Shown here: positions 1 through 45,428 of the stretch, piece by piece
Numbering within the stretch: the stretch's first letter is position 1
Layout of the letters: each line of letters opens with the position of its first letter
DNA from: Bacteroidota bacterium
GTDB lineage: Bacteria; Bacteroidota; Ignavibacteria; Ignavibacteriales; Ignavibacteriaceae
Length of the DNA stretch: 45,428 nucleotides
Reading direction: 5' to 3'
NCBI GenBank assembly: GCA_021815365.1
Contig: JAKAGZ010000020.1
Span: forward strand, 1-45,428
The notes under the pieces: model-generated
What the model was told of the DNA's origin: nothing
Databases searched by the model: none
What the model saw: the letters and a program-made list of their open reading frames with translations, nothing else
Position numbers and translations under genes: made by a program

Positions 1-195
1 GTAATTATATATTGGAACGAAGAGGATCAAACTTACATCGCTGAGGTTCCTGAACTTCCAGGTTGTGCCGCTGATGGTGCAACGTATTTGGATGCATTAA
101 AAAACGTTGAAGTTATAATTCAAGAATGGATTGAAACAGCTCAGGACCAAGGGCGGGATATTCCGAAACCAAAAGGGCGCTTACTCTATGCTTGA
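1..195 (+). CDS. HicB-family antitoxin, 3' part (5' end outside window)
   Basis: The frame is open from base 1 and ends at TGA 193-195, leaving 64 residues. The visible part has the compact HicB pattern: a strand with Trp-Asn-Glu-Glu-Asp, then EVPELPGCAADG, then a helix with AL and W, and a short basic tail ending PKGRLLYA. HicB antitoxins of this partial-RNase-H fold bind and neutralise the HicA mRNA-cleaving toxin. HicA normally lies directly upstream, so it would be just outside the window; no hicA is visible downstream. A stand-alone HicB-like protein is also possible. The family call rests on the PELPGC motif and size. Confidence 0.8.
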   Translation, partial: VIIYWNEEDQTYIAEVPELPGCAADGATYLDALKNVEVIIQEWIETAQDQGRDIPKPKGRLLYA

Positions 196-265
196 TACGA
201 AATATTCAGCTCCTAATTACCCAACAATAGGCTACAACATTATAACTTATAGATAATATAAAAGT

Positions 266-880
266 ATGAGCAACACTAAGAGTAATAAAAAGATTAGCCA
301 GCCGGCGAGGCAGGAGTTGTCACCAGAACAAAGTGAAAAACTTCTCAGAGTATTGAAAACACGGTTTGAGAAAAACATGAATCGCCATAAAGGTCTTGAA
401 TGGGCAAAAGTACAATCCCGCTTGTGCGGGATGGAATCAAATATTGAAAAATTATGGTCACTCAATGAAATGGAAAGAACCGGCGGTGAACCGGATGTTG
501 CAGGTTATGATATAAAAACAGGTGAATATATTTTTTATGATTGTTCAGCGGAAAGTCCTTCGGGGCGCAGAAGTTTTTGCTACGACCGTGAAGCTCAGGA
601 ATCAAGAAAAGAGCATAAGCCAAAAAATAACGCTGTTGATATGGCTGCTGCAATGGGCATTGAACTTTTAACGGAAGAACAGTACCGGGAGCTGCAGAAA
701 CTTGGAAATCCTGCCGGGTTCGATTTGAAAACATCAAGCTGGGTGAAAACTCCTGCCGAAATTAGAAAACTCGGCGGCGCCATATTTTGTGATCGTCGCT
801 ACAACCATGTTTTCGTTTATCACAACGGTGCGGAATCTTACTATGCCGCCAGGGGTTTCCGCGGCTTGTTAAAGGTCTGA
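266..880 (+). CDS. DUF4256 family protein
   Basis: This is a 204-residue soluble protein with no signal peptide or membrane segment. I recognise the DUF4256 pattern: an N-terminal helix with LLRVLKTRFEKNMNRH, a central GGEPDVAGYD stretch, ECS-like DCSAESPSGRRSFCYDREA, then AMGIELLTEEQYRELQKLG and a C-terminal GGAIFCDRRYNHVFVYHNGA. The length fits the family. The biochemical function of the family is not known to me. It stands alone, 70 bp after the HicB-like gene and 244 bp before brnT, in a strip of small accessory genes. The start ATG 266 has no clear ribosome binding site. Family call is fairly sure; function is unknown. Confidence 0.8.
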   Translation: MSNTKSNKKISQPARQELSPEQSEKLLRVLKTRFEKNMNRHKGLEWAKVQSRLCGMESNIEKLWSLNEMERTGGEPDVAGYDIKTGEYIFYDCSAESPSGRRSFCYDREAQESRKEHKPKNNAVDMAAAMGIELLTEEQYRELQKLGNPAGFDLKTSSWVKTPAEIRKLGGAIFCDRRYNHVFVYHNGAESYYAARGFRGLLKV

Positions 881-936
881 GCTTCGAGTTTGAATTGTAG
901 TTGGGAAAAGCGGTTGAGAAAGAAATTACAGAAAGT

Positions 937-1038
937 ATTGGAAGGCATAACAAATAAATAACCAAAGCCACCTTTGCAAAGTCTCTCAATTCACCCTCCG
1001 GCATTGGAAGGCATAACAAATAAATAACCAAAGCCACC
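937..1038. repeat. 36-nt perfect direct repeat, two copies 66 bp apart
   Basis: An identical 36-base block (beginning ATTGGAAGGCATAAC and ending AAAGCCACC) occurs at 937-972 and 1003-1038, separated by 30 bases. Identity stops sharply on both sides. It lies in the 244-bp spacer between the DUF4256 gene and brnT; I see no gene or terminator in that spacer. No inverted partner is present, so it does not form an integron attC-like hairpin. Confidence 0.9.
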
Positions 1039-1124
1039 CTACCACCCACAAACTCTTAGCAGAAATTGTTTTTGCTTCTTATCAGTAAGATTCGTAGTTT
1101 TTCCGTGAAAGGTAAGGATAAAGT

Positions 1125-1418
1125 GTGCAATACAACTTTGAGTGGGATCCGAAGAAAGCCAAAGAAAATCTCGGGAAACACAAAGTCTCTTTCGAGCAGG
1201 CCGCTGAGATTTTTCTTGATCCCTTTATGCTATCCATTTACGATACTAAACATAGTTCGGTAGAAGATAGATGGATTACTATTGGTAAAGATCGAAATGA
1301 TATAACTGTTGTTGTAGTTCATACATTTCGTGAGATTGTTCCTCAAAACTCGAGCATTCGAATTATCTCAGCTCGAAAAGCAACAAAGAAAGAAATCAAA
1401 CAATATTCAAAACGGTGA
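1125..1418 (+). CDS. brnT: BrnT-family toxin (RelE-like ribonuclease fold)
   Basis: This 97-residue protein matches BrnT toxins: N-terminal FEWDPKKAKENLGKHKVSFEQA, then a DPF...YD segment, an EDRWITIG strand, a VVVHTFRE strand, and the terminal IRIISARKATKKEIKQY. BrnT toxins cleave RNA and are neutralised by an adjacent BrnA. The start is GTG at 1125, supported by an AAGGTAAGG-like site just upstream and by the position of the conserved EWD motif near the N-terminus. It overlaps the next gene by four bases (GTGA), the usual coupling in this module. Family call is strong; activity in this host is inferred. Confidence 0.88.
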   Translation: MQYNFEWDPKKAKENLGKHKVSFEQAAEIFLDPFMLSIYDTKHSSVEDRWITIGKDRNDITVVVVHTFREIVPQNSSIRIISARKATKKEIKQYSKR

Positions 1419-1621
1419 GAATGATGAGAAGAGAATATGATTTTTCTAAAGGTATACGGGGAAAATTTTATCGACCTAACGTTCACTTAAGACTTCCTGT
1501 TTACCTTGATGAAGATGTTTCGCAATTTGTCCAAGAATTTGCCAGACGTAAGAGAACTGACCCGCAAACAGTTGTCAACAAACTCTTACGTAGTAATAAG
1601 GAAACTCTTCAGGCTCTATAG
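1415..1621 (+). CDS. BrnA-type antitoxin (ribbon-helix-helix-like)
   Basis: The product has up to 68 residues. Possible starts are GTG 1415 (overlapping the brnT stop as GTGA), ATG 1421 or ATG 1424; the GTG overlap suggests translational coupling. The sequence reads EYDFSKGIRGKFYRPN, then LRLPVYLDEDVSQFVQEFARRKRTDPQTVVNKLL, a short strand followed by two helices as in Arc/MetJ-type DNA-binding antitoxins. Such proteins bind the toxin through one end and repress their own promoter through the other. Pairing with brnT is by context. A specific BrnA subfamily assignment is less certain than the toxin. Confidence 0.78.
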   Translation: MRMMRREYDFSKGIRGKFYRPNVHLRLPVYLDEDVSQFVQEFARRKRTDPQTVVNKLLRSNKETLQAL

Positions 1622-1668
1622 CCAAAATATTCTGCGATTATTTTTGCAAACCCACAAAAGAGCAGGTA

Positions 1669-2193
1669 ATGGATTTTACAATAAAAAAATCAATAGAAAT
1701 TCTTGAACGGACACCAGACGTACTCGATACAATGCTGAGAAATATTTCAGTTGACTGGACTAAAAACAATGAAGGAGAAGATACCTGGAGCGTCTATGAT
1801 ATTATTGGTCATCTTATTCACGGAGAAAAGACGGACTGGATCCCAAGGACTGAAATTATTCTTTCTGATAAACCTGACAAAACTTTTGTGCCGTTTGATC
1901 GTTTTGCCCAATTTAAAGAAAGTCAAGGAAAGTCATTGAAGCAGCTTTTAACTGAATTTAAAAGATTGCGTAAGAAGAATATCAGGCTACTGCTTTCAAA
2001 AAAAATTACAGACAAAAATCTTGAAGAGAAAGGTATTCATCCTGCTTTTGGAGAAGTTACCCTATCACAGCTTCTTTCTACGTGGGTTGTACACGATCTT
2101 AATCATATTGCTCAAATCTCCCGTGTGATGGCTAAACAATATAAAGCAGAAGTCGGACCCTGGGTAGAGTATCTGAAAATACTGCGACAATAA
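1669..2193 (+). CDS. DinB-fold metal-binding protein
   Basis: This 174-residue protein has the four-helix DinB/YfiT pattern. The three expected metal-binding histidines are visible: His48 in IIGHLIHGE, and His142 and His146 in VHDLNHIAQ. Length and helix spacing fit the family. Members include thiol-dependent transferases (bacillithiol, mycothiol) and damage-inducible proteins of unknown role, so the substrate cannot be assigned here. A short AGCAGGT site lies just before ATG 1669. It sits 47 bp after the toxin-antitoxin pair, apparently as a single gene. The fold call is confident, the function open. Confidence 0.8.
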   Translation: MDFTIKKSIEILERTPDVLDTMLRNISVDWTKNNEGEDTWSVYDIIGHLIHGEKTDWIPRTEIILSDKPDKTFVPFDRFAQFKESQGKSLKQLLTEFKRLRKKNIRLLLSKKITDKNLEEKGIHPAFGEVTLSQLLSTWVVHDLNHIAQISRVMAKQYKAEVGPWVEYLKILRQ

Positions 2194-2298
2194 ATGGGTT
2201 GTTTAAGAATTGGACAAAGCTGTATTTTTATAATAATACAAAATTAATTTTGAGAAAGCCGTGAGAATTAAATATCTATTATTCTCAGTGAGGTTACC

Positions 2299-2703
2299 AT
2301 GAGAAATATGATTATCCTTTTTACCATAGCAGTTTTAGTCTCGTGCAACCAGCCAACTTCTCCGCCAAATAACAATCAAAGTGTTTTCTTTAATGGATGG
2401 CTCGTACTTTATGATTCCATTGGAAACAATCCGGTCTCAGGCACTATGACTCTTAACTTGAGCACTTCAAAAAAAATTACAGGAAACTGGGATTTGGGAA
2501 ATGGAAATAGCGGAAAGCTCACTGGCTCGATAGATAACTACGGTCTGAGTATTAATCTCAATCCTGATATGATAGATAATAATACTATTCTCTTCGGAAC
2601 AACTGACGGAAAGACAATCAAGGGCAGGTGGTATCATTCCAGCTACGTAGGTATAACGAACAAAGGAACATTTATGGCTTACAATAATGTCCATCCTCTT
2701 TGA
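2299..2703 (+). CDS. Small secreted lipoprotein of unknown function
   Basis: The product has 134 residues with a lipoprotein signal: MRNM, a hydrophobic core IILFTIAVLV, and lipobox LVSC with Cys16 as the lipidation site, followed by a Pro/Asn-rich tether. The mature part is rich in Ser, Thr, Gly and Asn with repeated beta-like phrases (SGTMTLNLSTSKKITGNW, GKLTGSID, GKTIKGRWYHSS), suggesting a small beta-barrel or beta-sandwich. A GTGAGGT site lies seven bases before ATG 2299. I do not recognise a named family. It is convergent with the aldehyde dehydrogenase, 55 bp away; no obvious terminator separates them. Confidence 0.75.
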   Translation: MRNMIILFTIAVLVSCNQPTSPPNNNQSVFFNGWLVLYDSIGNNPVSGTMTLNLSTSKKITGNWDLGNGNSGKLTGSIDNYGLSINLNPDMIDNNTILFGTTDGKTIKGRWYHSSYVGITNKGTFMAYNNVHPL

Positions 2704-2758
2704 AAAAATTATTCGCCTCAATCAATCCGTTGTTGAATTTATAGTTAGACGTTGAAAA

Positions 2759-4291
2759 TTAAATTTCAAACTTAATTCCCTGAGCAAGAGGCAGATCAGT
2801 TCCAAAATTAATTGTATTCGTCTGCCTTCTCATATAAGCCTTCCAAGCATCTGAGCCTGACTCCCGCCCGCCGCCTGTTTCTTTTTCACCGCCAAAAGCT
2901 CCTCCTATTTCAGCACCGCTTGTACCTATATTCACATTTGCAATTCCGCAGTCTGAACCTCTTGCTGAAAGAAATTCTTCCATCTCTCTCATGTTAGTTG
3001 TAAATATTGCAGAGGATAATCCCTGTACAACATCATTATGGATTTTAATTGCGTTCTTTACATCACCATTATATTTAATTAAGTAGAGAATCGGCGCAAA
3101 GGTTTCTTCCTGCACTATTTTATATTCATTTTTTGCTTCGACAATAGCGGGTCTAACATAGGTACCGGCTTCGTAGCCTTTGCCTTTGAGCACTTCCCCG
3201 CCGTACAGGATTTTACCTCCTTCTTTTTGAACTCTTTCAAGTGCAGCAGTAAACATTTTAACAGCATCCTTGTCAATCAGCGGACCAACGTGATTTTTCT
3301 CATCAAGCGGGTTGCCTATCTTTAATCCTTTATAGGCTTTTATTAAGGAATCCTTCACTTTATCGTAAATTGATTCGTGAATGATTAATCTTCTCGTTGT
3401 TGTACATCGTTGCCCGCAGGTTCCCACAGCACCGAATACTATTGCCGGCATTGCTGTTTTCAGATCAGCATCGGGAGTTAAGATAATTCCGTTGTTGCCT
3501 CCCAATTCCATTATTGCTTTTCCAAATCTTCCGGCAATTATCTGATTTGCATGTCTTCCGACTTTTGTTGAACCGGTAAGAGAGATAAGCGGGACTCTTT
3601 TATCATTCAGCAGCTTTTCACCGATAGTTGAACCTCGCCCGATCACAAGATTAAAAATTCCTTCAGGCAGATCATTTCCTTTCAGTACTTCAGAAATAAT
3701 ATTTTGCACTGCGATTGCAGACAGTGGAACTTTTGAAGAAGGCTTCCATAAGTTTACATCGCCGCAGACTGCAGCAAGCATTGCATTCCAGGACCAGACA
3801 GCAACCGGGAAATTAAATGCAGAAACTATTCCTACAATTCCAAGCGGGTGATACTGATCATACATTCTGTGATTCGGTCTTTCCGACTGCATTGTAAATC
3901 CATATAATTGTCGTGACTGCCCGACAGCAAAATCACAGATGTCTATCATTTCCTGAACTTCGCCCAAACCTTCCTGCAAAGATTTTCCCATTTCAAAAGA
4001 GACCAATTTCCCCAGATATGGTTTATAATCTCTCAGCCTGTTACCGATCTGCCTGACAATCTCTCCTCTTTTCGGAGCAGGAATATCTCTCCAAACAGGG
4101 AAAGCCTTTTCTGCCTGCCTGATTACATTTTCATAATCTTTTTCAGAAGCCTGGTAAACTGAAGCAATGAACTCACCTGTTGCAGGAGAGTAAATTTTTA
4201 ATTCTCCTTCGGAAACAGTTTTGTTCCATCTGCAGCCGGTTGACGATCCGTAGTTTTGTTTCTTAATACCTAATTTTTTCAGAAATTCCAT
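2759..4291 (-). CDS. ALDH7-type aldehyde dehydrogenase (2-aminoadipate 6-semialdehyde / piperideine-6-carboxylate dehydrogenase)
   Basis: The 510-residue protein is a full-length aldehyde dehydrogenase of the antiquitin (ALDH7) class. Visible hallmarks are Asn160 in SAFNFP, Glu262 in MELGGNN and the nucleophile Cys296 in GQRCTTTRR; the last is typical of the antiquitin group. The expected reaction oxidises 2-aminoadipate 6-semialdehyde (or its cyclic imine) with NAD+ to 2-aminoadipate. The divergent neighbour encodes lysine 6-aminotransferase, which makes exactly this semialdehyde, so the pair would convert lysine to 2-aminoadipate. Substrate is inferred from subfamily and context. The ATG start has a weak AAAGGCG site upstream. 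Confidence 0.88.
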   Translation of the reverse strand: MEFLKKLGIKKQNYGSSTGCRWNKTVSEGELKIYSPATGEFIASVYQASEKDYENVIRQAEKAFPVWRDIPAPKRGEIVRQIGNRLRDYKPYLGKLVSFEMGKSLQEGLGEVQEMIDICDFAVGQSRQLYGFTMQSERPNHRMYDQYHPLGIVGIVSAFNFPVAVWSWNAMLAAVCGDVNLWKPSSKVPLSAIAVQNIISEVLKGNDLPEGIFNLVIGRGSTIGEKLLNDKRVPLISLTGSTKVGRHANQIIAGRFGKAIMELGGNNGIILTPDADLKTAMPAIVFGAVGTCGQRCTTTRRLIIHESIYDKVKDSLIKAYKGLKIGNPLDEKNHVGPLIDKDAVKMFTAALERVQKEGGKILYGGEVLKGKGYEAGTYVRPAIVEAKNEYKIVQEETFAPILYLIKYNGDVKNAIKIHNDVVQGLSSAIFTTNMREMEEFLSARGSDCGIANVNIGTSGAEIGGAFGGEKETGGGRESGSDAWKAYMRRQTNTINFGTDLPLAQGIKFEI

Positions 4292-4687
4292 AACACGCCT
4301 TTAATTGCTTTACTAAATTTTCAATTTTTGGTTACTCAAAATTACATAAAATAATCAAGATATGATTGGAGAATGGCGGACAAAGAAGGTCTATAATCTT
4401 AAAACCTGATAGTCGGTAAAAAATCTGCGCGGCCAAAAACTAAATACAATTTGCTAATCCACACCCATTTAGGTAAATTATCACTGCAAAAAGAAAATTT
4501 TTTATGATCAATTATATAATCTTTTCAAAGCAAACGGGGTTTAAAAATCTGCGAAGCTATTTAAGCTCCGCATTTGAAAACGTATTCTAATTATCCCTCC
4601 TTCACATTCCGCATTATTTAAAAATACATCTTCAGTACTGAAGAAAATTTTCAATAATAAATTCCGGTTCTAAAGGAGGATAACATT
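4292..4687. promoter_or_regulatory. Divergent control region of the lysine-catabolism genes
   Basis: This is a 396-bp gene-free region between the ALDH7 gene and lat. It holds a perfect 14-bp palindrome CTTCAGTACTGAAG at 4630-4643, about 30 bp before the lat ribosome binding site, and an imperfect hairpin TGCGAAGCT/AGCTCCGCA at 4550-4572 with one mismatch. A weak sigma70-like pair TTGCTA-N17-TAAATT lies at 4451-4479 on the plus strand. The lat gene has an ideal AAAGGAGG site at 4672-4679. The palindrome could be a regulator site; no regulator gene lies next to it. Promoter call is tentative. Confidence 0.45.
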
Positions 4688-6058
4688 ATGGAAAAAGATA
4701 TTAATATTACTGATGAGAAAATTATGACTGCAACAGATAAAATATCAGCAGAGAATGTTCACTCAACACTAAAAAAATATATGCTGGCAGATGGCTTTAG
4801 TCTTGTTCTCGATCTGAAAAAAAGTCAGGGTTCGAAAATCGTAGATGAAAAAACAGGCGAAGAATATATTGACTTCTATACTTTCTTTGCATCAAATCCA
4901 TTGGGCATGAATCATCCGAAATTAAGCAGCCCTGAGTTCAGAGAAAAATTATCGGAGAGCGCTGTTGTCAAACCTTCGAACTCTGATATTTACTCCCGAG
5001 CTATGGCGGAGTTTGTTTCAACCTTTGCAGAAATTGCAAAGCCGGATTTTATGAAGCACCTGTTCTTTATTTCAGGCGGGACATTGGCGGTTGAGAATGG
5101 TTTGAAGGTTGCTTTCGACTGGAAAGTTCAGAAGAATTTTCAGAAAGGATACAAAGAAGAGAAGGGACAACAGGTTCTTCATTTCAGGGAAGCTTTTCAC
5201 GGAAGAAGCGGCTACACTATGTCTCTTACGAATACTGATCCGGTCAAAACAAAATATTTCCCGAAGTTCAATTGGCCAAGAATCATAAATCCGAAAATTA
5301 CTTTCCCGGTTGAACAGCATCTCGATGAAATAAAAAATCTTGAAGCAAAAGCAATAGATGAAATTTATTCTGCAATAAAAAATAACAAAGATGATATTGC
5401 CGTTATGATAATTGAGCCTGTACAGGGCGAAGGCGGCGATAATTTTTTCAGGAAAGAGTTTTTTATCAAGCTAAGAGAAATTGCAGACGAAAATGAAATA
5501 CTATTAATGTTTGATGAAGTTCAGACTGGCATAGGTTTGACCGGAAAGCTGTGGGCTTATGAACATTACGTAAAGCCTGATATAATTTCATTTGGGAAAA
5601 AGACACAGGTGTGTGGAATAATGGTCTCAGACAGAATTGATGATGTCACTGAAAATTGTTTCAACATTCCAAGCAGAATAAATTCAACCTGGGGCGCTAA
5701 TCTTGTTGATATGGTAAGATCGAAAAGGATACTCGAAGTGATAAAAGAAGAAAGTCTTGTTGAAAATGCACGAGTGCAGGGAGAATATTTGAAAGAGAGC
5801 CTCCTAAATATTCAGACTGAATTCCCGAATTTAATTTCAAACGCAAGAGGGCTTGGGCTTATGTGTTCCTTTGATCTCCCGAATACACAGCAAAGAAATG
5901 ATTTCAGAAAATTATGCGAGAAAGAAAAACTGCTGATACTTGGCTGTGGAGTAAAAACTATCAGGTTCAGACCTGCGTTGAATGTTAAGAAGCAGGACCT
6001 CGACGAAGGTTTGAAAATAATCAGGAAAGTTTTAAGTTTACTCTCGTCAAATAATTAA
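4688..6058 (+). CDS. lat: L-lysine 6-transaminase
   Basis: The 456-residue class III aminotransferase closely follows lysine epsilon-aminotransferase: FFASNPLGMNHPKL near residue 70, FHGRSGYT near 170, Glu243 in IIEPVQGEGG, Asp276 in MFDEVQTG, and the PLP lysine, probably Lys304, in SFGKKTQVCG. Glu243 occupies the position described as the substrate-discriminating glutamate in the Mycobacterium enzyme. It transfers the epsilon-amino group of lysine to 2-oxoglutarate, giving 2-aminoadipate 6-semialdehyde and glutamate in the cytoplasm. The divergent ALDH7 gene would oxidise that product. Start ATG 4688 is fixed by an AAAGGAGG site. Two hairpins follow the gene. Confidence 0.9.
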   Translation: MEKDINITDEKIMTATDKISAENVHSTLKKYMLADGFSLVLDLKKSQGSKIVDEKTGEEYIDFYTFFASNPLGMNHPKLSSPEFREKLSESAVVKPSNSDIYSRAMAEFVSTFAEIAKPDFMKHLFFISGGTLAVENGLKVAFDWKVQKNFQKGYKEEKGQQVLHFREAFHGRSGYTMSLTNTDPVKTKYFPKFNWPRIINPKITFPVEQHLDEIKNLEAKAIDEIYSAIKNNKDDIAVMIIEPVQGEGGDNFFRKEFFIKLREIADENEILLMFDEVQTGIGLTGKLWAYEHYVKPDIISFGKKTQVCGIMVSDRIDDVTENCFNIPSRINSTWGANLVDMVRSKRILEVIKEESLVENARVQGEYLKESLLNIQTEFPNLISNARGLGLMCSFDLPNTQQRNDFRKLCEKEKLLILGCGVKTIRFRPALNVKKQDLDEGLKIIRKVLSLLSSNN

Positions 6059-6068
6059 TCACAAACAA

Positions 6069-6103
6069 ATCCGGCTTTGATATGTTGAACCAGCAAGCCG
6101 GAT
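6069..6103 (+). repeat. Stem-loop after lat (ATCCGGCTT / AAGCCGGAT)
   Basis: A perfect 9-bp inverted repeat, arms 6069-6077 and 6095-6103, with a 17-base loop begins 11 bases after the lat stop. There is no T-run after it, so alone it is not an intrinsic terminator; it may protect the 3' end or assist the terminator that follows at 6118. Confidence 0.7.
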
Positions 6104-6117
6104 ATTAACTACTTGCA

Positions 6118-6150
6118 CAGCGGCTCCAAGGTTGGAGCCGCTGTTTTTTT
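6118..6150 (+). terminator. Strong intrinsic terminator of lat
   Basis: Arms CAGCGGCTCCAA (6118-6129) and TTGGAGCCGCTG (6132-6143) form a perfect 12-bp GC-rich stem with a minimal loop, followed at once by seven T residues (6144-6150). This is a textbook Rho-independent terminator. It ends lat transcription 60 bp after the stop and insulates rsmI at 6200. Confidence 0.95.
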
Positions 6151-6199
6151 AAATGGATGATTTTGAGTAATTTTATTTCAATAATCAAAAGCAATAAAG

Positions 6200-6889
6200 A
6201 TGAACGGTTCACTATTCATTGTCAGCACGCCAATAGGAAATTTAAAAGACATCACTCTTCGTGCATTAGAAACTTTAAAGGAAGCCAATTTTATTGCCTG
6301 TGAAGATACACGAGTGACTGCGAATCTCCTTAATCATTACAAAATAAAGTCTGAACTGATCTCACTAAATGCAGTAAATGAAAGTTCAAAGACAAAGTAT
6401 ATAATAAGCAGAATAATTTCGGGTGAAACGTGCGCACTGGTTTCTGATGCAGGTACGCCAGGTGTTTCAGATCCGGGTGTAAGACTTGTTTCTGCAGCTA
6501 TTTCTGAAGGAATCAACGTAGTTCCTGTGCCGGGCGTTTCAGCAGTAATTACGGCACTGACATTCAGCGGTTTGCCGACTGACTCATTTGTATTTGAAGG
6601 CTTCCTGCCTCAAAAAAAAGGCAGACAAAAATTGCTCAAAGCTTTATCTGAGGAAAAAAGGACGATTGTTCTTTACGAATCTACTTACAGAATTGAAAAA
6701 CTGCTGAATGAGTTAAATGAATTTATGCCTGAAAGATTTGTGGTGGTTTGCAGAGAACTGACAAAAAAATTTGAAGAAAGCTGGAAAGGAAAACCCGCGG
6801 AAATACTTGAAAATCTGCACAACAAAATTACAAAAGGAGAATTTACAGTTGTAATTGCTCCGTCAGGTTGGGGATTAAACAAACATTAA
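6200..6889 (+). CDS. rsmI: 16S rRNA (cytidine1402-2'-O)-methyltransferase
   Basis: The 229-residue protein belongs to the tetrapyrrole-methylase fold and has the RsmI signature: STPIGNLKDITLRA at the N-terminus, FIACEDTR, LVSDAGTPGVSDPG and VVPVPGVSAV, then FEGFLPQKKGRQ. RsmI uses SAM to methylate the ribose of C1402 in the ribosomal P-site. It is about 50 residues shorter than the E. coli protein, lacking the small C-terminal extension; shorter forms are common in the family. The ATG has only a weak AATAAAG site. Its stop overlaps the stop of convergent apt by four bases (6886-6889). Confidence 0.93.
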   Translation: MNGSLFIVSTPIGNLKDITLRALETLKEANFIACEDTRVTANLLNHYKIKSELISLNAVNESSKTKYIISRIISGETCALVSDAGTPGVSDPGVRLVSAAISEGINVVPVPGVSAVITALTFSGLPTDSFVFEGFLPQKKGRQKLLKALSEEKRTIVLYESTYRIEKLLNELNEFMPERFVVVCRELTKKFEESWKGKPAEILENLHNKITKGEFTVVIAPSGWGLNKH

Positions 6890-7416
6890 TCTTCGCTGTC
6901 ATATTTAACAAGCGAGTGAACATTATAGCCCTTAAGCTTTTCCCTTCCCTTAAGAAAAGACAGCTCAATAATAAATGACACCTGTATGATTTTCCCGCCA
7001 AGTCTTTCAATTAATTTACAGGCAGCCGCTGCAGTTCCTCCGGTTGCGAGAAGATCATCGTGCAGCAGAATTTTATCTCCCGGCTTTATCGCATCTTTGT
7101 GGATCTCGATTGAATCAGTGCCATATTCCAATGAGTAAGTTTCTCTAACGGTCTCCGCCGGAAGTTTCCCGGGTTTCCTGATAGGAATAAATCCTGCGTC
7201 CAATCTCTCTGCGAGTATCGAACCAAAAATAAATCCGCGGGATTCAATGCCAACAACTTTATTCACATCAAGATTTTCTGCCTGTTCAAATAATCTTGCA
7301 GCGGTTGTTTTGAAAGCAGCAGAGTCTTTTAAGATAGTAGTAATATCCCTGAACATAATTCCTCTCTTCGGAAAGTCTTTAACGTTCCTGATATATTTTT
7401 TCAGATAAGAAGACAT
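6886..7416 (-). CDS. apt: Adenine phosphoribosyltransferase
   Basis: The 176-residue protein has the expected length and motifs: KDFPKRGIMFRDIT near the N-terminus (adenine-site loop), ESRGFIFG, GKLPAETVRE flexible loop, and the PRPP-binding loop KILLHDDLLATGGTAAAA. It salvages adenine with PRPP to AMP and pyrophosphate. The start ATG 7416 has a GGAG site eight bases upstream. It is the last gene of the minus-strand run beginning at idh and lies 9 bp after the enoyl-CoA hydratase family gene, so cotranscription is likely. It overlaps the convergent rsmI by four bases. Confidence 0.95.
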   Translation of the reverse strand: MSSYLKKYIRNVKDFPKRGIMFRDITTILKDSAAFKTTAARLFEQAENLDVNKVVGIESRGFIFGSILAERLDAGFIPIRKPGKLPAETVRETYSLEYGTDSIEIHKDAIKPGDKILLHDDLLATGGTAAAACKLIERLGGKIIQVSFIIELSFLKGREKLKGYNVHSLVKYDSED

Positions 7417-7425
7417 AACAGCTCC

Positions 7426-8175
7426 TTATTTCCTGTTCAGAAAATTATTTAATCCTTTCTTAAAATCTTCAGATGAACGGCTGATCGCATTTAACCTGAT
7501 ACAATAATCCACAGCCTCATCAATATTAAGATCTGAAACTGAATTTATCATCTGCTTTGTCAGGCTCATGCTGAATGATGAATTTTGCATCAGCTTTTCA
7601 GCAAGCCGGAAAGATTCTTTTACAGCATCATCAGCAAGATAATTTACAAAACCGATTTCGAATGCTCTTTTGCTTTCGATAATTTCACCGGATAATAAAA
7701 GCTGCTTTGCAATTCCTTCGCCTGTTCTTTTAATCAGAAATATTGAAACAATAGCAGGCAGAAATCCGATCTTAACTTCAGAATAACCGAACTTTGCATT
7801 TAACTTATCAGCAACAATAAAATCACAAAGGCTTGCCAGACCGCAGCCTCCTGCTACAGCAGGGCCATTTACTGCAGCTATCACCGGCTTCGGGAATTTG
7901 TAAATCTGAAGAAATAACTCCGCAAGGTTTTGAGAATCCTTCTCATTTTCGGTTATTGATAATTTGCGAAGCTGATTTAAATATTCAAGATCGGCGCCCG
8001 CACAAAAGCTGCTTCCCTCTCCTGTAATGATAACTGTTTTTACTGAGTCATCGTTTCTTAGCTCATCAAATTTTTCTTTTAACTGAGCAATCATTTCGGG
8101 ATGAAGTGCATTTCTCTTTTCAGGGCGGTTCAATGTAATAAGTCCGGTTTTATTTTTATTAAAATATTTTATCAT
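7426..8175 (-). CDS. Enoyl-CoA hydratase/isomerase family protein
   Basis: The 249-residue protein is a crotonase-fold enzyme. Oxyanion-hole motifs are visible as SFCAGADL and GPAVAGGCGLASLCDF, and one catalytic-type Glu lies in YSEVKIGFLPAIVS. The second catalytic Glu of classical hydratases is not obvious. The EVKIGF-PAIVS phrase resembles methylglutaconyl-CoA hydratases of leucine breakdown, but specificity within this superfamily cannot be settled from motifs. It lies 9 bp upstream of apt and 30 bp after the PAP2-like gene in a minus-strand operon. A beta-oxidation-type hydratase or isomerase is the alternative. Confidence 0.82.
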   Translation of the reverse strand: MIKYFNKNKTGLITLNRPEKRNALHPEMIAQLKEKFDELRNDDSVKTVIITGEGSSFCAGADLEYLNQLRKLSITENEKDSQNLAELFLQIYKFPKPVIAAVNGPAVAGGCGLASLCDFIVADKLNAKFGYSEVKIGFLPAIVSIFLIKRTGEGIAKQLLLSGEIIESKRAFEIGFVNYLADDAVKESFRLAEKLMQNSSFSMSLTKQMINSVSDLNIDEAVDYCIRLNAISRSSEDFKKGLNNFLNRK

Positions 8176-8205
8176 GATAATGCCCTGTACAGAACGGATT
8201 ACAAA

Positions 8206-8820
8206 TTACCCTGTAAAATAATGAATTATGAGGAACATTTGTAAGTATGTCGAAAAAAATCCGAGCACAGCTCCAGCAATAACCTGCTGAACTGTGTGAA
8301 GACCCAGCCTCACTCTTGCCCACCCAACAACAGCTAAAATAATTGAAAAGATTAAACCGGTCGGACCGAGATAAAAAGTAACAGCAGCCAGGGGACCACC
8401 TGCACCCATAGCATGTGCGCTTATCTTCCATTTCCTGTTTATCAGAAAAATAAACAGTGTGTTTGAAATGTAGCAGAACCAGAATGCAATTGAAATAATA
8501 TTTATCTTGAAAAGTATTAAAACAGCCAGCCCGCAAACATAGAAGAATATTGCAGCGAGATAAGGAACGTTCCTTTCTTCTTTGATGGATGCCTCAACAT
8601 CTGCCAGCGATCCTTTCTTTCGTAAATAAAAAAATAAAATAATGTGAAAGGAAAAACCGAATGTAAGGGCTGTTCCTATGAGGATAATTTTATTTAAAAC
8701 AGTATGCTCTAAAACAACAACGAAATAAGTGAAAACTAAAATTGTAAATGACGGCGGAACAAGGAGAATTGAAATGAAACGTGCAATTTTATGGGGCTTT
8801 GCGTTGTTCAATAATTGCAA
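8206..8820 (-). CDS. PAP2-superfamily-like integral membrane protein
   Basis: About 204 residues with roughly six hydrophobic segments. The acid-phosphatase/PAP2 landmarks are recognisable but altered: SAH (His136) instead of PSGH, and WARVRLGLHTVQQVIAG in place of the SR-x5-H-x3-D motif, with Arg169 and His175 kept and Gln179 where Asp is usual. It may dephosphorylate a lipid phosphate at the membrane, or be a divergent non-catalytic member. The start is uncertain: TTG 8820 is the only standard start after the in-frame dusB stop and has no clear ribosome binding site. It lies between dusB and the hydratase family gene in one operon. Confidence 0.65.
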   Translation of the reverse strand: MQLLNNAKPHKIARFISILLVPPSFTILVFTYFVVVLEHTVLNKIILIGTALTFGFSFHIILFFYLRKKGSLADVEASIKEERNVPYLAAIFFYVCGLAVLILFKINIISIAFWFCYISNTLFIFLINRKWKISAHAMGAGGPLAAVTFYLGPTGLIFSIILAVVGWARVRLGLHTVQQVIAGAVLGFFSTYLQMFLIIHYFTG

Positions 8821-8844
8821 TGCGAATTTAATGAATAAAATTAA

Positions 8845-9831
8845 TCAGACAGCAACCTTGAGCTGAGTGAGATAATCAAGATAATTTAGTAAAATGTCTT
8901 CCACTTCGTCATATTCTGTTGGCACCATCAAAGCTTTCTTGATTTCAGAAACATTGTGCAGCCCTCTCAGATAACCAGCATAAAATTTCCTGTGCTCTAA
9001 AATTGCACGTCTGTTCCCTTTGACTTCTATAGCCAGCCTGAGATGACGCAAACAGGTTTTTATTTTTAGTTCTTCATCAACTACAGTTGAAATGTAACCA
9101 TCCCTTAATAATTCTTTTGCTTCAAGAAAAATCCATGGATTGCCGATTGCACCTCTCGCTATCATAACAGCGTCTGCATTACTTTCATCGAAGGCACGCT
9201 TTACATCTTCAGATGACATTATGCTGCCGTTAACAGCAACAGGAATTTTTACAGTCTCTTTAATTTTAGGTATCCAGCTCCAGTCAGCTTCGCCTTTATG
9301 CCCCATCACTCTTGTTCTGCAATGCACAGTTAAAGCCTGCACACCAACGTCTTCAAGTCTTTTAGCGACCTCAAGAATTTTAATATTGTTGGTGTCAAGT
9401 CCAAGTCTTGTTTTAACAGTAACAGGCAAAGAAACATTATCAACAACTTCTTTGACGAGCCTCTGCAAATAAACCGGATCTTTTAACAGCCCGGCTCCGG
9501 CTCCCTGCCCGAAAACTCCTTTTACCCAGCAGCCCGCATTAATATCTATTATGTCCGGCTGTTTTTCCTCAGCAATTTTTGCAGCAGCAACCATTGACTC
9601 AATACCGCTTCCGTAAATCTGAATTCCAACCGGTCGTTCTTCTTCAATGATCTCTAACTTCTTATGAGTTCTTTCTGATTGACGCACCAAACCTTCAGAG
9701 TTCACAAATTCAGTATAAACGATATCAGCACCAAGTTCACGGCAGATCAGGCGGAAGGAAATGTCCGTCACATCTTCCATCGGTGCAAGAAGAACTGCGT
9801 TTTCTATTTCTATTTTTCCTGCTTTAAACAT
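8845..9831 (-). CDS. dusB: tRNA-dihydrouridine synthase, DusB type
   Basis: The 328-residue protein is an FMN-dependent Dus enzyme. N-terminal LLAPMEDVTDISFR and GIQIYG phosphate/FMN contacts are followed by catalytic Cys101 in INAGCWVKG, then GAGAGLLKD, TVKTRLG, HCRTR and the C-terminal barrel motif NGSI...DAVMIARGAIGNPWIF. It reduces specific uridines in tRNA to dihydrouridine using NADPH. The residue after the catalytic Cys is Trp instead of the usual Pro of NMGCP; I recall such variants in the Chlorobi/Ignavibacteria group. Start ATG 9831 has no good ribosome binding site. It is in the idh-to-apt minus-strand run. Confidence 0.92.
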   Translation of the reverse strand: MFKAGKIEIENAVLLAPMEDVTDISFRLICRELGADIVYTEFVNSEGLVRQSERTHKKLEIIEEERPVGIQIYGSGIESMVAAAKIAEEKQPDIIDINAGCWVKGVFGQGAGAGLLKDPVYLQRLVKEVVDNVSLPVTVKTRLGLDTNNIKILEVAKRLEDVGVQALTVHCRTRVMGHKGEADWSWIPKIKETVKIPVAVNGSIMSSEDVKRAFDESNADAVMIARGAIGNPWIFLEAKELLRDGYISTVVDEELKIKTCLRHLRLAIEVKGNRRAILEHRKFYAGYLRGLHNVSEIKKALMVPTEYDEVEDILLNYLDYLTQLKVAV

Positions 9832-9869
9832 TACTAAGTTTTTAATTTATAGTTTTAACATACAAATTT

Positions 9870-11150
9870 TTACAGAATTTTGTCAGAAATAATTTTGCTG
9901 CTTTCAGATTGCAACTTTAACTTACCGGGAAGATAAAAAATACTTGCAAGCACAACTATGGCGGTAAAAGCTGCACCGGTTAAAAAGGGCCATTGATAGC
10001 CAAGAAACTCGAACGAGAATCCGCCCCAGAAAGGACCGAAGACTCTTGCTAAAGAGGACAATGACTGGTTCACTCCCAGTGTTATGCCCTGTTCGCTGTC
10101 AGGAGTTACAACAGATAGCAGACTCAATATTGTCGGCTGTAATATTCCTGTACCAAAAGCAAGTATAATAACTACTAAAACTAAACCAAAGAAATTTACA
10201 CCATAGGGAAGCAAAGCAAGACCTGCCATCATTAATATTGAACCCAGAGTGATCAGCTTTTTCTGTCCGATAAATTTTTCAAGACGATTGATCAAGCCGC
10301 CCTGAACAATAGCGGAAAAGAGACCGAGTATTCCATACATATAGCCGTTCTGAAGATTGCTGAAATGATAAATCTTATAGCCAAGAAGAGAAAACGTTCC
10401 GTAAATATTAGCCATCGAAAAAGTAAGAACAAAAAACAGAGCTATCATCAAAGCAGATGCAGGATTATCAAAAACTGCTCTTAAACTTTTTATATCAAGT
10501 ATTTTCCTTTTCCCATCCCAAGGGGATCCATTCGGAAAGGAATCAACTCGCCTCGCTGCAAAGCGGGCTCTGACAGGCTTATTGAATTCTTCTTTTCTTA
10601 AGTGAGATTCAGGCAGAAAGAATAGGGTTAACAAGCAAGCGGAGAATGAAAAAAATGCGCTTCCGTATCCGGTAACGGCATAACCAAAGCCCGAAAGAAA
10701 ACCGCCGATCAAAGGACCGAAAACAAAACCCAGTCCGAATGCAGCACCTATTATTCCCATTCCTTTGGAACGGTTCTCCTTTGTGGTGACATCTGCTATA
10801 TAAGCCTGTGCAACTCCAATGCTGCTTCCGCCAATCCCTGCGATAACTCTTGAAGCAGTCAGCATAATGAATGAATGTGTAAACGCAAAGACAATGTAAC
10901 CAACTGCGTTCAGGAAAAGACTAACAATAATCAGTGGTCTTCTTCCATATTTATCCGAAAGTCTCCCGAAAATCGGATTAAAAATAAACTGAAGCAAAGA
11001 ATAAACGGCAACAATAAATCCAATGGAAGTTTCATCTAAATGAAGCTCTACTGTTGCAAACGTCGGAAGTATCGGAATTAATATTCCAAATCCGAGCAGA
11101 TCTATAAATACAGTAAGAAAAATTAATGTTAAAGGTGTTCTGTTTTTCAA
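9870..11150 (-). CDS. MFS transporter, TetA/drug-efflux-like
   Basis: The 426-residue protein has about twelve hydrophobic segments and the MFS motif A, FGRLSDKYGRRPLI, between helices 2 and 3, plus the TetA-like start LIFLTVFIDLLGFGILIPILP and RVIAGIGGSS. It is a probable proton-coupled efflux or uptake permease; the substrate is unknown. The start is TTG 11150, two bases after the idh stop codon, implying translational coupling. The central cytoplasmic loop (about residues 192-215) carries an unusual GC-richer, charged insertion. Being coupled to isocitrate dehydrogenase hints at an organic-acid substrate, but that is only a guess. Confidence 0.85.
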   Translation of the reverse strand: MKNRTPLTLIFLTVFIDLLGFGILIPILPTFATVELHLDETSIGFIVAVYSLLQFIFNPIFGRLSDKYGRRPLIIVSLFLNAVGYIVFAFTHSFIMLTASRVIAGIGGSSIGVAQAYIADVTTKENRSKGMGIIGAAFGLGFVFGPLIGGFLSGFGYAVTGYGSAFFSFSACLLTLFFLPESHLRKEEFNKPVRARFAARRVDSFPNGSPWDGKRKILDIKSLRAVFDNPASALMIALFFVLTFSMANIYGTFSLLGYKIYHFSNLQNGYMYGILGLFSAIVQGGLINRLEKFIGQKKLITLGSILMMAGLALLPYGVNFFGLVLVVIILAFGTGILQPTILSLLSVVTPDSEQGITLGVNQSLSSLARVFGPFWGGFSFEFLGYQWPFLTGAAFTAIVVLASIFYLPGKLKLQSESSKIISDKIL

Positions 11151-11151
11151 A

Positions 11152-12171
11152 TCATTTCTCTAATTCATTAATAACAGCATCTGCAAATTCTTTTGTGCCG
11201 ACAAAGTTCTGATGATTCAAATCTCTCGTAACAGTTTTACCTTTCGCAATAACAGATGCAACAGCCTGTTCAATTCTTGCAGCGGCATTAGACTCACCGA
11301 CATGATCAAGCATCATTACAGAAGCTAAAATTATTGCGGAAGGATTTGCAATATTTTGACCGGCAATATCAGGTGCAGAACCATGAACAGCTTCAAAAAC
11401 GGCGATGCCGTCACCGATATTTGCACCCGGTGCTAAACCTAATCCTCCAACCAGCCCCGACGCAAGGTCTGATAAAATATCTCCGAACAGATTAGTAGTA
11501 ACAATTACATCAAACTGGTGAGGGTTCATCACCATCTGCATCGCCATATTATCTACAATCTTATCCTCGAATTTAATATCAGGATAATTCACTGCAATTT
11601 CTTCGGCGGTGTTCAAAAATATTCCGCCTGTAAATTTCATAATGTTTGCTTTATGAACTGCAGTAACTTTTTTCCTGTTATGTTTCTTCGCATATTCGAA
11701 AGCAAATTTTACAATTCGTTCACAGCCGCGTTTGGTTACAATGCCAATAGTTTCAGCCGCTGATCTTGAACTGTCAATATAATGTTCAATGCCTGAATAA
11801 AATTCTTCAAGATTTTCTCGTACAATTACAATATCAAGATGATCGATATGAACTGTTTTAACGCCTTGAAAAGTTTTTGCGGGTCTTAAATTAGAATAAA
11901 GATCAAATTCTTTTCTTAAGGCAACATTAACACTTCTAAAACCTTTTCCGACAGGTGTAGTCAAAGGACCTTTCAAAGCTATTTTATTTCTTGCAACTGA
12001 ATCCAATAATTCCTGGGGAAGCGGGTCGTGATATTTGTGAAGTGCTGTCATCCCGCCGTCTACAACCTCCCAATCTATCTTCACTCCTGATGCAGTAATA
12101 ACCCTTACCGCTGCTTCCGAAATTTCAGGGCCTATTCCATCTCCTGGTATTAAAGTAAATCTGTGGTTCAA
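11152..12171 (-). CDS. Isocitrate dehydrogenase, NAD-dependent type
   Basis: From TTG 12171 the protein has 339 residues and begins NHRFTLIPGDGIGPE, the usual family start, with AAGGAAGGAG placed just before it. An upstream extension to 12333 stays open but its residues do not resemble the family. Substrate-loop residues GFRSVNVALRKEFDLYSNLRP carry the Ser and Asn of isocitrate enzymes rather than the Leu pattern of 3-isopropylmalate dehydrogenase. [15 protein letters not shown] has the Asp-Ile pair expected for NAD rather than the Lys-Tyr of NADP enzymes. It converts isocitrate to 2-oxoglutarate. First gene of the minus-strand run; homoisocitrate or tartrate dehydrogenase are alternatives. 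Confidence 0.87.
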   Translation of the reverse strand: MNHRFTLIPGDGIGPEISEAAVRVITASGVKIDWEVVDGGMTALHKYHDPLPQELLDSVARNKIALKGPLTTPVGKGFRSVNVALRKEFDLYSNLRPAKTFQGVKTVHIDHLDIVIVRENLEEFYSGIEHYIDSSRSAAETIGIVTKRGCERIVKFAFEYAKKHNRKKVTAVHKANIMKFTGGIFLNTAEEIAVNYPDIKFEDKIVDNMAMQMVMNPHQFDVIVTTNLFGDILSDLASGLVGGLGLAPGANIGDGIAVFEAVHGSAPDIAGQNIANPSAIILASVMMLDHVGESNAAARIEQAVASVIAKGKTVTRDLNHQNFVGTKEFADAVINELEK

Positions 12172-12254
12172 AATTTCTCCTTCCTTTAATGTAATTTTTT
12201 TTTCGAAGACTGTAAATATATGAAGATTCGCCGACTTATTTGATGCAAAAGCAC

Positions 12255-12284
12255 AGTATAAAATCATTCTATGCAGCCCATCAA
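12255..12284 (-). promoter_or_regulatory. Candidate sigma70 promoter of idh
   Basis: On the minus strand TTGATG (12279-12284) and TATACT (12255-12260) are spaced 18 bases apart. Initiation would fall near 12248, leaving a leader of about 77 bases before the TTG start of idh. The -35 lies in a GGTTGATGGGCTG tandem repeat. Confidence 0.45.
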
Positions 12285-12301
12285 CCACCAGCCCATCAAC
12301 C
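12274..12301. repeat. Tandem 13-mer CAGCCCATCAACC, two copies
   Basis: The block CAGCCCATCAACC occurs at 12274-12286 and 12289-12301, a 15-base period. It lies between the divergent idh and ilv promoters and overlaps the candidate idh -35 element. Such simple GATGGGCTG-type repeats look like local slippage products, but a binding-site role cannot be excluded. Confidence 0.75.
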
Positions 12302-12318
12302 GCTTCCATAATTTCCTC

Positions 12319-12347
12319 TTGACATAAATACAATAATTTGCTATGTT
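12319..12347 (+). promoter_or_regulatory. Sigma70-type promoter of the ilv-leu-glt operon
   Basis: Consensus TTGACA (12319-12324) and TATGTT (12342-12347) are separated by exactly 17 bases. Initiation is expected near 12353-12355, about 7 bases before the ATG of the Ile/Leu-rich leader ORF at 12361. It is the best promoter match upstream of ilvD. A TTGACC nearer the gene (12580) has no convincing -10 partner. Confidence 0.65.
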
Positions 12348-12360
12348 GTGCACCATCTTA

Positions 12361-12519
12361 ATGAACAACGCGCATAAAAATATTACCACAAGTATTAACG
12401 CTGCCTCACCCCATGGCATCGGGCGGGTTAGTTCATCTATTTCCATTAATAATTTACTATCAGATATTACCCTTCTAGGGATTATTATTAGCATACTATC
12501 GCTAATTATTCTTTGCTAA
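12361..12519 (+). CDS. Putative branched-chain amino-acid leader peptide
   Basis: An ATG-TAA frame of 52 codons. By my reading 12 codons are Ile, 7 Leu and 1 Val. In the last 25 residues 15 are Ile or Leu, including the phrases INNLL, TLLG, GIIIS and SLIILC. Four of seven Leu codons are CTA. The ATG lies about 7 bases after the predicted transcription start and has no Shine-Dalgarno site, so translation would be nearly leaderless. The end of the ORF overlaps the hairpin at 12476-12537 upstream of ilvD. A leader peptide that senses charged Ile/Leu tRNA explains the composition best. The antisense frame here is a shadow. Confidence 0.62.
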   Translation: MNNAHKNITTSINAASPHGIGRVSSSISINNLLSDITLLGIIISILSLIILC

Positions 12520-12593
12520 TAATTAAGTCAATCCCTAAAAGCAAACCAAATAGAACCAAAAATTAAAGCTGCATAGGGGTTGACCTAAACCCT
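12476..12593 (+). promoter_or_regulatory. Candidate ilv attenuator with four pairing segments
   Basis: Segment 1 TAGGGATT (12476-12483, inside the leader ORF) pairs perfectly with segment 2 AATCCCTA (12530-12537). The stem continues as ATTATTAGC (12484-12492) with GCTAATAAT (12515-12523) across a 6-base bulge. Segment 2 can instead pair with segment 3 TAGGGGTT (12574-12581), eight pairs with one G-U. Segment 3 (its GGGTT) can pair with segment 4 AACCC (12588-12592). Ribosome position on the Ile/Leu codons would choose between forms. The 3:4 hairpin lacks a clear T-run, so the output may be Rho-dependent or translational. The structure is read by eye. Confidence 0.5.
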
Positions 12594-12637
12594 GAAGTCT
12601 GTCTGATGATTTGTATTTAAATCAATCAGAGGTAGCA

Positions 12638-14347
12638 GTGAGATCAGATTTAATCAAAAAAGGGTTTGATAAGGCACCGCACAGAAGCTTGTTAAAAGCT
12701 ACCGGTGTTATAAAATCGGACGAGGACTTTAAAAAACCTTTTATCGGTATTTGCAATTCTTACATTGATCTTATCCCCGGTCACGTTCATCTGCAGGAGT
12801 TCGGGAAAGTAGTTAAAGAAGCCGTGCGCAAGGCAGGCGGAGTTCCGTTTGAATTCAACACAATCGGCGTGGACGACGGAATTGCTATGGGTCATCTCGG
12901 AATGCGTTATTCACTTCCCAGCAGAGAACTGATTGCCGATTCAGTTGAAACGGTTGCAGAAGCTCACCGGCTGGATGGACTTGTTTGTATTCCCAACTGC
13001 GACAAAATAGTACCCGGGATGTTAATGGGTGCAGCAAGAATAAACATTCCGGCAATATTCATTTCAGGCGGGCCGATGAAAGCCGGTCGAACTTCGAAAG
13101 GAGAAAAGAGCGACCTGATAAGTGTTTTCGAAGGAGTTGGCAAATATCAAAATGGAGAGATGTCTTCCGAAGAATTGCTGGAGCTTGAAAACGTAAGCTG
13201 CCCGACCTGCGGCTCGTGTTCGGGAATGTTTACAGCAAATTCAATGAACTGTTTGATGGAAGCGCTTGGAATAGCATTGCCGGGCAACGGTTCGATACTT
13301 GCGGTTGATCCGAAAAGAAAAGAACTTGCACAGCAGGCAGCACAGCAGATTTTATACCTCGTAGAACATAACATTAAGCCGTCCGATATTTTTACAAAAC
13401 AATCTTTCAGAAATGCTTTCGCTCTTGATATGGCAATGGGAGGAAGCACAAATACAATTTTACATTCACTTGCAATTGCTCTTGAAGCCGGGTTGGATTT
13501 TAATCTTGAAGAGCTGAACGAAATTTCTTCAAAGGTTCCTTACATCTGTAAAGTAAGTCCGGCTTCAAAAACAGTTCACATGGAAGATGTTGACAGAGCC
13601 GGAGGAATCCAGGCAATATTAAATGAGCTTTCAAAGCTTGAAGGTGTTATTGATCCTGCTTGCTTAACAGTTACCGGAAAAACCATCAGCGAAAATTTTA
13701 AAGATGTAAAAGTAAAAGACCGCAGTGTAATCCGTTCCTGCGAAGATCCTTATTCGAAAACCGGCGGACTGGTTGTTCTTTTCGGTAACCTTGCACCGGA
13801 AGGAGGAGTAGTTAAAACCGGCGCCGTTGATCCTGATATGATGGTGCATAAAGGACCTGCAAGAATTTATGAATCTCAGGAAAGTGCTCTTGCCGGAATT
13901 TTAAATCGCGAAGTTCAACCCGGTGATGTAGTTGTAATTCGTTATGAAGGTCCGGCAGGCGGACCGGGAATGCCGGAAATGTTGAGTCCAACCAGCGCAA
14001 TAATGGGAATGGGGCTTGGAAATAAAGTTGCTCTCATAACAGATGGAAGATTTTCCGGCGGAACCAGAGGAGCCTGCATCGGCCACATCTCTCCCGAAGC
14101 CGCAGCAAGAGGTCCGATCGCTGCAATAAATGAAGGCGATATAATTTCAATAGATATTCCAAACAGATCAATAAATCTTGAATTATCACAGGAAGAAATA
14201 AATCAAAGACTTGAAAACCTGCCGGAGTTTGAGCCAAAGATAAAGAGAGGTTATCTATCGAGATATTCCAAAATGGTTTCGTCTGCAAGCAAAGGTGCTG
14301 TGTTAAGATTATCCGAACTTGAAAAAAATACAAAGGAGCCTGTATGA
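12638..14347 (+). CDS. ilvD: Dihydroxy-acid dehydratase
   Basis: The 569-residue protein matches IlvD over its length. The Fe-S region [19 protein letters not shown], the GGSTNT phosphate site, DRSVIRSC and the late GRFSGGTRG motif are all present. It dehydrates 2,3-dihydroxy-isovalerate and -methylvalerate to the 2-oxo acids. I take GTG 12638 as start: AGAGGT lies four bases upstream and the resulting [19 protein letters not shown] is the usual N-terminus. A frame extension back to TTG 12611 adds nine residues without support. It is the first structural gene after the leader region and overlaps ilvB by four bases (ATGA). Confidence 0.95.
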
Positions 14348-16062
14348 AATCTGAAAATGTTAGGTTGTCCGGGGCTGATATCCTTTTCGAATGTTTAAAG
14401 CGGGAAGGTGTTGACACTATCTTCGGTTACCCCGGAGGAGCTGTATTAAAAATTTATGAAAAACTTTACGACGTAGATTTTCTTCAGCATATTCTTGTTA
14501 GACACGAGCAAGGCGCAGCTCATATGGCAGAAGGATATGCAAAGGCAACAGGAAAGGTCGGAGTGGTTCTCGTTACTTCAGGACCCGGCGCAACAAATAC
14601 TGTTACAGGAATTGCCGATGCATATATGGATTCAGTGCCAATCGTGGTTTTTACAGGGCAGGTTCCTTCACACTTAATTGGAAATGATGCTTTCCAGGAA
14701 GCAGACATTATCGGCATAACAAGACCGATTACCAAACATAATTTTTTGGTTCGCGATGTTAAAGAGCTTGCATCAACAATCAGAAAAGCTTTTCGCATTG
14801 CATCAACAGGAAGACCTGGTCCGGTTGTAGTTGATCTTCCGAAAGATGTAATTGCCTCCGAATGCGAATTTGTTTACCCGAACGATGTTGATATAAGAGG
14901 CTACCGCCCGGTTTACCGTGGTCATTCAAACCAGATTAAAAAAGCTGCAGAGATGATCAGCAATTCTAAAAAGCCTTTGCTTTATGTCGGCGGAGGAGTT
15001 ATAATGTCAGGCGGTTCACGCGAACTTGCTCTTCTTGTTCAGGAAAATAATTTACCTGTTACAATGACCCTACAGGGACTCGGTGCTTTCCCCGGAACAG
15101 ATGAACATTCACTTGGAATGCTTGGCATGCACGGGACTTACTGGGCAAACCAGGCTGTGCAGAACTGCGATCTATTAGTTTCACTCGGTGCTAGGTTTGA
15201 TGATAGAGTGACCGGAAACACAGAAAGCTTTGCGACCTCCGCATACAAAATTCACGTAGATATTGACCCGGCAAGCATAGATAAAAATATTGTAGTTGAT
15301 CTTCCGATAGTCGGTGATGTAAAACACGTTCTGGCAGAACTGGCTGCTGAAATTCAGAAGCCGCCGGAAGTGGAAGAATGGTGGGAATCTATTACTAAAT
15401 GGAAAGATGAATGCCCGTTAACCTATGAAGGAAATGACGGAAGACTGAGAACTGAATTTGTAATTGAGAAACTTTCTGAAAAAACAAAAGGCGAAGCAGT
15501 TATTGTTACCGATGTCGGTCAGCACCAGATGTGGACTGCACAATATTATAAATTCAACAATCCACGCTCAAATATTACCAGCGGTGGATTAGGAACGATG
15601 GGTTTTTCAGTTCCTGCTTCAATCGGCGCAGCATTTGCAATTAAAGACAGACCGATCGTTTCAATCAGCGGAGATGGTGGATTTCAAATGAACATGCAGG
15701 AATTAGTTACCGCTGCTGCACATAAACTCCCCATAAAATTTATAATTATTAACAACAGCTTCCTTGGTATGGTAAGGCAATGGCAGGAATTATTTCATGC
15801 AGAAAAATTCAGCTTTACAGATCTCGGGCAAAGCAACCCTGATTTTGTTAAAGTCGGAGAAGCATTCGGCATAAAATCTTTCTCAACGGATAACCCGAAA
15901 GAGGTTGATGGTCTGCTTGATAAAGTTTTTAAATACAACGAGGGACCATCTCTTATTGAATTCAAGGTTGTGAAAGAAGATATGGTCTTCCCTATCATTC
16001 CTTCGGGTAAATCAGTCGCAGATATGATAGTTAAAAGATTAAATCCAAAAAATATGATGTAA
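14344..16062 (+). CDS. ilvB: Acetolactate synthase, large (catalytic) subunit
   Basis: The 572-residue ThDP enzyme has the acetohydroxyacid synthase landmarks: FGYPGGAVL, catalytic Glu55 in [22 protein letters not shown], the FAD-region MLGMHGT and [10 protein letters not shown], and the ThDP/Mg motif [12 protein letters not shown] followed by [13 protein letters not shown]. It condenses pyruvate with pyruvate or 2-oxobutyrate, the first common step to valine, leucine and isoleucine. ATG 14344 overlaps the ilvD stop (ATGA). The regulatory subunit gene follows after four bases. Confidence 0.96.
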
Positions 16063-16066
16063 AAAT

Positions 16067-16579
16067 ATGAAACAGGTAATCTCAGTTTTAATAGAAAATC
16101 ATTTCGGAGCTTTTGACCGCGTTGCTACTATGTTCAGCGGCAAGGGATTTAATCTTAAAAGCATAACAATCGGTGAAACGGAAATTGCAAATGTTTCCCG
16201 GATGACAATTGTCACAGAAGGCGAAGGAAAAGATATTGACAAAGTTGTAAAGCAACTGAACAGGCTGGTTGACACGATTAAAGTGATAGACCTTTCAGAA
16301 ACAAACCATGTTGAAAGAGAGCTTGCTTTGATAAAAGTTGATCTTCAGAATACATCATTGGATGAAATGAAAAACGTGTGCGATATATTCCGCGGGAATG
16401 TTGTCGACATAAATAATAAATCAATAATGCTTGAGATAACAGGACCTCCTGATAAAATTGATGCAGTTGTAAATGTTCTCATGCCTTTCGGCATTTTAGA
16501 AATGGCACGCTCGGGAAATGTTGCACTGCGCAGAGGCGAGCAATTAAAAATTAAGAAAAAAGAATATCCATCAAATTAA
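16067..16579 (+). CDS. ilvN: Acetolactate synthase, small (regulatory) subunit
   Basis: The 170-residue protein has an N-terminal ACT domain: [33 protein letters not shown] with [12 protein letters not shown], and a C-terminal AHAS small-subunit domain, [10 protein letters not shown] through [19 protein letters not shown]. It activates the catalytic subunit and normally confers feedback inhibition by valine, bound at the ACT dimer interface. The usual ENxPG loop reads ENHFG here, so effector sensitivity could differ. Four bases follow ilvB and 11 precede ilvC, consistent with one transcript. Confidence 0.95.
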
Positions 16580-16590
16580 GAGGTGAAGAA

Positions 16591-17643
16591 ATGTCAGAAT
16601 TGATCCACACAGTGGTAAACGTTACGCAAAAAGTTTATTATGATCAGGACGCATCGTTCGATTATTTATTGAACAAAAAAATTGCTGTGCTTGGTTTCGG
16701 AAGCCAGGGCCATGCTCATTCTTTGAATTTGCATGAAAGCGGGTTCAATGTTTGCGTTGGCTTGCGGAAAGAAAGTGCTTCCTGGCAGAAAGCTGAAAAA
16801 GCCGGACTTGAAGTTAAACAGATTTCTGAAGCATGCAGATGGGCTGACGTAATTATGGTTTTGCTGCCCGACCAGCATCAAAAGAAAGTTTACGAAGAAT
16901 CTATTCAGCAGCATTTAACTGCCGGTAAAACGCTTGCATTCGGTCATGGTTTTAATATCCATTACAAATGGATCGTACCTCCGAAAGATGTAAACGTAAT
17001 GATGATCGCTCCGAAAAGCCCGGGACACTTGGTCCGAAGAACTTTCCTCGAAGGAAAAGGTGTTCCCTGTTTGATAGCAGTACACCAGGATTTTACAGGC
17101 AATACAAAAGAGCTTGCTCTTGCCTGGGCAAAAGGAATTGGTGGAACACGTGCCGGGGTTATCGAAACAAGTTTCAAAGATGAAACTGAAACAGATCTTT
17201 TTGGCGAACAGGCTGTTCTATGCGGCGGATCAGCTCAATTAATTAAAGCGGGGTTTGAAGTTCTTACAGAAGCCGGCTATCCTCCTGAGCTTGCATATTT
17301 TGAATGCATGCACGAGCTAAAACTGATAGTTGATCTTTATTATGAAGGAGGTCTTTCAAGAATGAACTATTCTGTAAGTGATACTGCAGAGTACGGTGGA
17401 ATGACAAGAGGAAGCCGTGTAATAACTGAGCAAACGAAAAATGAAATGAAAAAAATTCTGAAGGAAGTTCAGGACGGAAGCTTTGCAAAAGAATGGTACG
17501 ATGAAAATTTCAGCGGTGCAAAAAAAATGAAACAACTGAGAGAGGAAAATTCTCAGCATCCGATTGAACAGGTTGGGGCAAAATTAAGAAGCATGATGTC
17601 ATGGCTGCTCAGGAAAAATGAAAAGGAGGAAGTTGGAGTATGA
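16591..17643 (+). CDS. ilvC: Ketol-acid reductoisomerase, class I
   Basis: The 350-residue protein has the N-terminal Rossmann motif [22 protein letters not shown], then [24 protein letters not shown], and the catalytic helical domain with [12 protein letters not shown] and [19 protein letters not shown]. It isomerises and reduces acetolactate and acetohydroxybutyrate using Mg2+ and NAD(P)H. Length matches class I enzymes. The cofactor loop [15 protein letters not shown] suggests NADPH, but this is not certain. An AGAGGTGAAG site precedes ATG 16591. Its stop overlaps the leuB start (ATGA). Confidence 0.96.
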
Positions 17644-18737
17644 TACCGAAAGTTGTTCTTCTGCCCGGTGATGGAATAGGAGTTGAGGTTACTGAGGCGG
17701 CTAAGCGTGTGCTTAAGTACGTAACGGAGAAATTTAATGTTGAATTTGAACTGGTAGAAAAATTAGTCGGTGGTGCTTCTTATGATAAATTCGGAACACC
17801 ACTGACCGATGAAACATTACAGGCTTGCTTTGATTCTGACGCTGTGCTGCTTGGAGCGGTCGGCGGCTACAAATGGGAAAACCTTCAGCATAATCTGAAG
17901 CCGGAAGCTGCGCTTTTAAAATTGAGAAAAGCCCTGGGTTTGTTTGCAAACTTAAGACCTGCAAAAGTTTATCCCCAGTTGATTGATTCATCATCATTGA
18001 AGAAAGAGGTTGTGGAAGGAACCGACTTTGTTGTATTCCGCGAGCTTACTGGCGGAATTTATTTTGGTGAACCCCGCGGGTATAACAAGGAAAAAGGCTG
18101 GAACACGATGGTCTATACCAGATTTGAAATTGAAAGAATCGCCAGGCTTGCGTTTGAATCAGCCGCCAAAAGAAAAAGAGAAATAGTTTCTGTTGATAAA
18201 GCAAACGTCCTGGAGTGTTCACAATTGTGGCGAGAAGTTGTGAATGATGTGAGTAAAGATTTTCCCAATGTAAATCTGAAACATATGTACGTGGATAATG
18301 CAGCAATGCAGATTGTCCGCGATCCAAAACAGTTCGATGTAATTCTCACTTCAAATTTGTTCGGAGATATTCTCAGCGATATTTCCGGAATAATAACCGG
18401 AAGTATCGGAATGCTTCCTTCTGCAAGTTTAGGCAGCAAGTATGCACTTTATGAACCTGTTCATGGAAGCGCACCGGATATAGCAGGAAAAGATCGTGCT
18501 AACCCGATAGCAGCAATATCATCTGTTGCAATGATGCTCGAACATTCTTTTGAAATGAACAAACCGGCTGAATTGATTTATTCGGCAATAAAGAAAGTTA
18601 TCGCTGATGGATACAGAACGCAGGATATAAATAACGGAGATTGTAAGTTAGTCGGAACGAGGGTAATGACAGATAAAATTATAGAGAATATTGAAAAAAT
18701 ATATAATGAACAGGCTTTGGGAGTTTTTACACTTTAA
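17640..18737 (+). CDS. leuB: 3-Isopropylmalate dehydrogenase
   Basis: The 365-residue beta-decarboxylating dehydrogenase reads [13 protein letters not shown] at the N-terminus, [23 protein letters not shown] in the substrate loop (the Leu pattern of isopropylmalate enzymes), [29 protein letters not shown], and [10 protein letters not shown] with [22 protein letters not shown]. The Asp of the SAPDIAG stretch points to NAD+. It oxidises 3-isopropylmalate, and probably 3-methylmalate on the citramalate route. It is coupled to ilvC by a four-base overlap. In this operon leuB precedes leuA, unlike the leuABCD order of enterobacteria. Confidence 0.96.
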
Positions 18738-18771
18738 TCTTTGTTGAAATTATTTTTAACAGGAAAATACG

Positions 18772-20352
18772 ATGTCGGAAAAAATTTTAATCTTTGATAC
18801 AACTTTAAGGGACGGCGAACAATCGCCGGGCGCAGCTTTAAATGTTTTCGAAAAGCTGGAGATTGCAAAGCAGCTTGAAAAACTAAATGCCGATATAATT
18901 GAAGCAGGATTCCCGATTTCTTCGCCGGCACAATTTGAGGCTGTAAAAAGAATTTCCGGTGAAGTGAATGTTACAGTAGCGGCACTTGCACGCGCCAAAG
19001 AGGTTGATATTAAATCTGCTTATGATGCAATCAGAAATGCAAATAAAAAAAGGATACACACATTCAACAGTACTTCTGATTACCATATTTCAGGGAAGTT
19101 TTCTGATCCACGATATGGAAATACTCTTTCCGAAAAAAGAAACACTATTCTTAAAATGTCGTATGACACTGTTCAATATGCAAAATCTCTCTGCGACGAT
19201 GTCGAATTTTCAGCCGAAGATGCCGGAAGGACAGACATAAATTATCTCGCTGAAGTAATTGAAGCAGCTATTGAAGCCGGAGCCACTACTATAAATATCC
19301 CCGACACGACCGGTTACACAATGCCAAAAGAGTACGGCAAAAAGATAGCTGATCTTTTTAAGAAAGTTAAAAACATAAACAAAGCAATCGTGAGCGTTCA
19401 TTGCCACAACGACCTTGGACTTGCTGTCGCAAATTCATTAGCCGGAATAGAAAATGGCGCCAGGCAAATCGAATGTACAATTAACGGCATAGGCGAAAGA
19501 GCTGGTAATGCATCTCTCGAAGAAGTTGTAATGGCTCTGAAAGTCAGAAAAGATTTTTATGATTTTCATACAGACATAAATACAAAAGAAATTTATAACA
19601 CAAGCAAAATGGTTTCATCATTTACGGGAATGATAGTTCAGCCAAACAAAGCCATTGTAGGTGAAAATGCATTTGCACACGAGGCGGGTATTCACCAGGA
19701 CGGAATGCTGAAGAACAGGGAGACGTATGAAATTATGTCGCCTGAATCTGTCGGCGTTCAGAAAACTAAAATTGTTTTGGGCAGGCATTCGGGCAGGCAT
19801 GGCTTAAAAGCAAGATTGAAGGAACTGGGATATATTCTTTCCGAAGCTGAATTGCAGAAAGCTTATGATAGTTTCATAAAGCTTGCAGATAAAAAGAAAG
19901 AAATATTTGATGATGATCTCAGGACTCTTATGGGTGATGAGATTGTTCCCAGGAATGAATTTTATGAACTGGTTTATTTAAATATAAATTCCGGCACTAA
20001 CTCAATTCCCACTGCAACTGTAAGCATCAAAAACTGTAATGCCGAATATTCAGACTCTGCAACCGGTGATGGTGCAGTTGATGCCTTATTCAATGCAATT
20101 AACAGGGCTTTGAATCTGCAGCCAAATCTTGAATCATACCAGGTCAGATCTGTTACATCAGGAAGAGAAGCTCTTGGTGAAGTGTTTGTCAGGATCCGCC
20201 ACGACAATCTGTCATTTACTGGCAGAGGAGTTTCGACCGATATTATTGAAGCAAGCGGCAAGGCATACATAAGCGCAATTAATCAACAGGAATTGCACAA
20301 AGCTGAGCAAAAGAACGTGGAAGAAGAAAAAGAAATTATAAAAGCTGTCTAG
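18772..20352 (+). CDS. leuA: 2-Isopropylmalate synthase
   Basis: The 526-residue protein has the DRE-TIM barrel start [23 protein letters not shown], the metal site [25 protein letters not shown] and [13 protein letters not shown], then the C-terminal LeuA regulatory domain ([39 protein letters not shown]). It condenses acetyl-CoA with 2-oxoisovalerate, the committed leucine step, and the C-terminal domain usually binds leucine for feedback inhibition. A paralogue, cimA, lies three genes on. Thirty-four bases separate it from leuB, one of the larger gaps inside the operon. Confidence 0.95.
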
Positions 20353-20363
20353 GAGAAATTTAT

Positions 20364-21659
20364 ATGGGAATGACAATAACTGAAAAAATTTTAGCAAAAT
20401 CTGCAGGAAAAAATAAAGTAATGCCCGGAGAAAATGTGTGGCTGAATGTAGATGTGCTGATGACCCACGATGTTTGCGGTCCGCCGACTTTTGCGATCTG
20501 GAAAAAGGAGTTTGGAAAGAAAGCAAAGATATGGGATAAAGACAAGCTCGTCATTTTTCCTGATCATTACATATTTACAAAAAATATTCACGCCAACAGA
20601 AATGTTGAGCTTCTCCGTGAGTTTGCCAAAGAACATCAGATTGAAAATTATTATGATGTGGGAACTGACAGGTACAAAGGTGTTTGTCACGTAGCTCTTG
20701 CTGAAGAGGGATATAATATCCCGGGAACAGTTTTATTCGGTACTGATTCACATACCTGTACTTCAGGTGCTTTCGGAATGTTTGCGACAGGAGTTGGAAA
20801 CACTGACGCCGCTTTCATTCTCGGTACAGGAAAAATATGGGAAAAAGTTCCTGAGTCAATGAAGTTTACTTTTCATGGAAAACTTCCTGAGTATTTAACA
20901 GCAAAAGATTTGATCCTCCAAATACTCGGTGATATCACAACAGACGGCGCTACTTACAGAGCAATGGAATTTGACGGAGAAGCCGTTTATGATTTATCCA
21001 TGGAAGAGAGAATGACTCTTACGAATATGGCGATTGAAGCCGGAGGGATGAACGGCATAATTGCAGCGGATGAAGTCACCCGTGCTTATGTGAAGCAAAG
21101 AAACGATCAGCCCTATGAAACTTTTCAAAGTGACAGCGATGCAAAATATTTCAAGACCTATGAATATAACGTTGAAGAAATCCAACCTCTTGTAGCAAAG
21201 CCGCACAGTCCGGATAACAGGGATAATGTTAAAAATGTTGAAGGAACAGCTTTAACAAAATGTTATATCGGTTCCTGCACGGGCGGCAAAATAACTGATT
21301 TTAGAAATGCCGGCAAAATATTGTTCGGAAGAAAAGTACAGGTGCCTACGTTTATAGTTCCGGCAAGCACTGCTACGGCACAGCAGCTTGAAGCGGAAAT
21401 GATAAACGGCGCAACACTAAAGCAAATTTTTGATGATGCCGGTTGTAAAATTGCTGAATCATCATGTGCTGCATGTCTCGGCGGACCGGATGATACTTTC
21501 GGGAGAGCGGTTGACAAGGATGTAGTGATCTCAACAACAAACAGAAATTTCCCGGGAAGAATGGGCAGCAAAAAATCTGAAGTTTATCTTGCTTCTCCCC
21601 TTACTGTAGCTGCATCTGCAATTACAGGCGTGATCACCGATCCGAGAAATTTTTTATAA
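20364..21659 (+). CDS. leuC: 3-Isopropylmalate dehydratase, large subunit (HacA-like type)
   Basis: The 431-residue aconitase-family subunit starts MGMTITEKILAKSAGK and ends in MGSKKSEVYLASPLTVAASAITG. The [4Fe-4S] ligands lie in CYIGSCTGGKI and SSCAACLGGP; GTDSHTCTSGAFG is the active-site stretch. The roughly 430-residue form belongs to the archaeal/HacA-like LeuC group rather than the longer enterobacterial one. With LeuD it isomerises 2- to 3-isopropylmalate, and very likely citramalate to 3-methylmalate for isoleucine. The 11-base gap to leuA contains AGGAGAAA. Confidence 0.95.
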   Translation: MGMTITEKILAKSAGKNKVMPGENVWLNVDVLMTHDVCGPPTFAIWKKEFGKKAKIWDKDKLVIFPDHYIFTKNIHANRNVELLREFAKEHQIENYYDVGTDRYKGVCHVALAEEGYNIPGTVLFGTDSHTCTSGAFGMFATGVGNTDAAFILGTGKIWEKVPESMKFTFHGKLPEYLTAKDLILQILGDITTDGATYRAMEFDGEAVYDLSMEERMTLTNMAIEAGGMNGIIAADEVTRAYVKQRNDQPYETFQSDSDAKYFKTYEYNVEEIQPLVAKPHSPDNRDNVKNVEGTALTKCYIGSCTGGKITDFRNAGKILFGRKVQVPTFIVPASTATAQQLEAEMINGATLKQIFDDAGCKIAESSCAACLGGPDDTFGRAVDKDVVISTTNRNFPGRMGSKKSEVYLASPLTVAASAITGVITDPRNFL

Positions 21660-21677
21660 CCGACAAAGGAAATTGAA

Positions 21678-22238
21678 ATGGATAAAATAATTAAAGGTAA
21701 GGCTTTTGTACTCGGGGATAATATTGATACGGATCAGATAATTCCGGCTGAACATTTGGTTTACAGCTTGTCTGATCCTGAGGAGTCGAAGAAATACGGA
21801 CAGTTTGCTTTATCCGGAGTCCCGCTGGCTAAGTCTGGTTTGCCGGAAGGTGGAATTCCGTTTATCGGGTTAAATAATTTCGAATCAATATTTGACATAA
21901 TAATTGGCGGTGTAAACTTTGGCTGCGGTTCTTCAAGAGAACACGCTCCCTTCGCATTGCAAAAAGCAGGTATCAAAGCTGTGATCGCTGAATCTTATGC
22001 GCGGATTTTTTACAGAAATTCTGTGGACGGCGGTTTTCTAATCCCTTACGAATCATTCGGCAGGATTTGTGACAAGATCAAAACTTTCGATGTATTAGAA
22101 ATTGATCTTCAAAAAAATATTTTAAAAAATCTTTCTACAGATATTAAATACAATTTAAAACCGCTTGGAAATGTTTTGCCAATCATCGAACAGGGCGGAA
22201 TTTTTGAATATGCGAGGAAATCAGGAATGATCCTTTAA
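21678..22238 (+). CDS. leuD: 3-Isopropylmalate dehydratase, small subunit
   Basis: The 186-residue protein is the swivel domain partner of Leu[22 protein letters not shown] near the start, the key [19 protein letters not shown], then [19 protein letters not shown]. Arg in SSREHA binds substrate carboxylate. Length fits the LeuD type that pairs with the short LeuC, and the gene follows leuC after 18 bases with an AAAGGAAA site. It completes the isomerase that serves leucine synthesis and probably the citramalate branch. Confidence 0.95.
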
Positions 22239-22256
22239 CTAAACCGGAATTTTACA

Positions 22257-23852
22257 ATGGACGATAAAACTAAAATAGAATTATTTGACACAACACTGCG
22301 TGACGGCACTCAAAGCGAGGGTGTGAATCTTACAATTCACGATAAACTTATAATTGCCCAGAGGCTTGATGAGTTCGGAATTGATATTATTGAAGGAGGA
22401 TGGCCCGGCAGTAACCCGCGTGACGAAGAGTTTTTTCAGAAAGTAAAAGAGATCCATCTTCAGAATTCAAAGATTTGTGCATTTGGTTCTACAGCAAGGT
22501 TCCCGTGTAAAATTACATCCGATAAAAACCTGATTGCTTTGTTAAAAGCTGATACAGAAATCGTTTCAATTTTCGGGAAGACGTGGAGGTTTCACGCAGA
22601 GAAAGGTCTTGGATTGAGCGACAACGAGAATGAAGAGGTTATATATGATTCGGTTAAATATCTGAAAGAAAACGGACGCAAAGTAATTTTTGATGCTGAA
22701 CATTTTTTTGACGGCTACAAAGACAATAAAGAGTTTGCATTGAAAATGCTAAAAGCAGCGGAAGAAGGCGGCGCTGATGTTATCACTCTTTGCGATACCA
22801 ACGGCGGCTCGCTTCCTGAAGAAGTTTTTGAAATAGTCAGCGAGATTAAAAAAGTAATCCAAAAACCACTTGGCATCCATACGCATAACGATGGTGAGCT
22901 TGCTGTTGCTAACTCGTTAAGCGGAGTTAAAGCGGGAGTTGTTCACGTGCAGGGAACAGTAAACGGGTTAGGTGAAAGATGCGGCAACGCAAATCTGATC
23001 AGCATAATTCCAAACCTGGTTTTAAAGATGAATCTGGCAGTCAGCAAATATATTGATCTCAAAAAATTAACATCACTATCAAATTTTGTTTACGAGGTAA
23101 TGAACATAGTTCCGGATACTCACGCGGCATTTACAGGCAAATCGGCATTTGCTCATAAAGGAGGTGTGCACGTTAGTGCTGTTTTAAAAGATAACAGAAT
23201 GTACGAGCACATAGAACCAGGTGTTGTTGGGAATAAACAACGTGTAATAGTTTCTGATCTTTCCGGGCAGAGCAATATAAAATATAAAGCAAATGAATTT
23301 GGTGTTGATATAACAGAGAATAAAGAATTAAGCAAAAAACTGGTCGATTATGTTAAATCACTGGAATATGACGGATACCAGTTTGACGGTGCAGAAGCTT
23401 CTTTTGAATTAATATTGAGAGCGGAGACAAATGAATATTCACCATACTTTAAAGCTCTTGACGCGAAGGTAAACGTGATCTTTGCTAACGATGGTCAAAC
23501 TTCTGCCGAAGCAGTTCTTAAAATAGAAGTTGATGGAGAAGTAGAACACACAGCAGCAAACGGGCACGGGCCCGTTGATGCGTTGAACAATGCATTAAGA
23601 AAAGCATTGCTGAGATTTTATCCTGAGATAGTAATGATAAAACTGCTCGATTATAAAGTCAGGGTCCTGAATGAAAAAAACGGAACCGCAGCAAAAGTAA
23701 GGGTTCTGATTGAATCGGGAGATGGAAATGAAACATGGTCAACCGTTGGTGTTTCAGAAAATATTATCCAGGCAAGCTGGTTTGCTTTGTGTGACAGTAT
23801 CAATTATAAATTGTTTAAGTATAAAGCAGGCATTTCAAAAAAAGTAATATAA
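22257..23852 (+). CDS. cimA: (R)-citramalate synthase
   Basis: The 531-residue DRE-TIM protein differs from LeuA and fits the citramalate-synthase family: [60 protein letters not shown] and HKGGVHVSAVLKD, then a regulatory-type C-terminus with HTAANGHGPVDALNNALRKAL. It condenses acetyl-CoA and pyruvate to citramalate, which LeuCD and LeuB turn into 2-oxobutyrate, replacing threonine deaminase for isoleucine. No ilvA is in the window, in line with that. Some close relatives are isopropylmalate or homocitrate synthases, but the GGWPGSNP motif favours CimA. Confidence 0.9.
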   Translation: MDDKTKIELFDTTLRDGTQSEGVNLTIHDKLIIAQRLDEFGIDIIEGGWPGSNPRDEEFFQKVKEIHLQNSKICAFGSTARFPCKITSDKNLIALLKADTEIVSIFGKTWRFHAEKGLGLSDNENEEVIYDSVKYLKENGRKVIFDAEHFFDGYKDNKEFALKMLKAAEEGGADVITLCDTNGGSLPEEVFEIVSEIKKVIQKPLGIHTHNDGELAVANSLSGVKAGVVHVQGTVNGLGERCGNANLISIIPNLVLKMNLAVSKYIDLKKLTSLSNFVYEVMNIVPDTHAAFTGKSAFAHKGGVHVSAVLKDNRMYEHIEPGVVGNKQRVIVSDLSGQSNIKYKANEFGVDITENKELSKKLVDYVKSLEYDGYQFDGAEASFELILRAETNEYSPYFKALDAKVNVIFANDGQTSAEAVLKIEVDGEVEHTAANGHGPVDALNNALRKALLRFYPEIVMIKLLDYKVRVLNEKNGTAAKVRVLIESGDGNETWSTVGVSENIIQASWFALCDSINYKLFKYKAGISKKVI

Positions 23853-23867
23853 AAAAGAGGAGAACAG

Positions 23868-24833
23868 ATGGCTTTTGATTCGGATTATATCTGGCTGGAA
23901 GGTGAGTTTGTTCCTTTCCGTGATGCGAAGCTTCATTTTTTAACAAGCTCGCTTCATTACGGCACCGGAATCTTTGAAGGTATCCGTTCGTATGAAACAC
24001 CGGACGGTCCTTCAGTTTTCAGGTTAAAAGATCATTTAAAAAGACTGCTCAATAGTGCGCAGATACTCGGACTTGGTGAAATACCTTACACATTTGAAGA
24101 ATTATATGACGCAACAATTAAGCTCGTAGAATTAAATAATATGGTTGAATGCTACATCCGTCCTCTGATTTATATCAAGGAAGGCGGATGGAATCTATCT
24201 ACAATTAAAATAAAAATTGATGCAGGGATTGCTGTTTGGAAATGGACAAATTATTTAGGAGATGAAGCCCTTGCAAAAGGAATCAGGGCTAATATTTCCT
24301 CTTTCCCCCGCCATCACCCTAATATTATGATGACGAAAGGAAAAACTGCCGGCAACTATGTTAATTCTGTTCTCGCAAAAAGTGAAAGCATGCGCGGTGG
24401 ATTTGATGAAGCAATTATGCTCGATCCGAACGGATATGTTTCAGAATGCACCGGGGAAAATATATTTGTTGTGAGGGACGGTGTTATTTACACGCCCCCA
24501 AGAAACAGTGTGCTGGAAGGAATCACCAGAGATACAGTAATAACAATTGCAAAGGATAAGAATTATGAAGTTGTTGAAGAGATTATCTCCAGGGACCAGC
24601 TCTACATATCTGATGAAGTATTTGTAACAGGAACTGCTGCAGAAGTGATCGCACTAAGTGAAATTGATCACCGTAAAATCGGGAGCGGTGCTACCGGGCT
24701 GGTTTGTGCTGATCTGCAGAAGTCTTATTCAGATGTGATTCATGGTAAAAACAAAAAGTATAGTGACTGGCTGGATTATGTGAACAATACAAGTCATAGT
24801 GAAGTTAGGCTAACTGAAGCTAAAGCAGTTTAA
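23868..24833 (+). CDS. ilvE: Branched-chain amino-acid aminotransferase
   Basis: The 321-residue fold-type IV PLP enzyme has FVPFRDAKLHFLTSSLHYGTGIFEGIR, the PLP lysine Lys159 in TKGKTAGNYVNS (same number as the E. coli enzyme), and NGYVSECTGENIFVV followed by EGITRDTV. It transaminates the three 2-oxo acids with glutamate, the last step of valine, leucine and isoleucine synthesis. GAGGAGAA precedes ATG 23868. Its amino donor is regenerated by the gltBD genes that follow 23 bases later in the same operon, which is a sensible functional grouping. Confidence 0.94.
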   Translation: MAFDSDYIWLEGEFVPFRDAKLHFLTSSLHYGTGIFEGIRSYETPDGPSVFRLKDHLKRLLNSAQILGLGEIPYTFEELYDATIKLVELNNMVECYIRPLIYIKEGGWNLSTIKIKIDAGIAVWKWTNYLGDEALAKGIRANISSFPRHHPNIMMTKGKTAGNYVNSVLAKSESMRGGFDEAIMLDPNGYVSECTGENIFVVRDGVIYTPPRNSVLEGITRDTVITIAKDKNYEVVEEIISRDQLYISDEVFVTGTAAEVIALSEIDHRKIGSGATGLVCADLQKSYSDVIHGKNKKYSDWLDYVNNTSHSEVRLTEAKAV

Positions 24834-24856
24834 TTTTTATTCATTTCGGAAAAGGT

Positions 24857-27800
24857 ATGTCAATGGAAAAAATCGGAATGTATGATCCTTCATTCGAACA
24901 CGATGCCTGCGGTCTTGGTTTTGTAGTTGATATCAGCGGCACAAAATCCAGGAATATTATTGATATGGGGCTTAAGATGATGAGAAACCTTGAGCATCGT
25001 GGTGCTGTAGGTGCAGACGAAAATACAGGCGACGGCGCAGGTATATCCATTCAAATGCCCGATGAATTTATGAGAAAGGTCTGCGCAGCCGAAAACATAA
25101 CCCTGCCTGAAGCAGGAAAATATGCCGTTGGAATGTTATTCCTGCCGCAGAATAATATTTTAAGAAAAGCCTGCGAAACAATAATTGAAAAAATAATTGA
25201 TGATGAAGACCAGCTTTTGTTAGGCTGGCGCGACGTTCCTGTCAATCCGGATGTTCCGGGCAAAGGATCAAAATTAATGATGCCTTTTATAAGGCAATGC
25301 TTTTTGCAGGCTAATGATAATATTACTTCTCAGGATGAATTCGAGAGAAAGCTTTTCCTCATCAGAAGAATTATTGATAAAAGGATTAGAGAAGAGCTGA
25401 AGTGCGATAGAAGCAAATATTATGTCCCCTCTTTCAGTTCAAGAGTTATTATTTATAAAGGAATGCTGCTTGCCGATCAATTGACCGCATTCTATTCTGA
25501 TCTACTCGATCCCGACATGAAATCGGCATTTGCTATGATACATCTGCGTTTTTCAACAAATACTTTTCCAACGTGGGACCTCGCTCATCCTTTCAGGATG
25601 ATTGCCCACAATGGCGAAATAAATACTTTGCGCGGAAATAAAAACTGGATGTCTGCCAGGGAAGCCGTAATGGAATCAGAATATTTCGGCAAGGATCTTA
25701 AAAGAATGCTTCCGATAATTATGGAAGGGCAAAGCGATTCGGCAACATTTGACTCGGTACTTGAATTGCTGGTAATGAGCGGAAGAAGTCTGCCGCACGC
25801 CGTGATGATGATGATACCAGAAGCTTGGTCAAAAAATGAAAATATGGATGAAAAATTAAAAGCGTTTTATGAATATCACGCAACATTTATGGAACCATGG
25901 GATGGTCCTGCTGCAATTGTTTTTACAGACGGCAAATATATCGGAGCGAGCCTCGATAGAAATGGACTGCGCCCTGCGAGATATACAATCACTGAAGATA
26001 ATATCGCCATACTTTCTTCTGAAACAGGCTTGCTGGACATCCCGGAAGAAAAAATAATTAGAAAAGGTAAACTTCAACCGGGAAAAATGTTTTTGGTTGA
26101 TACTGAAAGAGGAAAACTAATTCACGACGACGAAATTAAAAGTGAAATCACCAGCAGAAAGCCTTATGGCAAATGGGTGAAAGAAAATATTCTTAAGCTT
26201 GACGAACTGCCCGATCCATTATTTAAGAGTGAAGCCAGCAATACAGAAATTTTAAACCTTCAGAAAATATTTGGCTACACGAAGGAAGATATAAAAATTG
26301 TAATTACTCCAATGGTGGAAAGCGGTCAGGAAGCGGTCGGATCTATGGGAACCGACGCATCATTATCTGTGCTTTCGGAAAAGCCGCAGCCGCTGTTCCG
26401 GTATTTTAAGCAGATGTTTGCGCAGGTTACTAATCCGGCTATTGATCCGATAAGAGAAGAACTGGTAATGGAATTAACAACCTATATCGGACCCGAGCAG
26501 AATTTATTAGATGAAACTCCGCAGCATGCGCACAGAATTGAATTGAAAAATCCCCTTCTTTCAAATACGGAATTTGAGAAGCTGAAAACGTTATCTAATG
26601 TTCATTTTCGTTCAATAACTATTCCGATTCTCTTTAACGTGAAAAAGAAACACGGTATGCGCGAGCGTCTTGATGAAATCTGCAGCCAGGCTGTTGATGC
26701 TGTAAGCCCGCTTCGCAGCGAGGCGAGCAGCGGCTATTCTTTAATAATACTTACTGACAAAGGCGTTAACGAAATTCAGGCACCAATTCCAAGTTTGCTT
26801 GCTGTTTCTGCAGTTCATCACACACTTATTAAAAAAGGATTAAGAACAAAAACTGGGATAATAATCCAAAGCGGTGAGCCAAGGGAAGTTTCGCACTTTG
26901 CACTTTTATGCGGATACGGAGCCAATGCAATAAATCCTTATCTCGCTTATGATACAGTGAAATATCTTTTTAAAAATGGGCATATTAACGGAGTGGCGAG
27001 TTATAAAGATGCGAAGAAAAATTATGTGAAAGCCGTTAGTAAAGGATTGCTTAAAGTTTTTAGCAAGATGGGAATAAGCACCTTGCAGTCATATTGCGGT
27101 GCACAGATTTTCGAGGTAGTGGGTCTCGATAGTGAAATCGTTTCAAAATATTTTACAGGTACCCCTACAAAGATTGAAGGACTCAGTCTTGAAATGCTTG
27201 GTGACGAAGCGATAAAAAAGCACAAAGCTGCGTTTGATGTTTTGAAAAATTCTGATTGCCTTGAAAGCGGCGGTTTATATCATTACAGGAGAGACGGTGA
27301 ACATCATTTGTGGAATCCGTTGACGATCTCAAAGCTTCAGCAAAGTACATGGAATAATGAATTCAAGACTTTTAAGGAATATTCGGCTTTGATAAATGAT
27401 CAGGATGAAAAGAGAGTAACTCTCAGAAGTCTGCTGGAATTTAAAAAACTTCCGAAGCCGATACCGATTGAAGAAGTAGAAGCAGCAAAAGAAATAGTAA
27501 AAAGATTTTCTACCGGTGCGATGAGTTTTGGTTCAATCTCCTGGGAAGCACATACTTCATTAGCAATTGCTATGAACAGGATTGAGGGAAAATCAAATAC
27601 CGGTGAAGGTGGTGAATCAGCAGAAAGATTTATTACACTTGAAAACGGCGACACCATGCGTTCTGCAATCAAACAGGTTGCGTCTGCAAGATTTGGAGTA
27701 ACAGCAAATTACCTGGTAAATGCAAATGATTTGCAGATTAAAATTTCGCAGGGTGCAAAACCAGGTGAAGGCGGTCAGCTCCCCGGCTTTAAAGTAGATA

Positions 27801-29413
27801 AGATAATTGCAAAAGTCAGACACAGCACACCGGGCGTTACTCTTATCAGTCCGCCCCCGCATCATGATATTTATTCGATAGAAGATCTCAAACAATTAAT
27901 TTTTGATCTTAAAAACATAAACCCAAAAGCGCGGGTAAGTGTTAAGCTGGTTTCCGAATCGGGAGTTGGAACTATTGCCGCCGGTGTTGCAAAAGCTAAA
28001 GCCGATCATATTCTTATCAGCGGACACGATGGTGGAACAGGCGCCAGCCCGATTTCTTCAATACAATATGCAGGCTCCCCATGGGAATTAGGGCTAAGTG
28101 AAACTCATCAGACTCTTGTACTTAACGGACTGCGCGACAGAGTCTACCTTGCAGTTGACGGACAAATAAAAACCGGAAGAGATGTTGTAATCGGCGCACT
28201 TTTGGGCGCAGAAGAATTCGGGTTTGCTACAGCACCGCTTGTAACGCAGGGATGTGTAATGATGAGGAAGTGTCATTTGAATACCTGCCCCGTTGGAGTT
28301 GCAACACAAGACCCGGTTCTTAGAAAAAGATTTGCGGGTAAGCCTGAATACGTTGTAAACTTTATGTTCTTTATTGCTGAAGAGGTAAGAGAACTTATGG
28401 CAGAACTCGGCTTCAGAAAGTTTGATGAGATGGTCGGTCGAACGGATAAACTTGAGCAGGTTAAGAGTAAAGCGAAAGCAAAATACAGGGGAATTGATCT
28501 TAGCAGAATTTTATACAAACAGGAACCATTGTTTGAAACTCAGCAGTTCAGGACACGAGCACAGAATCATAAAATTGAAGATCAGCTTGATAATGAAATC
28601 CTGAAAAAAATATTGCACAGCACAAAGATCAGCGGGATTGCTGCTGCAAAGCAAACTATAAAAAATACTGACCTTACTGTTGGCGCATTAATTTCAAATA
28701 AGATTTGTGAACTCTACGGTGAAGAAGGTTTAACGCCGGGCAGCATAAAACTCGAGTTTGAAGGAACAGCCGGGCAAAGCTTTGGCGCCTTCCTGGCAAA
28801 AGGAGTTCAGTTAAAATTATACGGTGAAGCAAACGATTACGTTGGCAAAGGATTATCCGGCGGCAGAATAATTGTAAGGCTTCCAAGAGGATCGAAATTG
28901 GTCTCTTATGAAAATATTATTATTGGAAATACCTGTTTATATGGTGCTACAAGCGGTGAAGCATTTATTAACGGCGTAGCCGGCGAACGATTTGCAGTGA
29001 GAAATTCAGGAGCTACAGCAGTAGTTGAAGGTGTTGGTGACCATGGCTGCGAATATATGACCGGCGGCAACGTGGTTGTACTTGGTAAAATCGGAAGAAA
29101 TTTTGCAGCAGGAATGTCGGGCGGAGTTTCATATCTATGGAACTGCACGGGAAACTTATTAAAAAATATTAATCCCGAACTTGTTAATATTGAGTACCTG
29201 GATGATTTTGATTCCCAAAAAGTTTTTAGCCTCATCGAAAGACATTTCTATTATACTTATTCATCGAGAGCAAAATTCATACTCGACAACTGGAAAATTG
29301 AAAAGCTAAACTTTATGAAGATCATCTCCCTTGAATACAAAGAAGCAATTACTAAAATGATAACTGAATACGATAGACCCGGTATTGAAAAAATAACAGT
29401 GGAGGGAAATTAA
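24857..29413 (+). CDS. gltB: Glutamate synthase, large (alpha) subunit
   Basis: The 1518-residue protein has all four GOGAT domains: class II glutaminase with the nucleophile Cys18 exposed after cleavage of a short propeptide (MYDPSFEHDACGLGF), a central domain, the FMN/2-oxoglutarate synthase domain with GEGGESAERF and GHDGGTGASP, the 3Fe-4S cysteines in CVMMRKCHLNTCPVG, and the C-terminal beta-helix (GLSGGRIIV, GERFAVRNSGATAVVEG). Glutamine plus 2-oxoglutarate give two glutamates. Starts ATG 24857 and 24863 are both possible; an AAAGGT site favours the second by spacing. gltD follows after one base. Confidence 0.96.
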   Translation: MSMEKIGMYDPSFEHDACGLGFVVDISGTKSRNIIDMGLKMMRNLEHRGAVGADENTGDGAGISIQMPDEFMRKVCAAENITLPEAGKYAVGMLFLPQNNILRKACETIIEKIIDDEDQLLLGWRDVPVNPDVPGKGSKLMMPFIRQCFLQANDNITSQDEFERKLFLIRRIIDKRIREELKCDRSKYYVPSFSSRVIIYKGMLLADQLTAFYSDLLDPDMKSAFAMIHLRFSTNTFPTWDLAHPFRMIAHNGEINTLRGNKNWMSAREAVMESEYFGKDLKRMLPIIMEGQSDSATFDSVLELLVMSGRSLPHAVMMMIPEAWSKNENMDEKLKAFYEYHATFMEPWDGPAAIVFTDGKYIGASLDRNGLRPARYTITEDNIAILSSETGLLDIPEEKIIRKGKLQPGKMFLVDTERGKLIHDDEIKSEITSRKPYGKWVKENILKLDELPDPLFKSEASNTEILNLQKIFGYTKEDIKIVITPMVESGQEAVGSMGTDASLSVLSEKPQPLFRYFKQMFAQVTNPAIDPIREELVMELTTYIGPEQNLLDETPQHAHRIELKNPLLSNTEFEKLKTLSNVHFRSITIPILFNVKKKHGMRERLDEICSQAVDAVSPLRSEASSGYSLIILTDKGVNEIQAPIPSLLAVSAVHHTLIKKGLRTKTGIIIQSGEPREVSHFALLCGYGANAINPYLAYDTVKYLFKNGHINGVASYKDAKKNYVKAVSKGLLKVFSKMGISTLQSYCGAQIFEVVGLDSEIVSKYFTGTPTKIEGLSLEMLGDEAIKKHKAAFDVLKNSDCLESGGLYHYRRDGEHHLWNPLTISKLQQSTWNNEFKTFKEYSALINDQDEKRVTLRSLLEFKKLPKPIPIEEVEAAKEIVKRFSTGAMSFGSISWEAHTSLAIAMNRIEGKSNTGEGGESAERFITLENGDTMRSAIKQVASARFGVTANYLVNANDLQIKISQGAKPGEGGQLPGFKVDKIIAKVRHSTPGVTLISPPPHHDIYSIEDLKQLIFDLKNINPKARVSVKLVSESGVGTIAAGVAKAKADHILISGHDGGTGASPISSIQYAGSPWELGLSETHQTLVLNGLRDRVYLAVDGQIKTGRDVVIGALLGAEEFGFATAPLVTQGCVMMRKCHLNTCPVGVATQDPVLRKRFAGKPEYVVNFMFFIAEEVRELMAELGFRKFDEMVGRTDKLEQVKSKAKAKYRGIDLSRILYKQEPLFETQQFRTRAQNHKIEDQLDNEILKKILHSTKISGIAAAKQTIKNTDLTVGALISNKICELYGEEGLTPGSIKLEFEGTAGQSFGAFLAKGVQLKLYGEANDYVGKGLSGGRIIVRLPRGSKLVSYENIIIGNTCLYGATSGEAFINGVAGERFAVRNSGATAVVEGVGDHGCEYMTGGNVVVLGKIGRNFAAGMSGGVSYLWNCTGNLLKNINPELVNIEYLDDFDSQKVFSLIERHFYYTYSSRAKFILDNWKIEKLNFMKIISLEYKEAITKMITEYDRPGIEKITVEGN

Positions 29414-29414
29414 T

Positions 29415-30851
29415 TTGGGAAAGCCAACCGGATTTTTAGAGTATGAGAGAATATCTCCTTCAAAAGAAGATGTTAAAACCAGGATAAAAAATTTTAAAGA
29501 ATTTGAGCATTCTTTCGATGAAGATACTGCCAGAAAACAAGGCGCCCGATGTATGGAATGCGGAATCCCGTTTTGCCATGGTGATACCGGCTGCCCGGTT
29601 CAGAACTTTATTCCTGAATGGAATGATCTTGTTTACAAGGGAAAATGGGAAGAGGCATTAAAGAATTTGCACTCAACTAATAACTTCCCGGAATTTACCG
29701 GCAGACTTTGTCCCGCGCCCTGTGAAAGTGCCTGCGTGCTCGGAATAAATTCTTCTCCGGTGACCATTAAATCTATCGAAAGAATGATTATTGACCGGGG
29801 ATTTAATGAAGGATGGGTAAAGCCGAAAAGAAATGAAAACAAAACTTCAAAAAAAGTTGCAGTGATTGGTTCAGGTCCATCAGGTATGGCTGCAGCGCAG
29901 CAGCTTGCAAGAGCAGGACACTCCGTAGATCTTTTCGAAAAGAATGATAGGATCGGAGGCTTGCTGAGATATGGAATTCCAGATTTTAAATTAGAAAAAT
30001 GGCTGATCGACAGAAGACTTGACCAGATGAAGGAAGAAGGGGTAAAATTTTTTACAGGCGTTAATATTGGCGATGAAATAAAAATATTGGAGCTACAAAA
30101 TAATTATGATGCAATTGTTCTTGCCTGCGGTTCAGAATCTCCGAGAAATATTGAAATCCCCGGCAGAGAATTAAAAGGAATTCATTTCGCAGTGGATTAC
30201 CTTACACTGCAAAATAAATTTAATGCCGGCGATAATGTAGAAGTTATCAGCGCAAAAGGAAAAAATGTTATTGTACTCGGAGGAGGCGATACAGGATCTG
30301 ATTGTATAGGTACAGCGATCAGGCAAGGTGCAAAAAGTGTCACACAGTTAGAAATAATGCCGCAGCCACCAAAAGAAAGAAACAAAAACAATCCCTGGCC
30401 TTACTGGCCTTTTATTTTCAGAACCTCTTCAAGTCAGGAAGAAGGTGCTGTGAGAAAATGGAGTGTAAGTACTAAAAAATTTATAGGTAACAAAGACGGC
30501 AGCGTTAAATCTTTAAGTTGTATAAAAGTTGAATTTCAAGCCGGCAAGTTTATTGAAAAAGAAAATTCGGAGTTTGAACTCCCTGCTGAGCTTGTACTAA
30601 TTGCAGCGGGATTCACAGGTCCTAAAAAGAATAGTTTGTTTAAAGGTCTGGTTGATATGGGAATTGAGTTAGATCAGCGTGGAAACATTAAAGCAGATTT
30701 CGGCGATGTTAAGAATGCCCACAAAACAAACCTTGATAAAATATTTGTGTGCGGCGACATGAGACGCGGGCAATCACTGATTGTATGGGCGATTGCCGAA
30801 GGAAGAAAATGTGCCGAAAGCGTTAATAAATTTTTGAGAGATGCAAAATAA
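29415..30851 (+). CDS. gltD: Glutamate synthase, small (beta) subunit
   Basis: The 478-residue NADPH-dependent subunit has the N-terminal low-potential Fe-S cysteines CMECGIPFCHGDTGCP and CPAPCESAC, the FAD site VAVIGSGPSGMAAAQQLA and the NADPH site VIVLGGGDTGSDCIG. It passes electrons to GltB. The start is TTG 29415, one base after the gltB stop, with GGAGGG eight bases upstream; the N-terminus MGKPTGFLEYER is the normal one. This is the last gene of the ilv-leu-glt operon, and the 308-bp region that follows is convergent with amt. Confidence 0.96.
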   Translation: MGKPTGFLEYERISPSKEDVKTRIKNFKEFEHSFDEDTARKQGARCMECGIPFCHGDTGCPVQNFIPEWNDLVYKGKWEEALKNLHSTNNFPEFTGRLCPAPCESACVLGINSSPVTIKSIERMIIDRGFNEGWVKPKRNENKTSKKVAVIGSGPSGMAAAQQLARAGHSVDLFEKNDRIGGLLRYGIPDFKLEKWLIDRRLDQMKEEGVKFFTGVNIGDEIKILELQNNYDAIVLACGSESPRNIEIPGRELKGIHFAVDYLTLQNKFNAGDNVEVISAKGKNVIVLGGGDTGSDCIGTAIRQGAKSVTQLEIMPQPPKERNKNNPWPYWPFIFRTSSSQEEGAVRKWSVSTKKFIGNKDGSVKSLSCIKVEFQAGKFIEKENSEFELPAELVLIAAGFTGPKKNSLFKGLVDMGIELDQRGNIKADFGDVKNAHKTNLDKIFVCGDMRRGQSLIVWAIAEGRKCAESVNKFLRDAK

Positions 30852-30872
30852 ATCTTGCCTTTAGTTTCTGTA

Positions 30873-31062
30873 AGAGACCTCTGAAAAATAGAATTACACA
30901 GAACCATATTGTTTTTAATAGCACGCTGATGACACGCCTGCGTGCCGAAACGCCACTGCGGCGTGCAGGCATGGACTTTGCTGATTTTTCGCTGATTAGA
31001 TCTGTGTTAATCCGTTTAATCTGTGTCATCCGCGTTCTATTTTTAATTTTTCAGAGGTCTCT
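30873..31062. mobile_element. MITE-like element with 17-bp perfect terminal inverted repeats
   Basis: AGAGACCTCTGAAAAAT (30873-30889) is matched perfectly in inverse orientation at 31046-31062. Beyond it the arms still share ATAGAA (with a small gap in one arm). The interior has a GC-rich imperfect stem, GCCTGCGTGCCG against CGGCGTGCAGGC (about 30937-30971), and a stretch ending GTTAATCCGTTTAATCTGTG resembling intergenic repeats I remember from related genomes. No ORF of note. It fills most of the 308-bp gap between gltD and amt and may act as a two-way terminator. Mobility is inferred from structure only. Confidence 0.6.
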
Positions 31063-31159
31063 GTAAGTAAAAATAAAAAGGAAATGAGAATTTCTTTTAG
31101 GTGGAAATACCCTTTGAAATTCCCATTCCCATCAAGGGAAAATTACTTCTTTATATCTA

Positions 31160-32695
31160 TTACTCAACTCCCTTAATTCTTGCGACTTCATATCCTTCTA
31201 TGCCCATTTCAGGCATATCGAGACCCTGTATTTCATCTTTTGCTGAAACACGGAGTCCTATGATTTTATCACAAATCTTGAAGAACACATACATAACAGA
31301 AAAAACAAAAACAAAACAAACAACGCCGCCAATTAATTCTGCAAAAAACTGTCCGGCATTTCCATAAAATAAACCTGTAACAGTACCGGGAATTCCATTC
31401 CATCCGTCTCCGTAGCTTCCATCAGCAAATAGTCCGAGTGCGAGAACGCCCCAAAATCCATTTACGCCATGAACCGCAACCGCACCAACAGGATCATCAA
31501 TTTTTAATTTATGATCAATGAAGAAAACTGAAAAAACTACTAAAACACCTGCGATAGCACCTATCAAAACAGCGGAAGGAGCGTTAACGAATGCGCAGGG
31601 TGCAGTAATCGCAACTAAACCTGCAAGCATTCCGTTCGCCATCATGCTTGGGTCAGGCTTTCCGTATTTTATCCACATATATAACATAGCTGTAAATGCA
31701 CCGCTTGCAGAAGCTAACATTGTGTTTGTGGCAACAATGCTTATTCTTAAATCAGTACCTGCAAGGGTAGAACCCGGATTAAAGCCAAACCATCCAAATG
31801 CTAAAATGAATGTTCCTATAATAGCCATTGGAATGTTGTGCCCCGGAATAGCATTAGATGAACCATCTTTATTGTACTTGCCTAATCTCGGACCCAGAAC
31901 AATAGCGCCGGCAAGAGCAGCTACTCCTCCAACTTCGTGAACAACAGACGAACCGGCAAAATCAACGTGACCATGTCCAAGTCCAAAAAGGGAACCAAGC
32001 TGAGATAGCCATCCCCCGCCCCAAACCCAATTACCAAATAAAGGGTACACTACCATTGATATAAAAAATCCGTAAATAATAAATGGCAGGAATCTCCATC
32101 TTTCAGCCATAGCTCCTGTTGGAATGGTAGCAGTTGTATCCATGAATACCATCTGAAAAAGAAAGAGTGTGAAGATGCCAACATCATAAACCTGAGGATT
32201 TAAAAAGAATCCTGAGAATCCCGCTAAACCAAAGTTTTTACCAAAGAGAGAGATTGTAAATTCATTGGTAAGACCGGGGGTACCTCCAAGAGCAGCTATA
32301 CTTCCAACTCCTCCAAACATTAAAGCAAAACCGCAAATCCAAAATCCTAAAACACCGATGCCGTAAATCATAAAATTCATTCCCATAGTATGTGCAACAT
32401 TCTTAGCCTGGGTAAAACCTGTTTCCACCATAGCAAAACCGGCTTGCATAAACATTACTAAAAATCCGGTTATCAAAGTCCACATAATATTTATTGCTAT
32501 TCTGTTATGTCCTACAGCATCGCCAATCTCTGTAATTGTGGGAGAACCAACTTTTGCTGCCGGTACATCCTGGATAGTTCCCGTTTTTGCACCAGTCGGG
32601 TCGGCTTGTGCATTTACACCTGGAACTGCAATAATCAGCATAAACGCTAATAAAGCCGACCAAAATATTGAAACATTGAATTGTGTTTTTCTCAT
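31160..32695 (-). CDS. amt: Ammonium transporter (Amt family)
   Basis: The 511-residue protein has a signal peptide (hydrophobic core ending near VNAQA), then about eleven membrane spans. Amt landmarks are the first pore histidine in VVHEVGGVAALAGA, the second in AVHGVNGFWGVLALG, and GFNPGST and LGPRLGKY. It conducts ammonium across the inner membrane as a trimer, blocked by the GlnK T-loop. An AAAGGAG site sits eight bases before ATG 32695. It is the last gene of a glnK-porin-amt operon and converges on gltD, so uptake and assimilation genes are side by side. Confidence 0.95.
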   Translation of the reverse strand: MRKTQFNVSIFWSALLAFMLIIAVPGVNAQADPTGAKTGTIQDVPAAKVGSPTITEIGDAVGHNRIAINIMWTLITGFLVMFMQAGFAMVETGFTQAKNVAHTMGMNFMIYGIGVLGFWICGFALMFGGVGSIAALGGTPGLTNEFTISLFGKNFGLAGFSGFFLNPQVYDVGIFTLFLFQMVFMDTTATIPTGAMAERWRFLPFIIYGFFISMVVYPLFGNWVWGGGWLSQLGSLFGLGHGHVDFAGSSVVHEVGGVAALAGAIVLGPRLGKYNKDGSSNAIPGHNIPMAIIGTFILAFGWFGFNPGSTLAGTDLRISIVATNTMLASASGAFTAMLYMWIKYGKPDPSMMANGMLAGLVAITAPCAFVNAPSAVLIGAIAGVLVVFSVFFIDHKLKIDDPVGAVAVHGVNGFWGVLALGLFADGSYGDGWNGIPGTVTGLFYGNAGQFFAELIGGVVCFVFVFSVMYVFFKICDKIIGLRVSAKDEIQGLDMPEMGIEGYEVARIKGVE

Positions 32696-32750
32696 GTTAA
32701 CTCCTTTAAAAAAATTCTTAAATATTGTTGTTCTTATCCTGGTTAAAAAT

Positions 32751-33455
32751 TTATAGTGAAATACCCGCTATTAAAAAACTTTGTTTTAAATATGGATTTA
32801 ATATGTAGCAAACGTGAACAGGTAAATTAAACTTGTCAGTTATTAAAACATTTTTAGTTGCTGCAATGCCGAGATTTATGAGACCAGCTTTTGTTGTCGC
32901 ATACCATGCACTGGCAGCAGGAGTAAAACCGGCAACGAATAAAAGAGATATCTCATTTACAGTTACAGGATATCCAACCTGTATATAAGCTGACTTATCC
33001 GGATCGTTTTTAAAATTATAATAACCGTTTAGCTGGATAGGGAAACTTACGGGTCCCGAGTAGCCCAGCCCGGCTTCCAGCACGTGTGAGCCATTAATGT
33101 TATACTTGAAAAAGCTCAGTCCCGAACTCGGGTAGTAGTAGTCTGTATACAAAATTGAAAAACTCCCGCTCGATGCAGTTGTTATACTATAACTTGCGAA
33201 CAGATCGTTTTCCGAATACACAGGAATACTATCGGAAAAGAAATTATATGCGCCCCAGGCACCAATAACAAAACCTACGATGCCTAAACTAAGTGAAGGC
33301 TGGAAGCTCGGTGAATCCCCGAAGTCAAGTCCCCTCCAGTTATACCTGCTGTAAATATCTGCACCGGCGCTGACTCTAACCTGCGGAAAAGATGAGCAAC
33401 AGAAAAAGATAATAAGTGAAGCAGCCGTCAACAAAAATTTTATCAATGCTTTCAT
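32751..33455 (-). CDS. TorF-family putative outer-membrane porin
   Basis: The 234-residue protein has an N-terminal signal peptide (KFLLTAASLIIFFCCSSFPQ) and then amphipathic beta strands starting VSAGADIYSRYNWRGLDFGDSPSFQPSLSLG. The YSRYNWRG-PSFQPSL pattern is the signature I associate with TorF/Gcw_chp beta-barrels. Alternating aromatic and polar residues continue to the C-terminus. It probably lies in the outer membrane. It is between glnK (30 bp upstream) and amt (55 bp downstream), which suggests a role in letting ammonium or another nitrogen source through the outer membrane. A GAGGT site precedes ATG 33455. Function is inferred from position. Confidence 0.75.
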   Translation of the reverse strand: MKALIKFLLTAASLIIFFCCSSFPQVRVSAGADIYSRYNWRGLDFGDSPSFQPSLSLGIVGFVIGAWGAYNFFSDSIPVYSENDLFASYSITTASSGSFSILYTDYYYPSSGLSFFKYNINGSHVLEAGLGYSGPVSFPIQLNGYYNFKNDPDKSAYIQVGYPVTVNEISLLFVAGFTPAASAWYATTKAGLINLGIAATKNVLITDKFNLPVHVCYILNPYLKQSFLIAGISL

Positions 33456-33485
33456 AAATCAACCTCATATTATTATTAGATAATT

Positions 33486-33875
<390 letters not shown>

Positions 33876-33894
33876 CTAACAGGAAGACCAATTC

Positions 33895-33930
33895 CCTAAT
33901 AGCAGGACTACCATTTCTAAGGCTATTAAG
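33895..33930 (-). repeat. Hairpin in the glnK leader
   Basis: On the plus strand CCTAATAGC (33895-33903) faces GCTATTAAG (33922-33930). In the minus-strand leader RNA this gives a 9-bp stem with one G-U pair and an 18-base loop. It also carries the CCTWATA-like motif found in the flanking palindromes. Confidence 0.5.
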
Positions 33931-33938
33931 CAATTATA

Positions 33939-33953
33939 CCTTAATTATTAAGG
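33939..33953. promoter_or_regulatory. Palindrome CCTTAATTATTAAGG just downstream of the glnK start site
   Basis: A perfect 7+1+7 palindrome. It lies a few bases after the predicted glnK transcription start (about 33959, minus strand), where a bound repressor would block elongation or initiation. It resembles the palindrome on the other side of the promoter at 34001-34016. Confidence 0.5.
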
Positions 33954-33965
33954 ATAACTGTCAGC

Positions 33966-33994
33966 AATATATTATTAATTAAATAATATGTCAA
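33966..33994 (-). promoter_or_regulatory. Sigma70-type promoter of glnK-porin-amt
   Basis: On the minus strand consensus TTGACA (33989-33994) and TATATT (33966-33971) are spaced 17 bases apart. Initiation would be near 33959, leaving a 5' leader of about 135 bases. No sigma54-type GG-N10-GC element is evident here. Palindromes at 34001-34016 and 33939-33953 bracket it. Confidence 0.65.
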
Positions 33995-34000
33995 GTATTT

Positions 34001-34016
34001 CCTAATAAATATTAGG
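34001..34016. promoter_or_regulatory. Palindrome CCTAATA-AA-TATTAGG upstream of the glnK -35
   Basis: A perfect 7-2-7 palindrome six bases upstream of the -35. In addition ATTAGGGAAT at 34011-34020 has a perfect inverse copy ATTCCCTAAT at 33891-33900 in the leader. Together with 33939-33953 these look like repeated sites for one dimeric regulator. Confidence 0.5.
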
Positions 34017-34152
34017 GAATATTTTTGGGTGCTTTTTAAACTTATTTACGATAAGAGAATAAGGTTCGCTGTTGCCGGTGTGTGCTGTTGCTACTAAGGT
34101 TATCAAAAAACAGATAAGGTTATAATTATAGGAACAGGTGTGTTTATATTAT

Positions 34153-34199
34153 TTAACACTAATTTCTTTCATAAATATTTTTGTGAAAATTGGTGTTAA
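34153..34199. repeat. Inverted repeat between glnK and the acyl-CoA synthetase gene
   Basis: TTAACACTAATT (34153-34164) pairs with AATTGGTGTTAA (34188-34199), one T-G mismatch in 12, extended by one more pair. No T-run follows on either strand. The rest of 34021-34441 is AT-rich and gene-free. A weak TTGAAA-N16-TATCTT pair at 34280-34307 could be the promoter of the plus-strand gene. Confidence 0.5.
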
Positions 34200-34441
34200 T
34201 TCGTTGCTAAATTTAATTCCTGGCTGTCAATTTGATAAGATTACAATCCTTAAACGTAAAAACTCATAAAAATTTTTTATTGAAATTACCCCAGAACATG
34301 TTATCTTGTTGCGCTTGTTTTTATAATTATTTATGCTGGACAACATAAGAAAATTGTCTGTTTACAAATTTCCTTTTAAGCAATGAGACAGCTTTACTCA
34401 GAGGGCAAATAAAAATTTAAAAATATTTTCAGGAGATATCT

Positions 34442-36262
34442 ATGCCTCTTTTAAAAGAATGCAAAACTATACCTGAGTTATTTGAGTTCCTGACCGAAGT
34501 CTACGCAAAACAAACAAAAAGCTTCGTAATGATGCACAAGGTAAACGGCAAATACGAAGGCATAACCTACCAGCAATTCAAACAGGAAACAGAAGACTTT
34601 GCCTTTGGCTTAGCCTCACTTGGTGTTTCGAGATTCGACAAGGTTGCTATTATATCAGAGAACCGACCTGAATGGGTTTATTGCGATATGGCAATTTTAG
34701 GACTTGGTGCAGTAGACGTCCCGCTTTACCCTTCGCTGACTTCAGATTCAATCGAATTTATTCTGAATAATTCTGAATCAAAAGGAATAATTGTTTCAAA
34801 TAAATTTCAGTTGAATAAAATATTAAAGATCAGCAAAAATTGTCCGAAGCTGGGTTTCATTATCGTGCTGAATGAAAAAGACATTGTAAGCTCTGACCAG
34901 AAAATATTTACATTCAAAGAAGTACAAATGAAGGGAGGAAAATTAAAGCAGGAAGACCCTCCCTACTTTAAAGACAAAATGAACAAAGTACAACCGGATG
35001 ATCTTTGCACGATCATTTACACCTCCGGCACAACAGGCGAACCGAAAGGTGTGATGCTCACTCACTGGAATATTTTATCTAACTCAAAAGCTGCTCTTGA
35101 AGTGCTGCCGATTTATGAAACTGATGTCTGGCTTTCTTTCCTCCCGCTTTGTCACATCTTTGAAAGAATGGGCGGCTACTACACCGGCTTCGCATCAGGA
35201 GGTACAATGTGCTATGCAGAAAGTATAGAATCTGTTGCAACGAACCTGCTGGAAGTAAAACCAACATTGATGACATCTGTGCCAAGACTGTTTGAAAGAA
35301 TCTATTCGAAAGTAATAAAGAATGTCGAAAGCCAGTCACCCAAAAAACAAAAAATATTTTACTGGGCGCTGAATATCGGCAAGGAATATGCACAAGCTAA
35401 AAAGGCTAAAAAAATTCCTTTGACTCTCTCTCTCCGATATAAAATTGCAAATAAATTAGTACTGAGTAAGATACGTGAAAAAACCGGCGGTAACCTGAGA
35501 TTTTTTATTTCAGGCGGTGCTGCACTGGCGCGCGAGCTTGGAGAATTTTTTGAAGCACTTGGAATTCTTATCATTGAAGGCTACGGTTTGACAGAATCAT
35601 CTCCTGTGATTACAGCTAACAGGGTAGATGATTACAAATTTGGTACGGTTGGCAAAGTACTGCCTGGCATAGAAGTAAAAATTGCATCAGACGGTGAAAT
35701 ACTTGCCCGTGGACCAAACATTATGCAGGGCTATTATAAAAATAAAAAAGAAACAGAAGCTGTCTTAAAAAACGGCTGGCTTCACACAGGTGATATTGGA
35801 GTGTTCGACGCCGATGGCTTCTTAATGATAACAGACAGGAAAAAACACCTCTTCAAAACTACAACAGGAAAATACATCGCACCAACGCCGATTGAAAATC
35901 TTTTTGTCTCAAGCAAGTTTATTGATCAGTTTATGCTTATCGGCGACAGCAGAATGTTCCTCAGCGCATTGATTGTCCCGGACTTTGAAGCAGTTAGAGA
36001 ATATGCTGACTCGCATAAAATTCATTACACTTCCAATGAAGACCTTGTAAAGAATGAAGAAATACATAAGCTGATTGAGAATGATATGACTAAATTCCAG
36101 AAACAGCTTGCAAATTATGAAAAGGTCAGAAAATTCGTCCTTCTTGATAAACCTTTTACAATTGAAAGCGGGGAAATTACGCCGAGCATGAAAATCAAAA
36201 GAAAATTCGTCGAGGAACGCTACAGGCACCTGATCGAAGAGATGTATGAAAGTTCTTTATGA
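34442..36262 (+). CDS. Long-chain acyl-CoA synthetase (AMP-forming)
   Basis: The 606-residue adenylating enzyme has the AMP-binding motif IIYTSGTTGEPKGVMLTH, the fatty-acyl-CoA synthetase segment LPLCHIFERMGGYYTGF, GAALARELGEFFEALG, IEGYGLTESSPV, and the hinge motif WLHTGDIG...ITDRKKHLFKTTTGKYIAP. It activates long-chain fatty acids to acyl-CoA through an acyl-AMP, in the cytoplasm at the inner face of the membrane. It is the FadD15/eukaryote-like long form. CAGGAGAT precedes ATG 34442. It appears to be a single gene; a terminal-repeat element follows its stop. Confidence 0.9.
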   Translation: MPLLKECKTIPELFEFLTEVYAKQTKSFVMMHKVNGKYEGITYQQFKQETEDFAFGLASLGVSRFDKVAIISENRPEWVYCDMAILGLGAVDVPLYPSLTSDSIEFILNNSESKGIIVSNKFQLNKILKISKNCPKLGFIIVLNEKDIVSSDQKIFTFKEVQMKGGKLKQEDPPYFKDKMNKVQPDDLCTIIYTSGTTGEPKGVMLTHWNILSNSKAALEVLPIYETDVWLSFLPLCHIFERMGGYYTGFASGGTMCYAESIESVATNLLEVKPTLMTSVPRLFERIYSKVIKNVESQSPKKQKIFYWALNIGKEYAQAKKAKKIPLTLSLRYKIANKLVLSKIREKTGGNLRFFISGGAALARELGEFFEALGILIIEGYGLTESSPVITANRVDDYKFGTVGKVLPGIEVKIASDGEILARGPNIMQGYYKNKKETEAVLKNGWLHTGDIGVFDADGFLMITDRKKHLFKTTTGKYIAPTPIENLFVSSKFIDQFMLIGDSRMFLSALIVPDFEAVREYADSHKIHYTSNEDLVKNEEIHKLIENDMTKFQKQLANYEKVRKFVLLDKPFTIESGEITPSMKIKRKFVEERYRHLIEEMYESSL

Positions 36263-36277
36263 TGGAAGATGGATTCA

Positions 36278-36472
36278 AGTTAAAGTTTAAGTGTAAGTTT
36301 AAGAGCCGAGGTATCAAACACCTGATTGCGAACAAATTTTTACAGTCTCTTTTATTACTTCCCTTCTGCTTCGACTATCAAATTTTATTTTAGAATCAGA
36401 TCTGCTTATTAGTTGCCATTGATCTTTTTTAAAAAACTCATACAAACTTAAACTTACTCTTGAACTTAAACT
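36278..36472. mobile_element. MITE-like element with 26-bp imperfect terminal inverted repeats
   Basis: The left arm 36278-36303 and the inverse complement of 36447-36472 agree at 23 of 26 positions by my count; the shared core is GTAAGTTTAAG. The arms are built from AAGTTTAAGT units, so partly low-complexity. No ORF. It fills the 234-bp space between the convergent acyl-CoA synthetase and suhB-like genes. It differs in sequence from the element at 30873-31062 but has similar size and setting. Element status is inferred. Confidence 0.5.
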
Positions 36473-36496
36473 CCACCTGACTTTGCAGAGATTTTT

Positions 36497-37267
36497 TTAT
36501 TCATACTTTTGCAGAATATCCAACATCTGCTGATGTATTCTGCCGTTGGTAGCCAATATTTTTTTAGTGTACATATCAATCTGCTGGTTATTAAAATCTG
36601 TGACCATCCCTCCGGCTTCTTCGACAAGAAGGATACCTGCGCAAATATCCCAGGGATTTAAATTCATTTCCCAGTAACCATCAAACACTCCTTTAGCAAG
36701 ATAACAAAGATCAAGTGCAGCCGAACCGAGCCGGCGCACTCCCCGCGCAAGCCTTGTCATTGCTGTAAATTTTTCAAGGAGATTATCCGGGTTATCAAAA
36801 ACGTTATAAGGAAAACCGGTAGCTAAAACGCTTCTGCCGATTATATCGTTAGTGCTGACAGACATTTTATTATGATTTGCAAAACTGCCGCTCCCTTTTT
36901 CTGCTGAATAGACAACATCAAACATCACATCATAAACAACACCGGCTATTGTTTCCTTATTTTTCTGTAAACCAATTGAAACAGAAAAGACAGGCAGTCC
37001 GTGTGCAAAATTTGTTGTGCCGTCGAGAGGGTCAATGATCCACAAATATTCCGAGCCGTGTTTTATTGCGCCTCCTTCTTCTGCAAGAATTCCGTGTGAA
37101 GGATATTTCCTTGCAACAAAGTCTATAATTAATTTTTCGGAAGCTTTATCAACTTCAGTTACAAGATTAGTTTCGTTTGTTTTAAATTCTATCTGATTCT
37201 TTTTCCCGAATCCTTCCCTTATGACGCCGCCGGCTTCTTTGGCAATGTTTATAATGTCATTCAGCAT
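36497..37267 (-). CDS. suhB: Inositol monophosphatase family protein (SuhB-like)
   Basis: From ATG 37267 the product has 256 residues and starts MLNDIINIAKEAGG, the normal N-terminus; an upstream ATG at 37303 would add 12 residues. The three metal-site motifs are present: LAEEGG, IDPLDGTTNFAHGLPVFSVS and WDICAGILLVEEAGG. It hydrolyses myo-inositol-1-phosphate or related sugar phosphates with Mg2+, and in some bacteria also assists rRNA maturation as SuhB. Neither start has a strong ribosome binding site. It is divergent from lon, separated by about 175 bases. Confidence 0.88.
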   Translation of the reverse strand: MLNDIINIAKEAGGVIREGFGKKNQIEFKTNETNLVTEVDKASEKLIIDFVARKYPSHGILAEEGGAIKHGSEYLWIIDPLDGTTNFAHGLPVFSVSIGLQKNKETIAGVVYDVMFDVVYSAEKGSGSFANHNKMSVSTNDIIGRSVLATGFPYNVFDNPDNLLEKFTAMTRLARGVRRLGSAALDLCYLAKGVFDGYWEMNLNPWDICAGILLVEEAGGMVTDFNNQQIDMYTKKILATNGRIHQQMLDILQKYE

Positions 37268-37376
37268 ATTTACCGTAATTTTTTTTACAAATATAATAAA
37301 CATAAATGCAGTATAATATCCGACAGAATAATTATCTTGAGCAGCGGCAGCAATTACACCATGATCTATTCCTTCC

Positions 37377-37405
37377 TTGAAAGCCGAAATTGATTTTGGT
37401 ATATT
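37377..37405 (+). promoter_or_regulatory. Sigma70-type promoter of lon
   Basis: TTGAAA (37377-37382) and TATATT (37400-37405) have a 17-base spacer. Initiation near 37412 gives a leader of about 32 bases ending in AAGGAG before the TTG start. No CIRCE heat-shock operator is seen. Confidence 0.6.
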
Positions 37406-37443
37406 TCAGCACTAATTGAGTAAGAATCCCAAGGAGTTAGAAC

Positions 37444-39894
37444 TTGAACCAGCCACGTAAATCAGAAATAGAAGCATTATCAGAAAATACAATTGTAGAA
37501 AGTATCCCGGAAGTACTACCGGTTTTGCCTTTAAGGGATATAGTAATTTTTCCTTATATGATCTTCCCGGTTCTTGTAGGAAGGGAGCAGTCTATCAGGG
37601 CGGCAAATTATGCGATGGATAGTACCAAATATATATTTCTAGCAGCACAGAAAAAGTCGAACATAGAAGACCCGAAGAAAGAGGATATATATCTTGAAGG
37701 AACGATTGCAAAAATAGTCCAGATATTAAAACTGCCAAACGGATTGATGAAAATTTTAGTTGATGGTTTATTGCAGGGAAGAATCAGAAATTTCACAAGC
37801 AACAGGGATTTCTTCGAGGCAAATATTGAAATAATAATTCCTGAAATTGAAATAGACCACGAAATGCATGCAATGACCCGCCAGATGACACAATTGTTCA
37901 AAGAATATGTAAAGATAAGCAGGAACATTCCTAATGAGGCAGTCAGTGCATTTGATAACATCGAAGAAGCAGACAGAAAATTATTTTACGTTGCTGCAAA
38001 TATCAATCAGTCTATTGAAGTAAAGCAAGGCGTTCTGCAGAAGTTTTCTCTGAAAGATCAATATTATGAAGTAATTAAAATCCTGAATTCCGAAATAGAT
38101 ATTTTAAAGATCGAAAAAGAAATTGACGGGAAAGTCCAGGAAAACATTGCGAAAACACAGAGAAAGTTTATCATCCAGGAACAAATAAAAATTCTTCAGG
38201 ATGAACTGGGAGAAGACGAAGACGCCTCGCCTGAATTTACGAAGTTAAGAGATGGGATAAGAAAAGCAAAAATGCCGAAAGATGTAGAAGTAAAAGCGCT
38301 GGAAGAATTGACCAAGCTGAAGAAAACGCCGCCAATGTCACCTGAATCGACAGTGATAAGAAATTATCTTGAATGGCTTATTGAAGTGCCGTGGCAGAAC
38401 AAAACAAAGGATAATCTTGATATAGACCACGTTCAAAAAATCCTTGATGAGGATCACTTCGGGCTGGAGAAACCAAAAGACAGGATAATAGAACATATAG
38501 CTGTTCTGAATCTTGTAAAAAATATGCGCGGGCAGATACTTTGTTTTGTAGGACCACCGGGAGTCGGCAAAACTTCTCTCGGGCGCTCTATTGCCCGTGC
38601 CTTGGGAAGAAAATTTGTGAGAATAAGCCTTGGCGGCATACGGGATGAAGCTGAGATACGCGGGCACAGACGAACTTATATTGGCTCAATGCCGGGGAAA
38701 ATAATTCAGTCAATGAAGAAAGCAGGAACGATCAACCCTGTTATGCTTCTTGACGAAGTTGATAAAATGAGTATGGATTTCCGCGGCGATCCATCTTCTG
38801 CAATGCTCGAAGTGCTTGACCCTGAACAAAACCATACATTCAACGATCATTACCTTGAAGTAGATTACGACCTTTCACAGGTTATGTTCATAACTACAGC
38901 AAATGTTCGATATAACATTCCGCTGCCGCTGCAGGACAGGATGGAAATAATCGAGCTGCCCGGATATCTTGAGTATGATAAAATTGAAATTGCAAAAAGA
39001 CATATTATCCCGAAACAGAAGCAAATACATGGGTTAGTTGATAAGAACGTAACAATTACAGACGATGCAATAAAAACAATAATTAGTGAATATACCCGCG
39101 AATCAGGCGTCAGAAATCTTGAACGGGAAATAGCATCTATCTGCAGAAAGTTAGCCAGGGATATTGTTCTGAAAGAATCATCCAATGGCAAACCAGCAAA
39201 CGGAAATAAATACATTGTAGACACTGCAAAGGCAGAAGAGTATTTGAAAACTCCGCGTTACAGGCAATCGAAACACAATAAAGAATTAAGAGTAGGCAGT
39301 GTAACCGGCTTGGCATGGACGGCAGTAGGCGGCGAATTGTTAACTGTGGATGTAACAATTATGCAAGGCTCTGAAAAACTTACTCTCACCGGTCAGCTTG
39401 GAAACGTGATGAAAGAATCTGCACAGGCTGCTCTTAGCTATATTCGTTCGCAGGCAAAAGCTTTTGGAATTCATCCTGACTTCTTCAAGGGGAAAGAAAT
39501 ACATATTCACCTGCCGGAAGGAGCGATTCCAAAAGACGGACCTTCTGCGGGAATAACTATGGCGATGGCATTATTATCTGCAATATCCGGCAAAGCTGCT
39601 TCAAATGATGTTGCAATGACAGGTGAAATCACTTTACGCGGAAGCGTATTACCTATCGGCGGGTTGACTGAAAAATTACTCGCAGCAAAAAGGAACGGCA
39701 TTAAATCTGTGCTGATTCCAAAAGACAACGAGATTGACCTGAAAGAAATGCAGGAAAAAGTGACTGAGGGAATGGAAATTATTCCAATTGGAAAAATTGA
39801 AGAAGCTATCCCTTATATTTTTCCAGAGCAAAAAGCAACAAATGCAAAACCTTCGGCACGAACTGCCAATAAGAAAAAAAGAAAGGTAAAATAA
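37444..39894 (+). CDS. lon: ATP-dependent protease Lon
   Basis: The 816-residue protein has an N-terminal LON substrate domain (VLPLRDIVIFPYMIFPVLVG), a coiled middle, the AAA+ module with Walker A GPPGVGKT (residues 370-377) and LLDEVDKM, and the protease domain with Ser701 in PKDGPSAG and Lys744 in GGLTEKLLAAKR, 43 residues apart as in E. coli Lon. It degrades misfolded and regulatory proteins. The start is TTG 37444 with AAGGAG seven bases before it. The C-terminal tail is Lys/Arg-rich. The next gene begins one base after the stop. Confidence 0.96.
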   Translation: MNQPRKSEIEALSENTIVESIPEVLPVLPLRDIVIFPYMIFPVLVGREQSIRAANYAMDSTKYIFLAAQKKSNIEDPKKEDIYLEGTIAKIVQILKLPNGLMKILVDGLLQGRIRNFTSNRDFFEANIEIIIPEIEIDHEMHAMTRQMTQLFKEYVKISRNIPNEAVSAFDNIEEADRKLFYVAANINQSIEVKQGVLQKFSLKDQYYEVIKILNSEIDILKIEKEIDGKVQENIAKTQRKFIIQEQIKILQDELGEDEDASPEFTKLRDGIRKAKMPKDVEVKALEELTKLKKTPPMSPESTVIRNYLEWLIEVPWQNKTKDNLDIDHVQKILDEDHFGLEKPKDRIIEHIAVLNLVKNMRGQILCFVGPPGVGKTSLGRSIARALGRKFVRISLGGIRDEAEIRGHRRTYIGSMPGKIIQSMKKAGTINPVMLLDEVDKMSMDFRGDPSSAMLEVLDPEQNHTFNDHYLEVDYDLSQVMFITTANVRYNIPLPLQDRMEIIELPGYLEYDKIEIAKRHIIPKQKQIHGLVDKNVTITDDAIKTIISEYTRESGVRNLEREIASICRKLARDIVLKESSNGKPANGNKYIVDTAKAEEYLKTPRYRQSKHNKELRVGSVTGLAWTAVGGELLTVDVTIMQGSEKLTLTGQLGNVMKESAQAALSYIRSQAKAFGIHPDFFKGKEIHIHLPEGAIPKDGPSAGITMAMALLSAISGKAASNDVAMTGEITLRGSVLPIGGLTEKLLAAKRNGIKSVLIPKDNEIDLKEMQEKVTEGMEIIPIGKIEEAIPYIFPEQKATNAKPSARTANKKKRKVK

Positions 39895-39895
39895 T

Positions 39896-40384
39896 TTGGC
39901 AGAAGAAATAATTATTGAGAAGGATTTATCACTTGAAGAAAAATACCTGTCGCTTTCCAGGCAGGTAAAAGCACTGCTGAAAAAAGATGATAAACTGATC
40001 TCAAACCTTTCTAATTTTGTTGCAGCACTTAAACAAACTTTTGAAAAAATAAGCTGGGCTGGATTTTATTTTGCAGAAGGGGATAATTTATATCTTGGTC
40101 CGTTCCAGGGAAAAGTTGCCTGCACAAATATTCAGTTCGGTAAGGGTGTTTGCGGCACGGCTGCAAAAGAAAGAAAGACAATTATTGTTGATGACGTGAA
40201 TAAATTTCCGGAACATATTTTCTGCGATGCTGATTCAAGAAGTGAGATCGTTGTTCCCCTTTTCAAAAAAAATGATATATACGGCGTTCTGGATTTAGAC
40301 AGCACATCTTTTTCAGCTTTTAATGAAACAGATAAAAAATATCTCGAAGAGATGTGTATTTTCATTTCAGAAAAAATTTTATAA
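39896..40384 (+). CDS. msrC: Free methionine-(R)-sulfoxide reductase (GAF domain)
   Basis: The 162-residue single-GAF protein keeps the three fRMsr cysteines at Cys76, Cys86 and Cys110, with spacings of 10 and 24 identical to E. coli MsrC (84, 94, 118). The motifs are WAGFYF, GPFQGKVACTNI, GKGVCG and DADSRSEIVVPL. It reduces free methionine-R-sulfoxide. The start is TTG 39896, one base after the lon stop, with AAAGG inside the end of lon, so the two are translationally linked: two stress-repair functions in one operon. Confidence 0.92.
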   Translation: MAEEIIIEKDLSLEEKYLSLSRQVKALLKKDDKLISNLSNFVAALKQTFEKISWAGFYFAEGDNLYLGPFQGKVACTNIQFGKGVCGTAAKERKTIIVDDVNKFPEHIFCDADSRSEIVVPLFKKNDIYGVLDLDSTSFSAFNETDKKYLEEMCIFISEKIL

Positions 40385-40422
40385 TTTCGATTCAGAAATT
40401 TATTCCATATCAAAGGTAAGTA

Positions 40423-42117
40423 ATGAGCTATATTGTAACTGCAAGGAAATGGCGCCCGAAAAAGTTTTCAGAAGTTGTCGGTCAGGAACACATCACAGCA
40501 ACTTTAAAAAATGCACTTAAGAATAACCGCATTGCACATGCTTATCTTTTTGCGGGGCCCAGGGGGGTAGGAAAAACAACCACTGCCCGCATACTTGCTA
40601 AAATTTTAAACTGTCTGAATCCAAAAGATTATGAGCCTTGCAACGAATGTGAAATGTGCCTGTCAATTCAGAACTCGCAGTCATTGGATATTATTGAGAT
40701 AGACGGTGCTTCAAACAGAGGGATTGATGAAATCAGAACACTGAGAGAATCGGTAAAGTATGCACCTGCAAAAGGCAAATATAAAGTCTACATCATTGAT
40801 GAAGTCCACATGCTCACAAAGGAATCGTTCAACGCATTCCTTAAAACACTTGAAGAACCTCCTGCACATACGATTTTTATTTTTGCAACAACCGATGCTC
40901 ACAAAGTACCGCTGACTATTATTTCACGCTGCCAGAGGTTTGACTTCAGAAGAATTCAGCTTGATACTATCAAATCAACATTAAAGCAAATAGCTCAGGC
41001 TGAAAAAATCGGGATTGATGATAAATCACTGACGATCATTGCTAAAAAATCAGACGGCGCTCTTCGTGATGCAGAAAGTTATTTCGACCAGGTTGTTTCC
41101 TTCTGTGGTGAAACAATTGATTCGAAAACTATTGCTCAAATGCTTAACCTGATTGACGATGAAATTTATTTTGAAATTTCTGATGCTGTTGTCAATAAAG
41201 ATTTCAAAACCGTTTTTGACGTCACAAAACAGATCTATGAAAATGGTTGGAACTTCGTTGATTTCATTGACGGGCTGATCGAGCATTTCAGAAATATAAT
41301 GACTGTAATCATCACCACTAATACCGGGCTGGTTGAAACAGCCGAGATCTACCGGCTCAGGTATATGGAATATAAAGGCAAGTTATCCGAAGGCGATCTG
41401 CTTCGCTTACTGAATTTTCTTAACAAAATACAGCAGGAGCTTAGATATACACAAAATCAAAAACTAAAAGTTGAAATTGCTCTTATTCATTTAATCGGGC
41501 TTGAACGGTCCTCCACTATCAGCGATATAATTTCAAAAATTTCGGATGGTAAACATCTGTCCCCGGGTTCTTTTACACCGGGGAATGAAAATATTTCTTC
41601 ATCAACAAAAAAAAAGTCTGATACGGAAGCAAATGAAAAATCAGAACTAGTTTCAGAGCCAAAAGAGAATTCCTTTTCAGATAATAAAATTGCTGAAAGT
41701 AAAATTTCATCAATAAGCCAAAGCACGACCGCAGGAATTTTAGATTTTGATTCTGTTGTTTCAAGGTGGAAGGGCTTTGTTGAAGCTGTCGCAAATGAAA
41801 GAACACTCATATTGGCACAGTTCATTCATACTATAACGCCGCTAAGCCTTGAGGGAAATAAATTAAATATTTCTTCAACTGATTCGCACGTAAAGGATCT
41901 GCTTAAAACACATAAAGATTATTTTGCCAAAAAGTCACTGTCATATTTTGGTAAAAAAATTGATTTCTGCTACAGAGAAGAAGAAACGGATAAACAGCAG
42001 ACAGAGACTACCGATGAAAAGCACAAAGCAAAGAGCGGTGGAAATAAATTAAACAGCGAAGAAGACCCTTTCGTGTCCGCAATAATAAATGATCTCGGCG
42101 GTCAAGAGATCCGTTAA
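40423..42117 (+). CDS. dnaX: DNA polymerase III subunits tau/gamma
   Basis: The 564-residue protein has the clamp-loader AAA+ core: MSYIVTARKWRPKKFSEVVGQ is avoided here in full, but the Walker A reads GPRGVGKTT (residues 45-53), the zinc cysteines are Cys64, 73, 76 and 79, then IDEVHML and the SRC sensor ISRCQRF. Domain III ends near residue 370, followed by a Ser/Lys/Glu-rich linker and a tau-like C-terminal part. The linker is encoded by a nine-A run read as AAA-AAA-AAG, so a truncated gamma form is likely (see 41607-41616). It lies 38 bp after msrC. Confidence 0.94.
   Translation: MSYIVTARKWRPKKFSEVVGQEHITATLKNALKNNRIAHAYLFAGPRGVGKTTTARILAKILNCLNPKDYEPCNECEMCLSIQNSQSLDIIEIDGASNRGIDEIRTLRESVKYAPAKGKYKVYIIDEVHMLTKESFNAFLKTLEEPPAHTIFIFATTDAHKVPLTIISRCQRFDFRRIQLDTIKSTLKQIAQAEKIGIDDKSLTIIAKKSDGALRDAESYFDQVVSFCGETIDSKTIAQMLNLIDDEIYFEISDAVVNKDFKTVFDVTKQIYENGWNFVDFIDGLIEHFRNIMTVIITTNTGLVETAEIYRLRYMEYKGKLSEGDLLRLLNFLNKIQQELRYTQNQKLKVEIALIHLIGLERSSTISDIISKISDGKHLSPGSFTPGNENISSSTKKKSDTEANEKSELVSEPKENSFSDNKIAESKISSISQSTTAGILDFDSVVSRWKGFVEAVANERTLILAQFIHTITPLSLEGNKLNISSTDSHVKDLLKTHKDYFAKKSLSYFGKKIDFCYREEETDKQQTETTDEKHKAKSGGNKLNSEEDPFVSAIINDLGGQEIR
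41560..41645 (+). promoter_or_regulatory. Predicted dnaX frameshift or slippage signal
   Basis: Nine A residues at 41607-41615 followed by G are read ACA-AAA-AAA-AAG-TCT, which contains the heptamer A-AAA-AAG used in E. coli dnaX. After a -1 shift (or insertion of one A in the mRNA) the next codons are GTC and TGA, ending the protein after about 399 residues. An upstream hairpin TCCCCGG/CCGGGGA (41560-41566 and 41578-41584) ends 22 bases before the run. TCTGAT (41617-41622) can pair with ATCAGA (41640-41645) right after it. Confidence 0.65.
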
Positions 42118-42157
42118 TCTTTAAAATCTTCATCATACTACATTTTAATAAATCCTT

Positions 42158-42192
42158 TTTAAGCAAAATGAGAATGAATTATTTTGCTTAAA
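42158..42192. repeat. Perfect 12-bp inverted repeat after dnaX
   Basis: TTTAAGCAAAAT (42158-42169) and ATTTTGCTTAAA (42181-42192) form an AT-rich stem with an 11-base loop, 40 bases after the dnaX stop. No T-run follows on the plus strand, so it is a poor intrinsic terminator; it may stabilise the dnaX 3' end. Confidence 0.65.
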
Positions 42193-42247
42193 TTACTGCA
42201 GGACTTCTCTTATAATTTATGAAGACAGGCATACTTTATTTTTTCTT

Positions 42248-42853
42248 ATGATTTTCTTTCCAAATAAAGCGGTAATAACAGGCAGTAGAATGGGCAAAAG
42301 AGATGAAGATATAAAAGCAATCACCGATTGCAATTACACCTTAACAGAAGCACTTTCGGATAAAGATATTCCAAAGGAAATAGAGAATGACCTGCGCCTC
42401 GTGCAGGTTCAATATTTTTCGTTTGATAATAAACTGCACACAGGGCAATTAGTGATCCACAAAGATCTCGTGAATGACATCGAGTGGATTTTTGAAAAAC
42501 TGAAAGAGAAAAAGTTTCCGATTGAAAAAGTAGTCCCGGTTGTTGAATACAACTGGTCCGATGATTTTTCTATGGCTAATAACAACACCTCAGCATTCAA
42601 TTACAGGTTTGTTGCAAATACAACAAAACTTTCTAATCACGCAAACGGCAGAGCGATAGACATTAATCCCCTGCAGAACCCACAGATAATAGACGGCATT
42701 TCATCGCCGGAAGGTGCTGTTTACAATCCTAAAGCGAAAGGAACGATAACAGAAAATTCTATCGTTGTAAAATTGTTCAAACAGAGAGGCTGGAGCTGGG
42801 GCGGCGACTGGAAAACAAGAACTGACTATCAACATTTTGAAAAAATTAAATGA
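42248..42853 (+). CDS. M15-family peptidase (D-Ala-D-Ala / L-Ala-D-Glu peptidase-like)
   Basis: The 201-residue protein has the zinc motifs of the M15 family: SNHANGRAIDINPLQN giving His131 and Asp138, and DYQHFE giving His196. Such enzymes cleave peptidoglycan stem peptides. No signal peptide is present from ATG 42248, which is odd for a cell-wall enzyme. A short frame beginning at ATG 42219 encodes MKTGILYFFL and would join this gene in frame if one T were added to the T-run, restoring a hydrophobic N-terminus. The start region therefore deserves caution. It overlaps the cupin gene by four bases. Confidence 0.83.
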   Translation: MIFFPNKAVITGSRMGKRDEDIKAITDCNYTLTEALSDKDIPKEIENDLRLVQVQYFSFDNKLHTGQLVIHKDLVNDIEWIFEKLKEKKFPIEKVVPVVEYNWSDDFSMANNNTSAFNYRFVANTTKLSNHANGRAIDINPLQNPQIIDGISSPEGAVYNPKAKGTITENSIVVKLFKQRGWSWGGDWKTRTDYQHFEKIK

Positions 42854-43197
42854 CAAAAAAGATAAGCTTAAAAAATGCTGAGCATTATAAATGGGGAGAA
42901 ATGTGCGATGGCTGGCACCTCGTAAAAAATGATGCTCTCAGCATCATACTGGAAAGAGTTCCTGCAGGAAAATCGGAAGTCAGACATTATCATAACAGAT
43001 CAAGACAATTCTTTTTCATTCTTGAAGGTGAAGGAAGAATCGAACTTGACAATGAAACTGTAAAGCTTTCAAAGAACGAAGGGATTGAAATTCCACCGGA
43101 AACAGTTCACAAATTCAGGAATGATTCAGACAAAGACGTTACTTTCCTGGTAATTTCTTCACCGAAAAGCAATGGAGACAGAGTTAATTGTGAATAA
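42850..43197 (+). CDS. Small single-domain cupin protein
   Basis: The 115-residue protein contains both cupin motifs: VPAGKSEVRHYHNRSRQFFFILEGEG and IEIPPETVHKFRNDSD, with His residues (HYH, VH) and Glu able to hold a metal. Single-domain cupins include sugar epimerases, isomerases and regulators, so the substrate is open. It overlaps the M15 gene (ATGA) and its end lies inside the methyltransferase frame, so it belongs to a compact operon that goes on to a mannosyltransferase-like gene. Confidence 0.82.
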   Translation: MTKKISLKNAEHYKWGEMCDGWHLVKNDALSIILERVPAGKSEVRHYHNRSRQFFFILEGEGRIELDNETVKLSKNEGIEIPPETVHKFRNDSDKDVTFLVISSPKSNGDRVNCE

Positions 43198-43927
43198 CAT
43201 CAATTTTAATACTATTCCGCGCGGACAAACACAAAAAGATGTTAACAAATCGATTTTAAAATTCTTTGCTGAACTCAAAACAAAGGATAAGTTTGTTTTT
43301 GATTCTATCCTTGACATTCCCTGCGGTAAAGGAGAATTTGTTTCATACTTTAAAAAAGCTTTTAACTTAAAGAACGTCTGCGGCGCTGATATTAAGAAAG
43401 TATCGTTACCTGAAATAGCCGTATATGAAATTGATGCTTCACAGAACTTTACTAATAAGTTTAGGCAAAAATTTTCCATCATCACCTGCATCAGCGGAGT
43501 GATGGAATTTGACAACACAACAGGATTCATCAGGAGTTGTAAAAACTTATTGGATGAGAAAGGTTATTTGGTACTTACAAATGATAATTGTTTTACTATA
43601 AGAGACAGAATATCTTATTTATTATTCGGCAAGTTCAGAAGATTTAATTTGTTGATAAAGGAATCCGGCAGCACATACAAATACATCCCGATTCAGGAAT
43701 TGATAAAAATATTATCTGAGAACAAACTTGAGATATTGAAGATCAAGTACACATCATTATATAGTGAAGACTTTCTGCTTCTTCCATTCGCGCTGCTGAT
43801 TTATCCATTACAATATTTTTATCTGAATAATAAATACAGAAACTTTGACAAAAGATTAAGGAAAATGGTTTATCCTTTTATGTCGCTTCTTTGCAGGCAT
43901 TATATAATCTATGCAACAAAAGGATGA
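43172..43927 (+). CDS. SAM-dependent methyltransferase, class I
   Basis: The 251-residue protein shows the SAM-binding motif I as ILDIPCGKGEFVSYF, then an acidic GADI strand end and the motif IV-like FSIITCISGVMEF, then KNLLDEKGYLVLTNDN. The C-terminal third contains a hydrophobic stretch FLLLPFALLIYPLQYFYL suggesting membrane association, as in methyltransferases acting on lipid-linked or surface glycans. ATG 43172 overlaps the cupin gene by 26 bases; GTG 43190 is a shorter alternative. The substrate is unknown. The GT22 gene follows after three bases. Confidence 0.8.
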   Translation: METELIVNNINFNTIPRGQTQKDVNKSILKFFAELKTKDKFVFDSILDIPCGKGEFVSYFKKAFNLKNVCGADIKKVSLPEIAVYEIDASQNFTNKFRQKFSIITCISGVMEFDNTTGFIRSCKNLLDEKGYLVLTNDNCFTIRDRISYLLFGKFRRFNLLIKESGSTYKYIPIQELIKILSENKLEILKIKYTSLYSEDFLLLPFALLIYPLQYFYLNNKYRNFDKRLRKMVYPFMSLLCRHYIIYATKG

Positions 43928-43930
43928 GCC

Positions 43931-45428
43931 ATGCAAATAATTAAAAAAGAAAATTTAAAGCTGATCCTGATTATTACTTTTATTATTCATGTAGCTGCTT
44001 CAGTCTACAGCGTAGGCTTTCATCATGTTGACGAACATTACCAGATATTTGAGTTTGCAGATTTGAAACTGGGTGTTAATAAACCATCTGAGTTGCCATG
44101 GGAATATGGCAATAGAATTCGTCCTGCAATTCAGCCTGCGATTGCTTATTTAATAATCAAAGCATCAGACTTCGTCGGAGTTACAAACCCATTCGATCAG
44201 GCTATGATTACAAGAATTCTCTCCTCAGCTCTTTCCATTCTGTGTTTGTATTTACTTTTTGCTGCTTTCAGAGATCAGTTAAACTCTGAAAAGCTTACAG
44301 CCTGGTTTATTTACCTGTCGTTCTTCTTGTGGTTTTTAATTTATCTGGGTGTAAGGTTCTCATCTGAAGGATGGTCCGGCTCATTTTTTTTCATTGGATT
44401 CTCTCTTCTTTTCTTAAAAGAAAAATTCAGGCATACTTTCACAAACATTTTTTTAATAGGAATGATCCTGGGCTTTTCATTTTTATTCCGTTACCAAACC
44501 GGAATCATGATCTCAGGCTTACTGCTCTGGTTGAAAATTATTAATAAAGAAAAGTGGTCGACTGTATTTGGTTTAGCGGCAGGGATTTTGGCAGCAGTTT
44601 TTGCCGGAATATTAATTGATAAGTGGTTCTATGGCGAGTGGGTTCTGACTGCGTGGAATTATCTCGATTTTAATCTTATAAAAGGAAGGGCATCCGGTTT
44701 TGGAGTTGAACCGTGGTATTTTTATCTGAAAGAAATTTTCCGTGAAGGCATTCCGCCATTCAGTCTGCTGCTTATCGGAAGCTTCATCTTTATTTTTATT
44801 TATAAACCCAAAAGCGTGTTCACGTGGACATTGCTTCCATTCATTCTTATTCACTTTCTTATCGGCCATAAAGAATTAAGATTTTTATTTCCGCTTGCAA
44901 ATATTGTCCCATTAATATTTGTTCTGTCACTCAGGGAATTGGAAAAGGATAATTTTAAAAACATTGGACAAAGACTTCAGGGCAAGAACTGGAAATGGTT
45001 CGTCAATTTATTTGCTGCGATAAACACAATTTACCTGGTGATTGTCTGCTTCCGCCCTGCCGATAATTATGTTTCGCTTTACAAGTTCCTTTACAATTCT
45101 TATGACAAGCAAAAAACTGTTCTCTTTTATACTAACAATGACCCGTATTACAGGACCCCGCAGCCTGCCAATTTTTATAAAAATAAAAATATAGAGACAG
45201 TTAAAGTTGAAGATACAAAAGATATTTTGAATGCGATGAGTGATTCCAGAAATGAAAAGTTCTTACTTCTGAGTGACACATTCCGTCTCAATAAAAAATT
45301 CAGCTCTGACAGTCTGCAATACAAAAATGTTTACAGCACATTGCCGGAATGGGTTGAAAAATTTGATTACAATCACTGGGTGGAAAGGACGAAAATTCTT
45401 TCTGTATATGAAGTAAGTTTGAAGCAGT
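43931..45428 (+). CDS. GT22-type (Alg9/PIG-B-like) mannosyltransferase, 3' end outside window
   Basis: The frame is open from ATG 43931 to the window end, 499 residues, without a stop. The N-terminus has one membrane span and then the catalytic-loop pattern FHHVDEHYQIFEFADLKLG with Asp-Glu, then WEYGNRIRPAIQP. Several membrane spans follow, and HKELRFLFP at residues 313-321 matches the HKExRF motif of GT22 dolichol-phosphate-mannose enzymes. The last 120 residues look like an extracytoplasmic tail. It would add mannose or a similar sugar from a polyprenyl-phosphate donor to a lipid-linked acceptor. AAAAGGATGAG precedes the start. Acceptor is unknown. Confidence 0.82.
   Translation, partial: MQIIKKENLKLILIITFIIHVAASVYSVGFHHVDEHYQIFEFADLKLGVNKPSELPWEYGNRIRPAIQPAIAYLIIKASDFVGVTNPFDQAMITRILSSALSILCLYLLFAAFRDQLNSEKLTAWFIYLSFFLWFLIYLGVRFSSEGWSGSFFFIGFSLLFLKEKFRHTFTNIFLIGMILGFSFLFRYQTGIMISGLLLWLKIINKEKWSTVFGLAAGILAAVFAGILIDKWFYGEWVLTAWNYLDFNLIKGRASGFGVEPWYFYLKEIFREGIPPFSLLLIGSFIFIFIYKPKSVFTWTLLPFILIHFLIGHKELRFLFPLANIVPLIFVLSLRELEKDNFKNIGQRLQGKNWKWFVNLFAAINTIYLVIVCFRPADNYVSLYKFLYNSYDKQKTVLFYTNNDPYYRTPQPANFYKNKNIETVKVEDTKDILNAMSDSRNEKFLLLSDTFRLNKKFSSDSLQYKNVYSTLPEWVEKFDYNHWVERTKILSVYEVSLKQ

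What the first reader, a model, noticed from the sequence alone, without database searches (positions are those of the whole stretch)
12319..12637. Branched-chain amino-acid attenuator: Ile/Leu-rich leader ORF plus alternative RNA pairings before ilvD
A promoter (TTGACA-N17-TATGTT) is followed by a 52-codon ORF whose last 25 residues include 15 Ile or Leu, with Ile-Ile-Ile and four CTA Leu codons. Its 3' part overlaps an RNA segment able to pair with 12530-12537, which can also pair with 12574-12581, which can pair with 12588-12592. This is the 1:2, 2:3, 3:4 logic of enterobacterial ilv and leu attenuators. I do not recall a described ilv attenuator in this phylum. The weak point is the absence of a clear T-run after the 3:4 hairpin.
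Basis: partly seen in the sequence, partly recalled or inferred. Interest (0 to 1): 0.85.

Follow-up and report, generated by a model that had tools for sequence, protein, structure and literature searches.

The report
Ribosome-sensing leader before isoleucine-leucine-valine operon
In front of the genes that make isoleucine, leucine and valine, this bacterium has a short RNA with a tiny reading frame full of codons for those same amino acids and two mutually exclusive RNA foldings, so ribosome stalling can report shortage; the switch is conserved across several bacterial phyla but lacks the usual transcription stop signal.

Summary
The 52-codon ORF (12361-12519) is the only one of 953 stop-ended 25-mers in the window with at least 15 Ile/Leu, and no shuffle of 4,000 reached that. 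Orthologous Ile/Leu/Val-rich leaders precede ilvD in nearly all Ignavibacteria examined and in Calditrichota, Neomarinimicrobiota, KSB1 and Chlorobi relatives. Pairings 1:2 and 2:3 are conserved with compensatory changes, and distant members replace the whole stem sequence yet keep it. Rare Leu codon CTA is about 7-fold enriched in the leader tails. Among 59 relatives the element is in 29 of 30 genomes with an ilvB orthologue and in none of the other 29. Where ilvD is lost it sits before ilvB. So the sensor half is a ribosome-mediated attenuator. The output step, probably Rho-assisted or paused termination but possibly translational, is undecided. No Rfam family matches.

The parts
12319..12347 (+). 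Promoter TTGACA-N17-TATGTT of the leader transcript
   Evidence: conserved TTGACA-N17-TATATT-like site 12-24 nt before the leader ATG in most of 45 relatives
12361..12519 (+). Leader ORF, 52 codons, MNNAHKNITTSINAASPHGIGRVSSSISINNLLSDITLLGIIISILSLIILC
   Evidence: conserved position, amino-acid make-up of the tail, pN/pS about 0.4 over 12 pairs
12442..12516 (+). Regulatory codon block: last 25 codons, 15 Ile/Leu, four CTA Leu codons
   Evidence: family tails 33% Ile, 26% Leu, 6% Val; CTA 37% of Leu codons versus 5% in ilvD; F+A+M+W under 2%
12476..12483 (+). RNA segment 1 (UAGGGAUU, inside the ORF)
   Evidence: 1:2 helix 89.5% cells paired, 4 of 8 pairs with changes on both sides
12527..12537 (+). 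RNA segment 2 (GUCAAUCCCUA), just after the leader stop codon
   Evidence: pairs with 1 or 3
12538..12573 (+). G-poor unstructured spacer that becomes the loop of 2:3
   Evidence: family mean 36 nt, A 0.51 C 0.16 G 0.06 T 0.28
12574..12584 (+). RNA segment 3 (UAGGGGUUGAC)
   Evidence: 2:3 helix 88% cells paired, 7 of 11 pairs with changes on both sides, slid controls 23-54%
12588..12592 (+). RNA segment 4 (AACCC), partner of 12576-12580; small hairpin without U-run
12602..12632 (+). Hairpin UCUGAUGAUUU/AAAUCAAUCAGA touching the ilvD SD (CAGAGG 12627-12632); present in this clade only, not general
12638..14347 (+). ilvD (dihydroxy-acid dehydratase), GTG start; first gene of an ilvD-ilvB-ilvN-ilvC-leuB-leuA-type operon

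Best explanation
This is a ribosome-mediated attenuator of the ilv-leu operon. A ribosome follows RNA polymerase through the leader ORF. When charged Ile, Leu or Val tRNA is short it stalls in the codon block and covers segment 1, so segment 2 pairs with segment 3 (11 bp across a G-poor loop of about 36 nt) and the operon is expressed. When supply is good the ribosome reaches the stop codon, a few nucleotides before segment 2, so that segment 2 is masked or pairs with segment 1. Segment 3 is then free to form the small 3:4 hairpin and expression is cut. Shown by comparison: the leader peptide, its codon bias, the promoter, the 1:2 and 2:3 pairings and their exclusivity by overlap. Inferred: stalling, direction of the response, and the output. 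My best guess for the output is premature transcription termination without a standard U-tract, Rho-assisted or at a hairpin-plus-pause (about 0.6); translation initiation control of the first gene, possibly with Rho polarity, about 0.3; a weak intrinsic terminator about 0.1.
For: Same-position Ile/Leu/Val-rich ORF in nearly all relatives across several phyla. Covariation of 1:2 and 2:3 far above slid and shuffled controls. Unrelated stem sequences still pair in L075, L087, L089, L150-L153, with 2:3 beaten by 0-1 of 300 shuffles each. CTA codon enrichment 37% versus 5%. Tail is Ile/Leu but almost free of Phe, Ala, Met, Trp. Leader in 29/30 genomes with an ilvB orthologue and 0/29 without. Leader kept before ilvB where ilvD is gone (G003, G027, G030) or absent (G017, G140, G288, G411), which favours operon-level control. 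Conserved promoter. Chlorobi members have a hairpin followed directly by a U-run, i.e. transcriptional attenuation in a sister lineage.
Against: No standard terminator in the window or in the Ignavibacteria/Calditrichota members. 1:2 in some members (L144, L147, L149) is no better than shuffles. No expression data. The sequences are related, so cell counts overstate independent events.
Confidence: 0.83

Rival explanations
1. Translational attenuator: the switch opens or closes the ribosome-binding site of the first gene, and Rho polarity follows, as in the toiL-topAI leader of E. coli.
For: In L075, L087 and L089 segment 3 can pair with the ilvD SD/start region and RBS opening costs 4-8 kcal/mol more when segment 2 is masked. 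In the window +2.4 kcal/mol. ilvD start sites are somewhat more structured than other starts in the same loci (median 6.6 versus 5.2 kcal/mol, p = 0.001). toiL precedent (PMC12121999).
Against: Over 65 members the change in RBS opening has median 0.0, 18 up and 13 down. Local SD sequestration is not above shuffles (mean z 0.24). The element is found before ilvB and gltB as well as ilvD.
Confidence: 0.27
2. Classical attenuator exactly, with 3:4 an intrinsic terminator.
For: 3:4 hairpin region folds better than shuffles in 43/44. Some members have T6-T8 runs 10-20 nt downstream (L015, L016, L053, L056). Weak excess of low-scoring terminators (21% versus 6% at score above -40).
Against: No member above score 0, none detectable in the window. 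The same loci hold strong U-tract terminators elsewhere (13 versus 0 in shuffles). The U-rich stretch lies about 6-10 nt beyond the hairpin.
Confidence: 0.1
3. The three short repeats (TAGGGATT, AATCCCTA, TAGGGGTTGAC) are DNA operator half-sites for a regulator protein and the pairings are a by-product.
For: In close relatives the core GGTCAATCCC / GGGATTGACC is well conserved in sequence.
Against: Distant members have unrelated but complementary sequences. G-U pairs are frequent (20 of 44 at one pair), which fits RNA pairing rather than a symmetric operator. The repeats are fixed relative to the ORF stop codon.
Confidence: 0.03
4. The ORF encodes a small membrane protein whose hydrophobic tail explains the Ile/Leu content.
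For: The tail is hydrophobic; purifying selection pN/pS about 0.4.
Against: Phe+Ala+Met+Trp under 2% of the tail, unlike transmembrane helices. Rare CTA codon enriched 7-fold. Always before BCAA genes except one gltB copy. RNA pairings overlap the ORF.
Confidence: 0.03

Closest known systems
ilvD attenuator of Staphylococcus aureus (PMC5794164)
   Same: Ile/Leu-rich leader peptide upstream of ilvD as first gene of an ilv-leu operon; alternative RNA foldings; leader codons and folding conserved among relatives
   Different: S. aureus has a terminator stem-loop with poly-U 52 nt after the peptide stop; here there is none, and the switch is a long-range 2:3 stem with a G-poor loop
Enterobacterial ilvGMEDA, ilvBN and leu attenuators (established knowledge)
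   Same: BCAA codon run, stop codon between segments 1 and 2, 1:2 versus 2:3 logic, rare Leu codons
   Different: No U-tract terminator; segments 2 and 3 far apart; no match to the Rfam leader families
ilvB-II motif of Corynebacterium and ilvB-OMG motif (PMC10272879)
   Same: Upstream ORF rich in BCAA codons before ilvB
   Different: ilvB-II has a P2 stem with U-run; no Rfam family reached its threshold on the window or on the relatives' leaders searched (the only hit was an unrelated SAM riboswitch)
Candidate attenuators reported for Bacteroidetes/Chlorobi by Vitreschak et al. 2004 (recalled from memory; paper not held)
   Same: As I recall it claims amino-acid attenuators in a few members of this wider group
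   Different: Could not be read; to my knowledge Ignavibacteria genomes were not available then
toiL-topAI uORF with Rho (PMC12121999)
   Same: Leader ORF stalling, RNA refolding, no intrinsic terminator
   Different: Senses antibiotics, acts on translation first

Membership tests
Amino-acid leader-peptide attenuator (trp/his/ilv/leu type) | Short translated ORF enriched in codons of the regulated amino acids, before the biosynthetic operon | tested here: met
   (translation itself not shown)
Amino-acid leader-peptide attenuator (trp/his/ilv/leu type) | Mutually exclusive pairings, one overlapping the ORF (1:2, 2:3) | tested here: met
Amino-acid leader-peptide attenuator (trp/his/ilv/leu type) | 3:4 hairpin followed by a U-tract (intrinsic terminator) | tested here: not met
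   a weak hairpin exists
Amino-acid leader-peptide attenuator (trp/his/ilv/leu type) | Expression rises on starvation for the cognate amino acids through ribosome stalling | not testable with these tools
   needs expression data
Translational attenuator (ermC/toiL type) | SD/start of the regulated gene sequestered in the OFF fold and freed by stalling | tested here: inconclusive
   clear in L075, L087, L089, modest in the window, absent overall
T-box or known riboswitch upstream of ilv genes | Match to a described RNA family | tested here: not met
   no Rfam match at gathering in the window or on the leaders of relatives
Rho-dependent leader | rut-like C-over-G, unstructured RNA downstream of the leader ORF | tested here: inconclusive
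   spacer C 0.155, G 0.059, but G-poverty also follows from a need to stay unpaired

The most novel reading that the evidence does not exclude
An ancient ribosome-sensing BCAA attenuator shared by Ignavibacteria, Calditrichota, KSB1 and Neomarinimicrobiota that works without an intrinsic terminator: the 2:3 stem locks a G-poor loading region for Rho into a loop when the ribosome stalls, and the module is reused in front of different first genes (ilvD, ilvB, gltB).
Probability: 0.35. Interest if true: 0.7.

Novelty: new variant of a known kind. Interest (0 to 1): 0.52.

Why it matters
It extends leader-peptide control of branched-chain amino acid synthesis to a deep group of mostly uncultured phyla, with unusually clear comparative evidence for the switch. 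Because the sensor half is conserved but the terminator is missing in genomes that use strong terminators elsewhere, it gives a clean case for asking how attenuation works without an intrinsic terminator.

Tried and rejected
Rfam at gathering and relaxed thresholds: nothing relevant. Terminator scoring of all members: none above 0; rejected that the lineage lacks terminators. SD-sequestration as the general output: not above shuffles. A sigma-70 promoter read from TTGACC in segment 3 plus TATATCT: spacing about 13, rejected by eye. Vitreschak 2004 not held.

Full report
Setting. The window belongs to a genome of the Ignavibacteria; the closest named records are Melioribacteraceae/Ignavibacteriales. 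The leader lies before ilvD, which is followed by ilvB, ilvN, ilvC, a leuB-like gene and a leuA-like gene (names other than ilvD are from the translations read by eye). It is the only copy in its own genome.

Observation. The ORF tail is exceptional: 15 Ile/Leu in the last 25 residues, one of 953 stop-ended 25-mers in the window and never in 4,000 shuffles. The leader RNA folds with z = -4.0.

Conservation of the ORF. Upstream of ilvD in relatives down to about 66-70% IlvD identity there is almost always a short ORF of the same kind, ending 96-146 nt before ilvD in most, with the tail pattern LLGIIIILSLLGI..L.G. This covers Ignavibacteriales, Calditrichota, KSB1 and, with other tail sequences, Neomarinimicrobiota and Chlorobi. 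Two Ignavibacteria loci, L054 and L060, lack it. The tails are 33% Ile, 26% Leu, 6% Val, with Phe, Ala, Met and Trp together under 2%. The rare Leu codon CTA makes up 37% of Leu codons in the tails against 5% in ilvD, and 31% after leaving out codons before GGN that overlap segment 1. pN/pS over 12 pairs is about 0.4. A TTGACA-N17-TATATT-like promoter sits 12-24 nt before the leader ATG in most members.

The switch. On an alignment of 44 relatives the 2:3 helix has 88% of cells paired and 7 of 11 pairs with changes on both sides; slid controls reach 23-54%. The 1:2 helix has 89.5% and 4 of 8. Both use the same bases of segment 2, so they exclude each other. Members outside this alignment have unrelated segment sequences that still pair strongly, for example AGGACAGUUAAUCACAAUCC with GGAUUCGUGAUUAACUGUCC in L075 and CCAGAAGCGAAUCC with GGAAUCGCUUCUGG in L089; 2:3 is beaten by 0-1 of 300 shuffles in L075, L087, L089 and L150-L153. 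The 1:2 pairing is weaker there and is not above shuffles in L144, L147 and L149.

Gene association. A covariance model finds the element at E below 1e-6 in 29 of 59 relatives. All 29 are among the 30 genomes that hold an ilvB orthologue; the exception, G036, has only a partial ilvB, apparently at a contig end; none of the 29 other genomes has it. In G003, G027 and G030 the ilvD orthologue is gone apart from a start-like remnant and the leader stands before ilvB; in G017 two copies stand before acetolactate synthase genes; in G140, G288 and G411 it stands before ilvB. In G040 a second copy stands before a glutamate synthase gene. The element therefore behaves as an operon-level module rather than as part of ilvD.

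The output step. Yet the RNA around segment 3 and its 3' flank folds better than shuffles in 43 of 44 members, mean z -1.8, so a small hairpin of about 8 bp with drifting register is general. A U-rich stretch follows only after about 6-10 nt. With the d'Aubenton-Carafa score no member exceeds 0 and the window has no candidate. The method finds strong terminators elsewhere in the same loci, 13 against 0 in shuffles, some of them in SAM-riboswitch leaders beside the ilv operon. Control of ilvD translation is likely in L075, L087 and L089, where segment 3 pairs with the SD or start codon, but over all members neither the change in RBS accessibility nor local SD sequestration exceeds chance. The loop between 2 and 3 is G-poor (0.06) with C 0.16, compatible with Rho loading but also with a need to stay unpaired. 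I therefore commit to ribosome-mediated attenuation, most likely by Rho-assisted or paused termination, with the output marked as inference.

Known relatives. The nearest described system by gene is the S. aureus ilvD attenuator (PMC5794164), which has a U-tract terminator. Leader peptides with BCAA codons and terminators are described for Corynebacterium, and the ilvB-OMG motif of several phyla has BCAA-rich uORFs (PMC10272879); no Rfam family matches our element. An actinobacterial survey already noted leader peptides without obvious terminators and suggested Rho (PMC1262725). A 2010 survey knew leader-peptide systems only from Proteobacteria and Actinobacteria and added Firmicutes (PMC2965389). 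From memory, Vitreschak et al. 2004 claimed some attenuators in Bacteroidetes/Chlorobi; the paper is not held, so priority for the wider group is not excluded.

Verdict. Observation confirmed, interpretation supported for sensor and switch, not for the terminator. A new variant of a known kind.

Noticed in passing
Own genome G000:C80:56440-56565 (L165) and relatives L154, L166, L168-L172, L174, L175; also L035 and L036: Upstream of a metY-like gene (O-acetylhomoserine thiol-lyase, named by eye) a Met/Cys-rich short ORF (e.g. NMAMCLCCMMCSSTRMVSA, KCMCCFCMMCHKVYGRTL) is followed by a canonical terminator (AAGCCCTTCC..GAAGGGCTTTTTT), then a SAM-I riboswitch with its own terminator: apparently a methionine/cysteine leader-peptide attenuator in tandem with a SAM riboswitch, in about a dozen genomes. 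No paper held has all five search terms. In the own genome the first terminator has lost its U-run. This deserves its own study.
   Followed up: partly
L149 (G040:C37:20815-21008): A second copy of the element lies before a glutamate synthase large-subunit gene; its peptide (..PTILKPGITKPTAAESITILKG) is no longer Ile/Leu-rich although 2:3 is intact.
   Followed up: partly
L144, L145, L146 between leader and ilvB: The ilvD orthologue is gone but an SD and start codon context like its own (VRS/MRS) remain, opening short ORFs of about 45-67 codons; L144 and L146 share an inverted repeat TGTTGTA..TACAACA.
   Followed up: no
L073, L074, L076, L078 (Chlorobi): Leaders with a different tail sequence (..VSVPLVHVRIIVA) before ilvD, with hairpins followed directly by U-runs, i.e. 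more classical attenuators.
   Followed up: partly
L067:463-572 (minus): SAM riboswitch upstream of the ilv region in a Marinimicrobia contig.
   Followed up: no

Follow-up and report, generated by a model that had tools for sequence, protein, structure and literature searches.

A phased palindrome array upstream of glnK as a candidate operator of the Lrp/AsnC regulator encoded with glnA in Ignavibacteriaceae and relatives

The glnK-porin-amt operon and its promoter

The window, i.e., the whole 45,428-nt stretch of DNA analyzed here, carries three consecutive genes on its minus strand: glnK (33486-33824; PF00543), encoding a P-II protein, an ORF encoding a predicted outer-membrane barrel protein (32751-33455), and amt (31160-32695; PF00909 and TIGR00836), encoding an ammonium transporter. 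The barrel ORF between glnK and amt, which we take to be TorF-like, did not match any Pfam or NCBIfam family at 1e-3. Its product carries an SRYxWRG motif, is modeled by AlphaFold with 12 strands (pLDDT 80.8), and has OmpG/KdgM-type barrels as weak matches in the PDB (E ~5e-4 to 3e-3). As this ORF was found again in many amt clusters of relatives, it may encode a channel in the outer membrane that cooperates with ammonium uptake. Genes whose translations resemble GltB and GltD are located at 24857-30851 on the plus strand, convergent to amt; no box of the type described below was found upstream of gltB among the top paired matches of the window.

The predicted glnK promoter consists of a -35 hexamer, TTGACA (33989-33994), and a -10 hexamer, TATATT (33966-33971), on the minus strand with a 17-nt spacer. 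Its predicted transcription start is at approximately 33959, and box positions are counted from this predicted start. A search of the 376 nt preceding glnK did not reveal a -24/-12 (σ54) element although the same genome encodes RpoN, which sets this operon apart from glnK-amtB under NtrC-σ54 control, where the targets are the same; the σ70-type assignment made in a first-pass annotation of this DNA is supported. That annotation had also noted one palindrome just above the -35 and another just below the start, and both are indeed present. The perfect palindrome CCTAATAAATATTAGG (34001-34016, plus strand reading) is located 6 nt upstream of the -35 and the perfect palindrome CCTTAATTATTAAGG (33939-33953) lies immediately downstream of the predicted start. 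They are the only palindromes with arms of at least 7 and a spacer of at most 2 at 33891-34020. Among 3000 dinucleotide shuffles of this segment, at least one perfect palindrome of comparable size appeared in 14%, whereas two CCT..AGG palindromes per 130 bp were never observed (0/3000), showing that the CCTAATAAATATTAGG/CCTTAATTATTAAGG pair is beyond chance.

Other elements described at first fared less well. The perfect ATTCCCTAATA/TATTAGGGAAT pair is present (33891-33901/34010-34020) but not significant, since perfect inverted repeats of at least 10 bp arise in 6.6% of shuffles. For the CCTAATAGC/GCTATTAAG hairpin (33890-33903/33922-33935), the arms could be found and are 86% complementary, but a role as a structure or regulator site is unsupported; folding of the glnK leader RNA was no better than that of shuffles (z -0.41) and the element scored below 2 with the regulator matrix introduced below. 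This imperfect hairpin (33890-33935) was thus rejected as a part of the system. No Rfam match was found within the window.

The 16-bp form CCTAATA-N2-TATTAGG is the single exact CCTWATANNTATWAGG site of the 3.09-Mb genome. With two mismatches, CCTWATANNTATWAGG matched 37 sites genome-wide compared to 108 for the reversed control; with one exact site and no regulon, this form was rejected as a regulon consensus because it is too narrow. The conserved site is a 15-bp CCTWAWWWWWTWAGG that recurs every 31 bp, and the exact 16-bp CCTWATANNTATWAGG is not general. The second-best CCTWATANNTATWAGG site (G000:C66:19964) was excluded from the counted targets. This palindrome, CCCTAATTTTTATTAGGGC (G000:C66:19964-19979; L032:1501-1516), is located above the TTGACA of a LacI-type gene and behind a sugar-permease ORF, and is probably the site of another factor or a terminator.

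A 15-bp box at 31-bp spacing upstream of lrp-glnA and amt clusters

In the 3.09-Mb genome to which the window belongs, the pattern CCTWAN{5,6}TWAGG was found at 14 sites compared to 43 for the reversed control, and is therefore not enriched as such. Two of the 14 sites are at glnK and one is upstream of a gene encoding an Lrp/AsnC regulator (lrp; G000:C44:85683-86129), where the box CCTAAATTATTAAGG is located 7 nt above the ATG. As glnA begins approximately 30 nt past lrp, the two genes appear to form an lrp-glnA operon. An lrp ortholog was found in all 41 relatives; excluding the own genome, full-length copies share 56-78% identity. In 38 of 39 loci, glnA is located downstream of lrp in the same orientation, at a distance of 9-64 nt in 37 loci and 244 nt in one. 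Upstream of lrp, 26 of 30 regions showed a match of at least 9/10 to CCTWANNNNNTWAGG, whereas 200 single-base shuffles gave 0.44 such regions on average and never more than 4. In the same 30 regions, a second CCTWANNNNNTWAGG match stood out at a distance of 31 bp (mean 6.87 vs 3.55, sd 0.64). A symmetric weight matrix was then built from 39 lrp(-glnA) promoters, i.e., the upstream regions of the 41 genomes with lrp, leaving out G022 (a contig-edge fragment) and G023; it yielded the 15-bp consensus CCTWAWWWWWTWAGG, with boxes 31 bp apart. A third match, CTTAGATATTAAG, is found 31 bp further in the own genome (G000:C44:86106-86118) and at other lrp loci; it falls within the first lrp codons (Leu-Asp-Ile-Lys) and may be explained by coding constraint.

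The training set of this matrix did not include any amt or glnK promoter. It was applied to 34 amt regions of ~5-10 kb, comprising the window, 31 matching regions of other genomes, L048 and L059; L046, L047 and L049, which match contigs of G055, G031 and G071 in length, were each counted once, and L050, scored separately, showed 18.1 above its first gene. In 33 of the 34 regions, the best pair of boxes at 31-bp spacing was located within 400 nt upstream of an amt-cluster gene, even though the upstream zones counted represent 7.7% of the scanned sequence. In the 34th region (L198), the best pair is located 637 nt upstream of amt, with the second-best pair ~160 nt above a match to the next amt on the same contig. 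In L059, a long GC-rich insert (4730-4990) without an Rfam match separates the boxes from glnK. The mean top score was 21.2 at a spacing of 31 and 5.4-12.2 at other spacings between 20 and 45. Column-permuted matrices, which retain AT-richness, reached a mean top score of 5.8 (maximum 16.7) and placed their top match upstream of the cluster in a mean of 12.5 of the 34 regions (maximum 33). Since permuted matrices thus also favor AT-rich upstream DNA, the control rests on the scores and not on the number of hits alone.

A matrix built from lrp promoters of two other families (16 promoters) ranked the glnK operator of the window first (20.8, next match 5.1) and was correct for all 10 regions of the family to which the window belongs. 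P-II genes without amt nearby, used as negative control, scored below 0 in 19 of 19 cases, with none above -0.6, whereas 10 of 13 P-II genes from loci that include amt or the porin scored at least 11.3; in the three low-scoring amt-linked loci, glnK sits behind another cluster gene. By comparison, a two-box pattern (at most 2 mismatches) searched genome-wide in 41 genomes yielded, among the matches listed, 90 forward sites vs 86 for the reversed control. As these counts are similar, the signal is positional. For the own genome, the same pattern matched 5 sites vs 0 for the reversed control among the matches listed.

Several other paired matches were observed. Three more two-box matches in the own genome are located on C48 (score 16.7), C80 (19.6) and C98 (10.9). 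Among the matches listed, and as read from translations, pairs were found in two relatives above an amino-acid permease or above an outer-membrane ORF followed by a permease, and in two relatives above another type of amt.

Within the window, the matrix identified CCTTAATTATTAAGG (33939-33953; centered at ~+13 of the predicted glnK start and found at the same position in relatives) as the top single box of all 45 kb, with a score of 18.8 compared to 11.7 for the runner-up. Exactly 31 nt from this main box is a slot with the weak box ATTTAATTAATAATA (33970-33984, minus strand reading; score 2.9), which is centered at ~-18 in the -35/-10 region; in relatives, this slot is occupied by CCTTATTAAATAATA (L199), CCTAATTAATTAATA (L200) and CCTCATTAAATTATA (L228). 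One 31-bp step above this slot is CCTAATAAATATTAGG, centered at ~-50, a 16-bp variant that is one base longer than the matrix site and scores 5.0 with the 15-bp matrix. In the other direction, 31 nt downstream of CCTTAATTATTAAGG, is the half-conserved box CCTTAGAAATGGTAG (33908-33922, minus strand reading; centered at ~+44, score 2.3), and the 33908/33939 pair is the second-best two-box match in the 45 kb. By score, the +13 box is thus the only strong one, as the -18 and +44 boxes reach 2-3. Judged from sequence, the series of sites at ~-50, -18, +13 and +44 indicates that CCTAATAAATATTAGG and CCTTAATTATTAAGG belong to a single phased array that occupies one helical face.

A similar arrangement was found in relatives. 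The window shares boxes at -18 and +13 of the predicted start with L199, L200, L202, L208, L225 and L228, boxes at ~+13 and +44 of predicted starts are present in about a dozen other amt loci, and in lrp promoters the boxes are mostly located at -8 and +23 of the predicted start. When extra boxes with a score of at least 7 were identified near the 34 pairs, 9 of 12 deviated by no more than 1 nt from a multiple of 31 (binomial p 1.2e-7 under a uniform null). The first-pass annotation had interpreted the glnK palindromes as multiple binding sites of one dimeric nitrogen regulator. This reading is supported by the presence of the motif at other nitrogen genes, as it was found above lrp-glnA in the same genome, and by its presence above the glnK/amt clusters of relatives. 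Where the sites are located, how they are spaced and conserved, and how they are linked to lrp can be read directly from the sequences.

The Lrp protein and its distribution across the phylum

The product of lrp belongs to the Lrp/AsnC family, as PF13412/PF13404 (N-terminal HTH) and PF01037 (AsnC/RAM ligand-binding) were found above cut-off, and its best PDB matches are PH1519 and E. coli Lrp. In an alignment of 75 rows (72 distinct), the recognition helix reads approximately S[ILV]PS.SERL, and an effector loop G-[EDQ]-[GS]-[ST]-H was found in all 75 rows, followed by IQSW in most. All the named NCBIfam equivalogs (Lrp, AsnC, LysM, haloarchaeal Lrp, LrpA, LrpA1) were far under cut-off, including NCBIfam Lrp (90.6 bits vs a cut-off of 233) and TranRegLrp_Halo (47.7 bits vs 190). 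E. coli Lrp (PDB 2gqq) shows full-length homology (78 bits) and its operators are 15-bp AT-centered sites with 3-nt flanks; however, its loop reads GDFD where this clade has GEGSH, the sites of the clade are flanked by CCT/AGG, and the candidate regulon of the clade's Lrp is a small nitrogen regulon. The consensus sites of GlnR/TnrA, NtcA and AmtR differ from the boxes described here.

Similar gene arrangements and responses are already known from archaea. In Haloferax mediterranei and Halobacterium salinarum, lrp is found beside glnA and has been linked to nitrogen metabolism, and Halobacterium salinarum Lrp has been reported to affect glnA, with activation described (PMC8229911). While an Lrp/AsnC gene adjoins glnA in both systems, the haloarchaeal lrp and glnA are described in that paper as oppositely oriented with separate promoters, whereas lrp is co-directional and just upstream of glnA here; unlike in the haloarchaeal system as presented there, glnK-amt has the same operator as lrp-glnA here. 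A glutamine-responsive protein, Sa-Lrp of Sulfolobus acidocaldarius, has been reported to bind the control regions of glnA, gltB and gdhA, using paired AT-rich sites and wrapping the DNA, with D102 and K126 being key to the glutamine response (PMC3584215). The clade shares with Sa-Lrp the protein family and paired AT-rich sites, which in the clade are known from sequence, but lacks the acidic effector-loop residue (GDND) of the glutamine-responsive Sa-Lrp/Grp type. In our alignment, the GDND aspartate of the related archaeal chain 2efn/2e7w, the residue numbering of which would equal that of Sa-Lrp, is replaced by the serine of GEGSH. Given this altered loop, the effector of the clade's Lrp need not be glutamine.

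Among 395 genomes of the phylum, the Lrp protein was found at E<=1e-35 in at least 269. By comparison, Amt was found at E<=1e-60 in just 32 of the 96 genomes of the order, indicating that the ammonium operon is patchy whereas lrp is nearly universal. Twenty distant lrp loci were hand-picked among the matches listed, mostly as the best-scoring ones outside the order; a glutamine synthetase gene is located downstream of lrp in 15 of these loci and a σ54-activator gene in 5. A Pfam scan of 10 downstream genes identified 5 type III glutamine synthetases, 3 type I-like ones and 2 σ54 activators, and the other downstream genes were identified by tblastn or reading frame. The best paired match of the 4-kb locus was above lrp in all 20 loci, including those with 58-62% GC, and the best single box was above lrp in 19, with a single box of at least 10 found in 17. 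As paired scores were low (1.6 to 11.3) in 8 of the 20 loci, the single box is more informative at those. The box is also kept above lrp where a glutamine synthetase is not encoded downstream, indicating that it is tied to lrp and not to glnA. In five loci of one family (L314, L315, L316, L318 and L319), an lrp with a strong box is followed by a σ54-activator gene with a Fis-type HTH.

Outside the order, a pair scoring at least 10 was found within 350 nt above amt/glnK in 7 of 29 amt loci, and many loci were without one. In the genomes for which no lrp was listed, the three amt loci reached a pair score of at most 6.3. One genome, G064, has a paired box before glnK, yet an lrp was not found in it at E<=1e-5; a congener has one.

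Proposed mechanism and alternative explanations

Taken together, these data make it likely that the palindrome cluster upstream of glnK is an operator of the Lrp/AsnC regulator encoded by lrp-glnA, and that phased dimers of this regulator wrap σ70 promoters, probably repressing them. Lrp dimers have been described to bind imperfect AT-centered palindromes of 13-17 bp that are two or three turns apart on the same face (PMC2995911), and CCTWAWWWWWTWAGG is a palindrome of this size class with an AT-rich center, while the 31-bp spacing represents three helical turns. According to this model, Lrp dimers would bind the 15-bp CCTWAWWWWWTWAGG sites on one face of the DNA; with such spacing, an oligomer covering approximately -50, -18, +13 and +44 could wrap the σ70 promoter of glnK-porin-amt, and the paired sites over the -10/start region of lrp-glnA would allow autoregulation of lrp. 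When nitrogen is plentiful, ammonium uptake and glutamine synthetase would likely be repressed, and nitrogen limitation would relieve this repression. We thus infer Lrp as the binder, and likewise its wrapping of the DNA, its repressive action and nitrogen status, conveyed by glutamine or another effector, as its signal.

The same Lrp could occupy the array as an activator or dual regulator, with the wrapped complex aiding RNA polymerase under nitrogen limitation. Extra boxes well upstream of the start in several relatives and the activation of glnA reported for halobacterial Lrp (PMC8229911) are consistent with this explanation, but the most constant boxes cover -18/-8 and +13/+23 in both promoters, which suits blocking, so that activation seems possible but rather unlikely. 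It appears more doubtful still that a different dimeric regulator binds the boxes and that lrp is merely one of its targets. While the metagenome-assembled genome G064, with its boxes and no lrp detected at E<=1e-5, would fit this explanation, the fact that all 20 distant loci keep the box above lrp, even where a glutamine synthetase is lacking downstream, argues against it, as do 15-bp AT-centered sites at three-turn spacing, which are typical of Lrp proteins (PMC2995911).

Explanations that do not involve a DNA-binding protein are considerably less probable. The palindromes can be drawn as hairpins of the glnK mRNA, but control through an RNA leader is very improbable given the fold z-score and the lack of an Rfam match in the window reported above; moreover, the -50 palindrome is not transcribed from the glnK promoter. 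Chance palindromes in AT-rich intergenic DNA could account for one perfect palindrome, as the frequency among shuffles shows, but hardly for two of the CCT..AGG type, and their conservation and spacing in relatives already contradict this explanation, which we consider the least probable of all.

Within the open-licence PMC literature searched, we did not find a paper on how nitrogen assimilation is transcriptionally controlled in this group, nor a phylum-conserved, co-directional lrp-glnA operon that shares a phased operator with glnK-amt. A candidate regulator, its operator, the geometry of the sites and a small set of targets can now be named across many genera. We tentatively suggest, as a possibility somewhat short of an even chance, that the orthologous, phylum-wide Lrp clade with the GEGSH loop may represent an ancestral switch of nitrogen assimilation that takes the role of NtrC or GlnR, wrapping the σ70 promoters of the particular glutamine synthetase (type I, divergent or III), transporter for ammonium, or permease that is present in a given lineage, and reading its signal other than via classical contact with a free amino acid. 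The findings presented here connect a bacterial phylum with a pairing of Lrp and glnA that has been described for archaea.
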